From: Candidatus Harpocratesius repetitus
Lineage (GTDB): Archaea > Asgardarchaeota > Lokiarchaeia > Sigyniarchaeales > Promethearchaeaceae
Length of the DNA: 64,000 nucleotides
Direction: 5' to 3'
Assembly (NCBI GenBank): GCA_021498095.1
Contig: JAIZWK010000001.1
Location: 1,971,666-2,035,665 of the forward strand
A program made the position numbers and the translations under genes. Below, piece after piece: positions 1 to 64,000 of this stretch (position 1 is the stretch's first letter; each line of letters begins with the position of its first letter). The notes under the pieces were generated by a model, which saw nothing but the letters and a program-made list of their open reading frames with translations, was not told the origin of the DNA and searched no databases.

Positions 1-794
1 TATTTTTCTGAAATATCAATTCCAATAAATCTTCGGTTGAGCATATATGCCATTTTTGTTGTTGTTCCTGCACCATTTAGTGGATCTAATATTAAATCAC
101 CTTCATTCGACCATGAAAGGATATGGTCTTTTGCTAATGCTTCAGGAAACAGCGCTGGATGTTCATAAGCAATAGCATCTGTTGTTGTATGCCCTCTACC
201 TGTTTTATATCGCCATATGTTGAAACGCATTCCGTATTCATTTACTTTTATTCGTGTTGTATCATCTTTATGTGAAATTGTTCCATCTTTTTTCCTTCTT
301 TTTTTTGAAAAAGTATATTGTGATTTATTTGGGCGATCTATTAATGGATTAAACGTTTTAGGTTTCCCTTTTGAGAAGACGAACATATATTCAAAAATCT
401 GATGATAGCGAGTCTTGGAAGGAAATGCAAACCCACTTTTTTGATATATCATAGTATCATGTAATTTAAATCCCTTCGAAATAAAACCTAAAGCTTGTTT
501 AAACGAGCTACCTGTTTCAGATCCATTTATTGTGCTATCTCCAATGATCCAAACTATAATACCCCCTGGTTTTATTACTCGAAACAATTCTTGGGCGAGA
601 AGATCAAAATTAAAGTGAAATCCTTGATAATCACGTAAATTGTCGTAAGGTGGGCTCGTAATTGTAAGATCTATCGAATTTGACGAAATTTGTGGTAAAA
701 CTTCGAGACAATTTGCGTTAATGATCGAATTAATCGGAATATGATTGTGGGGACTAATTTCTATAGAGTGATCTTGCTTTTTAAGATTATTCAT
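1..794 (-). CDS. Beta-class DNA methyltransferase, 3' end off the window
   Basis: Probable site-specific DNA amino-methyltransferase (N4-cytosine or N6-adenine), acting on DNA with S-adenosylmethionine. Read from the ATG at 794 leftwards, the frame stays open to the window edge (264 codons). The catalytic motif TSPPY lies near residues 46-50 and the SAM-binding motif, here DPLNGAGTT, near residue 237. Catalytic-before-SAM order is the permuted beta-class arrangement. The protein lacks only its far C-terminus. The second residue block after TSPPY (DNLRDYQG) is typical of the N6_N4_Mtase family. No restriction enzyme is visible next to it, so it may be an orphan methylase or its partner may lie to the left. 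Family assignment is firm; base specificity cannot be read. Confidence 0.88.
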   Translation of the reverse strand, partial: MNNLKKQDHSIEISPHNHIPINSIINANCLEVLPQISSNSIDLTITSPPYDNLRDYQGFHFNFDLLAQELFRVIKPGGIIVWIIGDSTINGSETGSSFKQALGFISKGFKLHDTMIYQKSGFAFPSKTRYHQIFEYMFVFSKGKPKTFNPLIDRPNKSQYTFSKKRRKKDGTISHKDDTTRIKVNEYGMRFNIWRYKTGRGHTTTDAIAYEHPALFPEALAKDHILSWSNEGDLILDPLNGAGTTTKMAYMLNRRFIGIDISEK

Positions 795-1226
795 TTCAAT
801 CAGCTGGAATTTCCTTGCATAATTTATGGATTTCTTGATAAATAAAGCTTTTCAACTAAATTTAAGAGATTATTGGCACTATTTCATCCAATCGTCACAT
901 ATTTTTAAATTTAAAAATTATTAAACATATTTACTACATATAGACTACATAATTTCTATATATGTTCTATCCATCTAAAATCATCTGTTTTCGGAATATT
1001 TTTGCGTACGAAAGAGATTCATGAAATATATTCAAAATAGCTATATGTCTTCACAATTTATCATCTGTTTTGCTGTGAATGTATTGCAAAGATAAGGAAA
1101 CTAACTTTTGCTTATTTGAGATCATACATCTCCTACTCGGAATGAAACAAAAAAGGTTTTAAAGGTTCTGATCAAAGTAATATTTGTATAAATGATTTTT
1201 TGATTAAATATCAATGATGATTACAA
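795..1226. other. AT-rich intergenic region between divergent genes
   Basis: 432 bases between the divergent methyltransferase and acyltransferase genes. I see no convincing reading frame, tRNA or strong hairpin. The 12-mer ATCATCTGTTTT occurs twice (near 979 and 1060), which may be chance. It presumably holds both promoters. Confidence 0.5.
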
Positions 1227-2027
1227 ATGGGTAAGCTAATGAAAAGGTTTGTCAAACACATTATTCGTTATAACCCGTTGGACTATTTTATTCCGCGGTT
1301 GCGAGCATTTTATCGAAAATTGGGGATATTGGATTATTTAGACCGTCAGACATATTGGGTTTTATGGAAAATTGTTAGAATACTCAAACGAAAAGCGTTC
1401 CCAGGCGAAACTACAGGAATAGCGAATGTTCCCATGTCTGGTGCAGGAATATTTATTTCAAACCATAGCCATTTGTTCGACCCATTCTTATCTGCTTCTC
1501 AAGTTCACCGCCCGGTTCATTGGCTTTCAAAAATTGAGAATTTTTATACTCCTTTCTTCAGACCAATTTTACAAACTACGGGATGTATTCCAGTTCGAAG
1601 AGGTCAATCTGATCAAAATGCTATTCGATTAGTTAGACAAAAGTTAGAAAAAGGTCAAATGGTAGGAATCTTCCCAGAAGGAACTCGAACACGAACCGGC
1701 AAATTAGGTCGATTTCACACAGGTGCTGCACGAATGTGCTTAGAATACGGCATCCCTTACGTTCCATGTGTTGTTATTAATTCTTATAAATGTAAAATTG
1801 GTGATAAAATTGACGTACACATTGGAAAACCAAGATATCCTCCAAAAGGAATTGAAGTGAATTATGAAAATTCAAAGTGGTTTACCGATTTAATGCGTCA
1901 AGATATTGTAAGATTATTACAGAAATATGATGTAAATAAGACGATTGAAATTCCTGCTGCAATGTTAGAACCTCCTGTAATTCCTGCACAATTTAAGGAA
2001 TTATATATCGATCAAAAAGTTCGATAA
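1227..2027 (+). CDS. PlsC-like 1-acyl-glycerol-3-phosphate acyltransferase
   Basis: Member of the PlsC/LPLAT family, whose members transfer an acyl group to a glycerol-phosphate or related acceptor at the membrane. The 266-residue protein has the catalytic NHSHLFDPF block (HX4D motif) near residues 79-87, an intermediate motif around GCIPVRRGQ, and the acceptor-binding FPEGTRTRTG near residue 148. Archaeal membranes are built from ether-linked isoprenoids, so the true substrate in an archaeon is unclear; homologues are nevertheless known in several archaea. Two in-frame starts compete (codons 1 and 5) and neither has a strong ribosome-binding site. The gene stands alone, divergent from the methyltransferase on its left and convergent with the MFS gene on its right. 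Confidence 0.85.
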   Translation: MGKLMKRFVKHIIRYNPLDYFIPRLRAFYRKLGILDYLDRQTYWVLWKIVRILKRKAFPGETTGIANVPMSGAGIFISNHSHLFDPFLSASQVHRPVHWLSKIENFYTPFFRPILQTTGCIPVRRGQSDQNAIRLVRQKLEKGQMVGIFPEGTRTRTGKLGRFHTGAARMCLEYGIPYVPCVVINSYKCKIGDKIDVHIGKPRYPPKGIEVNYENSKWFTDLMRQDIVRLLQKYDVNKTIEIPAAMLEPPVIPAQFKELYIDQKVR

Positions 2028-2187
2028 CAATAAAATTATTCAAAAAATCTTTTTTTTACTAATTTTATTTAAATTTTCTTCAATTTTTCTATTTCTAATT
2101 CATTCTTTCGTTAATTATCAAATTCTTTTTCTATATTTACCAAATTCTTATTAATTTTAAATTTGTTAGAAGATAAGAAATAAATAT

Positions 2188-3624
2188 CTAACGTTCCGGT
2201 TCAATTATTATAGATTGATGTAAAACTTCTGCTCTGTTTTCCAAGATAGATTGAATATTTGCAATATCGTTAATAATTTTAGTTCTGGCATAAATCCATA
2301 AAAATATTCCTGGAATTCCAATGGATGAACAAATTAAAGCTGTAAGTAGAAAATTATTATTAGTATATTTTAACGCTGCAGCCCCAACTAAAGGAGCAAG
2401 TCCTGAAGCAAAAATTTCTAAAAATTGATTAACGCTCGAAATGAATCCTTGAGCTTCTGGAAGATTGATTGCTTGAAGAACTGGGGGTTGATTGGTTAAA
2501 TAGAGGACTCTCGCTGTAATAATTGTAAAAATAATTACTCCAAACAGCCAAAAACTCGGTTTCTTAAATACATCTCCCCAATTAATTTGACCTCCGGTTG
2601 AAATATAATCTAGTGGTGTTAAAAATGCAACAATCAAACCTACAACAGATAATGTAACAGAAATAATAATAAAATCTACTCTGATTTTAATGCCTTTCTG
2701 TGCCCATCTGTCTACTTTTTGAGTAAAAAAGGTAACAGATAGAATAATTGCAGGTAGAGCAAAAATCACGAATATGATGGATACATTATTTGAATCTAAA
2801 TTAATTGGTGGTTCTTTCAAATAAGGTATGATTAAAAATAATATTACATCAAATAAAATGCATGTAAAAATACCTTCAATAATTGCGACAATATTTGTTG
2901 TGGTAAGTATGGATTGTCGAAAACTTGCTCGATTTAGCTGATAACTATAACTAATTTTCTCTTTCTTTAATATATGTGCTAATTTTTTCGAAGAATGATG
3001 TGCCCTTGGTGGTTCTTTTAGAAAGATAATCAAAATAATGATACTTCCTCCTAACAATAAACCAATTATTATGAAAAATATACGCCACCATCCATGTTTA
3101 AATGCAATCGCAGAAAGGATCATACCAGCATTACTTAATATAAGGTTAAGTGCATAATATATACCAAAAAATTGAGATCGTTGTGATTCTGTTAAAAAAT
3201 CACTCGAAATGCTGTGAACTAATGGGTAATTGCCTCCAAGTCCAATTCCAGCAATAACACTTGCGATAATAAAAAAGATCCACAAGGTTCTATGACTTGA
3301 GTGAGGTATAATTCCGAATAATATACATGAAAAAGCAGAAAATGAGGTTGTAATAATAAATAGAATTTTTCTATTGAATCTATCTGCTAATAAACCGAAA
3401 AATAGCCCTGCAATGGCCCACATCCATGATCTTACTGATAGAATTAAACCTGATTGAATTGCATGTACATGAAAGGGAGTATTTGGCCAGATAAGAGTCG
3501 AAATATTAACAATGTTAATTAGTATTACTGAATAAACAAGTGAAACTAAAGAGTATGTAAAGAATATTGGCCATAATTGAAAAATAGATGAATTTTCTCT
3601 CTGTTTTTTCAAAAAATTTTTCAT
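2188..3624 (-). CDS. MFS transporter (about 12 TM)
   Basis: Major facilitator superfamily permease of about 478 residues, substrate unknown. The motif-A loop between helices 2 and 3 is visible (GLLADRFNRK), and about twelve hydrophobic segments follow the usual 6+6 layout with a long central cytoplasmic loop. The frame stays open further upstream to 3744, but that would overlap the ATP-grasp gene. The ATG at 3624 is preceded by GAGGAAT at a normal Shine-Dalgarno distance, so I start there. It lies 76 bases downstream of the TupA-like gene on the same strand and could be cotranscribed with it. The fold is sure, the cargo is not. Confidence 0.88.
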   Translation of the reverse strand: MKNFLKKQRENSSIFQLWPIFFTYSLVSLVYSVILINIVNISTLIWPNTPFHVHAIQSGLILSVRSWMWAIAGLFFGLLADRFNRKILFIITTSFSAFSCILFGIIPHSSHRTLWIFFIIASVIAGIGLGGNYPLVHSISSDFLTESQRSQFFGIYYALNLILSNAGMILSAIAFKHGWWRIFFIIIGLLLGGSIIILIIFLKEPPRAHHSSKKLAHILKKEKISYSYQLNRASFRQSILTTTNIVAIIEGIFTCILFDVILFLIIPYLKEPPINLDSNNVSIIFVIFALPAIILSVTFFTQKVDRWAQKGIKIRVDFIIISVTLSVVGLIVAFLTPLDYISTGGQINWGDVFKKPSFWLFGVIIFTIITARVLYLTNQPPVLQAINLPEAQGFISSVNQFLEIFASGLAPLVGAAALKYTNNNFLLTALICSSIGIPGIFLWIYARTKIINDIANIQSILENRAEVLHQSIIIEPER

Positions 3625-3700
3625 AAATATTCCTCGATTGATAATTGAATCAAAGTTACCTTTAATGTTAATTTTATGAATTATATAAAAAATGAATTTC

Positions 3701-4606
3701 TTACCAATATTGACCAAAAATAGTATCGTATTCTTCAGGAACAAACTTTGCTGTTCCTGAACCAGGTGTTAAGGTAAGTTCTCCAAAGTATATATCATTA
3801 TTTACTGAAAATAAATCAACCCTAACAAAATCGATATCTTCACCTAATTTTTCAGCAATAGCAATTAATTCGTCAAAATTTGCTGGTTTTTCATCATATT
3901 CTGGACTAATTGGTTCCCCAATTGCTAGATCTAGCTTTTCCCAATCTCTGGTGTAATTGTTTTGATAATAGTTAAGATAGCGTCTTGCATGTACTTCAAT
4001 AAAACGGGCAATACCATGAAAAACATAGATTTTATAATCAATTGGAACAACTGCATCTTCATTATTTGGTTGTATAAATTCTTCAATTATGATTTTAGGA
4101 TGAATCTGCCAGTAATGTCGTTCATTAAATATAATAAATTTTCCATATTTCTTTTTTAGCCATTTTCTACATTTTTGAACAATTTCATTCTGTGTATATT
4201 TCTTTTTTGAAACAAAATCATATCCATTACTGATAATCATAATCCAACCTGATCCATGATTAGCTTTAATAACATATTCATTTGGTAATTGATCGAAAGG
4301 AATTGTTTCTGGTTTATCTGTTACATATAAAAGTTTAGCTAGTTTGACTGTAGTTCCTTTTAATTTAACATATTCTCTAACAGCATATTTATCTGCCATT
4401 GTGGTATAAATTTTAGGATAGTTTTTTTGACGCATTCGTTCTCTTATTTTATAATTGAATGTTCCTTTTTTAGGAAAATATATAAATGGTTTGCAGACAT
4501 TTTGAAAGGGCGGTTTACGCCAAATGAATAAAAGCAAGAATAATAGGATTGTGAGAAAAAGAACCCCTCCACAAATTCCCAAAAAAGTTATAACTAATTG
4601 ACCCAT
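3701..4606 (-). CDS. TupA-like ATP-grasp protein, membrane anchored
   Basis: Resembles the TupA-like ATP-grasp family (named after teichuronopeptide synthesis), enzymes that ligate a carboxylate to an amine or act in surface polysaccharide decoration. The 301-residue protein starts with a transmembrane anchor (about residues 4-28), followed by DKYAVREYVK, the ATP-grasp strand YVIKANHGSGW and the metal-binding region FVRVDLFSVNNDIYFGELTLTPGSG. The catalytic domain therefore faces the cytoplasm at the membrane. The MFS gene follows on the same strand, suggesting a small surface or export unit. Substrate unknown. An alternative is a general D-Ala-D-Ala-ligase-like enzyme, but the NHGSGW signature favours TupA-like. 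Confidence 0.75.
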   Translation of the reverse strand: MGQLVITFLGICGGVLFLTILLFLLLFIWRKPPFQNVCKPFIYFPKKGTFNYKIRERMRQKNYPKIYTTMADKYAVREYVKLKGTTVKLAKLLYVTDKPETIPFDQLPNEYVIKANHGSGWIMIISNGYDFVSKKKYTQNEIVQKCRKWLKKKYGKFIIFNERHYWQIHPKIIIEEFIQPNNEDAVVPIDYKIYVFHGIARFIEVHARRYLNYYQNNYTRDWEKLDLAIGEPISPEYDEKPANFDELIAIAEKLGEDIDFVRVDLFSVNNDIYFGELTLTPGSGTAKFVPEEYDTIFGQYW

Positions 4607-5863
4607 GATGCGAATATTGTGAGCTGATATTTAAAGTAATCGGATACCATTTATTCTTTCTAATAAAATAATTTTTGAAAAGATGCTTCACTCGTGAACT
4701 TTAAATAGGAAATCTCTTTTAAATTTATAATAATTAAAAAATGCTATTTTAATTTAATTCTTAAATGTGAAAGGAATGGATTCAAAGCTTAAAAAATTCG
4801 CTAAATTTCGCTGGTTTAATAATGTAGTACCTCATACTACTGTTAATCCAGTGATTTATGGGCTTATGAATTCTTTCTCTTCATGCTAAAATTGATCACG
4901 CTTGATGTGTTTCACCAAATTTTTGAATCAGTAATCCTGTAATCCTTTCACATTTTGATTTCACTCACATCATGCTGATCGTCTTTTACAATAAAGCTAG
5001 ATTTGGTTATGTGTAAAAATATTTATGAAAATACATTTTTCAGCAATCTAGAATTATTGAATTATCTAAAAGAAAAAATGATAAAATAACCCGATGTACA
5101 ATTTACAATATAATAATTTGGGAAAATTTGTGTCTGAATTAGTTGTATTTAGGTGGAAATTGCTCTGTTCTATATACTTGCAAATAGATAGGCTTTTATT
5201 TGAACATAACCTTATAAGATCTTAGATCGTAATTAATATATTATTAATCTATAAAATTTCATTAACTACGATCTTGCAAAAAAAAATATCAAAAATATAA
5301 AACTAAATGATTATCATGAAAAATATCCGCTTTCCACAACCATTTTGTCATTCATTTACCTGGAAGCTTCGCAAATACGTTTCAATTCAAAATTCAAATT
5401 CGTTTTTCATGTTGAAGTATGTTGCGATAAAATCAGCTAATCCTCAGGTAAATAGGGGATCTATTTCCTTTTTAAATGTATTTCCCCAAATGCAAGGAAA
5501 GTTGGACGCTCATGCATCTTTTAGATAATACAAGGAATATTCAGACTGAAATTATCAATTAAGCATTTCTGTCTCGAATAATTCCTATGTAATTTTATTA
5601 CTTTCAACTTTTCTTCTTTAGCTGTTAATCATTGTATTCCTACTAATCAATTGGAATGCCAATGGAATAAACGAACTACGACCATTTCTTTGATATTTGT
5701 GTATAATCATATCAAGGTTGCGGTTATAATCGAACCACCTTTTTAAAATACATCTGCTTTCCTACTGCTGATGTTATATTACTTATAATAAATCAGAAAT
5801 AAGCGGAATTCAAAAAAAATAATCTCAATAATAAACCAAATTCAAAAATTAAGTGAATAAAAT
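4607..5863. other. 1.26 kb gene-poor stretch with possible coding remnants
   Basis: No convincing gene in either strand. A 37-codon frame at 4776-4889 (begins MDSKLKKFAKFRWFNN) has gene-like composition and an AAAGGA just upstream. A 73-codon frame at 5307-5528 reads less naturally. Both could be decayed remnants of lost genes. The rest is AT-rich with scattered stops. No tRNA cloverleaf: the stem around 5717-5735 does not continue into one. Confidence 0.4.
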
Positions 5864-7156
5864 ATGCTAAATATAAAATCTGGAACTAAATCAGAAGAAC
5901 TGCAAAGAGAAAGTCAAATACAGGAACAATTGCAGGAGAAAATACATGATTATATGCACTATCAAAAATTAAATAGGAATTTATGGTTGATGTATTTCAT
6001 CCGAGGTTTTTCTAGCATCCATTTCTTCGGATCTGTAATGATATTATTTTTCGAAGATTGGGGAGGTATTTCTTTCTCTGAAATCATGGTCTTGGAAGCT
6101 ATTTTCACCGGTGGAATATTTATATTAGAAATCCCTACAGGAACTATAGCTGATAAATACAGCCGCCGACTCTCTCTAATATTTTCCTATATGGTAAATA
6201 TTATTGCCATATTTATATATGTCAGTCATGCGAGTTTCATAACATTTGCTTTGGGAGAGATCACTTGGGCTGCAGCAACCGCATTAAATTCAGGCGCCTC
6301 TGATGCATTTCTTTATGATACATTAGTTGAATTAGAACAAGAGCATCGATCAAAAAAGATCTTTGCCCGTTTGCAAAAAATTGGATTAACTACCATGATC
6401 ATTGGAAGTCTTTCAGGCGGATTCATTGCTGTTAACTTTGGGCTCAGTGCCACTATGTTATTCTCAGCATTTCCTTTGATCATTGCCTTAGGGTTGAGTT
6501 TTGCTTTGGAAGAGCCTGTAACTCATCAAACAAGTCGAAAAGATAGTCCTTGGGAAATCTTTGCAAAAGGATGGAAGAATATTCGCAGTAATGCTTCTCT
6601 TAAAAGATTAATTGCGGATTCAGTCGTTCTTTCGGTTGTTGCATATTATATCCTATGGATCTGGCAAAAGCGCGTAAATTCATTAGCTTTAGATGTTACA
6701 TGGTTTGGATTGATCCATACAGGGATGATTGTCGCCCAAATCTTGATCTTATCGGTTTTCCGTCCATTAGAGCGAAAATTTGAAGCCCGTGGGTGGCAAA
6801 AAGCCAAGTTGTTGATCATTCAAGGGACTTCATTCGGAACCGGGCTTGGAATCTTGCTTATGGGAATATTCGATACTCTTTGGGTGGTTATCCTAAGCAT
6901 TATTTTAGGTGCTGGATTAGGGCTCTCTCGTAGGGTTATTCTGACGAATTATATGCAAAAACATATCTCTTCGGAGCAACGTGCCACTACCATTTCTACT
7001 GTTTCAATGATTCGAATGGTTCTTTTACTCGTACTCAACCCGATCATTGGCAAAGCGGTTGAATACAGTATGTTGTTGACATTATTGATATTAGGTGGGA
7101 CGGCTATAATTTGGAGTTTAGCTAATCGCTTACAAGAATCTGATTTAGTTGATTAA
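5864..7156 (+). CDS. MFS transporter
   Basis: Major facilitator permease of 430 residues. A charged, glutamine-rich N-terminal cytoplasmic segment of about 45 residues precedes the first helix. The family loop between helices 2 and 3 reads IPTGTIADKYSRR, a clear motif A with the proline-threonine-glycine seen in the drug/unknown-substrate MFS branch. Eleven to twelve hydrophobic helices follow. It is unrelated in detail to the other MFS gene at 2188-3624. It stands alone: more than a kilobase of gene-poor DNA lies upstream and a 700-base spacer downstream. Likely an efflux or uptake carrier; cargo cannot be told. Confidence 0.87.
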   Translation: MLNIKSGTKSEELQRESQIQEQLQEKIHDYMHYQKLNRNLWLMYFIRGFSSIHFFGSVMILFFEDWGGISFSEIMVLEAIFTGGIFILEIPTGTIADKYSRRLSLIFSYMVNIIAIFIYVSHASFITFALGEITWAAATALNSGASDAFLYDTLVELEQEHRSKKIFARLQKIGLTTMIIGSLSGGFIAVNFGLSATMLFSAFPLIIALGLSFALEEPVTHQTSRKDSPWEIFAKGWKNIRSNASLKRLIADSVVLSVVAYYILWIWQKRVNSLALDVTWFGLIHTGMIVAQILILSVFRPLERKFEARGWQKAKLLIIQGTSFGTGLGILLMGIFDTLWVVILSIILGAGLGLSRRVILTNYMQKHISSEQRATTISTVSMIRMVLLLVLNPIIGKAVEYSMLLTLLILGGTAIIWSLANRLQESDLVD

Positions 7157-7864
7157 TCCATCATCGTCAGATTCTCTTTTTTTTATTTTTCTTGATTTTC
7201 TTTCTTTTTTTATTTTTCAATTTAATTTACAGATAATTTTTAAGAAATCTCTAATTTTCGTGCTTGATACTTATCTATCATTTATTAAATCAATAGATCA
7301 TTTTTTGTGAAGTATAATACATTTTCTCTTCCCATTTAGAAAAAACACTCCAAATATCCATACACGCTCGATTTCTGGTTAATGGTTATTCATTTATTTA
7401 TACATCCATATGCTTCCAAAAAACACTTTTTTTATGAACCTTCTTTTCTGATTGCACTAGTTTTAATTTTCTTTTCACTGATATTATACAATTCGAGCTT
7501 ATTTGTTATGATTTTTTTCATTTCTTGCATGTCCGGCTCGCCAGTCTATCGTGCATATTTTTTTAGAATATTAATCTATCGGCGAAAATATTTAATTTCA
7601 ACTAAAAAGATTTGAGTTATAGAATGAAATAATGGATCTCTTCTCTTAAATTAACCGGGTAATGTATGAAAATTTTGAATTCCTATCACTATTTTTTTTG
7701 TCGAACCACTGAAATCCGTTCATCTTCTTACCCAAAACACCCCAAAATTCCCAAACATTTAAATACTTATTCTGAAATATATTAATTAGATTGCTAATAT
7801 ATATCGGGGAAATAATGCATGTTTTAACCCCAAAAACTGCAATCTGTAAAACGGAGAGATTATT
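7157..7864. other. Intergenic region; T-rich end of MFS gene and histone promoter
   Basis: Just after the MFS stop there are several long T-runs (7178-7220), compatible with U-rich archaeal termination. A 77-codon frame at 7382-7615 is hydrophobic but poorly gene-like and I leave it uncalled. The right end carries the promoter and leader of the histone gene. Confidence 0.45.
7758..7765 (+). promoter_or_regulatory. TATA box of the short histone gene
   Basis: TTTAAATA, a near-ideal archaeal TATA element, sits about 100 bases before the histone ATG. A start of transcription about 25 bases downstream would give a leader of roughly 75 bases ending in a clear ribosome-binding site (GGAGAG near 7854). 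Confidence 0.55.
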
Positions 7865-8083
7865 ATGGCTAAGAAAAAGAGATCATTCGCCTGGTCACCA
7901 GTGCGAAAATTAATGAAGAAAAGTGGCGCCAACATCGTTGCTCGAGATGCAGTTGAAGCCTTAATCATTGATTTAGAAAAAACCGCTACGAAATTAACCA
8001 AGAAAGCTTTGGGTTTTGCTAAACACGCAAAGCGGAAAAAGATTGCAAAAGAAGATATGGATCTTGCCATTAAATATTTGTAA
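7865..8083 (+). CDS. Archaeal histone, tail-less
   Basis: DNA-binding histone-fold protein of 72 residues that would dimerise and wrap DNA. It shows the archaeal layout: helix 1 with SPVRKLMKK, a long helix 2 (RDAVEALIIDLEKTATKLT), and helix 3 ending KRKKIAKEDMDLAIKYL. The N-terminus is only a few lysines long, unlike the second histone at 21550-21837. The start is supported by ACGGAGAG about ten bases upstream. It is monocistronic, with a T-run directly after the stop. Assignment is firm. Confidence 0.95.
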   Translation: MAKKKRSFAWSPVRKLMKKSGANIVARDAVEALIIDLEKTATKLTKKALGFAKHAKRKKIAKEDMDLAIKYL

Positions 8084-8466
8084 TCGTGGCGGATTACGTT
8101 TTTTTTCCTTCTTTTTTCATTTAATGAATCAAATTTTGTTCTGATTACTTAATAGTTCATCAAATTCAATAGAATAAAAATTTCTAATTATAGAATTAGA
8201 TCATATTTTTTTTCATGAATAAAGATAATATCATCTTGGATTAATTCAGAAAGGATAATATTTTCATCGAATGACTAAATTCTTCGAGGTTCTGCATCAT
8301 TAGCTGGGACAAATATTTTTATTCATGTTTTTTTTGATCAGCTTACATGAAAAAGACGAGTATAGCAATCAAAGTCATCAGTAATTCCAATATAAATTGA
8401 TAACAACGATAAGGTAGAATAAGATTCATTCAAATGAATTAAAGTAAAATGATGAAAAAATTATTA
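8084..8466. other. Intergenic region with T-run terminator after the histone gene
   Basis: A run of eight T with further T clusters lies about 15 bases after the histone stop (8099-8120), a plausible U-run terminator. The remaining bases hold nothing I recognise on either strand. Confidence 0.45.
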
Positions 8467-8730
8467 TTAGCTCTCTTCAAACCAAAAACCACAAGTGTCT
8501 TTTGTCAAAAATTCCTTATTTGAGCGGGGATATTTTCGACATGCGATAAAACGGATAGGATATATGGTACATCTTGCTTTATTATTTTCATCATATCTAA
8601 GAAAAGGGCATACATTTGGAAGTTTACAACACGCTCCACAACGATTACATGAGCCTCTGCGTTTTTTGCTCACTGGTAAAAAAATACTAATGGTATTACG
8701 GTATAATTTTGCCCAATAATTATTCTTCAT
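8467..8730 (-). CDS. YkgJ-family cysteine-cluster protein
   Basis: Small 87-residue protein of the YkgJ/Fli-like zinc-or-iron chelatin group. The N-terminal signature is CNRCGACCKLPNVCPFL, followed by two more cysteines in CTIYPIRFIACRKYP and one in CGFWFEE: the spacing typical of the family. Members are thought to bind iron-sulfur or zinc; their function is mostly unknown. The N-terminal 20 residues before the first cysteine are short and basic. It is divergent from the rrp4 fragment. Family assignment is good, role is open. Confidence 0.85.
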   Translation of the reverse strand: MKNNYWAKLYRNTISIFLPVSKKRRGSCNRCGACCKLPNVCPFLRYDENNKARCTIYPIRFIACRKYPRSNKEFLTKDTCGFWFEES

Positions 8731-8920
8731 ATTATATTTGAATTTGTGTGTTATTTCCTTTTAAATTTTGGAAAAATCAACTTTTATATATAATTTTAGT
8801 GATAGTGGGTATTGAAGATAATGAATTCTGAAAGAATTGTCAACCAAAATGTGATGAGAATAAACCGATATTCCTATTTCTTCCCGTTAACTAACCAAAA
8901 AATAAGTAATGTGAAACTAT

Positions 8921-9100
8921 ATGTCCGCGGAGAATGCAGAACTACGTGAAATCGTTACTCCAAGCCAAGTGATTGCCTCGGATCCAAGCTTATTAGCTGG
9001 AAGAGGTGCAATAAAAGATATCAACGGAGAAATTATCTCTATTTTCGTAGGATTAAAAGAAATCCAGGGGAAATACGTAGATGTTATTCCTTTTTGCTAA
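8921..9100 (+). pseudogene. rrp4: 5' fragment of exosome subunit Rrp4, truncated
   Basis: A 59-codon frame whose product matches the N-terminal domain of the archaeal exosome cap protein Rrp4: EIVTPSQVIA, then AGRGAI, then VGLKEIQGKYVDVIPF, close to the family pattern of VTPG..IA, GxGT and GLVEIxGxxVxVIPL. Full Rrp4 is about 230 residues with S1 and KH domains; here a TAA ends it just after VIPF. No S1 or KH sequence follows within the window. The last 20 bases overlap the start of the methyltransferase. The fragment is clearly less AT-rich than the methyltransferase. It is either an insertion or deletion scar, a paralogue remnant, or an assembly join. Csl4 is the alternative parent but GLKEIQG fits Rrp4 better. 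Confidence 0.72.
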
Positions 9101-11078
9101 ACATATTATTTATAATGGAGATGTTTATGCTTCTCTTCAAAAAATAAAAGATAATTCGATTGATTGTGCAATAACTTCTCCTCCTTATTGGTCACAGCGT
9201 AATTATGGATTTGAAAATCAGATTGGAAACGAAAAAACCCTTGATGAGTATTTTGAAAAATTGCTCTCAATTTATAGCTTATTACGAAAGAAAATTAATA
9301 ATAAAGGTATTTTTTTCCACAATATTGGTGATAAGTACATAAACAAATATGGAAATAAACCTCTTGGTATGATTCCATATAAACTAGCATATTTTATGGT
9401 TCAAGAAGGATGGATTCTTGAAGATATTATTATCTGGTATAAACCCAATCACATGCCTTCAAGTGTAAAAAATAGATTTACGAATACTTATGAACCTGTA
9501 TTTGTTTTTGCAAAAATACCAGATAATTACTATCGTCTGAATAGGAAATTGAATAATTCCTCTAATATCTTAAAAATAAATCTTCAAACAATTTCTTATG
9601 CACATATGGCGACTTTTCCTGAAAAACTTGTTGAAAGTTTACTAAAATTAGGATTACCAAAAAATGCGACTATTTTAGATCCATTTGCAGGAGCCGGTAC
9701 GACATGTAAAGCAGTACAAAATTTGAATGAAAGAAATAACTTCAAAATGAAAAGCATTATGATTGAAGCTAAATCAGATTATGTTAGCATAATGATGAAA
9801 AGATGTAATATTAAAAACGAGAATATTATTGGTACTGATTATATTCCTTATGAAAAGAGAAAAATAATCGATAAAATCTCCGTTTCTTCCAATAATATCA
9901 CTTATGATGATATTAATCCTAAATCTATCATTATAAAACACTTGAAAACGCAAGAAGAATTCAATGAATTTATTCCTAATTTATTTAATAATGATTATTC
10001 TGACAATTTGGATGATGACGGATTACTATTTATTATTTTACCTGATCATGATATTGAAAAAGTATATAGTATTTCAAAGGCAAAAAGATGGATTATTCGC
10101 AATATGCTTGTTATCCCTACAAAAGATAAGAAGGATTGGGTTCCGATCTTTTTTTTAGTTAAAGACACAAAAATGGTTAGATATCAATTTCAAATTGATA
10201 ATATTCGAATTAATCATCTTCATAAAATCGAAGAAAACTGGAGAAAGGTTAATTTTTTAGGTTATAAGGTCATAAAATCACAGTCTATTACGAAAAATCC
10301 GCAAAATGGGATTATTATAAAAGTAATTGGGAAGTATTCCAATGGATTGCCAAAATGGGTGGTTGTAAAGTGGGAAGATTCTTCAAATAGTATAGAGGAA
10401 ATAATTAATCCATCAAAAAAAGCGCCGGAAATTATATTTTTTTGTCCATATTGTAATAAACAACTAATTAAGTATCATTTAAGTCGAAAAAAGATAATAT
10501 GTAGTAAATGCAACAACCTATTATGGAGAAAAGGTGATATTTTTTCCATTCCAAAATTGAAATTGGAACAAAATAAAAAACCACCGATTATCATTTCAGA
10601 AAAAGAAATGAAAATTGTTGAAAAACAAACAAAACGGGATTATAATGGAAAGTTTAAAGATGTAGAGAGAATCAATATGGGTCAATCTCCAGGAGCGCGG
10701 GCTTCTGTTTCTGAACAGTATTTCTCAATGCAACGATATTATAAAGTTAAACAAAGTATGTTTTGTGATTATCTGAATATTCATCGTGAAAATATGGGAT
10801 TATCGAAGAATGAATTAACTAATCTCTTTCCACCTGAATATAAGCATACAGTTGGTCATTGGTTAAGGAAAGATATGGGTGGTTCATTACCGAAGATTGA
10901 AGATTTACTGACATTACAGAAAATTCTACATCTTGATGATGTTTATGTTCAATTTGTAAACCGGTTCGGTTTAAAACTCCAGACTGTAATGGCAAATTCA
11001 AATGGAAAGAACCCTGGCGATTATCTTGAAATGAATATACCAGATCTAAAAGAAATGTTTGAAAAGCTAGTTGATTAA
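9081..11078 (+). CDS. Beta-class DNA methyltransferase with zinc ribbon and C-terminal DNA-binding region
   Basis: DNA amino-methyltransferase of 665 residues. TSPPY lies at residues 32-36 and the SAM motif DPFAGAGTT at 200-208, the permuted beta order. After the catalytic domain come about 250 poorly recognisable residues, a zinc ribbon (C455, C458, C474, C477), and a C-terminal helix-rich region (HRENMGLSKNELTNLFPP...HWLRKDMGG) that looks like a helix-turn-helix for target recognition. The ATG at 9081 lies inside the rrp4 fragment, and no better start exists before the conserved AKHIIYNGDV. Very AT-rich, unlike the fragment it abuts, which suggests transfer. No restriction endonuclease is obvious nearby. 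Confidence 0.85.
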   Translation: MLFLFAKHIIYNGDVYASLQKIKDNSIDCAITSPPYWSQRNYGFENQIGNEKTLDEYFEKLLSIYSLLRKKINNKGIFFHNIGDKYINKYGNKPLGMIPYKLAYFMVQEGWILEDIIIWYKPNHMPSSVKNRFTNTYEPVFVFAKIPDNYYRLNRKLNNSSNILKINLQTISYAHMATFPEKLVESLLKLGLPKNATILDPFAGAGTTCKAVQNLNERNNFKMKSIMIEAKSDYVSIMMKRCNIKNENIIGTDYIPYEKRKIIDKISVSSNNITYDDINPKSIIIKHLKTQEEFNEFIPNLFNNDYSDNLDDDGLLFIILPDHDIEKVYSISKAKRWIIRNMLVIPTKDKKDWVPIFFLVKDTKMVRYQFQIDNIRINHLHKIEENWRKVNFLGYKVIKSQSITKNPQNGIIIKVIGKYSNGLPKWVVVKWEDSSNSIEEIINPSKKAPEIIFFCPYCNKQLIKYHLSRKKIICSKCNNLLWRKGDIFSIPKLKLEQNKKPPIIISEKEMKIVEKQTKRDYNGKFKDVERINMGQSPGARASVSEQYFSMQRYYKVKQSMFCDYLNIHRENMGLSKNELTNLFPPEYKHTVGHWLRKDMGGSLPKIEDLLTLQKILHLDDVYVQFVNRFGLKLQTVMANSNGKNPGDYLEMNIPDLKEMFEKLVD

Positions 11079-11301
11079 AATATTTTTTTGATTGATTTTA
11101 ACTTGATTTTTATTTCATTTTTTAGTTGATTTTATAATAGAAAAGATAATTATACTATCTGTTTGCTTTATTTTATACCAGTCTGAGAAATTTTACAAGC
11201 TTTTGATGGTGCATTAATCAGAAAGTTTTGGGAAAAAAGTCTCGACAATACTGTAAATGATTTTTTGATATAGAAGATATTATAGCAATCAATGATCAAC
11301 A

Positions 11302-12696
11302 ATGATAGGACAGAGAAAAAATTCTCTAATCAAACAAAAGAGCATGGAAAAAATGTCGGAGAATAATATGAAGAATGAACAAAATGTCCTACCGACAACT
11401 GATGAACATCTATCTCAGAAAGAAATTATTCGCATGTATGCGAAGTATGTAAGTAAACCCAAAGCTACTTTCTTTAAAAGTCTAAGTTTGGGGGTTGTAC
11501 AAGGTCGTCGTGAAGGCTTACATTTATATAGTATTTCAGGACACAGAAAAAAAGATCCTCCTATTGATTTACTTAATTGTCGAACCAGTGGTGGTGTATT
11601 TAACTTTGGGCATCGTAACCCTGAATTGATTGCAGCATTGAAAGAAGGCTTGGAAAAAGGGCTGGATATTGGCGATCATCACATGATTAGTGAACAACGG
11701 GCATTATTGGCTCGTGATTTAGCACAAATTTTGCCTGGAAATATCTCAAAAACCCAATTTTGCGTAGGTGGTGGGGAAGCTATTGATTTGGCAATTAAAT
11801 TAGCCCGTGCATTTACCAATCGAAAAAAAATTGTTTCAGCTATTCGTAGTTATCATGGGGTTACTGGATTAGCTATGGCGGCGGGAAATGAACGATTCCG
11901 CGGGCCATTTCATTTTGATTTTCCCGATTTTCAGCGAGTACCGTTTGGAGATCTGGATAAAATGTTGGAAGCTATTGACGAATCTACAGCCGCGGTAATA
12001 TTGGAAACAATTCCTGCAACAGGTGGTATTCTTATTCCTCCTCCAGGATATTTAAGCGCAATAAGAAAACGGTGTGATGAATGTGGTGCCCTTTATATTG
12101 CTGATGAAGTTCAGGCAGGTCTTGGACGAACTGGTGAATTATGGGGGATCTATGGAGGCATTTATCCCGAAGAACGTGTTGAGCCTGATATAATGGTTTT
12201 AGCTAAAGGAATGAGTGCTGGTTTATATCCCATGGCAACGTGTTCCTACCGTCCTGAAATTGAGGCTGTTTTTGAAGAAGATCCATTTTTACATATTTCT
12301 ACTACAGGTGGTTCTGAATTGGGTTGTTATGTAACCCGAAAAATGCTAAGGATGCTCACTGCCCCTGGTTTTTTGGAGAATGTAAAGGTTAGGGGTAATC
12401 AATTGGAGGAAGGATTGCTGTCGATTAAAGAAAGTAGAAAAGATATTATAACAGAAATTAGAGGTCGGGGATTGATGTGGGGTTTAGAATTTATTTCTGA
12501 TCGATTTGGTATTGGTTATACACTTTATATGATTCAAAATGGTGTTTTTGCAGATTATTGCGGTAATAATGAGCAAACAATCAAATTAATGCCACCTTTA
12601 AATTCTACTGAAGAAGAAATTTCTGAAATTCTACGGCGTTTAACTATTGCAGCTGAAAAACTTCCAACCATAAATAAACAAGGAGGAGATAAGTAA
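11302..12696 (+). CDS. Class III PLP-dependent aminotransferase
   Basis: Fold-type I, class III aminotransferase (acetylornithine / 4-aminobutyrate / glutamate-semialdehyde mutase group) of 464 residues. Visible are the cofactor-binding block FCVGGGEAIDLAIKLAR, the active-site stretch YIADEVQAGLGRTG (aspartate to the PLP ring) and the Schiff-base lysine in MVLAKGMSAGLYP. The first 30 residues are poorly conserved and several internal methionines could be the real start. Its stop overlaps the next start by one base, so it is translationally coupled to the kinase-like protein. That partner suggests it works on a phosphorylated or unusual amino compound rather than in arginine synthesis. The substrate cannot be read. 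Confidence 0.88.
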   Translation: MIGQRKNSLIKQKSMEKMSENNMKNEQNVLPTTDEHLSQKEIIRMYAKYVSKPKATFFKSLSLGVVQGRREGLHLYSISGHRKKDPPIDLLNCRTSGGVFNFGHRNPELIAALKEGLEKGLDIGDHHMISEQRALLARDLAQILPGNISKTQFCVGGGEAIDLAIKLARAFTNRKKIVSAIRSYHGVTGLAMAAGNERFRGPFHFDFPDFQRVPFGDLDKMLEAIDESTAAVILETIPATGGILIPPPGYLSAIRKRCDECGALYIADEVQAGLGRTGELWGIYGGIYPEERVEPDIMVLAKGMSAGLYPMATCSYRPEIEAVFEEDPFLHISTTGGSELGCYVTRKMLRMLTAPGFLENVKVRGNQLEEGLLSIKESRKDIITEIRGRGLMWGLEFISDRFGIGYTLYMIQNGVFADYCGNNEQTIKLMPPLNSTEEEISEILRRLTIAAEKLPTINKQGGDK

Positions 12697-13694
12697 TGAG
12701 CATGAAAGGAAAAATGGGAGTATATCTAAGCAAAATTCAGAATGAATCAGGAGAATTTGAAATTCTTCAGCTTTTTGAACGATCTTTAGATACTGTTCAT
12801 CCAGAGAAGGGAGAAATTCCCATAAAATTACTGGGCTTCGGTGAAATCAGTATTGTATTTGAAATCCTTACTGAAGAATTAAACGGTTTGGCATTTAAAC
12901 GCCTACCTCTTTTCGAAAGTGAAACACAAGTGTTGCGACATATTAAAGCTTATCAAGATTACTATTCACTTTTGACTGAGAAAGTAGGGCTTATCATTCC
13001 TGAACAAAAAAGTGTTTGGGTTTATATGAATGAAGAACACACAAAAATTGCACTTTATTGTATTCAGAAAAAAGTACCACCAGAATCCGTTATTAGTTCA
13101 AAATTGGCAACAATCACCCCTGAAGAACTGCGTCCAATTGTTGATTTAATTCTGGCTGAATTAAAAAAAGTATGGTATTATAATAGAGAAAATCAAGATC
13201 AGATTGAGATCGGTTTAGATGGACAAATTTCAAATTGGGCTTATATTGAATCAAATGAAGGTGCTCATGTAGAGTATCTCGATACTTCTACACCACTTTT
13301 TAGAAGATCAGGTGAAGAAGCTATGGAAGTTGCGTTGTTTCTGAAGAGTGCTCCGAGTTTTCTTAGATGGATGTTAAAATCATTAGCCACTGAAGTAGTG
13401 GATCGTTATTACTGCTTGCGGGATGTACTCATTGATTTAATTGCTAATTTTTACAAGGAACAGCGACCTGATTTGATTCCTGCTTTGATTGCTCAAATCA
13501 ATGAATTTATTTCACAAGATCTTTCTGAAATGGCAATTAAGCCAATCTCTGAAGAAAAAGTCGCAAAATACTACAAACATGATAAATTCATTTGGAAACT
13601 GTATCTGGGATTAAGAAGATTCGATCGTTTCTTAAAAACAAAAATTCTTAGGCAGAAGTATGATTTTTATCTTCCTGAAAAAATTAAGCGTTAA
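12696..13694 (+). CDS. Unknown protein coupled to the aminotransferase, possibly kinase-like
   Basis: 332 residues of unknown function. AGGAGGA sits five bases before the start, inside the end of the aminotransferase gene, so the two are coupled. The N-terminal stretch IKLLGFGEISIVFEI followed by LAFKRLPLF resembles a nucleotide-binding loop plus lysine strand of the protein-kinase/aminoglycoside-phosphotransferase fold, and IGLDGQISNWAYIE with VEYLDTSTPLF could stand where the catalytic and metal-binding loops lie. These matches are loose and by eye. No membrane segment or signal peptide. The C-terminus is basic (LGLRRFDRFLKTKILRQKY). The kinase idea is inference; the operon link is what the sequence shows. 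Confidence 0.6.
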   Translation: MSMKGKMGVYLSKIQNESGEFEILQLFERSLDTVHPEKGEIPIKLLGFGEISIVFEILTEELNGLAFKRLPLFESETQVLRHIKAYQDYYSLLTEKVGLIIPEQKSVWVYMNEEHTKIALYCIQKKVPPESVISSKLATITPEELRPIVDLILAELKKVWYYNRENQDQIEIGLDGQISNWAYIESNEGAHVEYLDTSTPLFRRSGEEAMEVALFLKSAPSFLRWMLKSLATEVVDRYYCLRDVLIDLIANFYKEQRPDLIPALIAQINEFISQDLSEMAIKPISEEKVAKYYKHDKFIWKLYLGLRRFDRFLKTKILRQKYDFYLPEKIKR

Positions 13695-13769
13695 TTTATA
13701 AGCATTGATTATTTTAATTGAAGTAATTAAATAATTAACTTTTTTTTTAATGTAGTTTTATCTTAGCCA

Positions 13770-14747
13770 ATGGCTGAAAATGTTCCCCCATCTGAAGTTG
13801 CTCCTAACATAGAAGCAAAGACTGGGATTTCTACACGTTTTCCTTCATATCTTGGAATAATTTTTCTTCTAATCACCACCATTCTTTGGGGGTCTACTTT
13901 TACAATTACAAATCAGATTACTCAGTATGTTTCACCAATGTTTTATATGGCCATTCGCTATTTAATCGGGTTTTTAGTTTTTTTACCCTTCTTTCACCAT
14001 TTTCGCCAAACTAACCTTGAGTTTTGGAAGATCACACTTAAAGCTAGCAGTTTATTATGGGCATCATTTGCGTTACAAACTGTAGGGATCCAATTAACAA
14101 CTGCAGCAAAATCTGCTTTCATTACAGGATTAAATGTGATAATGGTTCCTATTTTTGCAGCACTTATATACAGACAAAAAGTTCGAAAAATCATATGGAT
14201 TAGCACAATGTTAGCGTTGATTGGAATTTCCTTGATGTCGCTATCCGGTCTTAATAGATTTGAATTTGGAGATCTTTTAGTTTTTCTGTGTGATATTTTT
14301 TATGCGTTATATATTTTATTCTTAGAAAAGAAATTGCCTCATGTAGATTTAATTGCTTTTAGTGCTTTTCAACTGGCTTTTCTTTCCTGTTTTTCTTTTA
14401 TAGCTTCATTTATTTTTGAAAACTCATTTTCAAAGTTTAGCCTTTCTTTGATTTCATTAATACAACCTCCATTTGGGTGGTATATTTTATATATGGGCTT
14501 TATTGCTACTTCAGGTGCAACTTTATTTCAAATGAAAGGGCAAAAAATGGTTTCAGCCACTCAGGCTGCAATAATCTATGCTTTAGAACCCATTTTTGGG
14601 GCACTTTTTGCAGTGATTATTGGAAACGAGGAATTAACATGGCAAATTCTTGTTGGAGGAACATTAATAATGGTGGGTATTTTCCTTACAATTGAAATAT
14701 TACCAAAAAATCGCCAAAATCTAATAATACTATCCGAAAAGAGTTAA
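13770..14747 (+). CDS. EamA/DMT-family transporter
   Basis: Drug/metabolite transporter of 325 residues with ten hydrophobic helices arranged as two EamA halves; each half carries the usual helix start (ILWGSTFTITNQI in the first, GATLFQMKGQKMVSATQAAII in the second) and a conserved YALEPIFGALFA near the end. Members export amino acids, nucleosides or other metabolites. It lies 75 bases after the aminotransferase/kinase-like pair on the same strand and may export or import that pathway's compound. The short N-terminal tail is cytoplasmic. Substrate is unknown. Confidence 0.87.
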   Translation: MAENVPPSEVAPNIEAKTGISTRFPSYLGIIFLLITTILWGSTFTITNQITQYVSPMFYMAIRYLIGFLVFLPFFHHFRQTNLEFWKITLKASSLLWASFALQTVGIQLTTAAKSAFITGLNVIMVPIFAALIYRQKVRKIIWISTMLALIGISLMSLSGLNRFEFGDLLVFLCDIFYALYILFLEKKLPHVDLIAFSAFQLAFLSCFSFIASFIFENSFSKFSLSLISLIQPPFGWYILYMGFIATSGATLFQMKGQKMVSATQAAIIYALEPIFGALFAVIIGNEELTWQILVGGTLIMVGIFLTIEILPKNRQNLIILSEKS

Positions 14748-14808
14748 AAAAATAAAAAAAACAAAAATAAAAACAAAGAAGCAAATTTTTAAAAATTTTA
14801 AATAAAAT

Positions 14809-15168
14809 CTAAAAATCTAATTCAACTTGTTTTATATCCACCGATCTTGATTTTCCTTTCCCTTTTTCCTTTGCCATTGCTTTCTTTTTTTGGTGGAGTA
14901 ATTTTATTTTTTCTAATCGCATTTTTTCTTCGTAAGAAATGACTTTTTCAGGAACAATTGTGGGATCATCATCAAAATATCCCAAATCTTTATTAAATTC
15001 AGGTATAAATCCTTCTGAATCGTATAAATTCTCAAATCCCATATGTCCTTCAGGACTGTGAAACGTTGTTTTACTTTTTCGTTTTGGGTGATATTTTGGA
15101 TTGTTCCTTTGCTTTTTTCCGTTTTTACGCGACTTGCTGGTAGAAAGATTCTTTCGTGCCACTCTCAA
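14809..15168 (-). CDS. Small lysine/arginine-rich protein
   Basis: A 119-residue protein I do not recognise. The first 40 residues are strongly basic (KSRKNGKKQRNNPKYHPKRK), the middle is acidic (YFDDDPTIVPEK) and the C-terminal third is lysine-rich with a probable helix (KIKLLHQKKKAMAKEKGKGK). It may bind nucleic acid. Translation most likely begins at a TTG: AGGAGAG stands five bases before it. It is the last gene of the minus-strand polyamine/hypusine cluster, 68 bases after deoxyhypusine synthase, so a link to translation is possible but unproved. Confidence 0.6.
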   Translation of the reverse strand: MRVARKNLSTSKSRKNGKKQRNNPKYHPKRKSKTTFHSPEGHMGFENLYDSEGFIPEFNKDLGYFDDDPTIVPEKVISYEEKMRLEKIKLLHQKKKAMAKEKGKGKSRSVDIKQVELDF

Positions 15169-15236
15169 ATTCTCTCCTCAAGTGCTTATCGTAATAATAG
15201 AATTCGTTCTATAAAATTTTATTTTTTTAGAAATAA

Positions 15237-16247
15237 TCAATCAAGCTTCTTAATACGTTGAAATAGTGCTGTCATTATTAAAGGGAATCCAATTGTGCTA
15301 TCAACCCAAACACTTTGGTGAGTTGCATTTACTGCATATTTACCCCAAGATATGCTTTCAGAAATGGTACAACCCGATAATCCTCCATCATATTGGGTGG
15401 CTGTATGAAATCTTACACTAAAATTGTATCCGTCGAAAACTCGATCTTCTTCTGATTGTCTCATTTGATCTAAGTATGGAAAAATCTGCTGTGCCCAATT
15501 TCGTGGAACTCCGCCTCCTAAAATAATAGAACCTGATTTTTCATGATTTTTAATATTTTCAGCAAAAATTGGGATATCGCCCAATTCATCTATAATGATT
15601 TGATAGTCCTTTCTTTTTCGATATTTCACCAGATTTAATCCTAATTCTGAATCGGAAAGTGCTCCACAATAAATTGGTACATTATATTGAGCTGCTATTG
15701 AAATAAAACTCCTTCCCGGTAATTTTTCTCCAAGAAATTTTAAGAACTCTGAAGGTGTTAGAATGATCTTTTCTCCTGGATTAAAATGAGATTTGATTAT
15801 TTCTAACAATCCATCTTCAGCTAATGCATATCCACTTTCAGGTAAAAATGTATCATAAATTCGGTTAATTCTATGTGCATATAGTTCATGATCATTAACG
15901 AATTCTGATCCAATAAAGTGAGCTTGGTGTGTTGGTTCAGGATCAAATACATTAACTATTGAATGAATTAAATTTGCTCCAGTGCTTACAATGGCATTAA
16001 TTACGCCCAATTCAATACCTTGATTTATTATTTCTTCCATTCCTGCGGGAATCATTGCACCTGCTAAAGTAAGTACTTTAAAGCAGTTTGGTGTATTGAC
16101 CATTTTAGTAAGTACTTCCAATGCATTACCCAAATTTCTCCCTTGGAAAGAACAAGTTTGCAGACCGATCAGTGCATCTTCAACTGTTTTAACACCTTTT
16201 GGATTAAATGGGTGAATTTTTTTATGTAAATAATGATCTTTTTGCAT
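15237..16247 (-). CDS. dys: Deoxyhypusine synthase
   Basis: Transfers the aminobutyl group of spermidine, with NAD, to a lysine of initiation factor aIF5A, the first step of hypusine formation. About 336 residues, the family's usual size. Visible are the NAD-binding LTLAGAMIPAGMEE, the block STGANLIHSIVN, and near the end ESISWGKYA, which contains the catalytic lysine that forms the enzyme-substrate intermediate. A GTG nine bases further upstream is possible, but AGGTGA stands correctly before the ATG at 16247. It follows arginine decarboxylase by 92 bases on the same strand, so substrate supply and use are neighbours. The bacterial-type homospermidine-synthase-like branch is an alternative. 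Confidence 0.87.
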   Translation of the reverse strand: MQKDHYLHKKIHPFNPKGVKTVEDALIGLQTCSFQGRNLGNALEVLTKMVNTPNCFKVLTLAGAMIPAGMEEIINQGIELGVINAIVSTGANLIHSIVNVFDPEPTHQAHFIGSEFVNDHELYAHRINRIYDTFLPESGYALAEDGLLEIIKSHFNPGEKIILTPSEFLKFLGEKLPGRSFISIAAQYNVPIYCGALSDSELGLNLVKYRKRKDYQIIIDELGDIPIFAENIKNHEKSGSIILGGGVPRNWAQQIFPYLDQMRQSEEDRVFDGYNFSVRFHTATQYDGGLSGCTISESISWGKYAVNATHQSVWVDSTIGFPLIMTALFQRIKKLD

Positions 16248-16339
16248 GTCCTTCACCTAAAAACAAAATCCTTGTAAATATAAAAAAGAAAAAGAAGATC
16301 TATAATTATATCTTTAAAATCAGTTAATAATGATAATTT

Positions 16340-16930
16340 TTAAATGATAAAGACGGCTGCTGAAATTACTGTGGTAAATTCACCATCTTTTTCGACAACA
16401 GCCGTAGCAGTATGGGACATCGTTTTGACAATTTTATCACTCATCAAGAAAATTTCACGACGTTTATCATACGCTTCATCAGGATCAAATGGAATTCCCA
16501 AAGTCGATGCTAGCATACTTGCAGCTAGGTCTTCAGCAAAATCGCTGGCAGATTCTTCATCTTGCCCAAAAGAATGATGTTCACTTAAATATCCATAATG
16601 ATTTTCATCTTTAGGTTGGGCTACACCAATGGAAGCTGAGATCAAGCGATTCTTTTCATTTGAACTGTGTTTTGCGAGAACTAAGTAAACAATTTGTCCT
16701 GGTTTTAACATGCCTAAGCCTTGTTCTCGGGGAATCTCCTGACAATTCGGAGGTAATATTGAAGAAACTTGTACTAAGTTTAATGTTGAGATCCCCGCAT
16801 CTCTTAATGCCGCTTCAAAGGATTGGAGTGATTTTTTGGCACGCCCTACTCCTTTCGTGAAGAACACATATTTAGGAATCATTGAGTTGTTCAAGGCATT
16901 TTGAGTTTTAATTTTTCTGTTTTTTATCAC
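16340..16930 (-). CDS. pdaD: Pyruvoyl-dependent arginine decarboxylase
   Basis: Makes agmatine from arginine, the first step of archaeal polyamine synthesis. The proenzyme cuts itself between two serines in VSSILPP (residues 56 and 57), turning the second serine into the pyruvoyl cofactor. Also conserved are FFTKGVGRAKKSLQSFEAAL and the GLGMLKPGQIVYLVLAK strand. Homologues often begin at the internal MIPKYVFF (residue 17, coordinate 16882), so the first 16 residues may not be translated; neither start has a clear ribosome-binding site. It sits between the RtcB-like gene and deoxyhypusine synthase on the same strand. Confidence 0.92.
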   Translation of the reverse strand: MIKNRKIKTQNALNNSMIPKYVFFTKGVGRAKKSLQSFEAALRDAGISTLNLVQVSSILPPNCQEIPREQGLGMLKPGQIVYLVLAKHSSNEKNRLISASIGVAQPKDENHYGYLSEHHSFGQDEESASDFAEDLAASMLASTLGIPFDPDEAYDKRREIFLMSDKIVKTMSHTATAVVEKDGEFTTVISAAVFII

Positions 16931-16989
16931 AAAACATTATCAAAAAAATTTTCTATATTTATTTTGAAGATTGATAAAACTGTAAAAAA

Positions 16990-18207
16990 TTAAATTTTGA
17001 GCACAAATTTTGGTTTTAATTTTAATTCCATCTTTCCCAATTGTAGATCTTCAATTTTATTTACTACTTTCTTACCACGATATGAAAACTGGGTTTCGGC
17101 TACATCACTGAATATAGTAATTGCTTCTTCATTTTCTTGCTCACAGATAAAATATCTCATACCATCAATCTCGAGAACATCCGTAACTCTATTAATGTGA
17201 GAGAGAAGATATCCTCCACCATGAGGAACAACATTAAAGTTCGCAAGATGATGATATACATTATTTTTTTTTGCTCGTTCTTCAAAGCCTAAATTCATAA
17301 TTTGTTCTGAGTTTAGATTTGGTAACGCACTAACAATATACATTGGTAAATCGGATCGAAGTGCTACAGGAAATAATTTCTTTGGATCTTCTGTTATATG
17401 TTGAGATCCTAATAATAATTCCCCATATGTTACTAATCCTTGATGCATTGGATTAGAAATTACTTCGATTTTTCCAAAAAGCATTTCTGCGGCTTTTTTA
17501 CGTTTTTCTGCAGCATACCAATGAGCATATTTGAAAAATTCCATAAATTCCTTTGCATCTGTTCCATCTAAATAAAGAATTGGCCCAAAAGGTGTTTCGA
17601 TTTTTTTACATATATCTCTTAAGTCAGGTGATTTATCATAATATAAACCGGGACCTTTTTCTGTTTTTTGACGTAATTCAGGTACAGAACCATGAATAAC
17701 GAACATATAATTTGGATATTTTGTCGATTCTGAATAGTTTTTCTCAATTTCAAATACATCAATAAAATGGTTTCCTTTTTTGAAGTCCCATTGAATTTGG
17801 ATATTATCAATAAATACTTCTTTTTGAATAATTTTATTGATATTTTGGATGATTTCACTTGGTTCTGGTAAAGTTTCCAAACCACCGACCAACATTCCAC
17901 AAGCATTTGGTTTTGTATCAATAAAGATTAAAGGATCTTTATCATCTCCCCAAGTTAATTTGCCGCCATACCCATATCCATTTTGCCACCTAATCTTATT
18001 TCGAGAAATTGTTTCATCCGGTGTTGAGATAAATGTGGCATTTGGTTCTTTTCCGAGTTGTTCCTGCGCATAATGAATTTTTGCGAGGCCATACTTAAAA
18101 TTCCAGCGACATAATGAAGATGCACCATCTTCAACCCCTAATGAAAAGTAGAATGATTTTGCACGATGAAGCAAATCTACCTTTGACAAGCTCGAAATTG
18201 GTTGCAT
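16990..18207 (-). CDS. Divergent RtcB-like protein (tentative)
   Basis: 405 residues. By eye it follows the RNA-ligase RtcB layout: GYGYGGKL (compare the family's GYGxxIG), then NACGMLVGGL (C103, where RtcB has the metal-binding Cys of DINCGVR), KGNHFIDVFE (N146/H147), VIHGS (H172), YAAEKR (compare AxNYAWANR) and VYHHLANF (H319/H320, compare HNIAK). The ending LKPKFVLKI matches the family's LRPLGVxKG. I cannot find the CHGAGR block with the histidine that RtcB guanylylates, so it may bind metal without being a classical ligase. It heads the cluster with arginine decarboxylase, 59 bases away. No signal peptide. The family call is inference. Confidence 0.5.
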   Translation of the reverse strand: MQPISSLSKVDLLHRAKSFYFSLGVEDGASSLCRWNFKYGLAKIHYAQEQLGKEPNATFISTPDETISRNKIRWQNGYGYGGKLTWGDDKDPLIFIDTKPNACGMLVGGLETLPEPSEIIQNINKIIQKEVFIDNIQIQWDFKKGNHFIDVFEIEKNYSESTKYPNYMFVIHGSVPELRQKTEKGPGLYYDKSPDLRDICKKIETPFGPILYLDGTDAKEFMEFFKYAHWYAAEKRKKAAEMLFGKIEVISNPMHQGLVTYGELLLGSQHITEDPKKLFPVALRSDLPMYIVSALPNLNSEQIMNLGFEERAKKNNVYHHLANFNVVPHGGGYLLSHINRVTDVLEIDGMRYFICEQENEEAITIFSDVAETQFSYRGKKVVNKIEDLQLGKMELKLKPKFVLKI

Positions 18208-18515
18208 TGAACAACTAGAAGGAGATTCATGTTAATAAACATTTCCCTAAAAAAGTGAGCCAAATTTGGTATCTCAAAGAACTTTGAATTTTTGTCAACT
18301 AAAAGAATGAAATGATAACTTTTGTAAGTAGAGATATGAAATTCATATATCGATTATACTTTAATTAATACTAATCAATTATTATAATTTTTTTTCAAAA
18401 CGTTGGAGAAATTTGCACAATGATAGAAAATCTCGCAAATTAATATTATATTATGTAGCAAAGATCATTAAGGTTGGCTCTTCTAAATAGTATTAATAAT
18501 TAGAAGGTAATTAAA
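18208..18515. other. Intergenic region between divergent genes
   Basis: AT-rich spacer between the RtcB-like gene and the HD hydrolase. GAAGGT about eight bases before the HD gene's ATG is a fair ribosome-binding site. Nothing else is recognised. Confidence 0.4.
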
Positions 18516-19172
18516 ATGGTTTTTACTCGACAATTAACAAAAGAAGAAACAGCAATTCTTCTTAAATTGCAGAATTTTGTGCGTTCTGCACATGCTGAAT
18601 CAAATTCACATGATTATGCTCATGTATTAAGTGTGTGTAAATATGCAATTCAAATTGGAAAAGAAATTAAAGAACCTGTTGATCCATTCATTTTAAGTGC
18701 AGGGGCATTATTGCATGATATTGGAAAGACCAATAATGTGTTTTCACATATTCACGGTCTTTTTGGTGGAGCTTTAGCTGAAGAATTTTTAGATGGTTTA
18801 AAAATCGATCCCGAGCTACGGGATGCAATCTGCCGAGTTGTAATTCGACATACTCCGACGTCGATGATTCCCCCTGAAACACCCGAAGAAAAAGCAGTAT
18901 ATGATGCAGACACTTTAGATCGTCTTGGATTGATGGGATTATTACGCGGTTTCATTGGAAAAAATGGTGCGATGGATAAAATTATGTATACTTATATGGA
19001 AAAACGCAAACACGATTTTAAAAAGCTTCATTATCAGGTGAGTAAAGATCTCGGCTTAGAAGGTGAACAGATGATGCTTGCGTTCATTCAGATTATTGAA
19101 GATCGGCTTAAAACTCGCATGGATTCAATTCACGACTTATTTTCCAAAGAAGGTTTACTTAATTCACATTAA
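18516..19172 (+). CDS. HD-domain phosphohydrolase
   Basis: Metal-dependent phosphohydrolase of 218 residues with the HD signature: DYAHVL (first histidine, about residue 29), LLHDIGK (about 67-73), a later VIRHTP, and DADTLDRLG with the last metal-binding aspartate. Substrates in the family range from nucleotides to cyclic dinucleotides; the short single-domain form with no partner domain resembles the YedJ/uncharacterised HD group. It lies alone on the plus strand, convergent with the GDPD gene. The fold and active site are sure; the substrate is not. Confidence 0.88.
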   Translation: MVFTRQLTKEETAILLKLQNFVRSAHAESNSHDYAHVLSVCKYAIQIGKEIKEPVDPFILSAGALLHDIGKTNNVFSHIHGLFGGALAEEFLDGLKIDPELRDAICRVVIRHTPTSMIPPETPEEKAVYDADTLDRLGLMGLLRGFIGKNGAMDKIMYTYMEKRKHDFKKLHYQVSKDLGLEGEQMMLAFIQIIEDRLKTRMDSIHDLFSKEGLLNSH

Positions 19173-19222
19173 TTAAGCCATTTTTTATATTTTCATCTTT
19201 TTACTAAGATTTTTGATCTTTC

Positions 19223-19963
19223 CTAGTCTTCCAAAGATCTAATAGGCAAAACTGTTTTTGGATCATCAAATAAGATACCATCGATATTCCATTTCATAAG
19301 TTGCTTCATTACTTCGATTGGATTGGAATAATCAATGAAATTCCAAGAAAGTGCTTGAATTTGCAGAGAATGGCATTTATCAATAAATTTTTCTGAATCA
19401 ATTAGTTGGGATTTTAAGGAAATCATCTTGAAGGGTAAAGGTAGGTGTTTTTGTGAATTAATATTATATAATTGATCAAGAGGAAATTCTTTACATTTAG
19501 TGATATTTAGACATATTGGCACATCTGGGCAGATTTTATGTGCATCTTGTAATTCTGGCAAATAGCGACCGCTGAATACTATTTTAGATGATAGTTTTTT
19601 TTCTTTAATTATTTTAGCTGTGGGTATACCTGTTTTCTTTCCCTTTAATTCTATCATTAGATTAGGAAAATGATTCGATTTATGTTCAAATTCGTCAAGT
19701 AAAGCTGATAAACGTGGAATTGGCCATTTTCCATCCTTAGATCTAACTTTATCTAATTCTTGGCTGTTCCATTGTGATAATTCTCCGTTTGCATTCATAG
19801 TACGATCTAATCGTGCATCATGGAGAATATATAGCACTTTATCTTGTGAAAGTTGAACATCAAGTTCAATATAATCCATCGATAACTGTGCTGCCTTACT
19901 AAATGCTTGAAAAGTATTTTCAACCACCCCAACCCGAAATCCCCGATGAGCAATATAAATCAT
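19223..19963 (-). CDS. Glycerophosphodiester phosphodiesterase
   Basis: GDPD-family TIM-barrel enzyme of 246 residues that splits glycerophosphodiesters to glycerol phosphate and an alcohol. The catalytic start IAHRGFRV, the ENT motif, the metal ligands in YIELDVQLSQD and the second histidine in ILHDARLDR are all in place, and the C-terminal ALSWNF...DGILFDDP fits the family. No signal peptide, so probably cytoplasmic. Together with the PlsC-like and lipid-kinase genes it hints at glycerolipid turnover. The substrate may be archaeal lipid headgroups. Confidence 0.9.
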   Translation of the reverse strand: MIYIAHRGFRVGVVENTFQAFSKAAQLSMDYIELDVQLSQDKVLYILHDARLDRTMNANGELSQWNSQELDKVRSKDGKWPIPRLSALLDEFEHKSNHFPNLMIELKGKKTGIPTAKIIKEKKLSSKIVFSGRYLPELQDAHKICPDVPICLNITKCKEFPLDQLYNINSQKHLPLPFKMISLKSQLIDSEKFIDKCHSLQIQALSWNFIDYSNPIEVMKQLMKWNIDGILFDDPKTVLPIRSLED

Positions 19964-20087
19964 TTTCCTAATCTAGATATCGTTTTGGGAATTTAACTTT
20001 TGCAATAAGATTGAAAGGATGAAAGCATTGAAATAAGTCTGATCGGTATCTTTATATATGTCAAAAATGTAATTGATTTGACAGATC

Positions 20088-20672
20088 ATGTATAAAAATA
20101 AATTTTCATCTTTATATAAGTTTAAAATTGGCTTTTTATTGTTATTATCGCTTTGTTATACCCCATTCTTTGTTCAGGCTGTGAATCCACAAGATATTCC
20201 ATCTCCTTCTACAGATGATGACGCACCTATTCTCCAGATGAATCTCTGGATTGAAAGTCAAGTTTCTGGAGTTATTCAAGGGAGTTCAACAACAGCAGGT
20301 AGGGAAGGTTCGATGGAAGTTCTCGGATATCATCATCTTATCTCAACATCTCCTGATAGTACGAATCAACACTCACCTTTTCGCATTGTGAAGGTCGTTG
20401 ATAAAGCAAGTCCATATTTAATGCAAGCTTTATGTAATCATGAACTACTCGTTTCAGTGGTTTTACGTTTCTATCAGAAAGATGAACTATATGGAAATTA
20501 TGTGGAATTTTATCGCATTGAACTGACCAATGCTAAGTTAATTGGAATTGAAACTCATGCATTAGTATCAGGAGAACTAACAGAAACTATCTCTTTAAAT
20601 TATGAGTCGATTTCTTGGATTTGGGTAGAAGATGGAATTGAATATACAGAAACTGTAGGTGATGTTTTCTAA
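20088..20672 (+). CDS. Secreted Hcp-like (T6SS tube-protein family) protein
   Basis: The mature part resembles Hcp, the ring-forming tube protein of bacterial type VI secretion systems: GSMEVLGYHH, then FRIVKVVDKASPYLMQALCN (family: ixKxiDkaSPxLxxAxxxG), VSVVLRFYQKD, YYRIELTNA-like YRIELTNAKL, and the closing ETISLNYESISWIW (family: ExxsLxYxxIxWxY). Unlike T6SS Hcp, it begins with a clear signal peptide (about residues 1-31, hydrophobic core IGFLLLLSLCYTPFF), so it would leave through Sec. No T6SS genes are nearby. The next gene, 53 bases on, encodes a membrane-anchored secreted protein and is probably cotranscribed. Stand-alone signal-bearing Hcp-like proteins exist in some bacteria; function unknown. 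Confidence 0.75.
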   Translation: MYKNKFSSLYKFKIGFLLLLSLCYTPFFVQAVNPQDIPSPSTDDDAPILQMNLWIESQVSGVIQGSSTTAGREGSMEVLGYHHLISTSPDSTNQHSPFRIVKVVDKASPYLMQALCNHELLVSVVLRFYQKDELYGNYVEFYRIELTNAKLIGIETHALVSGELTETISLNYESISWIWVEDGIEYTETVGDVF

Positions 20673-20725
20673 TCAAAAACTTATCAACACTTATTAACCT
20701 AAATCATAAAGTAAAATTGATAAAA

Positions 20726-21454
20726 ATGAGAAATTATAAAAATTTCACCCAGATTTGCCAACTATGGCTATTTATTTTTACTATTCTATCATCTGGTATG
20801 ATCTTAAGTAGTTCAGCGTATGATGGTGTGATTATTCCTATAAAAAATGCTACACATTATAATTTCTCTGTAATTGTTGTATATGATGTAAATTTGGAAA
20901 GCATTTTTTCATTCACAGACAGGAAAGAAGATTCATTTGTAACAATTTTGCAATTCTGTGTTGGAGATAAGAATATTGGAATAATGCTATTTACAGTTGA
21001 TCAAGGTAGTTATTCTTGTAGGTATTTGCTCGGATCATTTGATTCATCATTATCGGTATGGGAACAAGGAGCAAAGAACACTCATTTTCAAATATTAGAT
21101 GAACAAACTATTCAATTCACATTCTTAGAATTAAGTCCTCAAATTGTATCTTCAGAATTATGCGTATATATTTTAGCATTCACAACTTCTGATTCACCAG
21201 AATCGGTAAAAAGCAATTTATCCACCTATTTGGATAGTTATCATTCTGCAATTAAAGAATCTCAAAAAATGAGTGAACCTATTTTTAATGAATATAACCA
21301 GACTTCTTCAAATATCGGTTCTGATAATTCTACTGATAGTAGCCCCGCCAATGATGAAAAATTTAGCATAAATGGGTTTCATAGTTTTACAGTTGTATGT
21401 ATTTTAACTTTAATTGTGATAATATGGAAAATGAAAACGAAAGAGAAAATGTAA
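20726..21454 (+). CDS. Secreted protein with C-terminal membrane anchor, next to Hcp-like gene
   Basis: About 242 residues with a signal peptide (core LWLFIFTILSSGMILSSSAY), an extracellular domain of mixed beta character holding a few cysteines, a serine/asparagine-rich linker (NQTSSNIGSDNSTDSSP) with several N-glycosylation sequons, and a C-terminal membrane helix (FTVVCILTLIVIIW) followed by KMKTKEKM, an inside-positive stop. I do not recognise the domain. A TTG nine bases upstream is possible, but the ATG at 20726 fits the signal peptide better. Its closeness to the Hcp-like gene suggests a joint cell-surface role. Confidence 0.7.
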   Translation: MRNYKNFTQICQLWLFIFTILSSGMILSSSAYDGVIIPIKNATHYNFSVIVVYDVNLESIFSFTDRKEDSFVTILQFCVGDKNIGIMLFTVDQGSYSCRYLLGSFDSSLSVWEQGAKNTHFQILDEQTIQFTFLELSPQIVSSELCVYILAFTTSDSPESVKSNLSTYLDSYHSAIKESQKMSEPIFNEYNQTSSNIGSDNSTDSSPANDEKFSINGFHSFTVVCILTLIVIIWKMKTKEKM

Positions 21455-21490
21455 TGTCGCATAACAAAATAGAAAATGAAAATAAAATGA

Positions 21491-21512
21491 AAAATTCCTG
21501 AAATAACAGGAA
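21491..21512 (-). terminator. Hairpin terminator after the tailed histone
   Basis: TTCCTG and CAGGAA form a six-pair stem around an AAATAA loop. Read on the minus strand the hairpin is followed by a T-run, about 40 bases after the histone stop: a rho-independent-like terminator. It could also end the plus-strand gene at 21454. Confidence 0.5.
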
Positions 21513-21549
21513 AAAAAACTAAACCCCACGAAAAATATATAATTTGTAT

Positions 21550-21837
21550 TTATTGGGCTGCTAAAATATCTGCAGCTGTGATTCGCTTTCGCTTTTCAGC
21601 TTTGACAATTTTCAAAGCATCCTTAGTTAATTTTGTTCCTACTTTTTCTAGTTGCTTAATTAACATGGTTACTGCATCTTCTGCAACTAATTCTGCACCT
21701 TCCGCTTTCATTAATCGACGAATAGGTGCTTTGGCAATATGTCCTCCACTCTTTGATGAAGATTTCTTCTTAGAAGCCGCTTTTTTTGGTGCTGCTTTCT
21801 TTTTCGGCTTCGCTTTACTTACTTTTCTCTTAGCCAT
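21550..21837 (-). CDS. Histone with a long lysine-rich N-terminal tail
   Basis: Archaeal histone-fold protein of 95 residues: fold from about residue 35 (APIRRLMKAEGAELVAEDAV...KQLEKVGTKLTKDALKIVKAEKRKRITAADILAAQ). Before it comes a disordered tail of about 33 residues made almost only of lysine, alanine, serine and proline (KAKPKKKAAPKKAASKKK). Tails like this recall eukaryotic histones and have been reported for some Asgard (Heimdallarchaeia-like) histones. The tail could contact DNA outside the nucleosome-like core and be modified. The leader has AGTGAT at a proper distance. This differs clearly from the tail-less copy at 7865-8083. Confidence 0.95.
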   Translation of the reverse strand: MAKRKVSKAKPKKKAAPKKAASKKKSSSKSGGHIAKAPIRRLMKAEGAELVAEDAVTMLIKQLEKVGTKLTKDALKIVKAEKRKRITAADILAAQ

Positions 21838-22066
21838 AATATATCACTTTTGTTTGATTTATGATAAAAAAAATTCTCCGCAAAAAGGAGTTAACTTCAT
21901 ATACTCCTTATTTTGATTAACTCATTTTGCACTTTTAAATGTTGTCGCCTTTGGGTGAAATTCCTTCCACACTTTTCCATCTCCTCCGAATTTTTCCCGA
22001 CAAATAACGACTATGATTTTTAAATTAATTATCCAAATAAGCTCGTGCATCATAAGATGTGAATTC

Positions 22067-22076
22067 ATTTATACTT
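22067..22076 (+). promoter_or_regulatory. TATA-like element before the lipid kinase gene
   Basis: CATTTATACT lies about 25-30 bases before the ATG at 22100, which would place the transcript start at or just before that ATG. This supports a leaderless or very short-leader mRNA and argues against the longer frame that opens at 22013. Confidence 0.45.
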
Positions 22077-22099
22077 CAAGCACTAAGTATAATTTGTAT

Positions 22100-23101
22100 A
22101 TGAAAGATTATGCTCTTATTTATAACCCCATTGCAGCTGCAGGAAAGACCAAAAAAAAATTTGATCTTGCAGTAAAAACTCTTGAAAATTTGAATGTTTC
22201 TTTTGATTTATTCAAAACTGAACATTTTGGCCATGCTATTGAATTAGGTGAAACTTTAGCTAAAGATGGATATCGTGTTATTGCAGCTGGTGGAGATGGA
22301 ACATGTAATGAAGTATTAAATGGTGTAATTGCATCAAAAACGAATGTTTTATTGGGGTTTATTCCAATTGGAACCGGTAATGATATTCCTGGTGCTGTAG
22401 GTTACGCACCAAAACAAGTAAAGCGCGCTTGTGAAATAATTGCATCAGGTGAAAGTGGACCTGTCGATATTGGCTTATCTCTAAATTCAACTGGTGAAAA
22501 ACGGTACTTTTTAGGAATTGGAAGCCAAGGATTTGATGCTGAAGTAACTAAACGAACCAATGAAGGTTCAAAAATGCTCCCAGGAACGTGGAATTACATT
22601 GCCTCAGTTGTAAGATCTGTATTTGGCTTTAAAAAACGACAAATACGCGTTACTTTAGATAACGGAACCTATATAGGTGAATGCAATTTGGTAGCTGTAG
22701 GCAATGGAAAAACTTATGGGGGTTTTATGTATATGTGCCCTCGAGCGGATGTTCATGATGGGTTATTTCACATTTCTATAGTTAATATGGGTAGATTTGA
22801 GTTATTATATAAGTTTAACACAATGTATTCTAAAACATTGCATCCAGATCGGCATATAAAAGAATTTTTCAGTCGCACAGTTAAGATCGAAATGTTTTCT
22901 CAAGATGATCCTTCTTATATTGCCCAAGTTGATGGTGAAATCATAGGGGATTTACCCATTCAATATGAATGCATAAAAGATGGTTATACATTCATCAAAC
23001 CGCGAGAAGATGAAGCCGAAAAGTGGTTTAAGGAACGTTATGGAAAAAAATTCTTTAAATATGTAGAACGATTAAAGAAAAATGGAATTGATTATTATTA
23101 A
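22100..23101 (+). CDS. Diacylglycerol/sphingosine-kinase-family lipid kinase
   Basis: DAGK-catalytic-domain protein of about 333 residues, phosphorylating a lipid alcohol with ATP at the membrane. The start MKDYALIYNPIAAAGKTKK is the usual family opening; the nucleotide-binding signature GGDGTCNEVLNG and the following PIGTGNDIPGA are intact, as is the C-terminal VDGEIIGDLPI. The frame is open for 29 codons more upstream, but those residues are not family-like and the TATA element points to 22100. Archaeal homologues may act on archaeol-type lipids or dolichol. Stands alone. Confidence 0.92.
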   Translation: MKDYALIYNPIAAAGKTKKKFDLAVKTLENLNVSFDLFKTEHFGHAIELGETLAKDGYRVIAAGGDGTCNEVLNGVIASKTNVLLGFIPIGTGNDIPGAVGYAPKQVKRACEIIASGESGPVDIGLSLNSTGEKRYFLGIGSQGFDAEVTKRTNEGSKMLPGTWNYIASVVRSVFGFKKRQIRVTLDNGTYIGECNLVAVGNGKTYGGFMYMCPRADVHDGLFHISIVNMGRFELLYKFNTMYSKTLHPDRHIKEFFSRTVKIEMFSQDDPSYIAQVDGEIIGDLPIQYECIKDGYTFIKPREDEAEKWFKERYGKKFFKYVERLKKNGIDYY

Positions 23102-23200
23102 AAAACGTAAAAACTCGCAAAAATTTAAGGAACAACAGAAACTTGGTAAAAACACCAGTAATTCTACAGGTTATCAGATGCTCCTTCTTTTTTAGAAAGG

Positions 23201-23500
23201 ATGAAAAAAAAACATCGGAAAGCTAATCATTATTGTTATGCGTATCGTATTTTCGAATCTGGGGGGATAATTCAAAATTCGTCTGATGATGGAGAACCTA
23301 CCGGCACAGCTGGAGATCCAATTTTATTTGTGTTAGAAAAAAGAAGATTAGTTAATATCCTTGTGCTTGTAATTAGATATTTCGGTGGAATAAAATTAGG
23401 AAAAGGCGGATTAGTAAGAGCTTATGGAAATGCAACTATTCATATTATCGATCGACTTGGAGTTCAACCTGCGAATAATGATAAAAAAGTAATGAAATAA
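23201..23500 (+). pseudogene. YigZ/IMPACT-family (UPF0029) domain, N-terminally short
   Basis: 99 residues matching the UPF0029 domain: ANHYCYAYRI, SDDGEPTGTAGDPI and VIRYFGGIKLGKGGLVRAYGNA are family hallmarks. Full YigZ proteins are about 200 residues. The frame actually reads homologous-looking residues just before the ATG (YRLSDAPSFLER) but is then stopped by a TAA, with no start codon in between; the family's opening strand (SxFIAxxxPV) is missing. The C-terminal domain is also absent. So this is probably a broken or eroded gene; a functional mini-protein beginning at the ATG cannot be excluded. Proteins of this family affect translation control (IMPACT) or are uncharacterised. Confidence 0.65.
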
Positions 23501-23582
23501 TATATTCCATAAAAATGTTAAAAAATATTCCATAAAATGCAATAATATAACAAAAAAGATAAATACTAAGAAAATGTAAATT

Positions 23583-25685
23583 TTATGCATTTATATACCG
23601 GATTGGAATTGAAAAAGGAAGATTTCTGGATGATGTTCCAATCCATAAGGTATATTCACCTGGTTCTTCAATAAATGAATGTTTTTCTTCAGAATAATAT
23701 TTAAATGAATCGAATTCAACTTCAATTCTAAATTCTTTTTGCTCTCCTGGATTCAACCAAATTTTCGTAAATCCTTGTAATTCTTTTGGTGCTCTTTCAA
23801 CATTTGAGTGAATAGCTTTGACATATACCTGAATTACTTCGGCTCCGAGATATTTTCCTGTATTCTCAATTGTTCCTTTAATAACCACTGGTTTTTCTTT
23901 TGTACATATTTCATTATTGCATGATATATCTCGAATTGAAAAAGTGGTATATGATAAGCCATAACCGAAGGGAAATAGTGGATCAATACTATATTTATCA
24001 AAATAGCGATAACCGATGTAGATACCTTCATTATAATATATTTTCTTCGCCTTTAAATCTCCAGGGAATGTGTTTTGAGATTGATGTGCAGGATGATCCT
24101 TTAGGTATTTTGGGTAAGTTACTGGAAGTTTTCCTGAAGGGGATAATTCACCAAAAATTATCCGAGCCAGTGCTTTACCTCCCATCATACCTGGATACCA
24201 TGCATTAAGTATAGCTGGAACATCATCATACCAGCGAAATATATCCACAGGACTCCCTGCAATTAATACAACAACAGTATTAGGATTTTTTGCAACTGTA
24301 TCATGAATAAGATTTTCTTGTTTTTCAGAAAGAGCAAAGTTTTTCCTATCTGAACCTTCTGTATCACCATCAACACCAAAAATTATATTTCTGAACATAT
24401 TTCCGCCATGATCTAAACCCAGAACCAATAACACTGCATCAGCTTCATCAATTTTATCAAATTTATCTATGATTTTGATCTCTTCACTTTTTTTTGCTTT
24501 TTTATTATAATTATTGATATATTTAATGATTCCTTCTTTGGGAGTGATAAAAAATGGGGGAACTGCGGCTGAACTTCCCCCTTGGAAGGGTTTTCCAAAT
24601 TTCTTATTCGCATTTGGCCCAATAATTGCGATTTTTTTCATATCCGATAATGAAAACGGTAGAAAATTATTTTCATTCTTTAATAACACCATACTTTCTT
24701 CAGCAATTCGTTGAGCAACATTTTGATGTGAAGGATCATCAATAACTTTCGGAATTCTATTCATTAAGAAATTTTTATCATTCAATAAACCTACTCGGAA
24801 AAACGTTCGAAGCATCGGTCTAAGCGCAAAATCAATGTCTGATTGGGAGATTTCATTCTCTTTTAGTGCTTTTAATATTTTTTTCGGTGTTAACGTTTTA
24901 CTCCAACTTGGCATTTCCAAATTTAATCCTGCTTTAATGCAACTTGCTACCCCCTTAGTCCAATTTGCAGCTCCCCAATCAGAAACCACATGTCCAGTAA
25001 ATCCTAATTGCTCTCGTAATACAGTTTGAAGAAGAAATTGATTTTCTGCAGCATAGACTCCGTTTATTTTATTGTATGATGCCATTATTCCCCAGGGATC
25101 GGATTTTTCAATAACACGTCTAAAATTCCGTATATAGATTTCGAATAACGTACGTTCGTCAATTTCAACACTAATTTTCATCCGTTTAGTTTCTGAATTA
25201 TTTGCAACAAAATGCTTCACACAAGCAGCAATTCCTTCTGATTGGATACCTTTAACTAAATCTGCTCCGAACTCAGAAGAAAGGAAAGGATCTTCGCTTA
25301 AATATTCGAAATTTCGCCCACATAAAGGACTTCTAATCAGATTAATTCCTGGTGCTAGTAATTGATGTCGCCCTGAAAGTTTCACTTCTTCACTCATAGC
25401 TTTACCCATTTGAAATGCCAAATCACGGTTCCAAGTCGCAGCCAATCCAATTGTTGCAGGAAAACGAGTACGAATACCTTTTTTACTTGAATGATATGCG
25501 ACTCCTAAAGGCCCATCTGTCATTCCAAAAGAAGGTAAACCTATTCTATCAATAGAATTTGTTGTCCAAAAGTCTTTTCCCCTAAGTAGTTGAATTTTTT
25601 CATTAAGAGTTAATTTGCTTAATAGAATTTCGACCTGTTCATCTAATGGTGGGTTATATTCAAAATTATTATGATCATCCTTCAT
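23583..25685 (-). CDS. Glycoside hydrolase family 3 (beta-glucosidase type)
   Basis: About 700 residues, without signal peptide, so cytoplasmic. It removes terminal beta-linked sugars by a retaining mechanism. The TIM barrel runs to about residue 300, with the nucleophile aspartate in HVVSDWGAA (near 244) and the substrate-binding KHFVANNSE. The second alpha/beta domain contains GLDHGGNMFRN... and GSPVDIFRW, and the C-terminal fibronectin-III-like domain ends with SFxEEPGEYTLWIG. Layout and length are those of GH3 beta-glucosidases. A TTG nine bases upstream of the ATG is possible. It stands alone; in an archaeon such an enzyme may be acquired from bacteria and points to use of beta-glucosides. 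Confidence 0.93.
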   Translation of the reverse strand: MKDDHNNFEYNPPLDEQVEILLSKLTLNEKIQLLRGKDFWTTNSIDRIGLPSFGMTDGPLGVAYHSSKKGIRTRFPATIGLAATWNRDLAFQMGKAMSEEVKLSGRHQLLAPGINLIRSPLCGRNFEYLSEDPFLSSEFGADLVKGIQSEGIAACVKHFVANNSETKRMKISVEIDERTLFEIYIRNFRRVIEKSDPWGIMASYNKINGVYAAENQFLLQTVLREQLGFTGHVVSDWGAANWTKGVASCIKAGLNLEMPSWSKTLTPKKILKALKENEISQSDIDFALRPMLRTFFRVGLLNDKNFLMNRIPKVIDDPSHQNVAQRIAEESMVLLKNENNFLPFSLSDMKKIAIIGPNANKKFGKPFQGGSSAAVPPFFITPKEGIIKYINNYNKKAKKSEEIKIIDKFDKIDEADAVLLVLGLDHGGNMFRNIIFGVDGDTEGSDRKNFALSEKQENLIHDTVAKNPNTVVVLIAGSPVDIFRWYDDVPAILNAWYPGMMGGKALARIIFGELSPSGKLPVTYPKYLKDHPAHQSQNTFPGDLKAKKIYYNEGIYIGYRYFDKYSIDPLFPFGYGLSYTTFSIRDISCNNEICTKEKPVVIKGTIENTGKYLGAEVIQVYVKAIHSNVERAPKELQGFTKIWLNPGEQKEFRIEVEFDSFKYYSEEKHSFIEEPGEYTLWIGTSSRNLPFSIPIRYINA

Positions 25686-25788
25686 AATATTCAACTGAGG
25701 ATCATTAACTCACAACTTGGTAAATACCTTCTTTTTCTTTTCTCCTTTGCAAAATGGTAGCACAACATTATTTTAAAGGAATCACACT

Positions 25789-26604
25789 TTGCAGATAACT
25801 GAGAAAATTATGAATTTTTGGCAAGAAGTTGTTTTAGCATTCATTCAAGGTATTTTAGAGTGGTTACCAGTAAGTAGCGAAGGATTTCTACTTTTATTTT
25901 CAGTCAATCTTTTTAATGAACCAGAAGCATCAGCATTTCGATTAGCACTTTACTTTCATTTAGGGACTGCACTCGCTGTTTTAGCAAAATATTGGCGCGA
26001 TTACTGGGAATCCATAACAAAAAACCGCGATGTTTTGAGATTTCTAATTCTTGCCACCATATCAACTGGAATCTTTGGAATTCCTTTGTATCTTCTATTA
26101 AATGATTTCTTGAGTAGTAATGCCATGACAGGAATGATTCTAACACTTTTAATTGGAATCACCCTGTTAATTACTGGAACACTTTTAAAAACGGGTAAGA
26201 TTAAAGCAACAGATAAAATTTCCTTTTCTGAACGAAGTATTAAAGATGAAATTTTTTTAGGTGTTTGTCAAGGTTTTGCTATCCTTCCTGGTATCAGTCG
26301 TTCAGGAACAACTGTTACATATCTCCTTCTTCGAGGATATAAGAAGGAAGATGCTTTTTATATGAGCTTTATCATAAGTTTACCAGCAGTAATTGGAGCA
26401 GTTTTATTTGATCTATTTATTACACAAGAATATTCATTTGCACTAAATGGGGAATTTTTAATCTTGATTCTTATTACAGCTTTAGTAGGTTATTTGAGTA
26501 TGGGTTTCCTTTTGCGAATGGCACGAAAACTCTCATTTGATTTAATTTGCTTTATTTTAGGAGGAATTACTATCCTTTTAGTAATTTTATTATCGATTTT
26601 TTAA
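25789..26604 (+). CDS. uppP: Undecaprenyl/polyprenyl-diphosphate phosphatase (UppP/BacA)
   Basis: Membrane phosphatase of 271 residues that would recycle a polyprenyl diphosphate carrier. It keeps IQGILEWLPVSSEG and the P-loop-like LPGISRSGTTV; the usual SSxGH histidine is phenylalanine here (EGF), as the local sequence SSEGFLLL shows. Eight hydrophobic helices. Translation may start at a TTG (AAAGGA eight bases before it) or at the ATG at 25810. In an archaeon the substrate would be the dolichyl-type carrier used for glycan or S-layer glycosylation. It is divergent from the GH3 gene. Confidence 0.88.
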   Translation: MQITEKIMNFWQEVVLAFIQGILEWLPVSSEGFLLLFSVNLFNEPEASAFRLALYFHLGTALAVLAKYWRDYWESITKNRDVLRFLILATISTGIFGIPLYLLLNDFLSSNAMTGMILTLLIGITLLITGTLLKTGKIKATDKISFSERSIKDEIFLGVCQGFAILPGISRSGTTVTYLLLRGYKKEDAFYMSFIISLPAVIGAVLFDLFITQEYSFALNGEFLILILITALVGYLSMGFLLRMARKLSFDLICFILGGITILLVILLSIF

Positions 26605-26769
26605 ATATCATTTTTTTATTTGCTCTCTTTTCTTCTAATTATAATAATTATTGAGAAAAAATTCCATTTTTGGATTAATAATAAAAAGTAAAAAATTTTG
26701 ATGGAGATAATTTATATAATCAAATTTTCTTTAAATATAATTGAGTATATTAAAAAGAAGTGATATTTT

Positions 26770-27630
26770 TTGCAAGATCAAATAAAAACTGTCCCTATTC
26801 CACAAAAAGCAACAAAAAAGTTTAGAAGCACTCGAATTGAAAATGCACCTCCTGATTTATTTGATCCAAATACTCCACGTTTGGGACGTCGTGAAAGTGA
26901 ACCTCATTCTGCTGAAGTTTCATATCTTTATGATGTTTTAAATACAAATTTTAAGGATGATAATCGTGTTATTTGGGATTTACATCATTATTTTATTATT
27001 GAAAATCAAGAAATTGATTTACAATTTGATATCTCATTTTTTAAAGGATTATCGATACCTTATACTTTATCATCATATAAAGCACAGCTATACCAAAATA
27101 GAGTTCCTACAATGGTTATAAATATTCTCTCTAAAAGTACATGGCGGGCTGATGTTGGGGAACATGTGGATTACTGTAAATTACTGAAGATTCCTATTTA
27201 TGTGGTGTTTAGTGCCTACCATGTAACCTCTGCAATCTATAAACCTCCATTTTTACGAGCATATATTCTTCAATCGTCAGGTGATTATAAAATACTTGAA
27301 GTAAGAGAACCAACCATAAATGAAGATAACCCATGCCAAAATCCGTCTGCTATTATTGATTTGCGCCCAATTCTTAATTTTAGGTTAGGGATTATGAAAT
27401 TAAAGAAGAAACATGAAGGAAATTTAGATTTATTTCGAATTATAATAATAAAATCCACTGTCTTGAAAAGATATCTTACAGAAATGGAGAAGGAGAAATC
27501 AAGAGCAGATCAGGAAAAAGCAAGAGCAGATCAAGAAAAAGTAAGAGCAGACCAGGAAAAAGCAAGAGCAGATTTATTTGAAAAAAAATATAAAGAACTT
27601 AAAAATCAATTAAAAAATTCAAAATCTTGA
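26770..27630 (+). CDS. Uma2/DUF820-like putative PD-(D/E)XK protein with heptad tail
   Basis: 286 residues resembling the Uma2 (DUF820) family, a restriction-endonuclease-like fold widespread in cyanobacteria and often of unknown role. Seen: HSAEVSYLYDVLN, a central EIDLQFDISFF, IxEILSKSTWRADVGEHVDYCKLLKIPIYVVF (the family's core, with the ILSKST strand) and the following RAYILQ. The C-terminus is a coiled coil with four exact-spaced seven-residue repeats of the EKARADQ type. A TTG start is required to keep the N-terminus; it has only a weak ribosome site. Catalytic activity is not established. Confidence 0.7.
   Translation: MQDQIKTVPIPQKATKKFRSTRIENAPPDLFDPNTPRLGRRESEPHSAEVSYLYDVLNTNFKDDNRVIWDLHHYFIIENQEIDLQFDISFFKGLSIPYTLSSYKAQLYQNRVPTMVINILSKSTWRADVGEHVDYCKLLKIPIYVVFSAYHVTSAIYKPPFLRAYILQSSGDYKILEVREPTINEDNPCQNPSAIIDLRPILNFRLGIMKLKKKHEGNLDLFRIIIIKSTVLKRYLTEMEKEKSRADQEKARADQEKVRADQEKARADLFEKKYKELKNQLKNSKS
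27493..27573 (+). repeat. 21-base tandem repeat encoding EKxRADQ heptads
   Basis: Four tandem 21-base units, nearly identical, at the end of the Uma2-like gene. They encode E-K-(S/A/V)-R-A-D-(Q/L), which would extend a coiled coil by one heptad per unit. Copy number could vary by slippage. Confidence 0.85.
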
Positions 27631-27733
27631 TCAAAAATTTATGGTTTCATCTTTTTTTTGTTTTTTGATTACATTTCTCTCATCATGATAAAAATAATTT
27701 TAAGGATTCCATCCAAGGTTAATTCAGATTGAA

Positions 27734-30700
27734 ATGTTCTTGAGCTTAATGATTATTTTACAATTTGGAGAATTCCTACTGAACCATCTTAATTCTATTT
27801 TGATTGGATTTAATACATTAATTGGGTTGATTATTTTTATTCGAATGATGATTCATTCAAGGGCCGAACTTAAAACTGCTCCAAATTATAAATTTCTTCA
27901 GAAAAGTAGTAATTTTATCAGTTCATTCGCTTATTCATTAATGGTTGCATGCACTGTTACCTTTATTTTTGCATTGCTTTCTTCAATGATCGCTGTAAAT
28001 GCTCTTTATTATGTTAATAATTTTAAACGAGAATTTTCCAATTACAATCAACTTATTGCAACATTTCAATTTCCTATTTTCCTACCCACGATTTTGCTAA
28101 TTATGGGAAGTTTTGCGATTTTTTATTCTTTTATTGAGTATATTTTATTGGCTCAACCTTCCCAAGATGGTCCTATGGAAATTCAAAGGTGGATTGAAAA
28201 AACATTTATTGATCGATTTCACCCACCTTGGAGTTATATAATGGCCCTAATTGTCTTTTTTATAGTTGTTCTTCTTGCTCCTCTTATTACCACGAAAATA
28301 TCTTTACAGTTTTGGACAGGATTGCCTTATAATGCAAAAATTTGGCTTGTTGTTTTAATCTTTTTGGTTTGGATTATGCTGGGTCCCATATTTTACCTTT
28401 CATATTATTCTCAAATAGGAATTGCTCAATCTTTTTATCGTGGAAGGAAAATTAACTTAAAAAAAGATAAGAAGTCTGCTTTCTTTTATTATATTGCCAT
28501 TTTAGGTATTATAAATACTTTTTATTCATTTGGGAAATACTTAATATTGATATTTGATGCACGCCCTGATACAGCACTTAATCCGGTAGCTGCACAAGGG
28601 GATTTTTGGCCAATTATCTTTAATTTTATCAAAGAACATAGCAACTGGTTTACACAAGAACAAATTGAATCAATTATTGCATTTTTTGCAATTTTTCCAC
28701 TGGGATTCACTAGTTTTATATTTACAACAATTATTTTTGGAATTGTTGGATTCTATGCAAAATTTCTGAGTAAAGAACCTCTTAACACCCCAAAAATGGT
28801 ATTATTTGCTGCCTATATTATTACTGGTATTGCTTTTTCAATTTTCATAAACACTATTGTTAGCTTTCCATATTCATTTCCAACAAAATTTTTAAATTCA
28901 ATTGGTTTTCCTTTAAACACTCGAAAAGTAGAAGATCAGATTCTTTTGCTACGGATTTTTGCCATACCGTTATTAATTGAGAAATCTATAAATCTTTTCT
29001 TTTTAATTAATTTTATTTTTGTGAATAAATCAATAAAGCAACAGATGGAAAAGTTAATTTTAAATCAAGCGATTATTTCTGAAGATTTTTCGATTTTTCA
29101 GAAATATATGAATCATAACGATCCACAAATACGATTAAAATTGTTTAAACATCTTCTCGATTATATTAAACTTGATCCAAAAATATCTGAAAATGCAAAG
29201 CAACAACTTGCAGATATTTTTTCTTCATTTATTTTTGATGAGAATCCTGAAATCCACCAAAATTTTATTCAAAATTCTTCAATATTACTTGGATATTTTG
29301 GTTTTTCACAACAATTGCAACTTGCATATCGATTAATTGCTAAAGAATCACCACAATCTATAAAAATGGGTTTTCAAGTATTAAATCAAATTTTAAAATC
29401 TACAAAATTGCTTAGTAATAAAGATTTGACTGTTTTTTTAGAAATTTTGAAAAAAATATCGTTAAAATCCTATAACAAGAAAATTTTCTCCCAACTTACA
29501 GATTTTCTTAGTAATCTCCGTAGATTTTATCCTGAATTAACTCAAAAATTAGTTTTATCCTTTATTCAATCAACTCCACGCTTTGAAAATTTACTTGGTC
29601 TAAATTTTATCGCTCAGTTTCCTAATTTCCTTCAATACGAAAAAAGATTGATTGTCTCTTCATTACGCAAATTTCTAAAACAAATGGATGTCGAATTAGT
29701 TCAGAGTGCATTGCATGCTTTTGTTCGTTTTGTTTCAATTGATATCACCTTAATTCCAGATTTAATGAAAGAATTTAATCAAATTACATTAAATGAAAAA
29801 TCAATAATTCAAGAGAAAATTGGTGGTGTTGTTCAGTTTAATTTGCTGCGTCCTGAGTGGTTTATGCAGTTTTTTGATTACCTTAAAGTTTATTTAGAGA
29901 GTCATAATTATAGAATCAAGGCAGATGCTCTTATCGCTTGTGGTGCAATGACAGCGCCTATATCTATCTATCAATTTTTTGATCAAATTTATCCATATTT
30001 ACTTCAAAATATTCAAGCTGAAGAGATTCAAGTACAAAAAGCAGTTATTTCATCATTAATTGTAATTGCACAAACACGTTCTGATATTTACAAAGATTCA
30101 CGATTTCATAGATTATTTACGTACTTAATTGTGGATTCTCATTCTGAAATTCGTCATCAAGTATATCGCTTTTTTAAAGATGGAGATCCTGAATATCTTC
30201 TTAATGATATTGCTGTTTTACTAAAAACTCCATTGGATTTGGAAATAAGAGTCGATCTTTTGAATATTTTATCACAGATCATTCCCTCAATTATTCCTTA
30301 TGTTGATGATATCGATCTTTTTTCAATTTTAATGCAACAACCATTTGAAACTTCTGAAAACAGAATTAACCTTTCTGTGATTCAAAATTTACAAGATGAT
30401 AAGACAACTTTATTTGGATTTACTCGTTTTCATTCCGCTTTCAATCTTTTTGATTCAGTTGCTACACTTTTATATGATTTAACTTACTATATTCCAGACA
30501 AATATCCAATTCTTATTCAATTTTCCAAAACTCATCAAAATTTGGAAAGTGATTTAAGCATTGCTAAAAAACTTGAATTTTATGCAAGAATCGTTTATGA
30601 AGAATTAAGCTTAGAACGTACAGTTGGCATCGATTTCTCCATTTCACAATTTTTAAATTTAGTTCATAATGATTTTTCAAAAATACAATATCATAGTACT

Positions 30701-32167
30701 AGTGTTTTGATAAAATATCTTCCGAAATTACTAAAAATTGCAGGAGATTCTCATCACGATCTTTTTCAAATTGGTTTTAACCTTTTAAAATTTAAATCTC
30801 AATTGAGTCCTGTTGAAAAGGGAAATCTTTTAGTATTTTTAACCGAAACGATCTCAAATAATGAAAAGTATTATCTATCGAATATTTCTCTGCTTGATTT
30901 TCAGAAGCAGAAATCAATTTCAATTATTCCCTATAAAGATGTTCTAAATAAATATATGTTATTTTGTATGAAGGATCCAAATCCTGAAATTCAGAGATTT
31001 CTTCTAAAATCCCTTCATTTATTAATGATTGGGTTTTCAGATGAAGGTAAAATTCGCGAATTTTTGATTCACACAATTCGACATTCAAGAGATCCTAAGA
31101 TTAAATCATCTGCAATGAAGTTCTTTACTTCTCTTTCTATTGAGATAAACAACAGAGAAAGTATTTCTTTATTTTCGAAACAACTAAGATCATCAAGTAT
31201 TGAAGTAAAAGCTCAAGCCATTGATTCATTAGGTATTATTTTGCGTGCATTTCCTACGATTAGTGCGAATAATAAAAGTACTGAGGCTAGAATCGTTCGT
31301 TCTTTATTATATCGTGCTTTTTATGATTCTTATTCACCTTCAGCTCCAATACAAATTCGCGCCATCATTATTGCACATTTACAAACAATTCTTTTGATCC
31401 AACCGAATTTTCCTGTTTCTTTAAAAATATTAGAGCAATTATCTCGAGAACCTGATGAATCTCTTGCCTCACAAGCTGTTTCGCTTCTTTTCGATTTTAT
31501 TGATTTTAATCAGAAGAAATTTGGTGAAGAACTGGTGATTCTTCATAGATTTTCTAATTCTACTCATTTTTCTGTTCAAAAAATAATGGCAGATCAAATT
31601 GCTCGTTTATGGGAGAATAAAATTCAAATTAGTACACTTTTTCCAATAATATTCAATTTGACGACTAGCAATTTCACAGAAATCCGACAATTAGTTTTTA
31701 ATATTATTTTCAAGATATTTCGCCAGAATAATTCACTGATTGCACTTTTTCTTCAAAATCTATTTTCTCTAACTAAAAAGGATGATCATGAGATACGGAG
31801 GGATTCTCTAGAACTTATCCTTAATATTATTAATAATCTTCCTGTATCTTTAGAAATTGTTGAAAAAGTTAATCAAATTGTTCTTAGAATGTCTGCAGAT
31901 CAATCAATTGAAATACAAATATTAGTCTCTCAAAAAATGATTAATCTTATTAATCAATATCCTCAATATAGTACAATTTATCTACATATTATATCGAATT
32001 TCCTCCGTACAAATCATTCTGAAATTATTAAGAATATTCTCCCGGCTTGTCGAGTAATTATTCAAAATAAAGCTGAATATAAAAAGCTACTTGCAAAACA
32101 TGTTAAAAAAATATTTAAAAAAACTCAAAATCCTTTTCTGGAACCATTATTACGGGAATTAACTTAA
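27734..32167 (+). CDS. Giant membrane protein with HEAT-like repeats
   Basis: 1477 residues. The first 430 hold about nine transmembrane helices. The rest is all-helical with HEAT/armadillo-like units: pairs of amphipathic helices separated by D-P/N-P turns (DPQIRLKLFKHL, ENPEIHQNFIQNS, DPNPEIQRFLLKS, DPKIKSSAMKFF, SIEVKAQAIDSL, DHEIRRDSLELIL, and so on), more than twenty of them by eye. The repeat arm would be a cytoplasmic scaffold tethered to the membrane. I know no named family. It converges on the TPR gene, sharing the TTAA at their stops. Start at 27734 is supported by a hydrophobic N-terminus but weak ribosome site. Confidence 0.8.
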   Translation: MFLSLMIILQFGEFLLNHLNSILIGFNTLIGLIIFIRMMIHSRAELKTAPNYKFLQKSSNFISSFAYSLMVACTVTFIFALLSSMIAVNALYYVNNFKREFSNYNQLIATFQFPIFLPTILLIMGSFAIFYSFIEYILLAQPSQDGPMEIQRWIEKTFIDRFHPPWSYIMALIVFFIVVLLAPLITTKISLQFWTGLPYNAKIWLVVLIFLVWIMLGPIFYLSYYSQIGIAQSFYRGRKINLKKDKKSAFFYYIAILGIINTFYSFGKYLILIFDARPDTALNPVAAQGDFWPIIFNFIKEHSNWFTQEQIESIIAFFAIFPLGFTSFIFTTIIFGIVGFYAKFLSKEPLNTPKMVLFAAYIITGIAFSIFINTIVSFPYSFPTKFLNSIGFPLNTRKVEDQILLLRIFAIPLLIEKSINLFFLINFIFVNKSIKQQMEKLILNQAIISEDFSIFQKYMNHNDPQIRLKLFKHLLDYIKLDPKISENAKQQLADIFSSFIFDENPEIHQNFIQNSSILLGYFGFSQQLQLAYRLIAKESPQSIKMGFQVLNQILKSTKLLSNKDLTVFLEILKKISLKSYNKKIFSQLTDFLSNLRRFYPELTQKLVLSFIQSTPRFENLLGLNFIAQFPNFLQYEKRLIVSSLRKFLKQMDVELVQSALHAFVRFVSIDITLIPDLMKEFNQITLNEKSIIQEKIGGVVQFNLLRPEWFMQFFDYLKVYLESHNYRIKADALIACGAMTAPISIYQFFDQIYPYLLQNIQAEEIQVQKAVISSLIVIAQTRSDIYKDSRFHRLFTYLIVDSHSEIRHQVYRFFKDGDPEYLLNDIAVLLKTPLDLEIRVDLLNILSQIIPSIIPYVDDIDLFSILMQQPFETSENRINLSVIQNLQDDKTTLFGFTRFHSAFNLFDSVATLLYDLTYYIPDKYPILIQFSKTHQNLESDLSIAKKLEFYARIVYEELSLERTVGIDFSISQFLNLVHNDFSKIQYHSTSVLIKYLPKLLKIAGDSHHDLFQIGFNLLKFKSQLSPVEKGNLLVFLTETISNNEKYYLSNISLLDFQKQKSISIIPYKDVLNKYMLFCMKDPNPEIQRFLLKSLHLLMIGFSDEGKIREFLIHTIRHSRDPKIKSSAMKFFTSLSIEINNRESISLFSKQLRSSSIEVKAQAIDSLGIILRAFPTISANNKSTEARIVRSLLYRAFYDSYSPSAPIQIRAIIIAHLQTILLIQPNFPVSLKILEQLSREPDESLASQAVSLLFDFIDFNQKKFGEELVILHRFSNSTHFSVQKIMADQIARLWENKIQISTLFPIIFNLTTSNFTEIRQLVFNIIFKIFRQNNSLIALFLQNLFSLTKKDDHEIRRDSLELILNIINNLPVSLEIVEKVNQIVLRMSADQSIEIQILVSQKMINLINQYPQYSTIYLHIISNFLRTNHSEIIKNILPACRVIIQNKAEYKKLLAKHVKKIFKKTQNPFLEPLLRELT

Positions 32168-34254
32168 TCTTTTTTTTCTTTTTCAGTATAAGCGATCTTA
32201 ATTATTCTTAGTAAATTTTCAAGAAAATCAAGTGTTATATCTCTTGCTTCACTAATTCTTTCTATTTCATTTGTAAAAATTTGGTTTAATTTATTTCTTT
32301 CATAAAATATTACGTTTAAATTTTCAGGATAGATTAATGCAAATAAAAAGTATGCATGATTTTTTGTTCGTTTTTCCTTTTGTGTAATATCTCTAATTGT
32401 TTGACTGTATATTAAAGCCGATTTTTCAGTATTAATAAACGGTAGTGGCCCAAATAATCCTTGGTGATAAAGCTGACCTTGACCAAGAGTAATAGAGTAT
32501 AGACTTCCAGAGTGTAATACTTTTGCTTGATAAATTGGCTCAGATATATCTAGATTTATTGTTTCATATATCATCGGACCAATCTTTTCATCTATTTTAT
32601 ATACAACCATGGCGATTTCATCAAAATTTTTATCTAAAATAGGTGATTCTTTAAAAGGATATAATGGATCTTGCAATAAATTTATGATTTTATGTATTAA
32701 ATATCCTTCCATGCTCTTTTTTACTAAATCAGAAGAATTATTTGGAAATATTAAGCTTATTATCTCATTGTTTAATTGGTAATAAAAATCAAGTTGCAAT
32801 TCTTGAGATCGCTTTAGATTAGATTCTAATTTTTCTTTAACATTATCTAGCTTCCCAAAAACTATTTTCGTCATTATGGAAATTTCTTCAATAAAAAGAG
32901 TTAAAATCATTTGATTAATTTGATGTGACTGTTCTAAACTATTATCTAATAATTTAATAATATCATTAAAGAATTCATCTTTTTCTAATTGAAAACTTTC
33001 CATTTTTTGATATAATTGAAAAAATAAATTACGAACTAGTAGCAAATTAGAAATAATTTGATATAATTGATGATTTTCTTTTTTACTAATAAATTTAGCT
33101 TCAGATAATAAAAATTCTGTTTCGTAATTGTTTCCATTTTCCATTGATTTTTTTGCTCTAAAAAAGAGAATTTGTATATGAGTTATAAGTAATTTGTATT
33201 TTTTTGAAAAACCGTCTGCAATTTTTAAATTTTCGTAAGAATTTTTTGTTTCACCGAGACTTTCTTCAATTTCCGCTAAGAATATATATAATTCAGCTAA
33301 GAATTCATAGTTTTCTGTTTCCTCAACAACATTAATTGCTTTATTCAAAAATTCTCTCGCTCGCATATATTGTGCTTTGATTTCCCAAAATTTTGCAGAA
33401 TAAAATAAAGCTTTTGAATATCCTATTGGATCTTCAATTTCACGATAGATTGTGATAGCATTATTAAGTAATTGATTTGCTTTATAATATTTTCCTAATA
33501 ATAAAAGAAGATGAGCTTGACCTACGCTTAGCATTGCTTGTGAACGGAGATCTTGATGTAGAATGGCAAAATCAATTCCTTCTTGGAAAAATTCATTAGC
33601 TTCTTGATAGTCTCCTAATTGTAATTTTGTTTCTGCTAAATTATAATAGATTATACATTTCCACAAGCAATTTCTTTCGGCTTTTGCTATATTTAATGCC
33701 TCAACCAAGATATTGTAGGATTTCATCAATTTTCGCATCTTTCGATAAATTAATCCTTTATTTGTCAGTATTTGCAATATTAATTGTATGTTATGTTTAA
33801 ATTGATTAATTTGAATAGAATCTAAGTATTTTAAGGCTTCGTCTAGTTTTTTCTGAGAATAAAACAAAGATCCTAAAATACTTGCAGTTTTTGCTTCTTT
33901 TTCTAAAATTCCAAGACTTTGGTAAATTCTTAATGCATTTTTGGAGTGAATTTCCGCTTTTTGCAGTTCCCCTCTTTCAGTTTCAATAATTGCTAAACCT
34001 TGTAATGCATCCGCCTCAAATTCTGACAGACTATTTTTCACAGCAAGATCGTAAATTTGAAAGTAAATATCTTTTGCAGACGAAAATTTAGATTGATTAA
34101 TTAAAGATCTTCCAAGAAGAATTAATAGATATAGTTTTTCGTCTAAATTTTTAGCTAAAGGTAATCTTTTTCGAATTTCAGATTCAACTTTTCTTGGGTC
34201 AATTAAGAGTTCCTTTTCTTTTTTTAATAGATAAGACCTAAATTCAAGAGTCAT
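32164..34254 (-). CDS. TPR protein with longin/roadblock-like C-terminus
   Basis: 696 residues. From about residue 15 to 530 it is a row of tetratricopeptide-like helical pairs (SSAKDIYFQIYDLA, EKEAKTASILGSLFYSQKKLDEALKYLDS, and similar), a protein-interaction scaffold. The last 150 residues begin VVYKIDEKIGPMIYE and look like a longin/roadblock-type small-domain fold, the sort that in Asgard archaea and eukaryotes partners small GTPases; this is a visual guess. No membrane segment. It converges on the HEAT gene with a four-base overlap. Function unknown. Confidence 0.75.
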   Translation of the reverse strand: MTLEFRSYLLKKEKELLIDPRKVESEIRKRLPLAKNLDEKLYLLILLGRSLINQSKFSSAKDIYFQIYDLAVKNSLSEFEADALQGLAIIETERGELQKAEIHSKNALRIYQSLGILEKEAKTASILGSLFYSQKKLDEALKYLDSIQINQFKHNIQLILQILTNKGLIYRKMRKLMKSYNILVEALNIAKAERNCLWKCIIYYNLAETKLQLGDYQEANEFFQEGIDFAILHQDLRSQAMLSVGQAHLLLLLGKYYKANQLLNNAITIYREIEDPIGYSKALFYSAKFWEIKAQYMRAREFLNKAINVVEETENYEFLAELYIFLAEIEESLGETKNSYENLKIADGFSKKYKLLITHIQILFFRAKKSMENGNNYETEFLLSEAKFISKKENHQLYQIISNLLLVRNLFFQLYQKMESFQLEKDEFFNDIIKLLDNSLEQSHQINQMILTLFIEEISIMTKIVFGKLDNVKEKLESNLKRSQELQLDFYYQLNNEIISLIFPNNSSDLVKKSMEGYLIHKIINLLQDPLYPFKESPILDKNFDEIAMVVYKIDEKIGPMIYETINLDISEPIYQAKVLHSGSLYSITLGQGQLYHQGLFGPLPFINTEKSALIYSQTIRDITQKEKRTKNHAYFLFALIYPENLNVIFYERNKLNQIFTNEIERISEARDITLDFLENLLRIIKIAYTEKEKKD

Positions 34255-34307
34255 TGTATAAATTTCTCTATATTAAATTGTTTGCATTTAAGTTAAAGAA
34301 AATGGTA

Positions 34308-34320
34308 AATATATATTTTA
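34308..34320 (+). promoter_or_regulatory. TATA-like element before a small membrane-protein gene
   Basis: AAATATATATTTT, an extended TATA-like stretch, lies about 70 bases before the start at 34388. It could drive that gene and the following small one. Confidence 0.35.
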
Positions 34321-34387
34321 GTATGATATAGGAAGCGATTTACTTATATTTTTAAGAAAGTGCCCGACAAATATATTAGTGGTAATT

Positions 34388-34585
34388 ATGAAATACAAAA
34401 TCGGAATTATTATTACAATAATAGGGTTGGGCGCTTCGCTTTTATTTTATTCTGTTGCCCCAGTAATTACATATCTATTTGGAACTTACATGTTCTTATT
34501 CATTATTTTTCTATACTTTACAGACATACGTGGTTCATATAGAACAATACAGCTTACTAAAGCTTCAACTCAAAACCTTCGATAA
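34388..34585 (+). CDS. Small two-helix membrane protein
   Basis: 65 residues with two hydrophobic helices (IIITIIGLGASLLFYSVAP and YLFGTYMFLFIIFLYF) and a polar C-tail. The frame opens at a GTG three codons earlier; the ATG at 34388 gives a natural KYKIG positive start. No family recognised. It is followed by another very small gene on the same strand. Confidence 0.5.
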   Translation: MKYKIGIIITIIGLGASLLFYSVAPVITYLFGTYMFLFIIFLYFTDIRGSYRTIQLTKASTQNLR

Positions 34586-34641
34586 TAATAATTGTATTTC
34601 ATTTTTTTGTTATCATGCTAGATGAAAGAGGAGGAATAATT

Positions 34642-34806
34642 TTGAGCTATAAAGTTAAGTTCACAACCAATCTAAAAGAAAAAATCCATCCTATTGGAAA
34701 AAATTTACTTGAATCAATAAAAAAAGAATCAAATAATGCCTTAAATTATATTTCATTTATTGAAAAGATTTATGATGATCTGTTAAATGCTCGTCACCAA
34801 AAATAA
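34642..34806 (+). CDS. Very small helical protein, TTG start
   Basis: 54 residues, charged, mostly helical (LKEKIHPIGKNLLESIKKES...), no known family. An earlier ATG is in frame, but AGAGGAGGA stands eight bases before a TTG at 34642, which therefore looks like the true start. No membrane segment. Possible operon with the membrane peptide 56 bases upstream. Confidence 0.5.
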   Translation: MSYKVKFTTNLKEKIHPIGKNLLESIKKESNNALNYISFIEKIYDDLLNARHQK

Positions 34807-34970
34807 ATCTCATTATTTTTCTTCTTTTATTATTCCTTTTCATGAATAATTGAATATTCAAATTAGAAAGAAGTGATACTTTTAAAATCATAATGAATTA
34901 TAAAATTTTAACTAGTAATTATTAATATTTTGGCCATATTTGTAATAACAATTCTTTAAGGTAAATCACT

Positions 34971-35285
34971 ATGTCTGATAATAATCGAGACTTTAAACAA
35001 GAAGAGAAAACTATCTTTTTAGGTGGTTTGATTATAGTTGTTCTCCTTTTGGTCATTTTTGCAATTAATGGAATGCCTGGATACTTGTATTTGATTGTGG
35101 GATTATTAGGAATTACTCTGGGTATTTTTTATATTCGCTCACAAGAAAAAGAGAATCGCTTTGAATGGATCAAAGAATATATTTATGCTCGTGAAAGAGA
35201 AAGAAAAAAGGAATCTCTCAAATATCAAAACAAAGATAATAATGATTTTTTAGATGAAGATGATACTCAGCAAATGGATGAGTAA
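34971..35285 (+). CDS. Small two-helix membrane protein with acidic tail
   Basis: 104 residues: short charged N-terminus, two hydrophobic helices (about residues 16-33 and 38-55), then a charged helix rich in E, R and K (EWIKEYIYARERERKK) ending in a very acidic tail (NDFLDEDDTQQMDE). Family unknown. It converges on the receiver-domain gene, ending four bases before that gene's stop. The cytoplasmic helix and tail could recruit a partner. Confidence 0.65.
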   Translation: MSDNNRDFKQEEKTIFLGGLIIVVLLLVIFAINGMPGYLYLIVGLLGITLGIFYIRSQEKENRFEWIKEYIYARERERKKESLKYQNKDNNDFLDEDDTQQMDE

Positions 35286-35288
35286 ATG

Positions 35289-36098
35289 TTAATTATTTTT
35301 TTTTTTTTCAAAAAGAAAATCAAGTAATCCATCAATAAATTCAACTTCCTTACTAAGCCAACTCGGAAATTTTATTTTATTTTTCATTTTCTTAATATGG
35401 TTTTTATTTTTCAAATAAGTAAATCTAAATGCTTCAATAAAGATATTAGTTGCATAAGGAAGATAATTTTCAACTTTTTCTTTACTTTTTTCTAAGATTT
35501 TGATTAAAATATTGTTTAGTAGATCAAATGTTAAGTTTTGATCATCAATTAATTGAATTTGATTTTTATCTTCATTAAAATACAAGGTTTTTGGATAATC
35601 ATTTTCAAGTGTACGTAAAATATTTAAAATTTGATTGGAAATATCAGTTTGTATTGATGAATCAATATATATTTCAATATCCTCAATTATTTGAATGATA
35701 AATGATAATAGGAATTCTTTTTCAGTAGGATTCATTTTTAAAGAGAGAATTCTTTGAATTTTATGAAGAAGTTGATTTTCATTTAATGGGGACATAATAT
35801 AATCTGTAGCACCAGTATATAATGCTTTGATTATATTTTCACGATTTTCTAATCTCGATAAAACAAGAATTTTAATTTGAGGTTTTAATTCGATTAAATT
35901 TCTTAAAAATTGAAACCAATCAACATTTTGAATACATATATCATAAATTATAAGATCAATTTTTTTATTTTTGCATAATTCTAAAGCTTCTTTTTCATTA
36001 TCACTCTCAAATATTTCTTTAAATCCTGCTTCATTCAGTAATTTTTGTAGCGATTGTTTAATGTATAATGTATCTTCAATTATCAAAATTTTTTCCAT
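35289..36098 (-). CDS. Receiver-domain protein with unusual active site
   Basis: 269 residues: an N-terminal CheY-like receiver domain (KILIIEDTLYIKQSL, phospho-acceptor Asp in LIIYDICIQ, LVLSRLE as the switch Ser) followed by a 150-residue helical C-terminus with no recognised effector. The invariant lysine of receiver domains (usually KP before a hydrophobic) is replaced: the site reads DYIMSPLNEN. So phosphorylation chemistry may be altered. An earlier in-frame start exists at 36128, but GGGAGAT lies eight bases before the ATG at 36098. No histidine kinase is adjacent. Confidence 0.8.
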   Translation of the reverse strand: MEKILIIEDTLYIKQSLQKLLNEAGFKEIFESDNEKEALELCKNKKIDLIIYDICIQNVDWFQFLRNLIELKPQIKILVLSRLENRENIIKALYTGATDYIMSPLNENQLLHKIQRILSLKMNPTEKEFLLSFIIQIIEDIEIYIDSSIQTDISNQILNILRTLENDYPKTLYFNEDKNQIQLIDDQNLTFDLLNNILIKILEKSKEKVENYLPYATNIFIEAFRFTYLKNKNHIKKMKNKIKFPSWLSKEVEFIDGLLDFLFEKKKNN

Positions 36099-36190
36099 AT
36101 TTGTAAATCTCCCAACATCATTCATCAAATTATCTTTAATTAGTTAATTATTTGAGCTTTGTTCTAATAATTCTACTTTGATTATTTTAC

Positions 36191-37147
36191 TTATCTTACA
36201 ATAATAATCATAACTCCAATCATAATTAAAATTACTCCAAAAAATGTTGTTTTGGTTATTTTTTCTTTATTTATCAAATATGCAAGAGGAATTGAAAAAA
36301 GTGGATTGGCACTGGCCATGAGAGACATGATTGTTGCTCCAGCAACTCGAGCAGCTTCTGTATATAGAAATGCACCTAATGATGTTCCTATTAACGAAGC
36401 AGCAATTAACCATCCATATGAAGTTTTAGAAATGTTTCGTAAAGGTTTTTTCTCAGTAGAATAAAGTAAAGTTGTCAAAATTAAAAATGCAGCAGGAAAT
36501 CTAATAACATTACCTAATATGCTACTATAGGCACCTAAATTCAGTTGATCATTAATTTTATTTGTAGCAAAATCAATAATCACCAAACCTGCTGCCCAAC
36601 CTAAACTAGCTAAAAATGCAAATAATACCGCTAAAAATGTTTTTTTCTTAGATTTTTTCGATGATGTTTTCAATTTTGTATTTTCTGTTTGAATTTTCAT
36701 TTGTTCTCTAGCGATAAAGAAAACCCCTGCTGAAATAAACAAGAAAGATAGAATTATCCACCAATTAAATGTCTCATTCAAGAATATCAAAGACAAAATA
36801 AAAGAAAACAGAGGGTATGTCATCGAAATTGCTAAAGCTTTTGTTGGACCTAATTCTTTTTGAGCAGTAAAATAACTTGTATCTCCAATAACTTGTCCGA
36901 ATATAAAACTAAGAATAAGTAAAAGCCACAATTCCCATGAAAGAAGAAATATTGATGAAAATATGCCTGAAAACCAGGCTATAATGATAAAAGTAAATAC
37001 ACCAATCAAAGTACGAAATGCATTGATAAAAATTGGAGAAACATCATGATCACATTTCCTAAATAGGATATTTGATGCCACAAATGAGAGAGTTGCTGAC
37101 AGCGCTAAAATTTCACCCGCCATATCTATTGAAAAAATTGACACCAT
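36191..37147 (-). CDS. EamA/DMT-family transporter
   Basis: 318 residues, ten hydrophobic helices in two EamA halves: first half with ILALSATLSFVASNILFRK and FTAQKELGPTKALAISMTYPLF, second with LFAFLASLGWAAGLVIIDFA and YTEAARVAGATIMSLMASANPLF. It could start at codon 1 or at the internal MAGEIL (codon 9). Different from the other EamA gene at 13770. It lies 62 bases upstream of the receiver gene on the same strand. Exports or imports an unknown metabolite. Confidence 0.87.
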   Translation of the reverse strand: MVSIFSIDMAGEILALSATLSFVASNILFRKCDHDVSPIFINAFRTLIGVFTFIIIAWFSGIFSSIFLLSWELWLLLILSFIFGQVIGDTSYFTAQKELGPTKALAISMTYPLFSFILSLIFLNETFNWWIILSFLFISAGVFFIAREQMKIQTENTKLKTSSKKSKKKTFLAVLFAFLASLGWAAGLVIIDFATNKINDQLNLGAYSSILGNVIRFPAAFLILTTLLYSTEKKPLRNISKTSYGWLIAASLIGTSLGAFLYTEAARVAGATIMSLMASANPLFSIPLAYLINKEKITKTTFFGVILIMIGVMIIIVR

Positions 37148-37240
37148 TAATTTCTTTTCATAAGAATGAATTATTAGAAATAAGTGTAAATAAAATTATA
37201 AATGAGATATTGTTTAGAATTGAGTAGGAAGCGGTCTGAT

Positions 37241-37375
37241 ATGGTTAAATGGTACTTTACAGTCCCTTTTATTGAATATATGAAATCTGAATTGCATGAC
37301 ATGATTGAAGATCAAGAAAGTACTTCAGATGTCCACATTGCTGTTGCAATAATTACTTCATGTAAATTGGGTTGA
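37241..37375 (+). CDS. Possible 44-residue small protein
   Basis: A short frame, MVKWYFTVPFIEYMKSELH..., ending three bases before the next start, with AGGAAGCGG upstream of the ATG. The near-contiguous arrangement and the ribosome-binding site suggest a real gene, but composition alone cannot decide. No family recognised. Confidence 0.4.
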   Translation: MVKWYFTVPFIEYMKSELHDMIEDQESTSDVHIAVAIITSCKLG

Positions 37376-37378
37376 ACT

Positions 37379-37636
37379 ATGGGAAATTTTTTCCCGTATG
37401 AGGTGGTTTCACTGTCAGTTCAAGAAGCAGAAGAAGATAAGGGTTTGCTACGAATAGAAATCGAGAAAAAACCGGATTGGTTAGATGTATTTGTTGATGA
37501 AACACTTTTATCTGATTTAAATGATCCAATGATTCTTGATTATACCGAATTAAATGAAATTCGATTTCCTTTTGTTGTGATGAACCCTGAATTTTCTTCA
37601 GATTACCACTTTTATTTTGATCTCAAATTGGAGTGA
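37379..37636 (+). CDS. Small acidic protein of unknown function
   Basis: 85 residues, strongly acidic, with alternating hydrophobic strands (VVSLSVQEAEEDKGLLRIEIEKKP, HFYFDLKLE), no membrane segment. Unknown family. It starts three bases after the stop of the 44-codon frame and ends 143 bases before the ABC ATPase. Confidence 0.55.
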   Translation: MGNFFPYEVVSLSVQEAEEDKGLLRIEIEKKPDWLDVFVDETLLSDLNDPMILDYTELNEIRFPFVVMNPEFSSDYHFYFDLKLE

Positions 37637-37779
37637 GAATGAACCTTTGAAAGAAACCAAATTAGATTTATCAGGAATTCAAAGGGAACACCAAGCCGTT
37701 GGGTATACTCCTCATGGTGAAAAATAAAAAATAGAAATAGAATTGTGCTTTTAATATCTTAGTAATAAAAAAAAGATTT

Positions 37780-38592
37780 ATGGTTATAAAGTTGAAAAAA
37801 ACACGACAAGAAGAATATGAAGAAATATTGGCTCAAATTCCAGAATTAGAGTATCATCCGACTACACCTTTTATTCAAACAAATCAATTGATAAAAAATT
37901 TTGAAATAAATGATCATATTATTCATGCTGTGGATAATATTACTTTATCCATTAAACAACATGAATATATTGCAATTGTCGGAGAAAGTGGTGCTGGAAA
38001 AACCACTTTTTTGCATTTGTTGGGGGGACTTGACCTTCCAAGCTCAGGAAAAGTAATTTTAAGTTATGTAGATCTTTCTTATTTTGATCAGGAAACACTT
38101 GCTACATTTAGAATCTTTAATGTAGGAATTGTTTTTCAGAATTATAATTTAATTTCTTCCCTCACTGCTATCGAAAATATATTATTTCCAATGCAATTGT
38201 GCGAATTTTCTTCAGATGAAAACTTAACACGGGCTCATGATCTGTTAGCTAAAGTAGGTTTATCAAATCGTGCAGATCATCTTCCTTTTCAACTTAGTGC
38301 GGGGGAACAACAAAGAATTGCAATTGCAAGAGCCCTAGCATTAGATCCACCCATTATTTTAGCAGATGAACCTACAGCAAATTTAGATAAAACTAATGCT
38401 GAGTTTATTGGAAGACTTTTTGAGACATTAAGAAAACAAGGAAAAACCATAATCGTTGCCACTCATGATGAGAAATTGATCAAACATGCACATCGAATTT
38501 TAGAAATGGCAGAAGGAAAATTTCTTAAAGATGAAGTAATTAGAGAAGTAACTTTTCAAAAAACAGATAAAGAATTAAATGAGGCGATATAG
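37780..38592 (+). CDS. ABC transporter ATP-binding protein (MacB/LolD type)
   Basis: Cytoplasmic ATPase of 270 residues. After an N-terminal extension of about 30 residues come Walker A GESGAGKTT (near 68-76), Q-loop VFQNYNLIS, signature LSAGEQQR and Walker B IILADEPTANLD, then the switch ATHDEK. The family with an FtsX-type permease exports lipoproteins, peptides or lipids, or acts mechanically. The permease start overlaps its stop by one base. Confidence 0.95.
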   Translation: MVIKLKKTRQEEYEEILAQIPELEYHPTTPFIQTNQLIKNFEINDHIIHAVDNITLSIKQHEYIAIVGESGAGKTTFLHLLGGLDLPSSGKVILSYVDLSYFDQETLATFRIFNVGIVFQNYNLISSLTAIENILFPMQLCEFSSDENLTRAHDLLAKVGLSNRADHLPFQLSAGEQQRIAIARALALDPPIILADEPTANLDKTNAEFIGRLFETLRKQGKTIIVATHDEKLIKHAHRILEMAEGKFLKDEVIREVTFQKTDKELNEAI

Positions 38593-40532
38593 TGGGGTTT
38601 AGTTTTGCATTAAAAGATATATTTCGACATTCAGAGCAGACTCGTGCTTATTTTCGAAATTCTATTTCAATTTTTACATTGTTTTTCGTATTTTGGAATG
38701 TGATAAGAGGATTTGGGTTCCTTTTTATGCCTAATTCCATTCAGATGCTAAATTATACAATATATGAAATAATAACTCAATTTTATTTCTTTCTTTTTAT
38801 AATTACTTCAATTTTAGCGATTTCAATTATTCTCTTAAATAATCATGCGATTATCCAAGATAGAAAGAAGGATATTGCAATTATGAAGGCAATAGGGACT
38901 TATCCTTCTCATTTATACAGTTTTTACCTTTCTGAATTGCTATTTTTAGTTATAATAAGTTTTCTTTTAGCATGGGTTTTTGCTTTCTTTATATATTTAG
39001 CGATTTACTTAATTTTAAGTCCTATTCTTTCTATCGTTTCTTGGAATTCTGATCAAACATTTTCATTTTTATTTTTTGCAGGAATGCTCTTTGCTACTTT
39101 TATGGTAAATGGATGGGAAATTCGAAAAATTGGAAGGATTACATATAGTGAAGCAAAAAGTGGAATAATCAAAGCAGAAACAAACTGGAAGATTCAACCT
39201 GCAATACGGAAATGGCTGGCAAAACGATCATCTTCTATAAATTTGGCAGTAAGAAATGTACTACGAAAAAAATACAAAGTTCGCCAAACACTATGGCTAA
39301 TATCCATTGCAAATTTGATTGTATTCTCAAGTTTATTTGGATTAGTCATTATTAATTCGACTGGACAAAACTATATTGCAAAAGCGCAGAGTGATTATGT
39401 TGTTGCGATAGGAGAGAATACTTTATTAAAGACATATGCAGATGGATATTCCAGTTTTACGAATTCAGATGTTTCACCTTTATTGGAAAAAGATTTTCTT
39501 GATATTAATTCGAATCTAACAGATTTTTCATCAGATTTAAGTAATTATTTAGATCATTATGATATAAATGGTTTTGATGCCCGACTTTTTACAGTTCAAA
39601 CTATTACTGAAGATCCTGGTGTTGTTTTACAAACTTATGTAAATCTTTCAACAGGAATTGAGTATCAAGAATATGTTCTTATTGGAGGTAAAGATTCCCG
39701 AACAATCCCAATACAAGGTGTCATCTTTAACCAAACTTTTCAAGATTGGTATTATGAAGGAGCGTTGCTTAATTATCAGTATGGGGTGGCAATAGGTGAT
39801 ACATTAGCAGGTGAAATCTATGAAAATCCATATGTACAATGGTTGATATATTCTAGTCTTGATACAAATCGGACTTATCGACTTAAAGTAAATGCAGTAG
39901 TGTTTGATACATTCAATCATGGAAACTCTGCCTACCTTTATTTGAATACTCTCCAAGAAACCTTGAAACGACCAAATTATATCAATTTAATTCTAATTGA
40001 TTATAGTTCTCTCATGTTTTCAGCAGAAAATAATATTCAAAATTCCTTTTTAGAAGGATTGGACACTCTTGTGAAGGCAAAAATGGGGAGTAATTTTGGA
40101 ATTGTTGATTTAAGTTCTATATTTTCAAAGAATTTGAAATCTCTTCAAATTAACACTCTATCGTTATTAAGCTTGATCGCTTTAATGAGTATAGTTGTCA
40201 GTTATAATTTATACAATTTTGAACGAGGTCGAATACATGAAGATAAAAAGGATTATGCGATTCTTTTATCCTTAGGGGCACGATTCAAGACACTTCATAA
40301 AACAATTTTCTTTGAATTACTCTTTTTTAGTGGAATAGGAGTTATTCTTGGGTTCATTGGTTCTATGTTTTTCACTTTATTATTTTTAATGCAAAATGCA
40401 ATTCGTCCGAGTATTTTGTTCCCACTAAGTATCCTTTTTGGAATGTTGATAATATATATTGGATTGGCTATGGGGATTTCTAGAATGTTTCAATTTAAGA
40501 AATATATTGATTATTTATCTATTTCTACGTAA
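38592..40532 (+). CDS. FtsX-like ABC permease
   Basis: 646 residues, GTG start with GAGGCGAT just before it, inside the end of the ATPase gene. Two FtsX-like membrane blocks are seen, each with DRKKDIAIMKAIGTYPSHLYSFYLSELL-like coupling segment (first near residue 95; second EDKKDYAILLSLGARFKTLHK near 555). Between them is a large extracellular domain of about 270 residues flanked by helices. It pairs with the preceding ATPase as a type VII-like (MacB-fold) exporter. Cargo unknown. Confidence 0.9.
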   Translation: MGFSFALKDIFRHSEQTRAYFRNSISIFTLFFVFWNVIRGFGFLFMPNSIQMLNYTIYEIITQFYFFLFIITSILAISIILLNNHAIIQDRKKDIAIMKAIGTYPSHLYSFYLSELLFLVIISFLLAWVFAFFIYLAIYLILSPILSIVSWNSDQTFSFLFFAGMLFATFMVNGWEIRKIGRITYSEAKSGIIKAETNWKIQPAIRKWLAKRSSSINLAVRNVLRKKYKVRQTLWLISIANLIVFSSLFGLVIINSTGQNYIAKAQSDYVVAIGENTLLKTYADGYSSFTNSDVSPLLEKDFLDINSNLTDFSSDLSNYLDHYDINGFDARLFTVQTITEDPGVVLQTYVNLSTGIEYQEYVLIGGKDSRTIPIQGVIFNQTFQDWYYEGALLNYQYGVAIGDTLAGEIYENPYVQWLIYSSLDTNRTYRLKVNAVVFDTFNHGNSAYLYLNTLQETLKRPNYINLILIDYSSLMFSAENNIQNSFLEGLDTLVKAKMGSNFGIVDLSSIFSKNLKSLQINTLSLLSLIALMSIVVSYNLYNFERGRIHEDKKDYAILLSLGARFKTLHKTIFFELLFFSGIGVILGFIGSMFFTLLFLMQNAIRPSILFPLSILFGMLIIYIGLAMGISRMFQFKKYIDYLSIST

Positions 40533-40588
40533 GGATCAAGAGATCTTATTTAAATACATTTTTTCACTTTATTTTTTTGTTCTATTCC

Positions 40589-43546
40589 TTATTTTCCTTT
40601 ATTTTTACGTGGACCGATTAATAAATTAATTATTTTTGGGATTTCTTTAATTCTTAACATAGTTTGAGCTGGGATTGCAATGGATTTTCCGATTTTTTGA
40701 ATTGCTAATAAACTATATATTATTCGTTCCAAGTAGTCTATTAAGTCTCCAGGAAAGATTTTAATTTCAAATTCTTCCTTAAATGTTTCAATAATCTCAG
40801 AAATAGTCAACCCACTTAAACGATAATCGAAAATAAATCCTTCTACGTTTTTTCGTCCACAATCACAATATGGAGAATCTTCACAAGTACAATTAAATAT
40901 ATCTTCTACCCATCGTAAAATCACTTCATAAACTCTACGATTTATATGAGTTCTATGCTTTTTTCCCATATAATCTGCATGAATCATGGATAATACTGAA
41001 TTTGAAAAGAGATTATTTGATCTGGATTGACGTTCACTTTTAAGACTTAACTCTGCCAACATCCGATTGGTAACGTATACATTCATAAACGAATTCAAAT
41101 TTTGAGCCAAACGAAGCATGTCCGCTGGTGGGTTTTCTTCTGTAATCTGATGGATGAGTTCATTTCGAATTTCAATTGCTTGTTTTAAAGACAGGTAGGA
41201 TTCTGCTACCGCTTTTCCAAATCTTGTAGTTCTAAATTCGGTATTATTATAAACTGGTTTTATCATTTTTTCTTGGTATAGATATTTTACTGCCGACTTT
41301 AGATGAAATTCGCCATTAAAAAGTAAGGAGTGAAAAAATCTAAGATTGTTTTTGCTGATTCCTCGTTCAGGTCGACGATCATAACTATACATGCTGATAA
41401 TTGCCAAAATCTCGGAATATTGCTTATCATCATTAGGTGCCAATTGCAGTGGTTCAATTTCTCCTTTTAGTAATCGAATTGCTAGTTGTTCTTCTGTTTC
41501 CATATATGATGCCATAAAAGATTTTCCCGGGGTGATTAACAAATAGACCTTTCCAAGATCGTGCTTTTTTAATCTTCCTGCTCTCCCACTCATTTGCTCA
41601 AAGTCTGCGACAGTTAAAGGTTGAATTCCCATAGTAAGATTGTAGAAAATTACTAAACTTGCTGGAAAATCTACACCTGCTGCTAAAGCTGCAGTCGTAA
41701 CCACACAAGCAATTTTTTGCAGTTCAAAGCTTTTTTCAATGAATTTTCGCTTTCCATAATCCAATCCACCATGATATGCATATGCTTTAATATTGTTTTT
41801 TCTCAGCTGCTCTGCTAATTTTTCAGTATTTTTTCTTGAATTTGTAAATACAATTGTTTGACCCTTATATCCAAAACTGGAACGTTTCCTGTATTCTTCT
41901 CGAACTAATCGACGCATATGCTTAAATTTTGTTGCTTCATCCATGCACATAACAATATGTCGCTCTATGGGAACTGGACGATCCTTATAATGAATTAAGG
42001 TGGCACGTAGGTGATTTGCTAGTTTTTCTGGGTCCGATATTGTTGCACTTAAGTATAACATTTGAGCTTTAGGCAAATGAAGTCGCAATCGAGCAATTAA
42101 TCCATCTAATATAAATCCCCGCTCCGGATCAGCTAACATTTGAATTTCATCTACCACAACCGTACGAAAATCGCGAAGTAAAAATGGGTGTCCACTTCGT
42201 AAGAGAATATCTATTGCTTCATACGTGGCAATAACCACGTCAGCTTTTGTTAACGACCCGAAATCTTCTTTGATTCCCTCTTTACGGGAAATGTGAGATA
42301 TCCCTATTTTTAAAGCTGATTTTACCCCGAACTTTTCTAACTCTTTATATTCTTGGAATCTCATGTTGGCTAAAGCAACAATCGGAACTAAATATAACAT
42401 TTTTTTGCTTGACTTGATAGATTTCATTCGTTTGAGAAATTTTTGCTGCTCTGCAGAAAATTGGATCGCTTCTGGCTTTATATTTTTTATTTTTTCTTGA
42501 AGTGGAAATGGCGAAATCAAATTTTGATTTTTAATTAAAATTTCAATTTTATTCTCTATTATTTTACCAATCCCTGTCATTTCTCCAATCATTGTCTTTC
42601 CTGAAGATGTGGATGATACAATTAATTCATCTTGATTATGGAGCAATCCATGTTCTAAAGCCATGATTTGAGCAGGAAGTAGTTCAACTCGTTTTTTTTG
42701 TGAATAATAAATCTGTAAAGGATATGGAATGGGAAAATCCCAAATTGTCTGTCGCTTTTCTTCAGTTGATTTGATTTTTTTCTTTTTAATATTAACTAGA
42801 GTGGCTTCTCTATGGGCTAAAATATCAAAATTAGGGCTAAATATATTCAAAACTTTAACTACATCATTATAACGTTTCAACATTTGTCGCAAATATGATT
42901 TAAATGCAGAAGATATCTCAATTCTGGTTTTTAAACTGTTTATTATTTCATTACCTGCACATTTTCGACAGACAAAGAAGGCTTGATTTTTATAGCGATT
43001 AAATTCATCAATTAAGGTATATCGTTTTTCTTGCTTGCAAGAATGACAAAAAAGGTAATTTCTAATATTGGTATACTGCAAATTCTCTAAATATTTGTAG
43101 ATAGGTTGTAAAGATTTAAGATAATCATCCATTTGTTCTTTTTGCACTTCATGTGCTTCAGTTTCAACGACTTGATAATTTTCAAATTGATGACCTTGTG
43201 GACGATTCAAATGGTTGCCGACAATACAAAATTTTGCATTGAGAATAAAATTGCGAAACTCTGTAGGATCTATTACTCTTAAAGCATTTTCAGGCACTGT
43301 TGCTTTTAAATTTCTTTTCCAGAATTTGAATGGGACAAATGAACCATTTTCAGTTTCAATATCAAATAACACTAAACCTGTAAAAAAAGGGCGTTCACGG
43401 TATCTTAATTCATGATAAAAGGGATCATCTTTAATTATTTCAAAACAAACTACATCAAAATATTTTTTTCGAGGATGCTCGTTATCTTTATCAAGAATAA
43501 TAAAATATTTTTTTTTTTGCAATATTCCAGAAATACTGGGAGCCAT
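40589..43546 (-). CDS. Ski2-like DEAD/DEAH helicase with zinc-binding cysteines
   Basis: 985-residue superfamily-2 helicase. Motif I SSTSSGKT (about 312-319), motif II DEIQ (about 466-469), motif III SAT (500-502), TNSRKNTEKLAEQL, and motif VI QMSGRAGR are clear, typical of the Ski2/Hel308 group. An N-terminal zinc site (C167, C170, C193, C196) precedes the helicase core; a second cysteine cluster (CTCEDSPYCDC) lies near residue 885. Similar proteins with an extra N-terminal domain occur in euryarchaea and are thought to act on RNA or DNA repair; the exact role is open. Stands alone, convergent with the permease. Confidence 0.9.
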   Translation of the reverse strand: MAPSISGILQKKKYFIILDKDNEHPRKKYFDVVCFEIIKDDPFYHELRYRERPFFTGLVLFDIETENGSFVPFKFWKRNLKATVPENALRVIDPTEFRNFILNAKFCIVGNHLNRPQGHQFENYQVVETEAHEVQKEQMDDYLKSLQPIYKYLENLQYTNIRNYLFCHSCKQEKRYTLIDEFNRYKNQAFFVCRKCAGNEIINSLKTRIEISSAFKSYLRQMLKRYNDVVKVLNIFSPNFDILAHREATLVNIKKKKIKSTEEKRQTIWDFPIPYPLQIYYSQKKRVELLPAQIMALEHGLLHNQDELIVSSTSSGKTMIGEMTGIGKIIENKIEILIKNQNLISPFPLQEKIKNIKPEAIQFSAEQQKFLKRMKSIKSSKKMLYLVPIVALANMRFQEYKELEKFGVKSALKIGISHISRKEGIKEDFGSLTKADVVIATYEAIDILLRSGHPFLLRDFRTVVVDEIQMLADPERGFILDGLIARLRLHLPKAQMLYLSATISDPEKLANHLRATLIHYKDRPVPIERHIVMCMDEATKFKHMRRLVREEYRKRSSFGYKGQTIVFTNSRKNTEKLAEQLRKNNIKAYAYHGGLDYGKRKFIEKSFELQKIACVVTTAALAAGVDFPASLVIFYNLTMGIQPLTVADFEQMSGRAGRLKKHDLGKVYLLITPGKSFMASYMETEEQLAIRLLKGEIEPLQLAPNDDKQYSEILAIISMYSYDRRPERGISKNNLRFFHSLLFNGEFHLKSAVKYLYQEKMIKPVYNNTEFRTTRFGKAVAESYLSLKQAIEIRNELIHQITEENPPADMLRLAQNLNSFMNVYVTNRMLAELSLKSERQSRSNNLFSNSVLSMIHADYMGKKHRTHINRRVYEVILRWVEDIFNCTCEDSPYCDCGRKNVEGFIFDYRLSGLTISEIIETFKEEFEIKIFPGDLIDYLERIIYSLLAIQKIGKSIAIPAQTMLRIKEIPKIINLLIGPRKNKGK

Positions 43547-43654
43547 ACTTATAGTAAATGAAAAGAATTGGCAATTTTTTTGTTTTTCTCTTTCTAAAGA
43601 TCATTAAATAGAAAATAATATATTGATGTAACTTAATTACAAGAAAAAAAGGAG

Positions 43655-43813
43655 TTAGAATCCAAATGCGGATTTGATGTTTGTGTAAATGTTGGAAATT
43701 TCCTGTAATTTTTGAGGATCATCCATAACGCTTTTGATCCAACCAGCTAATCCTTGATCTCCTTGCTTGACCCAATCTAAAAACATTTCTACTGTAGCTC
43801 GGTTATCTGACAT
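43655..43813 (-). CDS. 52-residue small protein
   Basis: Short gene with natural codon use: MSDNRATVEMFLDWVKQGDQ..., ending in SAFGF. It is amphipathic and helical, like a small adaptor. It lies between the helicase and zinc-finger genes. The ribosome site is weak (GGATTGAT some distance off). No family recognised; supported by coding-like composition only. Confidence 0.5.
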   Translation of the reverse strand: MSDNRATVEMFLDWVKQGDQGLAGWIKSVMDDPQKLQEISNIYTNIKSAFGF

Positions 43814-43879
43814 TTTTTATCAATCCATTCTTTATACTTTGTTGATACTTATATTTTTGAAGTTAAAAATTTTCGCAAT

Positions 43880-45022
43880 TTGAACATTGAAAGATTAAAA
43901 CTTTTAAAGCTTTTCACTATAAGAACTTTTAAAGATGAAAGCTTAATTAGATGTATGGTTATAAGTATTAAATCTCCAAATTCTGACGATATATGGAATC
44001 GATGGAAACGTCAGAATGTTAAATCTCAAAATTTAGAAAAGCATTATAAAATTAAAGGTTCAATTTTTAATCTTGAAAATATTACTGCTGCAGAATATGT
44101 TAAGAGCGTAGAAAAGGGAGCAATAATTTTCTACACTAAAAAAGAAACTTCAAAACCAGAAGATGTAAAACCAAAAATCAAATATATTTCACCAAAAAAA
44201 ATAAACAAAGAAAAATATTATGAATTTCGTCAATCGCCTTCAAAAAGTGATTGGAAGGATGATTTTGCTGTTCCTTTTTATTCTTCCTTGAAACCCGTGT
44301 CTTGTTCAAAATGTAAAGGAAAAGGAACCGTAACTTGTAATAAATGTAAAGGTGAACGTTTTTCTGTCTGTCCTGATTGTGGTGGTAATGAGAAAAAATG
44401 TAAACAGTGCTCAGGTACAGGAAAATTAACTGAAAGTATCACAATTGTGAATGAGAAAGGAGAAAAAATAAAAAAAGAAATCTCATATCAATGTAATTCT
44501 TGTTTTGGGTCAGGTCATATTATTTGTTCAAAATGCGGTGGAAGAGGTAAAGTTCCATGTTCTTATTGTAATGCATCAGGTGTTTATCGTTGTGATGAAT
44601 GTGATGGCTATGGAATTATTTATCAATATGAGATCCGACCTGTTCCTTTCAAACGCGAATCACGTTCTGAACCCATTTTATATAGTTCAATGAAATTATC
44701 TGGTTTGGAATCGATGATTGGTAAAGATATTCAGCAAGCTATTGATGAAGTTGAAGGAATTTTAATCTCTAAACCCGATAAACAATTAGATAAAAAATTC
44801 ATTGAACCTTCATTAGGGTTTCTTTCAAAAGATATTCAAAAAATTGCAAAATCTGCTAAGAAAGATTGGGAAAATGCTCAAAAGAATTCCGATCTGAGCA
44901 TATCTTTACCAATTTATCTCTTTCCCGTATTGGTACTTAAATGTGAAACCAAAAAGGGTCGGAAATTTCAAGTATATGCAATTGGTTCTGAAAAAAAATA
45001 CCGCGTTTACGGTGAAATCTAA
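43880..45022 (+). CDS. DnaJ-type zinc-finger protein without a J domain
   Basis: 380 residues. Eight CxxC pairs, most of the DnaJ CxxCxGxG type, lie between about residues 137 and 245 (CSKCKGKG, CNKCKGER, CPDCGG, CKQCSGTG, CNSCFGSG, CSKCGGRG, CSYCNASG, CDECDGYG), twice the usual four. No HPD J domain is present. The C-terminal part resembles no client-binding domain I know. It may bind unfolded protein or nucleic acid through its zinc fingers. The TTG start is tentative; an in-frame ATG at 43955 is also possible. Confidence 0.8.
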   Translation: MNIERLKLLKLFTIRTFKDESLIRCMVISIKSPNSDDIWNRWKRQNVKSQNLEKHYKIKGSIFNLENITAAEYVKSVEKGAIIFYTKKETSKPEDVKPKIKYISPKKINKEKYYEFRQSPSKSDWKDDFAVPFYSSLKPVSCSKCKGKGTVTCNKCKGERFSVCPDCGGNEKKCKQCSGTGKLTESITIVNEKGEKIKKEISYQCNSCFGSGHIICSKCGGRGKVPCSYCNASGVYRCDECDGYGIIYQYEIRPVPFKRESRSEPILYSSMKLSGLESMIGKDIQQAIDEVEGILISKPDKQLDKKFIEPSLGFLSKDIQKIAKSAKKDWENAQKNSDLSISLPIYLFPVLVLKCETKKGRKFQVYAIGSEKKYRVYGEI

Positions 45023-45081
45023 AAACTTTTGAAATTTTTGATCCATGATTGATTTTTTTTTCAACTTATCGAGGCATTCAT

Positions 45082-46842
45082 ATGGTTCGATCTTCCTTAT
45101 CAAAAAATTATGATCCGAAATCATTTTCCGCTAAATTAATGATTTTAGGTCTTTCTACTTTGATGGGCGTTATTGGGGGCCTATTTGCGGCATTGCTTCG
45201 CTTTCTTATTGAATTTCTTGAAAGTTTTTTTAAAAACATAATACTGCCTGTAATTAGTTGGAATGTAGGAAAATTCAATCTCAGTTATCTTTTCCTCCCA
45301 ACCATCGGGGGTTTATTAGTTGGATTCATTATCTCAAAATTTTCTAAAGAATCAAAAGGATCTGGTATTCCTTATCTTTTAGAATCCGTTACATTCAAAA
45401 GCGCGCATATTTCTCCAACAATTGGTTTCTTTAAAACTATTTGCACTTCCATAACAATTGGATCTGGTGGAAATGCTGGTAAAGAAGGTCCAATAGCATT
45501 AATAGCCGCCTCTTTTGGTTCGTTTTTTGGACAAAAGCTTAATCTCCGCGTTGAGGATAAACGCCTATTAATGACTTGTGGATTAGCTGCGGGTATTGCT
45601 GGATCATTTAAGGCACCAATTGGTGGTGCACTTTTTGGATTAGAAATTTTATATCAAGGGATTACCCTTTCAGCCAGCATTCCTGTTTTTTTAGCTAGTG
45701 TTGTTGGTGTTGTAATTACTGGTATTTTTTATGGATTTGAACCGCATTTTGCAGTAAACTTTGAGATTTCGTCAATTCATGCTGTAGAATACCCCATTTT
45801 TATTCTCTTAGGTATATTTTCTGCAGGAATTTCTTTTTTTCATTTTATTAGCTATAGACAGATATCAAAATGGTTCCAAAAAATTCAAATACCGTTTGTA
45901 TTCAAACCAGCGATTGGAGGTCTCATTGTTGGAATAATTATTATGATCTTTCCTTCTTACGGGTTGTATGGGAGTGGTTTTAATGGGATGCAGATGGCTT
46001 TTGATATGAAGTTTACATTAAGTGCATTCTTTTTATTAGGTTTCTTAAAAATTGTTGCTGCTTCAAGTACAATAGGATCGGGGGGAAGTGGTGGTGTTTT
46101 TGCTCCATTAATTTATATTGGATGTATGTTTGGAGGATTATTTGCTTTAATATTTCAATTATTATTTCCATTTTCAATTTCTAGTTCAACTTTATATTGT
46201 ATTTTAGGTGCTGCGGCTGTTTTCTCGGCTTCTGCTCAAGCCCCTTTGAATATTTGTCTTATTATAGCAGAAATGACAGGGCATTTTGATGTTTTTCCTC
46301 CATTAATAATTGCTTCAATTAGTAGTTATTATACTGGGCGTTTATTTTTTAAAGGTGCTTCGATTTATACTCTGATATTAGGTAAAAAAGGTCGAGGTTT
46401 GAAGGCGGATACTCTCTTTTTATTGGGAAAGATGCAAGTTCATGAAATAATGTCTTCAAATTTGGTTACTATTGCACCAGATCTCCCAATTTTAGAGTTT
46501 TTGCATGTAAGTTCAACGCATAATAATTTAAACCAATTTCCTGTAGTAAATTTTGGAAATTTGGAAGGAATTGCATTTATAGATGATGTATATCAAATTC
46601 CTTATGAGATGTGGAAAGATATTACTGTAAAAGAAATTTTACGAAAAAAAAATGTTTATATCTCTGCAAATGCGACTCTGCAAGAAGCGATTGACAAAAT
46701 GAACGAGTTTCATTTGGGTGCTTTACTAGTAATTGATAATTTGCAACAATCTGAAGGAAATAAAGAGCTGCTCTTACAAGGAATAATAACATTAAATGAT
46801 ATTATTGCTACTTGGCGAACGAGTGAATTAGAAAAAGAATAA
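45082..46842 (+). CDS. CLC chloride channel/transporter with CBS domains
   Basis: 586 residues. The CLC core has GSGIPYLLES (anion-binding), GNAGKEGP with the gating glutamate, and GSGGSGGVFAP; a C-terminal pair of CBS domains (VHEIMSSNLVTI and VKEILRKKNVYIS) likely senses nucleotides. ATG at 45082 has GAGGCATTC eight bases before it, so the 11 codons open upstream are not used. It sits in the membrane and moves chloride, probably against protons. Convergent with the surface protein. Confidence 0.93.
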   Translation: MVRSSLSKNYDPKSFSAKLMILGLSTLMGVIGGLFAALLRFLIEFLESFFKNIILPVISWNVGKFNLSYLFLPTIGGLLVGFIISKFSKESKGSGIPYLLESVTFKSAHISPTIGFFKTICTSITIGSGGNAGKEGPIALIAASFGSFFGQKLNLRVEDKRLLMTCGLAAGIAGSFKAPIGGALFGLEILYQGITLSASIPVFLASVVGVVITGIFYGFEPHFAVNFEISSIHAVEYPIFILLGIFSAGISFFHFISYRQISKWFQKIQIPFVFKPAIGGLIVGIIIMIFPSYGLYGSGFNGMQMAFDMKFTLSAFFLLGFLKIVAASSTIGSGGSGGVFAPLIYIGCMFGGLFALIFQLLFPFSISSSTLYCILGAAAVFSASAQAPLNICLIIAEMTGHFDVFPPLIIASISSYYTGRLFFKGASIYTLILGKKGRGLKADTLFLLGKMQVHEIMSSNLVTIAPDLPILEFLHVSSTHNNLNQFPVVNFGNLEGIAFIDDVYQIPYEMWKDITVKEILRKKNVYISANATLQEAIDKMNEFHLGALLVIDNLQQSEGNKELLLQGIITLNDIIATWRTSELEKE

Positions 46843-46870
46843 AAATGAAATTTTTAAAAAGCAAAAAAAA

Positions 46871-46893
46871 GAATTTCTCTTTCGAGAAAATTC
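46871..46893 (-). terminator. Hairpin with T-run between convergent genes
   Basis: GAATTTCTC and GAGAAAATTC form an imperfect stem around TTTC. Read on the minus strand it is followed by eight T, a good intrinsic terminator for the giant surface-protein gene; it can also serve the CLC gene. Confidence 0.55.
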
Positions 46894-46933
46894 TGAAATA
46901 ATTCGTTTATCCACTTAATCAAAATGAATAAGC

Positions 46934-49900
46934 TTAACGTTTGCGAATCTTCTTTATTATTACTGCAATTGATACAATTGCCATTCCAACTACAATATAT
47001 GAGGGATACCCTGGAATATTGTTAAGAAGATCCCCAAATGGTGATTCTCCTCCATCGCCTTCCATTACAACATTTACAGTGATGGTAACATTAGCTTGAA
47101 TTTCTTGACCTGCATTGTCTACACCATATACAATTAAATCGAATTGATACGTTCCCACATGTAAAAGAAAATCACTTACATTTATCGTGGTTTCAACTCC
47201 GCTTTCATAGGTTCCATTTACTAAAACAACTCCATCTTGTAATAATTCCCATGATGATGGAGTAAATCCTGAAGGAATAGTGGCAATGAACCATACTTCC
47301 AAAGGCTGAGAGTAATTTACAGTAAATGTGTCCGTATATTGTAGAATTATATCTGATAGGGATAAAACGTGCAATTCAATCTGACATTCTGCTGTCATTC
47401 CTTCTACAGTATAAACCCTAATTCCAATGTGATATGTTCCCGCACTATATGAAGAAACATTATATCGAATTGTTGAGCCATTATTATATGTTTCGTGTTG
47501 AATTAGTGCTGTTCCTGTATCTTCATTATAAATATCATAGTAATCTGGTGTAAGATAAATTAAAGTAATTGTCCAATTTAATTCTACATTATCTCCTTCA
47601 TATATAGTAACGACATCTGGCTGATCGATAAGAATATCTGAACCACCTGATGAACCAGAATCAAGAATGGTTACCTCTATACTACAAAAAGCACTAATTA
47701 ATTCTCCTTCTCCACCATCTGTAAATGCCCAAAATTCTGCACCAATCATATAAGTACCTGGAAGCCAACCAGACATATTGAACATAACTGGAGTATTATT
47801 TACATAACTACTTCCATGGAATAGATCAACATAACCTGCATTTACATCAATAATGAAGTAATCATCTGGAACTAAATTACCATGTAAAATCGGAATCCAT
47901 TCTAAAATGATGGTTTCATTATCATAAAATGTCAATGAATCAGGTTGATTGATTTCAATCCAATCATTTATAATCATAGGAAATATTTCCACTTGAATAC
48001 TACAGAATCCTTCGTATCCTTCCGCTGTATAGAAATGTGCACCTATACTATAACTACCTGGACCATATGTAGAATTATCTAGGATGAAATAAACATCAGT
48101 ATTATTCCAGTATGAGTCACCGGTAAACAATATTGTATTATTCCAAACATCGATAATTTCAAATGTTGTTGGAGTTAGAATTCCATGCAAAATTGGAGTC
48201 CACTTTAATTCATAGGTCGATCCTTCAATAAACGAAATATATTCTGGTTGTAATACTTCAACATATAGCTCTTGTGTTTCATTTGGCAAAATCTCAACTA
48301 GAATGCTGCAGAATCCTTCGTATCCTTCCGCTGTATAGAAATGTGCACCTATACTATAATTACCTGGACCATATGTAGAATTATCTAGGATGAAATAAAC
48401 ATCAGTATTATTCCAGTATGAGTCACCGGTAAACAATATTGTATTATTCCAAACATCGATAATTTCAAATGTTGTTGGAGTTAGAATTCCATGCAAAATT
48501 GGAGTCCACTTTAATTCATAGGTCGATCCTTCAATAAACGAAATATATTCTGGTTGTAATACTTCAACATATAGCTCTTGTGTTTCATTTGGCAAAATCT
48601 CAACTAGAATGCTGCAGAATCCTTCGTATCCTTCCGCTGTATAGAAATGTGCACCTATACTATAACTACCTGGACCATATGTAGAATTATCTAGGATGAA
48701 ATAAACATCAGTATTATTCGAGTATGAGTCACCGGTAAACAATATTGTATTATTCCAAACATCGATAATTTCAAATGTTGTTGGAGTTAGAATTCCATGC
48801 AAAATTGGAGTCCACTTTAATTCATAGGTCGATCCTTCAATAAACGAAATATATTCTGGTTGTAATACTTCAACATATAGCTCTTGTGTTTCATTTGGTA
48901 AAATTTCAACTAGAATGCTGCAAAAACCTTCAATTCCTTCTAGTGTATAGAATCTAGCGCCAATGCTGTAATTGCCCGGAAGCCATGAATCCATTATGTA
49001 TGTGACTGCTGTGTTGTTATAATATATACTATTTTGTTCCAAAATTGTGTTATTGCCCCACATATCAATAATCTCATAATAATCTGGTGTTAGTGGGCCA
49101 GTTAATACTGGAATCCATGTCAATTCTATGTGTTCACCGTAAGTAAACGTCAAGAATTCAGGTTGTATGATATAAATATCTGAATTACTTGGAAGAATAA
49201 TTACTTCAATAATACATGAATTAGAAATTATTGATCCGTTTCCTTCGAATCCTGGTGCAAATGGTACTCCGGCTCCTTCTCCGGCAAAGATACCACCATT
49301 ATCAGCATAGAATTCACATTGAATAAAATAATCACCTGGGCCATAACCTTCAAGAATAAAGTCAACAGGTGTATTATTCTGGTAAGATTCACCGTAATAT
49401 AGCACTTCTGATTCATTCAAAGCATTAGTTATTATATAATCCAATTCAAAGATATCACCATGTAGAATCGGCAACCAACTAAGGATTATTGTTTCGTTTT
49501 CATAGAAAGTTAATTTTTCAGGTTGAATTATTTCGATATAGTTGGTTGTATCGAATATATCAATGTATATTGAGCAATATCCTACTTTTCCTTCAATTGT
49601 ATAGAAATATGCTCCGATTTCATAATAGCCCGGGCCGTATTCGTCTAAAATATATGTAATTTCAATTCCGTCTGAATATGGCATATCTTCTACTAATATT
49701 GAACCATTATATACATCAACTATGGAATAATTTGTTGGGGTAAGTGATCCATGAATAATTGGGGTCCAACTTAGTATTTTTGTATCAGTATCATTAAAAG
49801 CTAAGTATTCTGGTTGAATTACTTCTATAAAAGGTTCGGTTGTTATATTTACACTAATTGAGCAATAACCTGTTATATTTTCATATGTATAGAAACGAGC

Positions 49901-50893
49901 TTCTATAACATAATTTCCTGGACCATACAAAGAACTATTTAACTCATAATACACAGTTGTTCCATTAAAATAGGTGTTATTGCTATATAATGGTACATCA
50001 AATTCACTTATTTCTACAATTTCGTACCAATATGGAGTTAAATTACCATATAGAAATGGTGTCCAATATAATAGATAGATTTCATTTTGATAAAAAATCA
50101 AATCCCAAGGTTGGTCAACATAGACCCAACGATCATCATAGGGATATATATCCACTGTTATGTTCCAATAACCCATTTCTCCTTCTATCGTATAAAATCG
50201 GCCTTGAAAAACATAGTGCCCTTCATTATAATCAGATAATGCATAGTACACTGTAGATGCATTATAATACACATAATCCACATACAAAAGTGTATCGTTA
50301 TTATCTGTGACATCAAAAATTTCAAAATAATCTGGTGTTAATTCTCCGTAAAGATATGGTGTAAAGCTTAATTCCATATAGTTTCCTTCCTGGAAACTCA
50401 AATATTCAAAACCAACAACATCAACATGATTATCTGGTAGAATAATTACATCTGTAATTGCTGTTCCATTTACATTTTCATATGTCATGAAACGAGCTTC
50501 AATTGTATAATTACCTGCAGAATAACCTGCCAAATTATATGACACTGCTGTATTGTTAGTATAAATATCTGAATCTAATAAGAATGGGCTTGAAGTAATA
50601 TCCCAAATCTCATAATAATCTTCAGTTATACTTCCATCTAAATGTGGAGTAAATTCCACAGTCATATTCATATCACCTTCGATGAATGTTACATTGTCGA
50701 GATGATCAACAGTAACTCCACCAGGTGCCTGTAAAGTTGGAGATAAATCATCCATTCCATTCATGTTCGATTGAGAATTAAATAAGAGTTTATCATTTGC
50801 CACAGGTACAGAAATGGCACTTATAACTATTATCCCAGTTAATACTCCAAGGAACATTATGGAAACGATGCGTTTTGTTTGCAAAGTTAACAT
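46934..50893 (-). CDS. Giant surface protein of twelve Ig-like repeats
   Basis: 1319 residues. A signal/N-terminal helix (IMFLGVLTGIIVISAISV) leads into twelve repeats of about 100 residues, each with a pattern like EYLxFxEG...LxWTPxLHGxLTPxxYEIxDV ... GxYxIGAxFYTxEGxxGFCSIxVEI, probably beta-sandwiches. Many N-x-S/T sequons suggest glycosylation. A C-terminal membrane helix (YIVVGMAIVSIAVIIKKIRKR) with basic stop anchors it outside. Repeats 7-9 are nearly identical (see the repeat entry). The product is likely an adhesin or S-layer-associated protein. It shares no recognised family name. Confidence 0.85.
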   Translation of the reverse strand: MLTLQTKRIVSIMFLGVLTGIIVISAISVPVANDKLLFNSQSNMNGMDDLSPTLQAPGGVTVDHLDNVTFIEGDMNMTVEFTPHLDGSITEDYYEIWDITSSPFLLDSDIYTNNTAVSYNLAGYSAGNYTIEARFMTYENVNGTAITDVIILPDNHVDVVGFEYLSFQEGNYMELSFTPYLYGELTPDYFEIFDVTDNNDTLLYVDYVYYNASTVYYALSDYNEGHYVFQGRFYTIEGEMGYWNITVDIYPYDDRWVYVDQPWDLIFYQNEIYLLYWTPFLYGNLTPYWYEIVEISEFDVPLYSNNTYFNGTTVYYELNSSLYGPGNYVIEARFYTYENITGYCSISVNITTEPFIEVIQPEYLAFNDTDTKILSWTPIIHGSLTPTNYSIVDVYNGSILVEDMPYSDGIEITYILDEYGPGYYEIGAYFYTIEGKVGYCSIYIDIFDTTNYIEIIQPEKLTFYENETIILSWLPILHGDIFELDYIITNALNESEVLYYGESYQNNTPVDFILEGYGPGDYFIQCEFYADNGGIFAGEGAGVPFAPGFEGNGSIISNSCIIEVIILPSNSDIYIIQPEFLTFTYGEHIELTWIPVLTGPLTPDYYEIIDMWGNNTILEQNSIYYNNTAVTYIMDSWLPGNYSIGARFYTLEGIEGFCSILVEILPNETQELYVEVLQPEYISFIEGSTYELKWTPILHGILTPTTFEIIDVWNNTILFTGDSYSNNTDVYFILDNSTYGPGSYSIGAHFYTAEGYEGFCSILVEILPNETQELYVEVLQPEYISFIEGSTYELKWTPILHGILTPTTFEIIDVWNNTILFTGDSYWNNTDVYFILDNSTYGPGNYSIGAHFYTAEGYEGFCSILVEILPNETQELYVEVLQPEYISFIEGSTYELKWTPILHGILTPTTFEIIDVWNNTILFTGDSYWNNTDVYFILDNSTYGPGSYSIGAHFYTAEGYEGFCSIQVEIFPMIINDWIEINQPDSLTFYDNETIILEWIPILHGNLVPDDYFIIDVNAGYVDLFHGSSYVNNTPVMFNMSGWLPGTYMIGAEFWAFTDGGEGELISAFCSIEVTILDSGSSGGSDILIDQPDVVTIYEGDNVELNWTITLIYLTPDYYDIYNEDTGTALIQHETYNNGSTIRYNVSSYSAGTYHIGIRVYTVEGMTAECQIELHVLSLSDIILQYTDTFTVNYSQPLEVWFIATIPSGFTPSSWELLQDGVVLVNGTYESGVETTINVSDFLLHVGTYQFDLIVYGVDNAGQEIQANVTITVNVVMEGDGGESPFGDLLNNIPGYPSYIVVGMAIVSIAVIIKKIRKR
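48009..48926 (-). repeat. Three nearly identical 306-bp tandem units in the surface protein
   Basis: The DNA repeats with a spacing of exactly 306 bases (102 codons): the block starting CCTTCGTATCCTTCC recurs at 48009, 48315 and 48621. Differences are only a few bases per unit (for example SYSNN versus SYWNN, GPGSY versus GPGNY). Recent duplication or gene conversion; unit number could change by recombination. Confidence 0.92.
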
Positions 50894-51004
50894 AATCCTT
50901 CACCAATAAATAAAAAATACAATAAAGGCTTCATTGCTACTATTCCGTAGAAATAGCCATTGAAAAAAGCGTTTTATTGTGTTAATAAAAACATGAAAAA
51001 TCAT

Positions 51005-51013
51005 CTTTATAAA
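51005..51013 (+). promoter_or_regulatory. TATA-like element before the PK_C-like gene
   Basis: TTTATAAAA lies about 85 bases before the preferred start. A transcript start about 25 bases further would fall after the longer frame's start, which argues for translation beginning at 51093. Confidence 0.4.
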
Positions 51014-51092
51014 AATGACCCATCAAAAATACAAAATCGTGTTTTCAATAAGAGAAATAAATAATAAAACAATAAAAAATATGGGAGTTAAA

Positions 51093-51665
51093 ATGAATTC
51101 TTATAATTTTAGAATATTTAATACAAAAGGAGAAATTAATTTAATCCCAACACTGCAAAATGCATATCAAAATGCTGTAGCTTTAAATATAAGCACCGTT
51201 TTAATTGCTTCTACTACTGGAATGACTATTTCTAAAGCTGTTGAAATTTTTCCCCTTTCTGATTTTAAATTAATATGTGTTACTCATAATTTCGGTTTCA
51301 GTGAAAAAGAAAATCAAGCCTTTCCAACAGAACTAAAAAAAGAATTAAAAGAAAAAGGTATTCAATTTATTACAGGGACTTTAGCCTTCTCTGGCGTTTC
51401 AAGCGCGCTAATTCGAAAATATCAACATTATGATTCTACTGCGATATTTTCACGATTAATTCGAACAATTATTGGTGATGGGGTTAAAGTTGCTATGGAG
51501 ATGGCATTGATGGCCGTTGATGCTGGCTTAGTGAAAATGGGGCAAGAAATTATCACAGTTTCCGGAACTGGTCATGGTGCTGATACTTGCTGCTGGATAA
51601 AATCTGCTTCTTCGCGCATGATAGATTCTTTACGAGTAAATGCAATTTTTGCAAAGCCTAAATAG
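51093..51665 (+). CDS. Pyruvate-kinase C-terminal-like domain protein
   Basis: About 190 residues forming only the alpha/beta domain seen at the C-terminus of pyruvate kinase (PK_C-like): TLQNAYQNAVALNISTVLIASTTGMTISKAVE, then ICVTHNFGF and GTLAFSGVSSA. Such solo domains exist in archaea and bacteria with unknown function. The ATG at 51093 has GGGAG at a good distance; the frame is open for 26 more codons, but the TATA element argues against using them. Cytoplasmic. Confidence 0.82.
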   Translation: MNSYNFRIFNTKGEINLIPTLQNAYQNAVALNISTVLIASTTGMTISKAVEIFPLSDFKLICVTHNFGFSEKENQAFPTELKKELKEKGIQFITGTLAFSGVSSALIRKYQHYDSTAIFSRLIRTIIGDGVKVAMEMALMAVDAGLVKMGQEIITVSGTGHGADTCCWIKSASSRMIDSLRVNAIFAKPK

Positions 51666-51700
51666 ACATTATTTTTTTGTTTTCATATGAATTGTTTTTA

Positions 51701-52917
51701 TTAAAGATATAAAGGAAATCCATTTTTTAACAAAATCCTTGGTCGGTAGAACTTGATTTCTTTTTTATAATATTCCTGCATTTCAGCGGTGGGCATTTTC
51801 GGAATCATCGATTCTACATAATTCAAAAATTGCACCCTTTCACGGTTACATGAACGTTCATATATTATGGGCGGACCGTCTTCATATTTTTTATAAAGTT
51901 CTTGATTTTCATAATATCGGGGATGAAATGTATTTTTGTAATTTTCTTGAAAATCTCCGTATCCGCCGACTTTTGTGCAATCCCAAAATGCTATGGGGAG
52001 GAAAGAGAGATTAGGAATGTTTGAACAATCTAAAATGTGAATGGAAAGAAATACATGATAAGATAATTCAATGGGTAATTCGGTTAACTCGGGCAAAGAA
52101 TCAAGATCTAATTTTTCAAGTGGTATGCAATAAGCCCAGTTTCGAGGAATTCGGAACGGAGGATGTTTGGTTTTATTTTTACCCGAAGTTCGAACGTGAC
52201 AATTCAGAAGCGTAATTTCTTTAAGATAAAAACACTGCGAAAAATCTATCTCCCAATCCTGCAAACTAAGTGTCCAAAATTCAATTTCTCTTAAATATCG
52301 ATACTGAGACGATTCCGTAGGAATACTGCGTAAATTGGAACATCTGGTCAAATCAATTTTAGCAATTATTGGGGGCCAAGCCACAATTCGGTGAAGATCG
52401 CATTCTATCAACTTAATTTTCCTGCAGTGAACAAATTTGGAAAAATCCACCGATTTTTGAATGAAATGGCATCCATAAAAATCGATATCACTAATTTTAT
52501 CGACATTAGGGATTTTATTAATATCTATATTTTTTTCTTTATAATATCCTAATATGCTAATTCTATCCACTTCTTGGCTCTGCGAAAAATCTATCTCCCA
52601 ATTATCCAATTCGACTTCATAAACCTCGAATTTCTTCAATAAACGATACTGCGAAGGTTCGTTAGGAATAACATGCAAATTAGGACATCTCCGCAATTTA
52701 ATAACTTCAATATTTGGGGGCCAAGCCGCGATCTCCTCAAGATCGCATTGTTCAATCCATATTTTTTACATTTAATAAATTCGGAAAAATCCGCGGATTT
52801 TTGCAGAAAATTACATTCATTAAAAATTAATTCAAAATATTTATCCGCATACTGAAAATTTTGTAAGTCGATATCCTTAATATAGTGAAATCTTGATATA
52901 TTGGAACTTTGATTCAT
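51701..52917 (-). pseudogene. Leucine-rich-repeat-like protein, one-base frameshift
   Basis: Read as one gene with one base restored it would encode 405 residues. The start, MNQSSNISRF, has AGGAG upstream. The two halves lie in different frames, split at an A6 run (T6 at 52762-52767 on the plus strand). The second half repeats the first: FLQKSADFSEFIKCKK matches FIQKSVDFSKFVHCRK, and in the restored frame CDLEEIAAWPP matches CDLHRIVAWPP further on. That makes the shift certain. The repeats resemble irregular leucine-rich repeats with DFSQ and SQYRYL blocks, a binding scaffold. Part of a three-gene minus-strand island. Confidence 0.75.
52762..52767 (-). other. A6 run where the LRR-like gene is frameshifted
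   Basis: Coding-strand A6 in TGT-AAAAAA-TATGG. Seven A would join both halves in one frame and restore the repeat. The lesion could be real or a base-calling indel. Confidence 0.7.
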
Positions 52918-53010
52918 GATTTACTTTACTCCTAATGTTAAAAAAAATCTAACTTTTTTCAAAAAAAATAAAAAATAAAATCGAAAAAAAGTGATGGAAC
53001 AAGATATACC

Positions 53011-54584
53011 TTAAAGGCGGCTAACAAAAGCGGTCACCTCGGCAATGTAATTATCAAAATGACTTAGAAAATCGTTATAGGTCGGATCTTCTTCGGCTTC
53101 CTGCCCGTAGTAGTAGCGCAATTCCTCTATATATGTGAGGTAATAGCGGTATACCTGCTGGAGCATTTTCAACTTCTTAGAGTCTTGGAACATAAAATGG
53201 GGTTGTTCAATTTGATCGTACCAATCTTTTATTTCACTATTGAATGCAATATGGCCTTCATCATCCAGATAGGGAACCCAATGTTTTACTTCTATTTTTT
53301 CACCATTTATATAAGAGTAAGAAACGGCTTGATCAGATTTTTCTCCCAAGACTCCAAATGATTTTACTATATTTTCAATGGTGGTTTGGGTATATCCGTA
53401 AAATCTGGCCCCGAAATCATTCTGCAATCTTACTTCCCGAAGCCATTCTGCCATCTCAGTGATGAGTTCTTTAATGGTCATTCCCCGCATTTCGGGTAGA
53501 TTACGCAGCGCAAAAAAGGCTTCCGCATGGGGTTTCATGATGCAAACAAGTTGTTTATGGGCTTCTTCATTACCTGCAATCTCATCAATTTGTTTTTGAA
53601 ATTCTTTAATAGCTTTAGTTCCCGCTGAAAAAATATTGATGATGGACAAGCCGTTTTGATGACTGGTCCATACCCTTAATGCTTTACGCTTCCAATATTT
53701 AAAATCAAACTGATCTGCTCCATGCAATCCGACACCAAATATGCCGGGATCACGCCATGTAATCGAATTATCATCGCGCTTAACCAACCACAGCAAATTT
53801 TCCATAATGATCCAATCGATTTTATATCGATTAATATACGTTTTACCTTTCTCGTTTTCGGATTCTATCCATTCGTTTTTAATCGGATCCCACAAATCCA
53901 TCATGAATTGCGGCTTGATAACGGCGTAAGGCGACATCTGACCCCTAACAAATGTTGCCAGTTGAGCCATATCGAATGAGCCATCATCACGCCTTAAACT
54001 CAGCATGACCTTTGTTATATCCACTTCACCTGGTGTGTCAAGACTTTCCAGAACCTGTTTTCCGCACTGGATAAATTTAGCCAGAAAACTATTTTTTTTG
54101 GCACCGATGATAATCTTTGGATCGGGCAAACTTGTGGGGGGCACATAGTAATGTTCATCTCCCACTTTCGTGGAAAGGTATTGCTCTTTTATTAGTTGTT
54201 GCTTTTCGCTTGAAGATAATTTATTTTCTAATAGATAATCAATGTCTTCATGAAAATCATCGATATTCTCATAAATCGAAGCCAATGACAACCACATCAG
54301 GTGAATCAATTCCCATTCAAATATATAGGACTGTCCATCTGTTTCTTTAAAATTTCCCAGATTTGTAATATAATCTATTCTACTTCCTCCTTTTTCCAAT
54401 CTCGCAAAGAATAAACTGTGAACAGGAATATTCATTTTATTAAGAAATATGCTCAAAAATGTAAACACATTTTGTTGCATAACTGAAATTGGATGGTTTT
54501 TGTCAATAGTAGTGAGTGCTTCTATTTTAATAGATTTTCGGCGAGGTTTTTTACTTTGGAAATAACTAAATCATTATAAACCAT
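53011..54584 (-). pseudogene. Unknown ~524-residue protein, possible frameshift near its start
   Basis: The main frame (489 residues from 54480) is unknown to me: globular, few hydrophobic stretches, with blocks such as VMLSLRRDDGSFDMAQLATF, WRDPGIFGVGLHGADQF and QVYRYYLTYIEELRYYYGQ. The frame stays open upstream without an ATG. One extra A in the A6 run at 54547-54552 would join it to an ATG at 54584 (MVYNDLVIS), which overlaps the previous gene's end and is preceded by AGGAAT. So a 524-residue product is likely; this reading is inference. Base composition is less AT-rich than the surrounding chromosome. Middle gene of the island cassette. Confidence 0.6.
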
Positions 54585-54951
54585 TTTTCTGCAATTCCTG
54601 TTTTGCCCGATAAATTATCCATCCAGCGTACATATTTATGGGTTTTATCCTTATCAAAAAGATCTTCCAAAATATAATTCAAGTCGATAACATCATTATA
54701 TTCTTCATCAGTGAGCATCATGCTCAATTCTTGATAGCCACTGATTGAGTGCATTCGTTCAACTAACCAAGAAAGTCTATTATAAGAACAGTAATAATCA
54801 AAACTAATTTTCGGCTCTTCTTTGGGCAATTTTTCTTTTTTCAGATTTTTTAGATTTTTCAAGTATTCATTATATCTTTTTTTACATCAGGTCGGGAAAA
54901 ATATTCGAAAGGATTAAACCGCTCTTCTTTTTTGGGTTGTGCATCTGCCAT
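54566..54951 (-). pseudogene. Unknown ~128-residue protein, one-base frameshift
   Basis: A start, MADAQPKKEERFNPF, is followed by a stop after 30 codons, while the downstream frame (98 codons from a poor TTG) continues as KRYNEYLKNLKN. One A added to the A7 run (T7 at 54877-54883 on the plus strand) fuses both into 128 residues: DVKKRYNEYLKNLKNLKKE. The merged protein has a charged, helical N-terminus and an acidic C-terminus (NYILEDLFDKD). No family known. First gene of the island cassette, downstream of the recombinase fragment. Confidence 0.6.
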
Positions 54952-55013
54952 GATAATCAAATATTTGATAAGCTGTTACCTATTTAAGAATTGCACGATT
55001 TTGATTTGATAGA

Positions 55014-55454
55014 TTATTGATCTCCACCCACCTTATAGGCAATCACCACCCGTGCCACCTTCCTCTGCTCAATTTGCTTCAGCAGCCGCCACAATCCTCG
55101 ACGCATCGGATTCAAGCTTGAACCGTATTCTTTAATAATTTTTAAAGGTGTTTCATCATCGAAATGCTCTTTATGATATTTTTTCAATCGTTCGACCTGT
55201 CTGTCAAGATTTCCATCTTTCTTTTGTTTGGCTGATGAGACTCTGGCATAAATATAGGTCGATTTTGCAGTTTCTTCTGCTGGTTGGCACGGTAGATTAA
55301 CCGATTCGGGCAGAAAATTCGCCAACTGTTCCCATGAGTATCGGCGGTGATTTCCAAATGTCCTTTTTGGAACGAGGTATCCTTTTCTATCCCATCTGCG
55401 CAGAGTTGCGGGAGTAACTCCAAGAAGGCGTGATGTTTCGGAGATGGTTAGCAT
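55014..55454 (-). pseudogene. tnpA: IS607-type serine recombinase TnpA, truncated
   Basis: 146 residues with a MerR-like helix-turn-helix (ISETSRLLGVTPATLRRWDRKGYLVP) and the serine-recombinase start YARVSSAKQK (nucleophile near residue 73), then DRQVERLKKY and VARVVIAYK. IS607 TnpA proteins are about 190-200 residues and continue after AYK with DRLTRFG; here the frame leaves the family at AYKVGGDQ and stops. So the catalytic domain lacks its C-terminal helix. No TnpB gene is visible. The DNA is clearly less AT-rich than the window average, fitting a recently acquired element. Probably inactive. Confidence 0.85.
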
Positions 55455-55509
55455 AGAATTAAATTTAAGGAAGATCTATATAAATTAAGCGATCAATGAT
55501 CAAGTTTGA

Positions 55510-56433
55510 TCAAAAATTTTTTTGCTGTTGATAAGTTTTTTTTTTCATATGAATTTGATAGCTTAAATATGTATTTTCCATTAACATTGCAATAGTCATA
55601 GGACCTACTCCACCTGGAACGGGTGTTAAACAGCTACATTTAGTTTTTACTGCTTCAAAATCCACATCACCCACCAATTTTCCTGCTTGATTCCGATTTA
55701 TTCCTGCATCTAAAATTACCACACCTTCTTTAATTCGTTCAGGTGTAATGAAATTTATTTTTCCCACTCCTACTGCGATGATATCTGCACGTTTAAGATG
55801 GAAATCCAAATCCCGCGTGTGGCTGTGACAAACAGTTATCGTTGCATGTCTGTTAAGAAACATCATTGCTAACGGTTTTCCTATAACATTTGTCCGATTT
55901 ATAATAACAACCTCTTGTCCATCGATGGGAATTTGATATTCTTCTAATAATCGAATCATCCCTTTTGGTGTGCATGAGCCGTAAGTTTCATTTCCAAAAG
56001 TATTCTCTCCTATACTGTTGGGACTAAATCCATCAACATCTTTTGAAGGATGAATAAGGCGCATAATTTCGGGCTCATATTTGCGTAATTGGGCAGGTAA
56101 TGGCATTTGAACAAGAATACCATCAACTTTATCATCTTCATTTAGTTTTTTAACTAAATTGCGCAAATCTTCTATTTGAGTTTCAGTTGGAAGAGAATAA
56201 TGAAATGATTTCATTCCAATATATTCACATGTACGCCGTTTCATTCCTACATAGACTTTTGATGCTTCATCTTCTCCGACAAGAACAGTCGCTAAACCAG
56301 GGGCACGAATATTAAGATTTGGATCATTTGCAATTTGGTCTTTCAATCGTTCAGTTGTGCGTTTAGAAATTAATTTACCATCCAAAATAATTGGTTTTTG
56401 AGGTTCAGTTAAATCAGGTTTCTGAGTTGTCAT
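55510..56433 (-). CDS. folD: Methylenetetrahydrofolate dehydrogenase / cyclohydrolase
   Basis: Bifunctional FolD enzyme of 307 residues that turns methylene-tetrahydrofolate into formyl-tetrahydrofolate via the methenyl form, with NADP. It has SKVYVGMKRRTCE (catalytic lysine), GILVQMPLP, DVDGFSP, the nucleotide-binding INRTNVIGKPLAMM and PGGVGPMTIAMLMENT. Length is typical. The usual GRSxxVGxP reads NRTNVIGKP here, a small variation. Stands alone downstream of the island. Confidence 0.95.
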   Translation of the reverse strand: MTTQKPDLTEPQKPIILDGKLISKRTTERLKDQIANDPNLNIRAPGLATVLVGEDEASKVYVGMKRRTCEYIGMKSFHYSLPTETQIEDLRNLVKKLNEDDKVDGILVQMPLPAQLRKYEPEIMRLIHPSKDVDGFSPNSIGENTFGNETYGSCTPKGMIRLLEEYQIPIDGQEVVIINRTNVIGKPLAMMFLNRHATITVCHSHTRDLDFHLKRADIIAVGVGKINFITPERIKEGVVILDAGINRNQAGKLVGDVDFEAVKTKCSCLTPVPGGVGPMTIAMLMENTYLSYQIHMKKKTYQQQKNF

Positions 56434-56520
56434 GATTAAATTATATTAAGAAAAGAAGAAAAAATTTAGGAAATAACAGAGAAAAAAGTTATAATTTTGA
56501 GATCAAAGATTGATCAAAGA

Positions 56521-57672
56521 TTAGATTCTGTTTTTATATTTCCAAATTCCAAAAATAATTAAAGATACTGCAATAACACATCCTGCAACAATTCCAACGA
56601 TTGCCCAAGGATTAGTTGATAATTGCCAAATCTCTTCATTCATCACAGCATTTTTGGAAGAACTGAAAGCATCAGAATCAAACGTTAAGATAACTTTCAC
56701 TGCATAATACGATAATTTAGCAGATGAAATTGCATCTGAACTATCTACATTTACATCGGCAAATCCATAATCAACTGGATTCTGTCGGGATAAAACCCAA
56801 GTAAATGTTTCATCATGTAATGGTTGATCCAAAATGGTTAAAGTATTTACTGCATAATAAGTCAACATTAAAGAACTTTGCACAATACCTGATTGAATGC
56901 CATAACCTCCGTAATGTTTTCCAGCACTCTGATCTCCAAAGTAATAACTTTCAATATACGTTGTTATTCCATCAATCTGGCTCGAATTTAACTGGCTTAA
57001 TAAATTCAATTCGTTTAATATTGCAACTGCATAATAAGTATCAATTAACGATGCTTCTGCTCCTGGTGCGGATGCGAAAGCCAATTCTTCTGAATTCCAA
57101 GCACTTAAAACAAATGCTGCAATATCTGTCGGAGAAGTTTCATTAATTTTACCGAAGGATGTGAGTAATTTAACCGCAAAGAAGGTATCTGATAAGGTAG
57201 GCATTTTTGCACTTATACTCGCAAAGCCAGAATTGGTTTCATTTTGTAAATCGAATAGTTTTGTGGTTGCATCTTCAATTAATGTGGTGGTAAAATTAGT
57301 ATCAACCAGTAATCCTGCAAAATATGCATAATAAACTTGTGAAATAATTCCTACTCCTACATCTGAGAATTGTAAATAACGATCGCGTAAATAACTTCGA
57401 ATAATACCTTGATCGTTTAGATTGTTTAATTCAGGATCAATTTGCGATAAAATGAATAAATTTGCATAGGTGGTAAATTCTGAAAGGGTCGCTTCGTTAT
57501 CCCCATTTCCGGAGGGTGAATCAAGAAATGCCCCTGAAGAATGCTGATTACTGAGGCAAAATTGTTCCAGTAATTCTTTCCGTGAAGTTGCTACAGCGTA
57601 TTGTGCGGATAGAATCAGAGAGAACATAAATGTTATTGATATTAATATCGTTAATTGGTGACGACGTTTCAT
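56521..57672 (-). CDS. Surface-anchored prenyltransferase/cyclase-fold repeat protein
   Basis: 383 residues: signal peptide (LTILISITFMFSLILSAQYAVA), then alpha-alpha toroid repeats of the prenyltransferase / squalene-cyclase kind (GFASISAKMPTLSDTFFAVKLL, GGYGIQSGIVQSSLMLTYYAVNTL, YGFADVNVDSSDAISSAKLSYYAVKVI), then a C-terminal membrane helix (WAIVGIVAGCVIAVSLIIFGI) with KYKNRI as stop. The catalytic DxDD of cyclases is not seen, so it is probably a binding scaffold outside the cell. Family level assignment only. Confidence 0.78.
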   Translation of the reverse strand: MKRRHQLTILISITFMFSLILSAQYAVATSRKELLEQFCLSNQHSSGAFLDSPSGNGDNEATLSEFTTYANLFILSQIDPELNNLNDQGIIRSYLRDRYLQFSDVGVGIISQVYYAYFAGLLVDTNFTTTLIEDATTKLFDLQNETNSGFASISAKMPTLSDTFFAVKLLTSFGKINETSPTDIAAFVLSAWNSEELAFASAPGAEASLIDTYYAVAILNELNLLSQLNSSQIDGITTYIESYYFGDQSAGKHYGGYGIQSGIVQSSLMLTYYAVNTLTILDQPLHDETFTWVLSRQNPVDYGFADVNVDSSDAISSAKLSYYAVKVILTFDSDAFSSSKNAVMNEEIWQLSTNPWAIVGIVAGCVIAVSLIIFGIWKYKNRI

Positions 57673-57768
57673 TTTTCCGAAACCTAACTTTTAATTCTAG
57701 ATTTGTGCCTTAAAATCAACGATTGATTTTAAAAAGTGTGGTATTAACCATTTAAAATGAAGAAAAGA

Positions 57769-57784
57769 ACCTCCTAATGGAGGT
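57769..57784 (-). terminator. Hairpin after the actin-related gene
   Basis: Palindromic ACCTCC-TAAT-GGAGGT, a six-pair stem with a four-base loop about ten bases after the actin-gene stop. Read on the minus strand it is followed by TCTTTTCTTC. It looks like an intrinsic terminator; the GGAGGT could also mimic a ribosome site. Confidence 0.5.
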
Positions 57785-57793
57785 GTGGAGGGG

Positions 57794-59452
57794 TTATTTT
57801 GTAAATACTTTGCTGAAATCAACGATACAAGAATTTGGATTTTCAGTAAAGGTTTGATAAGAAATCATGAATTTTCTGAATGAAGGAAGCGCTCCTAAAA
57901 TTGCTGCTCCTCGATAAGCCGCGTAAATTCTACTTGGAGGAAGAATTACATTAACAATAAGTTCATCTTTATGTTTTTCTTCAAATTCTTCGTCTAATTG
58001 AATTATCTCTTCTAATTCTTCACTATCATATTCGGATTCTATTGAACTTGTTATTTCTGCAAATTCGTTATTATCAACGTCTGTTTTTTTAAGTAATCGC
58101 TTTTCTTTTCGATCAATTTTTTCTTCAATAATAATCGGATCTAATTTTTCACCACATTTATTACAGAAAGAAGATTCTCCATCTAATATTTTGCCACAAT
58201 AAGGACATTTTGTAGGATAATGTTGCTTTGCAGCTCCTATTATATCAATTTGAGGAACTAAGGTTTGTTTAAGATCAGCGCCACAAAACGGACAGAACTC
58301 GCTTTCTTCGAAATTTACTATTTCTCCACATTTTGGACAATTCCCTTCCTTTAAAGAACTTTTACCATCGAGTTGAACCATTTTTTGCTTTTCTTCAAAA
58401 AGTGGTATATTTTCTTTTTCTTGTTTAGATTTAGATTCATCTTTAGGTATTCGTGCTTTTAAGGTCTCTAAAGATGCTTTAATCTCTTGGATTAATCGTT
58501 CCTTAAACCCTGTGATTAATGAAGTTCCTCCAGTTAGGACTATATTTTGAAGAAGTGGTTTAATATAATGTGGATTTACTAGTAATAATGAGTTAATTAC
58601 TGCCTGAGCAATACTTTCTGTCTGAGGAGTAATTAGTTCAGGATGAAATAAGACTTCTGCTGCATTGATAATAATATTTTCATATATATGAAGTGTTTCT
58701 CCATCTGGAAGCATGTAATCTACTGCATTGACCGGATCTTGAGATGCGCTTATTGGATCAAGACTGATTCGTAAACACTTCTCTTTAATATCTTTAAGTA
58801 TTTCTCGTTTTTGAAAAATTCCATATTGTGTAAGTAATTGATTAAGGTATTCTTCAATATCAGATCCTGCAATATTTAATCTACGAATACTTGGTGAATA
58901 TAATTGAGCATCCATAACTGGTGTGATTGAAGAAATTCCTGTGCCGATCTCAACAGATAACCCTGTAGTAAGTCCGATTGAGAATACGGCTGTTGTTGCA
59001 GAGTCAATTATCGCAACTTTATTAAATCTATGTGTTTCAAATAAAAGACGGGCAAAATATTGTGCAATATCTGGAGGAGTTAGTGGTGGAACGATATACA
59101 CAACATTATATTGAGAAGGATCTTCTATTCTAAGAATATTATAGAATATATGATTTAAAATTGCATAATAGTGATCCCAATTTGTAACATTTCCACGGTG
59201 AATTGGGTAATCAAGTTTTAATACACCACGCATCCTGATGGTATCATCACCGACATAAATTTCTTGCGACTGAGTTCCTGCCATTTGGCGATATTTAGGT
59301 GTTCCAACAACAGTTGGAAAGACCGCTCTGGGTCTATCTTCACCCACAAATCCAACCTTGGTGAACCCTTCTCCTATATCCATGATTATTGTGTATTCAT
59401 TGTAACTCAATATATTACCACCGAAAGTTGATTTCTTCCCCTTTATTATCAT
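57794..59452 (-). CDS. Actin-related protein with two inserted zinc ribbons
   Basis: 552 residues. Actin's front half is clear: GEGFTKVGFVGEDRPRAVFP (phosphate loop and D-loop area), YVGDDTIRMRGVLKLDYPI, GNVTNWDHY, and LTGGTSLITGFKERL. The end RIYAAYRGAAILGALPSF matches actin's last subdomain. Between about residues 335 and 497 an insertion holds two zinc ribbons (C372, C375, C387, C390; C416, C419, C430, C433) and an acidic linker. By eye, actin's Q137 and H161 are Ser here and D154 is Glu, so hydrolysis may be slow or absent. It is probably an Arp-like cytoskeletal or regulatory protein. Its gene stands alone with a hairpin terminator. Confidence 0.93.
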   Translation of the reverse strand: MIIKGKKSTFGGNILSYNEYTIIMDIGEGFTKVGFVGEDRPRAVFPTVVGTPKYRQMAGTQSQEIYVGDDTIRMRGVLKLDYPIHRGNVTNWDHYYAILNHIFYNILRIEDPSQYNVVYIVPPLTPPDIAQYFARLLFETHRFNKVAIIDSATTAVFSIGLTTGLSVEIGTGISSITPVMDAQLYSPSIRRLNIAGSDIEEYLNQLLTQYGIFQKREILKDIKEKCLRISLDPISASQDPVNAVDYMLPDGETLHIYENIIINAAEVLFHPELITPQTESIAQAVINSLLLVNPHYIKPLLQNIVLTGGTSLITGFKERLIQEIKASLETLKARIPKDESKSKQEKENIPLFEEKQKMVQLDGKSSLKEGNCPKCGEIVNFEESEFCPFCGADLKQTLVPQIDIIGAAKQHYPTKCPYCGKILDGESSFCNKCGEKLDPIIIEEKIDRKEKRLLKKTDVDNNEFAEITSSIESEYDSEELEEIIQLDEEFEEKHKDELIVNVILPPSRIYAAYRGAAILGALPSFRKFMISYQTFTENPNSCIVDFSKVFTK

Positions 59453-59532
59453 ATATTTGGATTATTTTTCTATTAATTCTTTCGTAAGAATTTAATCATT
59501 CCTTTTTTTTTAAGTGGAATCTTGATTTTTAT

Positions 59533-59937
59533 TTATTCAAATATTTTCTTTTTCGAGAATTCTTTCATCTTTTCTGATTCATGTATTAAAAAATTATCAA
59601 CATCCTTAGAAATAATCTCATACAAATGTAGTAAATATTTCCCCCATTCAGTTAATTCAACCATGCCTCCTCCTCCTGCCCCTCCTTTTTTCGTAATGAC
59701 AACTTTTTTTCCTGTTTTTTTCGAGATTTTCCGTAATTTATCCCATCCGTATTTATAAGAATAGTTTAAAGATTTTGTTGCTTGGGTGAGATTTTGTGTG
59801 CGCTTTAACTCAGAGAGTAATTTGATATCGCCCTTTCCTATAGTAAAATCTCCTTCACCTTGAATCCAAAATTTGAGGTGGAGAGAAAAGTTTCCAAGAG
59901 GAGATGAAAATTCCTTTTTTTTAATCTCACTTTCCAT
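59533..59937 (-). CDS. ModE-like winged-helix DNA-binding protein
   Basis: 134 residues matching the N-terminal DNA-binding domain of the molybdate regulator ModE: LLSELKRTQNLTQATKSLNYSYKYGWDKL, then KKGGAGGGGMVELTEWGKYLL. No TOBE molybdate-binding domain follows, so it may be a stand-alone regulator with another signal. An amphipathic N-terminal strand (LGNFSLHLKFWIQGEGDFTIG) opens it. It lies upstream of the actin gene on the same strand, 80 bases before it. Target genes unknown. Confidence 0.87.
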   Translation of the reverse strand: MESEIKKKEFSSPLGNFSLHLKFWIQGEGDFTIGKGDIKLLSELKRTQNLTQATKSLNYSYKYGWDKLRKISKKTGKKVVITKKGGAGGGGMVELTEWGKYLLHLYEIISKDVDNFLIHESEKMKEFSKKKIFE

Positions 59938-60010
59938 AAAAAGATCTCAGTGAAGTATCTTAAAAATTAGCTTGTTCTAATAGTGAGTAAAAAGAAGAAA
60001 AAAATAGATA

Positions 60011-60709
60011 TTAGTTTAAGAAATCTGAAAGCATTATTCTGTTTTGAGAAATAAATTTTGATCCAAATCCTTGAATCTCTTCAATTTTATTCGGCTCGTC
60101 GATTATTGTGCGAATAATCGTATAAGGGGAATCGAAAATTTCAAGCAATTTTTCTGCTTTCTTCTTTCCACAATTCAGCAATCCTTGGATAAAATTGATT
60201 TGAGCATCTGCTAAATATACATTCTTTCCTGAAATTCGGGAAATTGTTGGTGGTTTATCAGATATTTGTTCCCTATGTGCAATTCGTAGCAGAATTTCAA
60301 TTGAATCTTCAATTTTTCTTGAAGGAATAAAAGTTGGTAGTATGTCTGAAGATCGATTTACTTCAAAAAAAAGCAGAAAAAGTAAATTTTGGAATTTTTC
60401 ATTCGTAGAATCGCCCCATCTTTGAAAATTTTCTGCAATGATTATACCCATTGGATGTTGATATAAAAATTGCTTAATGTATTTCAAGAGATTATCGATT
60501 TTTTTAGGACGCAAATCATTGCTATTTAATAAGAATACTGCACCATTTGGTGGAATTAGAAAAATTTTTTCAGAAATTGTACTAAAAGAAACGCTGACGC
60601 CAAGATTACGCAAAATTTGAACTATTTTTTGCTGTGATTGAGTAAGAGAAGTTCCAATTTGTATACGATATTGAGAATATTCACTAGATGGATTATGAGA
60701 AAACGGCAT
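60011..60709 (-). CDS. Nuclease-dead XPF-family paralogue (ERCC1-like)
   Basis: 232 residues in the XPF layout: an N-terminal nuclease-like domain and a C-terminal tandem helix-hairpin-helix (INFIQGLLNCGKKKAEKLLEIF and IQGFGSKFISQNRIML). FIQGL and the hairpin regions match those of the neighbouring XPF. The nuclease motif is gone: where XPF has GDY...ERKxxxD, this has FLIPPNGAVFLLNSND. So it likely cannot cut, like ERCC1, and may heterodimerise with the neighbour. The two genes are divergent, 78 bases apart. ERCC1-type partners are known mainly in eukaryotes. The pairing is inference. Confidence 0.75.
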   Translation of the reverse strand: MPFSHNPSSEYSQYRIQIGTSLTQSQQKIVQILRNLGVSVSFSTISEKIFLIPPNGAVFLLNSNDLRPKKIDNLLKYIKQFLYQHPMGIIIAENFQRWGDSTNEKFQNLLFLLFFEVNRSSDILPTFIPSRKIEDSIEILLRIAHREQISDKPPTISRISGKNVYLADAQINFIQGLLNCGKKKAEKLLEIFDSPYTIIRTIIDEPNKIEEIQGFGSKFISQNRIMLSDFLN

Positions 60710-60787
60710 TGGTTATATTTAACTAAGCTTTTATAGGAAAAAATATTCTCTTTTCTAACTTTAAAGAATATTGGAGAAAATCATTTT

Positions 60788-61522
60788 ATGGGAATTAAAA
60801 TCATTATGGATGAGCGTGAAAGGGGTGAAATTCGATCCCAAATGCAATCTTTGCCTATAGATCTTGAAATTCAGACTTTAGATTTCGGTGATTATATTAT
60901 TTCATCCCGTTGTGCAATTGAACGAAAGCGTGGTGATGATTTTGTATCCAGTATTTTTGATCAACGCCTCTTTTTACAGCTCGAGAAATTGAAAAATGCA
61001 TATCCGCATCCTATTATGATTTTAGAAAACCCTAAGCGTTTATTTGAGCGGAAATTTGTCAATCCAAAGGCAATTTATGGCGCTTTAATTTATGTAAGCA
61101 CTAGACTTCAAATTCCTGTGATTCCCACAAAAGATGAAGTTCACACTGCAAACATTCTTTTTCAACTTGCTAAAAAGGAGCAAGAAAATGAGACATTTGG
61201 AGATGATATATTCGTTCCACAGATTTTTACTGATGGGATTGTTTCTCGAGGGGATCAAGAGTATTTTATTCAAGGTTTAGTTGATGTGGGAATTCAACGA
61301 GCTAATCAATTTCTCGATTTTTTTCAAACACCTGAACACATTCTATACGCGTTTGAATTAACAAATGTATCTCGCACAAAATCAGGAAAACCCAAAGGAA
61401 TTTCTGGAGTTTTAGGTTCCATTTCTGGAATTGGACCGAAATTAGTCGAAAGAAATAAGATCTTATTACATTATTCTTATAAACAAGCAAAAAAAGAAAA
61501 GCGTAAAACAAAAATTATTTAA
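60788..61522 (+). CDS. xpf: XPF-family 3'-flap structure-specific nuclease
   Basis: 244 residues, the short helicase-less archaeal form. The nuclease motif GDX(n)ERKx3D is intact (GD at 34-35, ERK at 45-47, D51), after DERERGE and before FDQRLFLQLEKL. A tandem helix-hairpin-helix follows (FIQGLVDVGIQRANQFLDFF, SISGIGPKLVERNKILL). It cuts branched DNA near double-to-single-strand junctions. The C-terminus is basic with no clear PCNA motif. It sits divergently next to a dead paralogue, a potential partner. The start has GGAGAAAATC upstream. Confidence 0.92.
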   Translation: MGIKIIMDERERGEIRSQMQSLPIDLEIQTLDFGDYIISSRCAIERKRGDDFVSSIFDQRLFLQLEKLKNAYPHPIMILENPKRLFERKFVNPKAIYGALIYVSTRLQIPVIPTKDEVHTANILFQLAKKEQENETFGDDIFVPQIFTDGIVSRGDQEYFIQGLVDVGIQRANQFLDFFQTPEHILYAFELTNVSRTKSGKPKGISGVLGSISGIGPKLVERNKILLHYSYKQAKKEKRKTKII

Positions 61523-61587
61523 TAAGTGATAAACGAGAAAAATCGCTATCAAATAATTTTTATTGGATATTTTATTGAAATGTTAAA

Positions 61588-62229
61588 ATGATGAAATTAA
61601 TGGCAGTAAAAAAGATAATAACACCTATTATTACTGTAATTGCAATTATTGCTTTATTTCTTGTCTTACCAGGTGATATCCCTTGGTTTTCATATCAATC
61701 ACAGAATGAAATTTGGTTAATAAAGCTTATATCGCATCCCTGGGGATGGTTGATTGGTTCATTTTTTGTCTTTCTCTTGTTTACTGAAATATTGACACAT
61801 TATAATCAAAAATATAGATTTGTGGATGTAACTAAAAGTTCATTTTTAACAGCTGTTGTAGAACGCGATTTTTTTGGATTGCTAATTCAATTTCCAAGTA
61901 TTATTTTATTTGAAGAAATTCTTTTTAGAGGAATCTTATTAGTAGAGTTAAATTTAATATTTAATGGAATTGGATGCATTTTAATCAGTTCATCCATTTT
62001 TAGCATATATCACTTGCATATTTATTTTTCTTCAAGACAATGGGGAATAACTTTTTTGTATATAATCTTGAGTTTTATTTTAGGAATAGTATTAGCTACC
62101 TTCTTTCCTTTTATTGGTATTATCGGTACTTGGATTTATCACCTAATTGCAGTTAGTGCCATTTACTTTCGTTGGTACTTGATAGAAAGGAAAAATATGG
62201 CCAATAAAGAAGAAAAAGAAGAAGAATAA
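61588..62229 (+). CDS. CPBP-family intramembrane protease
   Basis: 213 residues with about six membrane helices. The family's EExxxR (FEEILFRG, residue ~110) and FxxxH (SIFSIYHLH) motifs are present: the Rce1/CAAX-protease type. A charged C-tail (MANKEEKEEE) ends it. Rce1-like enzymes remove terminal peptides from prenylated proteins; other members process bacteriocins or are of unknown use. The start could be codon 1 or 2. Stands 66 bases after XPF. Confidence 0.85.
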   Translation: MMKLMAVKKIITPIITVIAIIALFLVLPGDIPWFSYQSQNEIWLIKLISHPWGWLIGSFFVFLLFTEILTHYNQKYRFVDVTKSSFLTAVVERDFFGLLIQFPSIILFEEILFRGILLVELNLIFNGIGCILISSSIFSIYHLHIYFSSRQWGITFLYIILSFILGIVLATFFPFIGIIGTWIYHLIAVSAIYFRWYLIERKNMANKEEKEEE

Positions 62230-62252
62230 AAAATTGTCAAATAAAAAAGGGG

Positions 62253-62930
62253 TTATTGTCCCACTTCGCTCAATATTTTGGAAATAATCTGATGGAAATT
62301 TGAATTTTCATGAATTCCTTCATTTGTGTCCGAACTACGAATTACATTTATGATTGCAATATCTGCTCCATTAAAATATGCAGTTCGAACACGAAGTGGG
62401 ACTAATCCACCTGCAACACTAATGAAGACATCATATTTACCTCTGATTTTTGAAATGTCCCGATAACGAATAATTGAACGTGCTACAGATTCTTCATCTC
62501 GACCTTTATGAATAACAACACAATCTGGTTTTGCTTTTAAAGGTTGAAGCCGTTTCATTGGATCAGAAACCCCTAACATATCGATCATCGAATAAACATT
62601 TCGAGTTCGACAAGTAGCAATAAAACGATCTAAAGTTGCTGTAGGTGAGCTTCCCATAGCTGTAATTGCTCCCGCTCCTGCATTTACCGCGAAATTGACT
62701 TCATCAACTGCACCATCTGTGATTTTCAAATCTGCTACAACAATCCCCCGCCACATACGGCGAATATATGAAATTCCGCGTACACCTTCTTTTTTAATAT
62801 ATGGAGTTCCTGCTTCTATCCAAATTCGTGGGTCATATCTAATCTGGGGAAGTACTTTGCGAACCTGTCGTATATCATCATTAAAAGCTATTTGAATATA
62901 TCTTCGATCGGGGGTTAAGCCCACAGGCAT
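62253..62930 (-). CDS. OMP-decarboxylase-superfamily (HUMPS) enzyme
   Basis: 225-residue TIM barrel of the orotidine-phosphate decarboxylase/hexulose-phosphate synthase group: VVADLKITDGAVDEVNFAVNAGAGAITAMG is the family's metal and phosphate-binding core, and FISVAGGLVP with DIAIINVIRSS the phosphate end. Hexulose-6-phosphate synthase would fix formaldehyde to ribulose-5-phosphate or run in reverse for pentose supply; that choice cannot be read. Start firm: GGAGGT eight bases upstream. It is 13 bases after the SPFH gene and cotranscribed. Confidence 0.85.
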   Translation of the reverse strand: MPVGLTPDRRYIQIAFNDDIRQVRKVLPQIRYDPRIWIEAGTPYIKKEGVRGISYIRRMWRGIVVADLKITDGAVDEVNFAVNAGAGAITAMGSSPTATLDRFIATCRTRNVYSMIDMLGVSDPMKRLQPLKAKPDCVVIHKGRDEESVARSIIRYRDISKIRGKYDVFISVAGGLVPLRVRTAYFNGADIAIINVIRSSDTNEGIHENSNFHQIISKILSEVGQ

Positions 62931-62943
62931 GATCCTTAACCTC

Positions 62944-63726
62944 CTATGATTTAAACGTTTTACTTAGTGTATCCATAACAGCTGGACCAACTCCGGTGCC
63001 AGAAGGCATGAAAATTACTATTTTCTCCGAAGGATCTTGTGCAATATCTCGGATTGTTTGATACGCCCGTAACTGCAAAGCTCCTGGGTTTTTTGCCATT
63101 ACTTCTGCGGCTTCAGCGAGTTTCTTTGCTGCTATGAATTCCCCATCAGCTTTAATGATGGCTGCACGTTTATCACGTTCTGCTTCTGCTTGTTGAGCAA
63201 ATGCACGCTTCATTTCTGCGGGTAATTCCATTTCTTGGATTTTAATTCCTCGAATATCAATTCCCCATTCACTTGTTTCCTTATCAACGATATTTTTAAT
63301 ATCTAATGCAATTTTGTCTCGATTTTGAAGGACTTCATCTAAATTCATAGTTCCCATTACGTCCCTTAAAGCTGCTTGGGTGTATTGTCGTACTGCATAG
63401 ATAAAATTTTCAATTTTGATAACAGAATCTTCAGGCCTTTCAACTTTGAAATATACCACTGTATTGGCTAGAACGGGAATATTATCTACCGTCATCACTT
63501 CTTGGCGGGGAATATCTTGAGTGATTATTCGTAAATCTACCTTTCTTGCTGTTTCAAGTATTGGAAGTACATAAACCAATCCCGGCCCAAGTGTACGCTT
63601 ATATCTTCCAAGACGGAAAACTACCAATCGTTCATATTCATAAACGCTTTTCAATCCTGAAAATAGGATGCATAATAAGAATAAAAGCGCTATTCCAATA
63701 AATACAAATACTGTTCCTTCAGCCAT
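62944..63726 (-). CDS. SPFH/stomatin-like membrane protein
   Basis: 260 residues: an N-terminal membrane helix (FVFIGIALLFLLCILFSGL), then the SPFH/band-7 domain (YERLVVFRLGRYKRTLGPGLVYVLP, RKVDLRIITQDIPRQEVMTVDNIPV) and a coiled helix with RAFAQQAEAERDKRAAIIKADGE, the hallmark of the slipin/stomatin branch. It would form oligomeric rings at the membrane. No NfeD partner follows; instead it heads the operon with the HUMPS enzyme. GAGGT lies about ten bases before the start. Confidence 0.92.
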   Translation of the reverse strand: MAEGTVFVFIGIALLFLLCILFSGLKSVYEYERLVVFRLGRYKRTLGPGLVYVLPILETARKVDLRIITQDIPRQEVMTVDNIPVLANTVVYFKVERPEDSVIKIENFIYAVRQYTQAALRDVMGTMNLDEVLQNRDKIALDIKNIVDKETSEWGIDIRGIKIQEMELPAEMKRAFAQQAEAERDKRAAIIKADGEFIAAKKLAEAAEVMAKNPGALQLRAYQTIRDIAQDPSEKIVIFMPSGTGVGPAVMDTLSKTFKS

Positions 63727-63909
63727 TTTTGTTCAACCTCAGTTCATTGATGAGAAAGTAGATGAGATCCATTTTGTTATCTCTATCTGTGTTTATGAAC
63801 CTTCCATCAATGAATGATTAATTGATAATGACATCATTTTTATATCATTGTGCTTCTTTAAATACTTCCAACAAAGAACCGAAATTTAATTATGCTTTAT
63901 TGAGAAAAT

Positions 63910-63918
63910 GATTATATA
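63910..63918 (+). promoter_or_regulatory. TATA-like element before the right-edge gene
   Basis: ATTATATAG stands about 35 bases before the ATG at 63947, so transcription would start around 63937, giving a leader of about ten bases that still includes GGTG. Confidence 0.4.
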
Positions 63919-63946
63919 GTGAATTTTTTCATTTTATGGTGTTAAT

Positions 63947-64000
63947 ATGAAACGTTATGATCGAACAAAACCATTGAATCTTCCCAGGTTTCGCCTTATA
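63947..64000 (+). CDS. Start of a gene leaving the window
   Basis: Eighteen open codons (MKRYDRTKPLNLPRFRLI) run to the right edge, with GGTG and a TATA-like element upstream. Family cannot be told from so little. Confidence 0.55.
   Translation, partial: MKRYDRTKPLNLPRFRLI

Follow-up and report, generated by a model that had tools for sequence, protein, structure and literature searches.

XPF-family complexes and an archaeal gene pair

Eukaryotic complexes of the XPF family either pair one catalytic subunit with one that is non-catalytic or consist of two non-catalytic subunits; among the latter proteins, FANCM carries a helicase. How and why the catalytic and non-catalytic roles become split is an old question. 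Two papers describe XPF-family proteins as homodimers in archaea and heterodimers in eukaryotes (PMC6320978, PMC3905867). The crenarchaeal short XPF is described as a homodimer of one active protein, the nuclease domain of FANCM as inactive, and FANCM-FAAP24 as built from non-catalytic ERCC4-fold subunits with tandem helix-hairpin-helix domains, (HhH)2. The open-access literature searched (including PMC6320978, PMC3905867, PMC7776575, and PMC12993045) yielded neither a nuclease-dead partner of an archaeal XPF nor an archaeal intermediate.

The stretch of DNA analyzed here (64,000 nucleotides, hereafter the window) belongs to a 4.36 Mb genome assembled as a single contig and contains two XPF-like genes that stand head to head. 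The label A is used for the short XPF with an intact motif, D1, D2, and D3 for XPF paralogues that lack ERK, and S for ordinary short XPFs. The pair resembles XPF-ERCC1 in having one GDXnERKX3D subunit and one dead ERCC4-fold subunit, both with tandem HhH domains, and the model of D1 aligns with ERCC1. It differs from XPF-ERCC1 in that A has no helicase-like domain, D1 and D2 group with Lokiarchaeal short XPFs, and the A:D1 heterodimer is putative. Whereas the Aeropyrum pernix short XPF (2bgw/2bhn) is a homodimer, two diverged genes are present here, one of them dead. As in FANCM-FAAP24, D1 is a non-catalytic ERCC4-fold protein with (HhH)2, but FANCM joins its helicase to an inactive nuclease domain while A is motif-intact. 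MUS81-EME1 and Zip2-Spo16 are eukaryotic, and none of these was listed in a PDB sequence search with the D1 profile. The features of the pair are as follows.

60011..60709, minus strand: D1, nuclease-dead XPF paralogue, 232 aa; ERCC4-fold domain at about residues 14-150, linker, tandem HhH at about residues 164-231
60017..60220, minus strand: tandem HhH of D1, residues 164-231, with FIQGLLNCG; five predicted helices
60515..60535, minus strand: former ERKXXXD site of D1, residues 59-65, reads FLLNSND
60710..60787, no strand: intergenic region of 78 bases between the two divergent start codons
60788..61522, plus strand: A, 244-aa short XPF whose nuclease motif is intact
60809..60820, plus strand: DxRE motif of A, DERE, residues 8-11
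60887..60940, plus strand: GDX9ERKX3D motif of A, residues 34-51 (GD 34-35, ERKRGDD 45-51)
61247..61474, plus strand: tandem HhH of A, residues ~154-229
61364-61405, plus strand: predicted strand pair in A, residues 193-206, between both HhH motifs

An earlier, sequence-only reading of the window had described the plus-strand gene as an XPF nuclease with an intact GDX(n)ERKx3D motif and its minus-strand neighbor, 78 bases away, as a protein that kept the tandem HhH and the FIQGL stretch but lost the motif. These descriptions agree with the features above and with the profile searches. A matched Pfam ERCC4 with 98.5 bits, the Pyrococcus Hef nuclease with an E-value of 4.1e-27, and the A. pernix XPF with an E-value of about 1e-13, and it has the GDXnERKX3D and DxRE motifs and the tandem HhH of a catalytic XPF nuclease. 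The strand-pair insert of A precedes the second HhH at the site of the TKTGNPKG-type stretch of Lokiarchaeal short XPFs, where A reads RTKSGKPKG. A is a putative nuclease of 3'-flaps or branched DNA.

D1 is 93% identical over its full length to a Candidatus Harpocratesius sp. protein, which places the window in that lineage or close to it. It is 27% identical to A (BLASTP, 161 columns, E 1e-8) and shares the FIQGL stretch with it. D1 alone had no Pfam ERCC4 match; its sole Pfam line, PF19963 (E 0.09), was dismissed as chance level, and matches to a peroxiredoxin and a staphylococcal inhibitor were likewise attributed to chance. The NCBIfam models Arch_Xpf (residues 24-208, E 2.8e-6) and Hef (residues 126-212, E 3e-8) were matched far under their curated cut-offs. 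In a profile-profile comparison, the D1 family matched the short-XPF family over 216 columns (probability 99.9, E 4.9e-36), and by sequence the relationship between D1 and XPF lies well beyond chance. The PDB search with the D1-family profile matched archaeal Hef and XPF, including the HhH domain of Hef (1x2i, E 2.4e-4), and Pfam HHH_5 was found at E<=1 in 13 of the 15 rows of the D1-family alignment (A3), the window's own row not being among these. The 232-residue protein had been proposed to adopt an XPF-type fold, and its predicted structure is indeed XPF-like (pLDDT 83.5, with a moderate pTM of 0.67). The top structural match was FANCM, tied with Hef and XPF. A profile comparison with XPF relatives had also been suggested; it recovered XPF and Hef for the D1 family, but ERCC1 was not listed at E-values up to 10 in the PDB search with A3.

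In the D1 of the window, DxRE, GD, and ERK are lost, and only the last D and a nearby E remain. Thirteen of the 15 A3 rows span the ERK site, and in all 13 the three ERK positions are free of E, R, and K; of the other two, P0010 lacks the site and P0011 starts inside it, and the open reading frame of genome G001 was left out of the alignment as it is apparently the same protein as P0006. A D (5/11) or E (3/11) aligned to DxRE is kept among D1 rows, in a region that is loosely aligned. D1 therefore has the ERCC4-type nuclease fold and C-terminal tandem HhH of the XPF/MUS81 family without the GDXnERKX3D and DxRE motifs of a catalytic XPF, and its non-catalytic ERCC4-fold domain followed by (HhH)2 is the architecture of ERCC1.

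Distribution and genomic context

D1-grade matches were defined as those above 160 bits in a search of 97 genomes and above 320 bits in a search of 227 genomes, in most of which at most 12 of the first-look candidates were scored. Five of the 97 and five of the 227 Asgard-phylum genomes contained such a match: the window's own genome (G000) and G001, both of genus g1, and G004, G006, and G007 of genus g4 in the same family. The remaining 222 of the 227 genomes, many of them incomplete, contained no D1-grade match. In all five D1-bearing genomes D1 stands head to head with an A-type XPF, with 55-78 bases from ATG to ATG in four genomes and 94-145 in G001, depending on the choice of start. The proposal that the pair recurs in other Asgard genomes is thus upheld for the adjacency of A and D1, but not for a spread across the phylum. 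A protein collection contained 11 D1 homologues, including a near-copy of the window's protein, and an A1 scan of genome contigs found no relatives.

The same five genomes encode elsewhere a second XPF-like protein without ERK, D2 (L062, L065, L071, L075, and L077), and in three of them D2 has preserved the TKTGNPKG stretch that Lokiarchaeal short XPFs carry.

L062 4561-5217 (G000:C1:2566833 region): D2 of G000; N-terminus shorter than that of its G001 relative

At G000:C1:1598665-1599087 there is also a D2-like remnant with several internal stop codons, probably a pseudogene. The genomes G002, G003, and G005, which represent genera g2 and g3 of the same family, each encode one short XPF with ERKRGDD; no dead XPF copy was found in these three genomes, and no A either. 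ERCC4 matches in G000 and G001 were limited to Hef and A.

The A3 profile matched 135 distinct ORFs in the fetched loci, of which 115 have a GD-ERK-type motif and 20 do not. The latter comprise five D1, five D2, and four D3 proteins, five pieces in which the site is missing because of a contig end or break, and one ORF at L133 4088-5185 (G102:C202). This 366-aa protein has an ERCC4 match of 46.3 bits and an HhH domain, reads ERR for ERK, has its last D changed, and shows a weak PDDEXK-type match in its C-terminal stretch (YhcG_C, 17.2 bits, below cut-off); it may be a degenerate-site XPF joined to a second type of nuclease domain.

In both genera, A and D1 are part of a larger arrangement.

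56521-62229: six-gene block, present in g1 and g4, in the order prenyltransferase-toroid, zinc-ribbon actin-family protein, HTH-like (by eye), D1, A, Rce1-like

The pair sits inside this larger conserved block, which partly accounts for the adjacency of A and D1, so that the adjacency carries less weight as evidence than it seems to. OMPdecase-family and SPFH genes follow the block in the window, G001, G006, and G007, with further genes intervening in G006 and G007; the G004 contig stops short of where they would come. None of the six block genes was matched beside the SPFH-OMPdecase neighbors in G003, G013, G014, and G018, and in G014 the distance from the SPFH-OMPdecase pair to an S-type XPF is about 9 kb. 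The product of the second gene of the block (57794-59452), kept in both genera, belongs to the actin family (Pfam Actin, 246 bits) and carries a double zinc ribbon.

Origins of the nuclease-dead copies

Phylogenetic placement was examined in a 58-row tree with 12 D1 proteins, 10 Hef parts, and 23 further short-XPF rows chosen from a larger number; P0001, P0002, P0006, and P0010, each of them a near-copy, a P0003 relative, or a fragment, were excluded. D1 and D2 formed one group (100/99). To guard against long-branch attraction caused by active-site loss, the tree was redone on the linker and HhH part alone. In this tree, the Lokiarchaeal short XPFs, including A, D1, and D2, were separate from Hef (99/94), D1 and D2 stayed grouped (98/98), and A fell outside S+D1+D2 (94/91), so that A and D1 are not sisters. 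Topology tests did not reject a group of A+D1+D2 (p-AU 0.283), which was not supported either, nor the grouping of D1+D2 (p-AU 0.087) or of A (0.11) with the family's own S copies. From the tree placement and the TKTGNPKG stretch of D2, D1 and D2 are best read as local descendants of a Lokiarchaeal short XPF. Since they fall inside the Lokiarchaeal short-XPF group, in trees built without eukaryotic rows, D1 most likely parallels ERCC1 through local convergence and is not ancestral to it. The parallel to eukaryotic XPF/ERCC1 drawn in the sequence-only reading is therefore reasonable as a functional one, with a dead paralogue that co-occurs beside an intact XPF, but an ancestral ERCC1 is not supported, given the lack of D1-grade matches in 222 of 227 genomes, many of them incomplete, the Lokiarchaeal grouping, and the PDB profile search; the two systems share a likely function and are most likely of independent origin.

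A second case was found in another family. All four genomes of one genus, Candidatus Borrarchaeum, encode D3, a 234-aa XPF-like protein with an HhH domain that reads VSEDIGGFIKTFQEF at the motif site; loci titled Candidatus Borrarchaeum weybense and B. yapensis match two of these genomes, and the remaining two carry the same genus label. D3 is like D1 an Asgard short XPF without ERK.

L124 3632-4333: D3
L183 8632-9333: D3
L184 8402-9073: D3
L185 6415-7107: D3
L186 27-728: D3

ERK is absent from all 15 proteins of the D3 alignment (A4), which consists of the query and 14 of the 21 proteins found. Three of the four D3 genomes contain an ERCC4 frame of Hef size, and three contain an additional short ERCC4 protein. 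The D3 profile matched Hef and the A. pernix XPF best (E 1e-14 to 2e-11), with FANCM next at about 3e-5 and the ERCC1 HhH at about 0.002. In a 66-row tree, from which S_G084 and D1_P0011 were dropped for their long branches and in which D3 was represented by seven rows (four genomes and 3 of the 21 proteins), D3 grouped with Hef and not with the Lokiarchaeal short XPFs, with long branches flagged. On the same tree, with the same flag, a single origin of D1, D2, and D3 was rejected (p-AU 0.00024). Because this common group is rejected, nuclease-dead XPF paralogues most likely evolved at least two times in Asgard archaea.

A proposed division of labor between A and D1

D1 is under purifying selection. 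Pairwise dN/dS among G004, G006, and G007 is 0.17-0.29 for D1, the highest of the three paralogues, compared with 0.07-0.085 for A and 0.09-0.13 for D2. The D1 frame is open in 5/5 genomes, with 39-42% identity across the two genera. We compared mean identities separately for the nuclease domain and for the linker and HhH part, leaving aside D1_P0011, S_G084, S_G086, and the A2 and A3 copies.

D1-D1: nuclease 0.32, linker+HhH 0.57
A-A: nuclease 0.69, linker+HhH 0.56
S-S: nuclease 0.45, linker+HhH 0.52
A-S: nuclease 0.40, linker+HhH 0.33
D1-S: nuclease 0.13, linker+HhH 0.36

The nuclease domain of A has thus stayed near the level of S while its HhH part has drifted from S, and the nuclease domain of D1 has lost similarity while its HhH part has kept more.

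This complementary pattern of divergence, the adjacency of the genes, and the replacement of S by A, D1, and D2 lead us to regard A and D1 as likely the two subunits of one heterodimeric flap or branch endonuclease. An ancestral XPF homodimer would have given rise, by gene duplication, to an A:D1 heterodimer joined through the HhH domains, in which catalysis would stay with A and DNA binding with D1; branched DNA would be held and oriented by the dead subunit and cut by A. Such a division of labor would be that of XPF-ERCC1, independently reached. Bearing against binding between A and D1 is the presence of D2 and of an intact Hef as alternative partners; D2 may itself be an alternative partner of A or of Hef.

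The best-surviving alternative, although we consider it rather unlikely, is a FANCM-FAAP24-like helicase-nuclease complex in which D1 (or D2) partners Hef and A stays a homodimer. G000 does encode an 864-aa Hef-like, ERCC4-bearing frame that keeps ERK, FANCM heads the structural matches of D1 in a tie with Hef and XPF, and in Borrarchaeum the dead XPF (4/4 genomes) occurs along with Hef (3/4). However, D1 adjoins A in every genome that has it, its linker and HhH part is nearer to short XPFs (0.36) than to Hef (0.23), and a group of D1+D2+Hef was rejected (p-AU 0.03); Hef-sized frames are, moreover, widespread among the relatives, so their presence gives no co-occurrence signal.

Somewhat less probable still is that A is an ordinary homodimer and D1 a separate, non-nuclease DNA-binding HhH protein, as a homodimer or D1:D2, with the adjacency a relic of a block that moved whole. 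The absence of the entire block beside SPFH-OMPdecase in four genomes would fit, as would the higher dN/dS of D1 relative to A and the position of A outside S+D1+D2. Against it stands the greater drift of A from S in the linker and HhH part than in the nuclease domain, the reverse of what is seen within S, which fits a changed partner; in addition, an S-type XPF but no A is seen in the three genomes of the family that lack D1. Decay of a duplicated XPF into a pseudogene is a very unlikely account of D1: strong divergence of its nuclease domain from S and the stop-bearing D2-like remnant in G000 would be expected of such decay, but the frame is open and conserved between genera, dN/dS is low, and the linker and HhH part is well kept within D1. 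That D1 is an Asgard orthologue of ERCC1 passed to eukaryotes is highly improbable, given D1-grade matches in 5 of 227 Asgard genomes, in two genera of one family, its grouping with Lokiarchaeal short XPFs, the TKTGNPKG stretch of D2, and the lack of ERCC1 among the PDB profile matches.

Beyond the A:D1 heterodimer itself, we see an about even chance that these proteins represent an archaeal XPF-ERCC1-type enzyme, in which the XPF homodimer of one Lokiarchaeal family was split into active and dead (D1, D2) subunits and a Hef-type copy in Borrarchaeum was independently made dead. If so, Asgard archaea would have taken the step from homodimer to heterodimer repeatedly, and living intermediates could be observed on either side of it. 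Both states occur in related genera: g2 and g3 have a single short XPF, and g1 and g4 have active together with dead copies. The transition is open to direct test with recombinant proteins. The Borrarchaeum case suggests that the route is easily taken, and ERCC1 would then be one of several outcomes.

Further A-type XPFs were observed in other settings. In G004:C276 (L072 558-6583), an ERK-intact short XPF (A2) lies directly upstream of type I-E cas8e-cse2-cas7e-cas5e-cas6e genes with an array of 29-nt repeats, at the place where cas3 is expected, and the contig ends just past A2. No cas3 above cut-off was found in G004, an incomplete genome, and an A-type XPF may stand in for cas3 at this locus. 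A contig of G007 that is type I-E-like by eye has a Cas3 match above cut-off, and no XPF was seen there. At L080 4346-5973, an A2-like fragment lies beside a reverse-transcriptase-like ORF, an arrangement that by eye resembles a group II intron.
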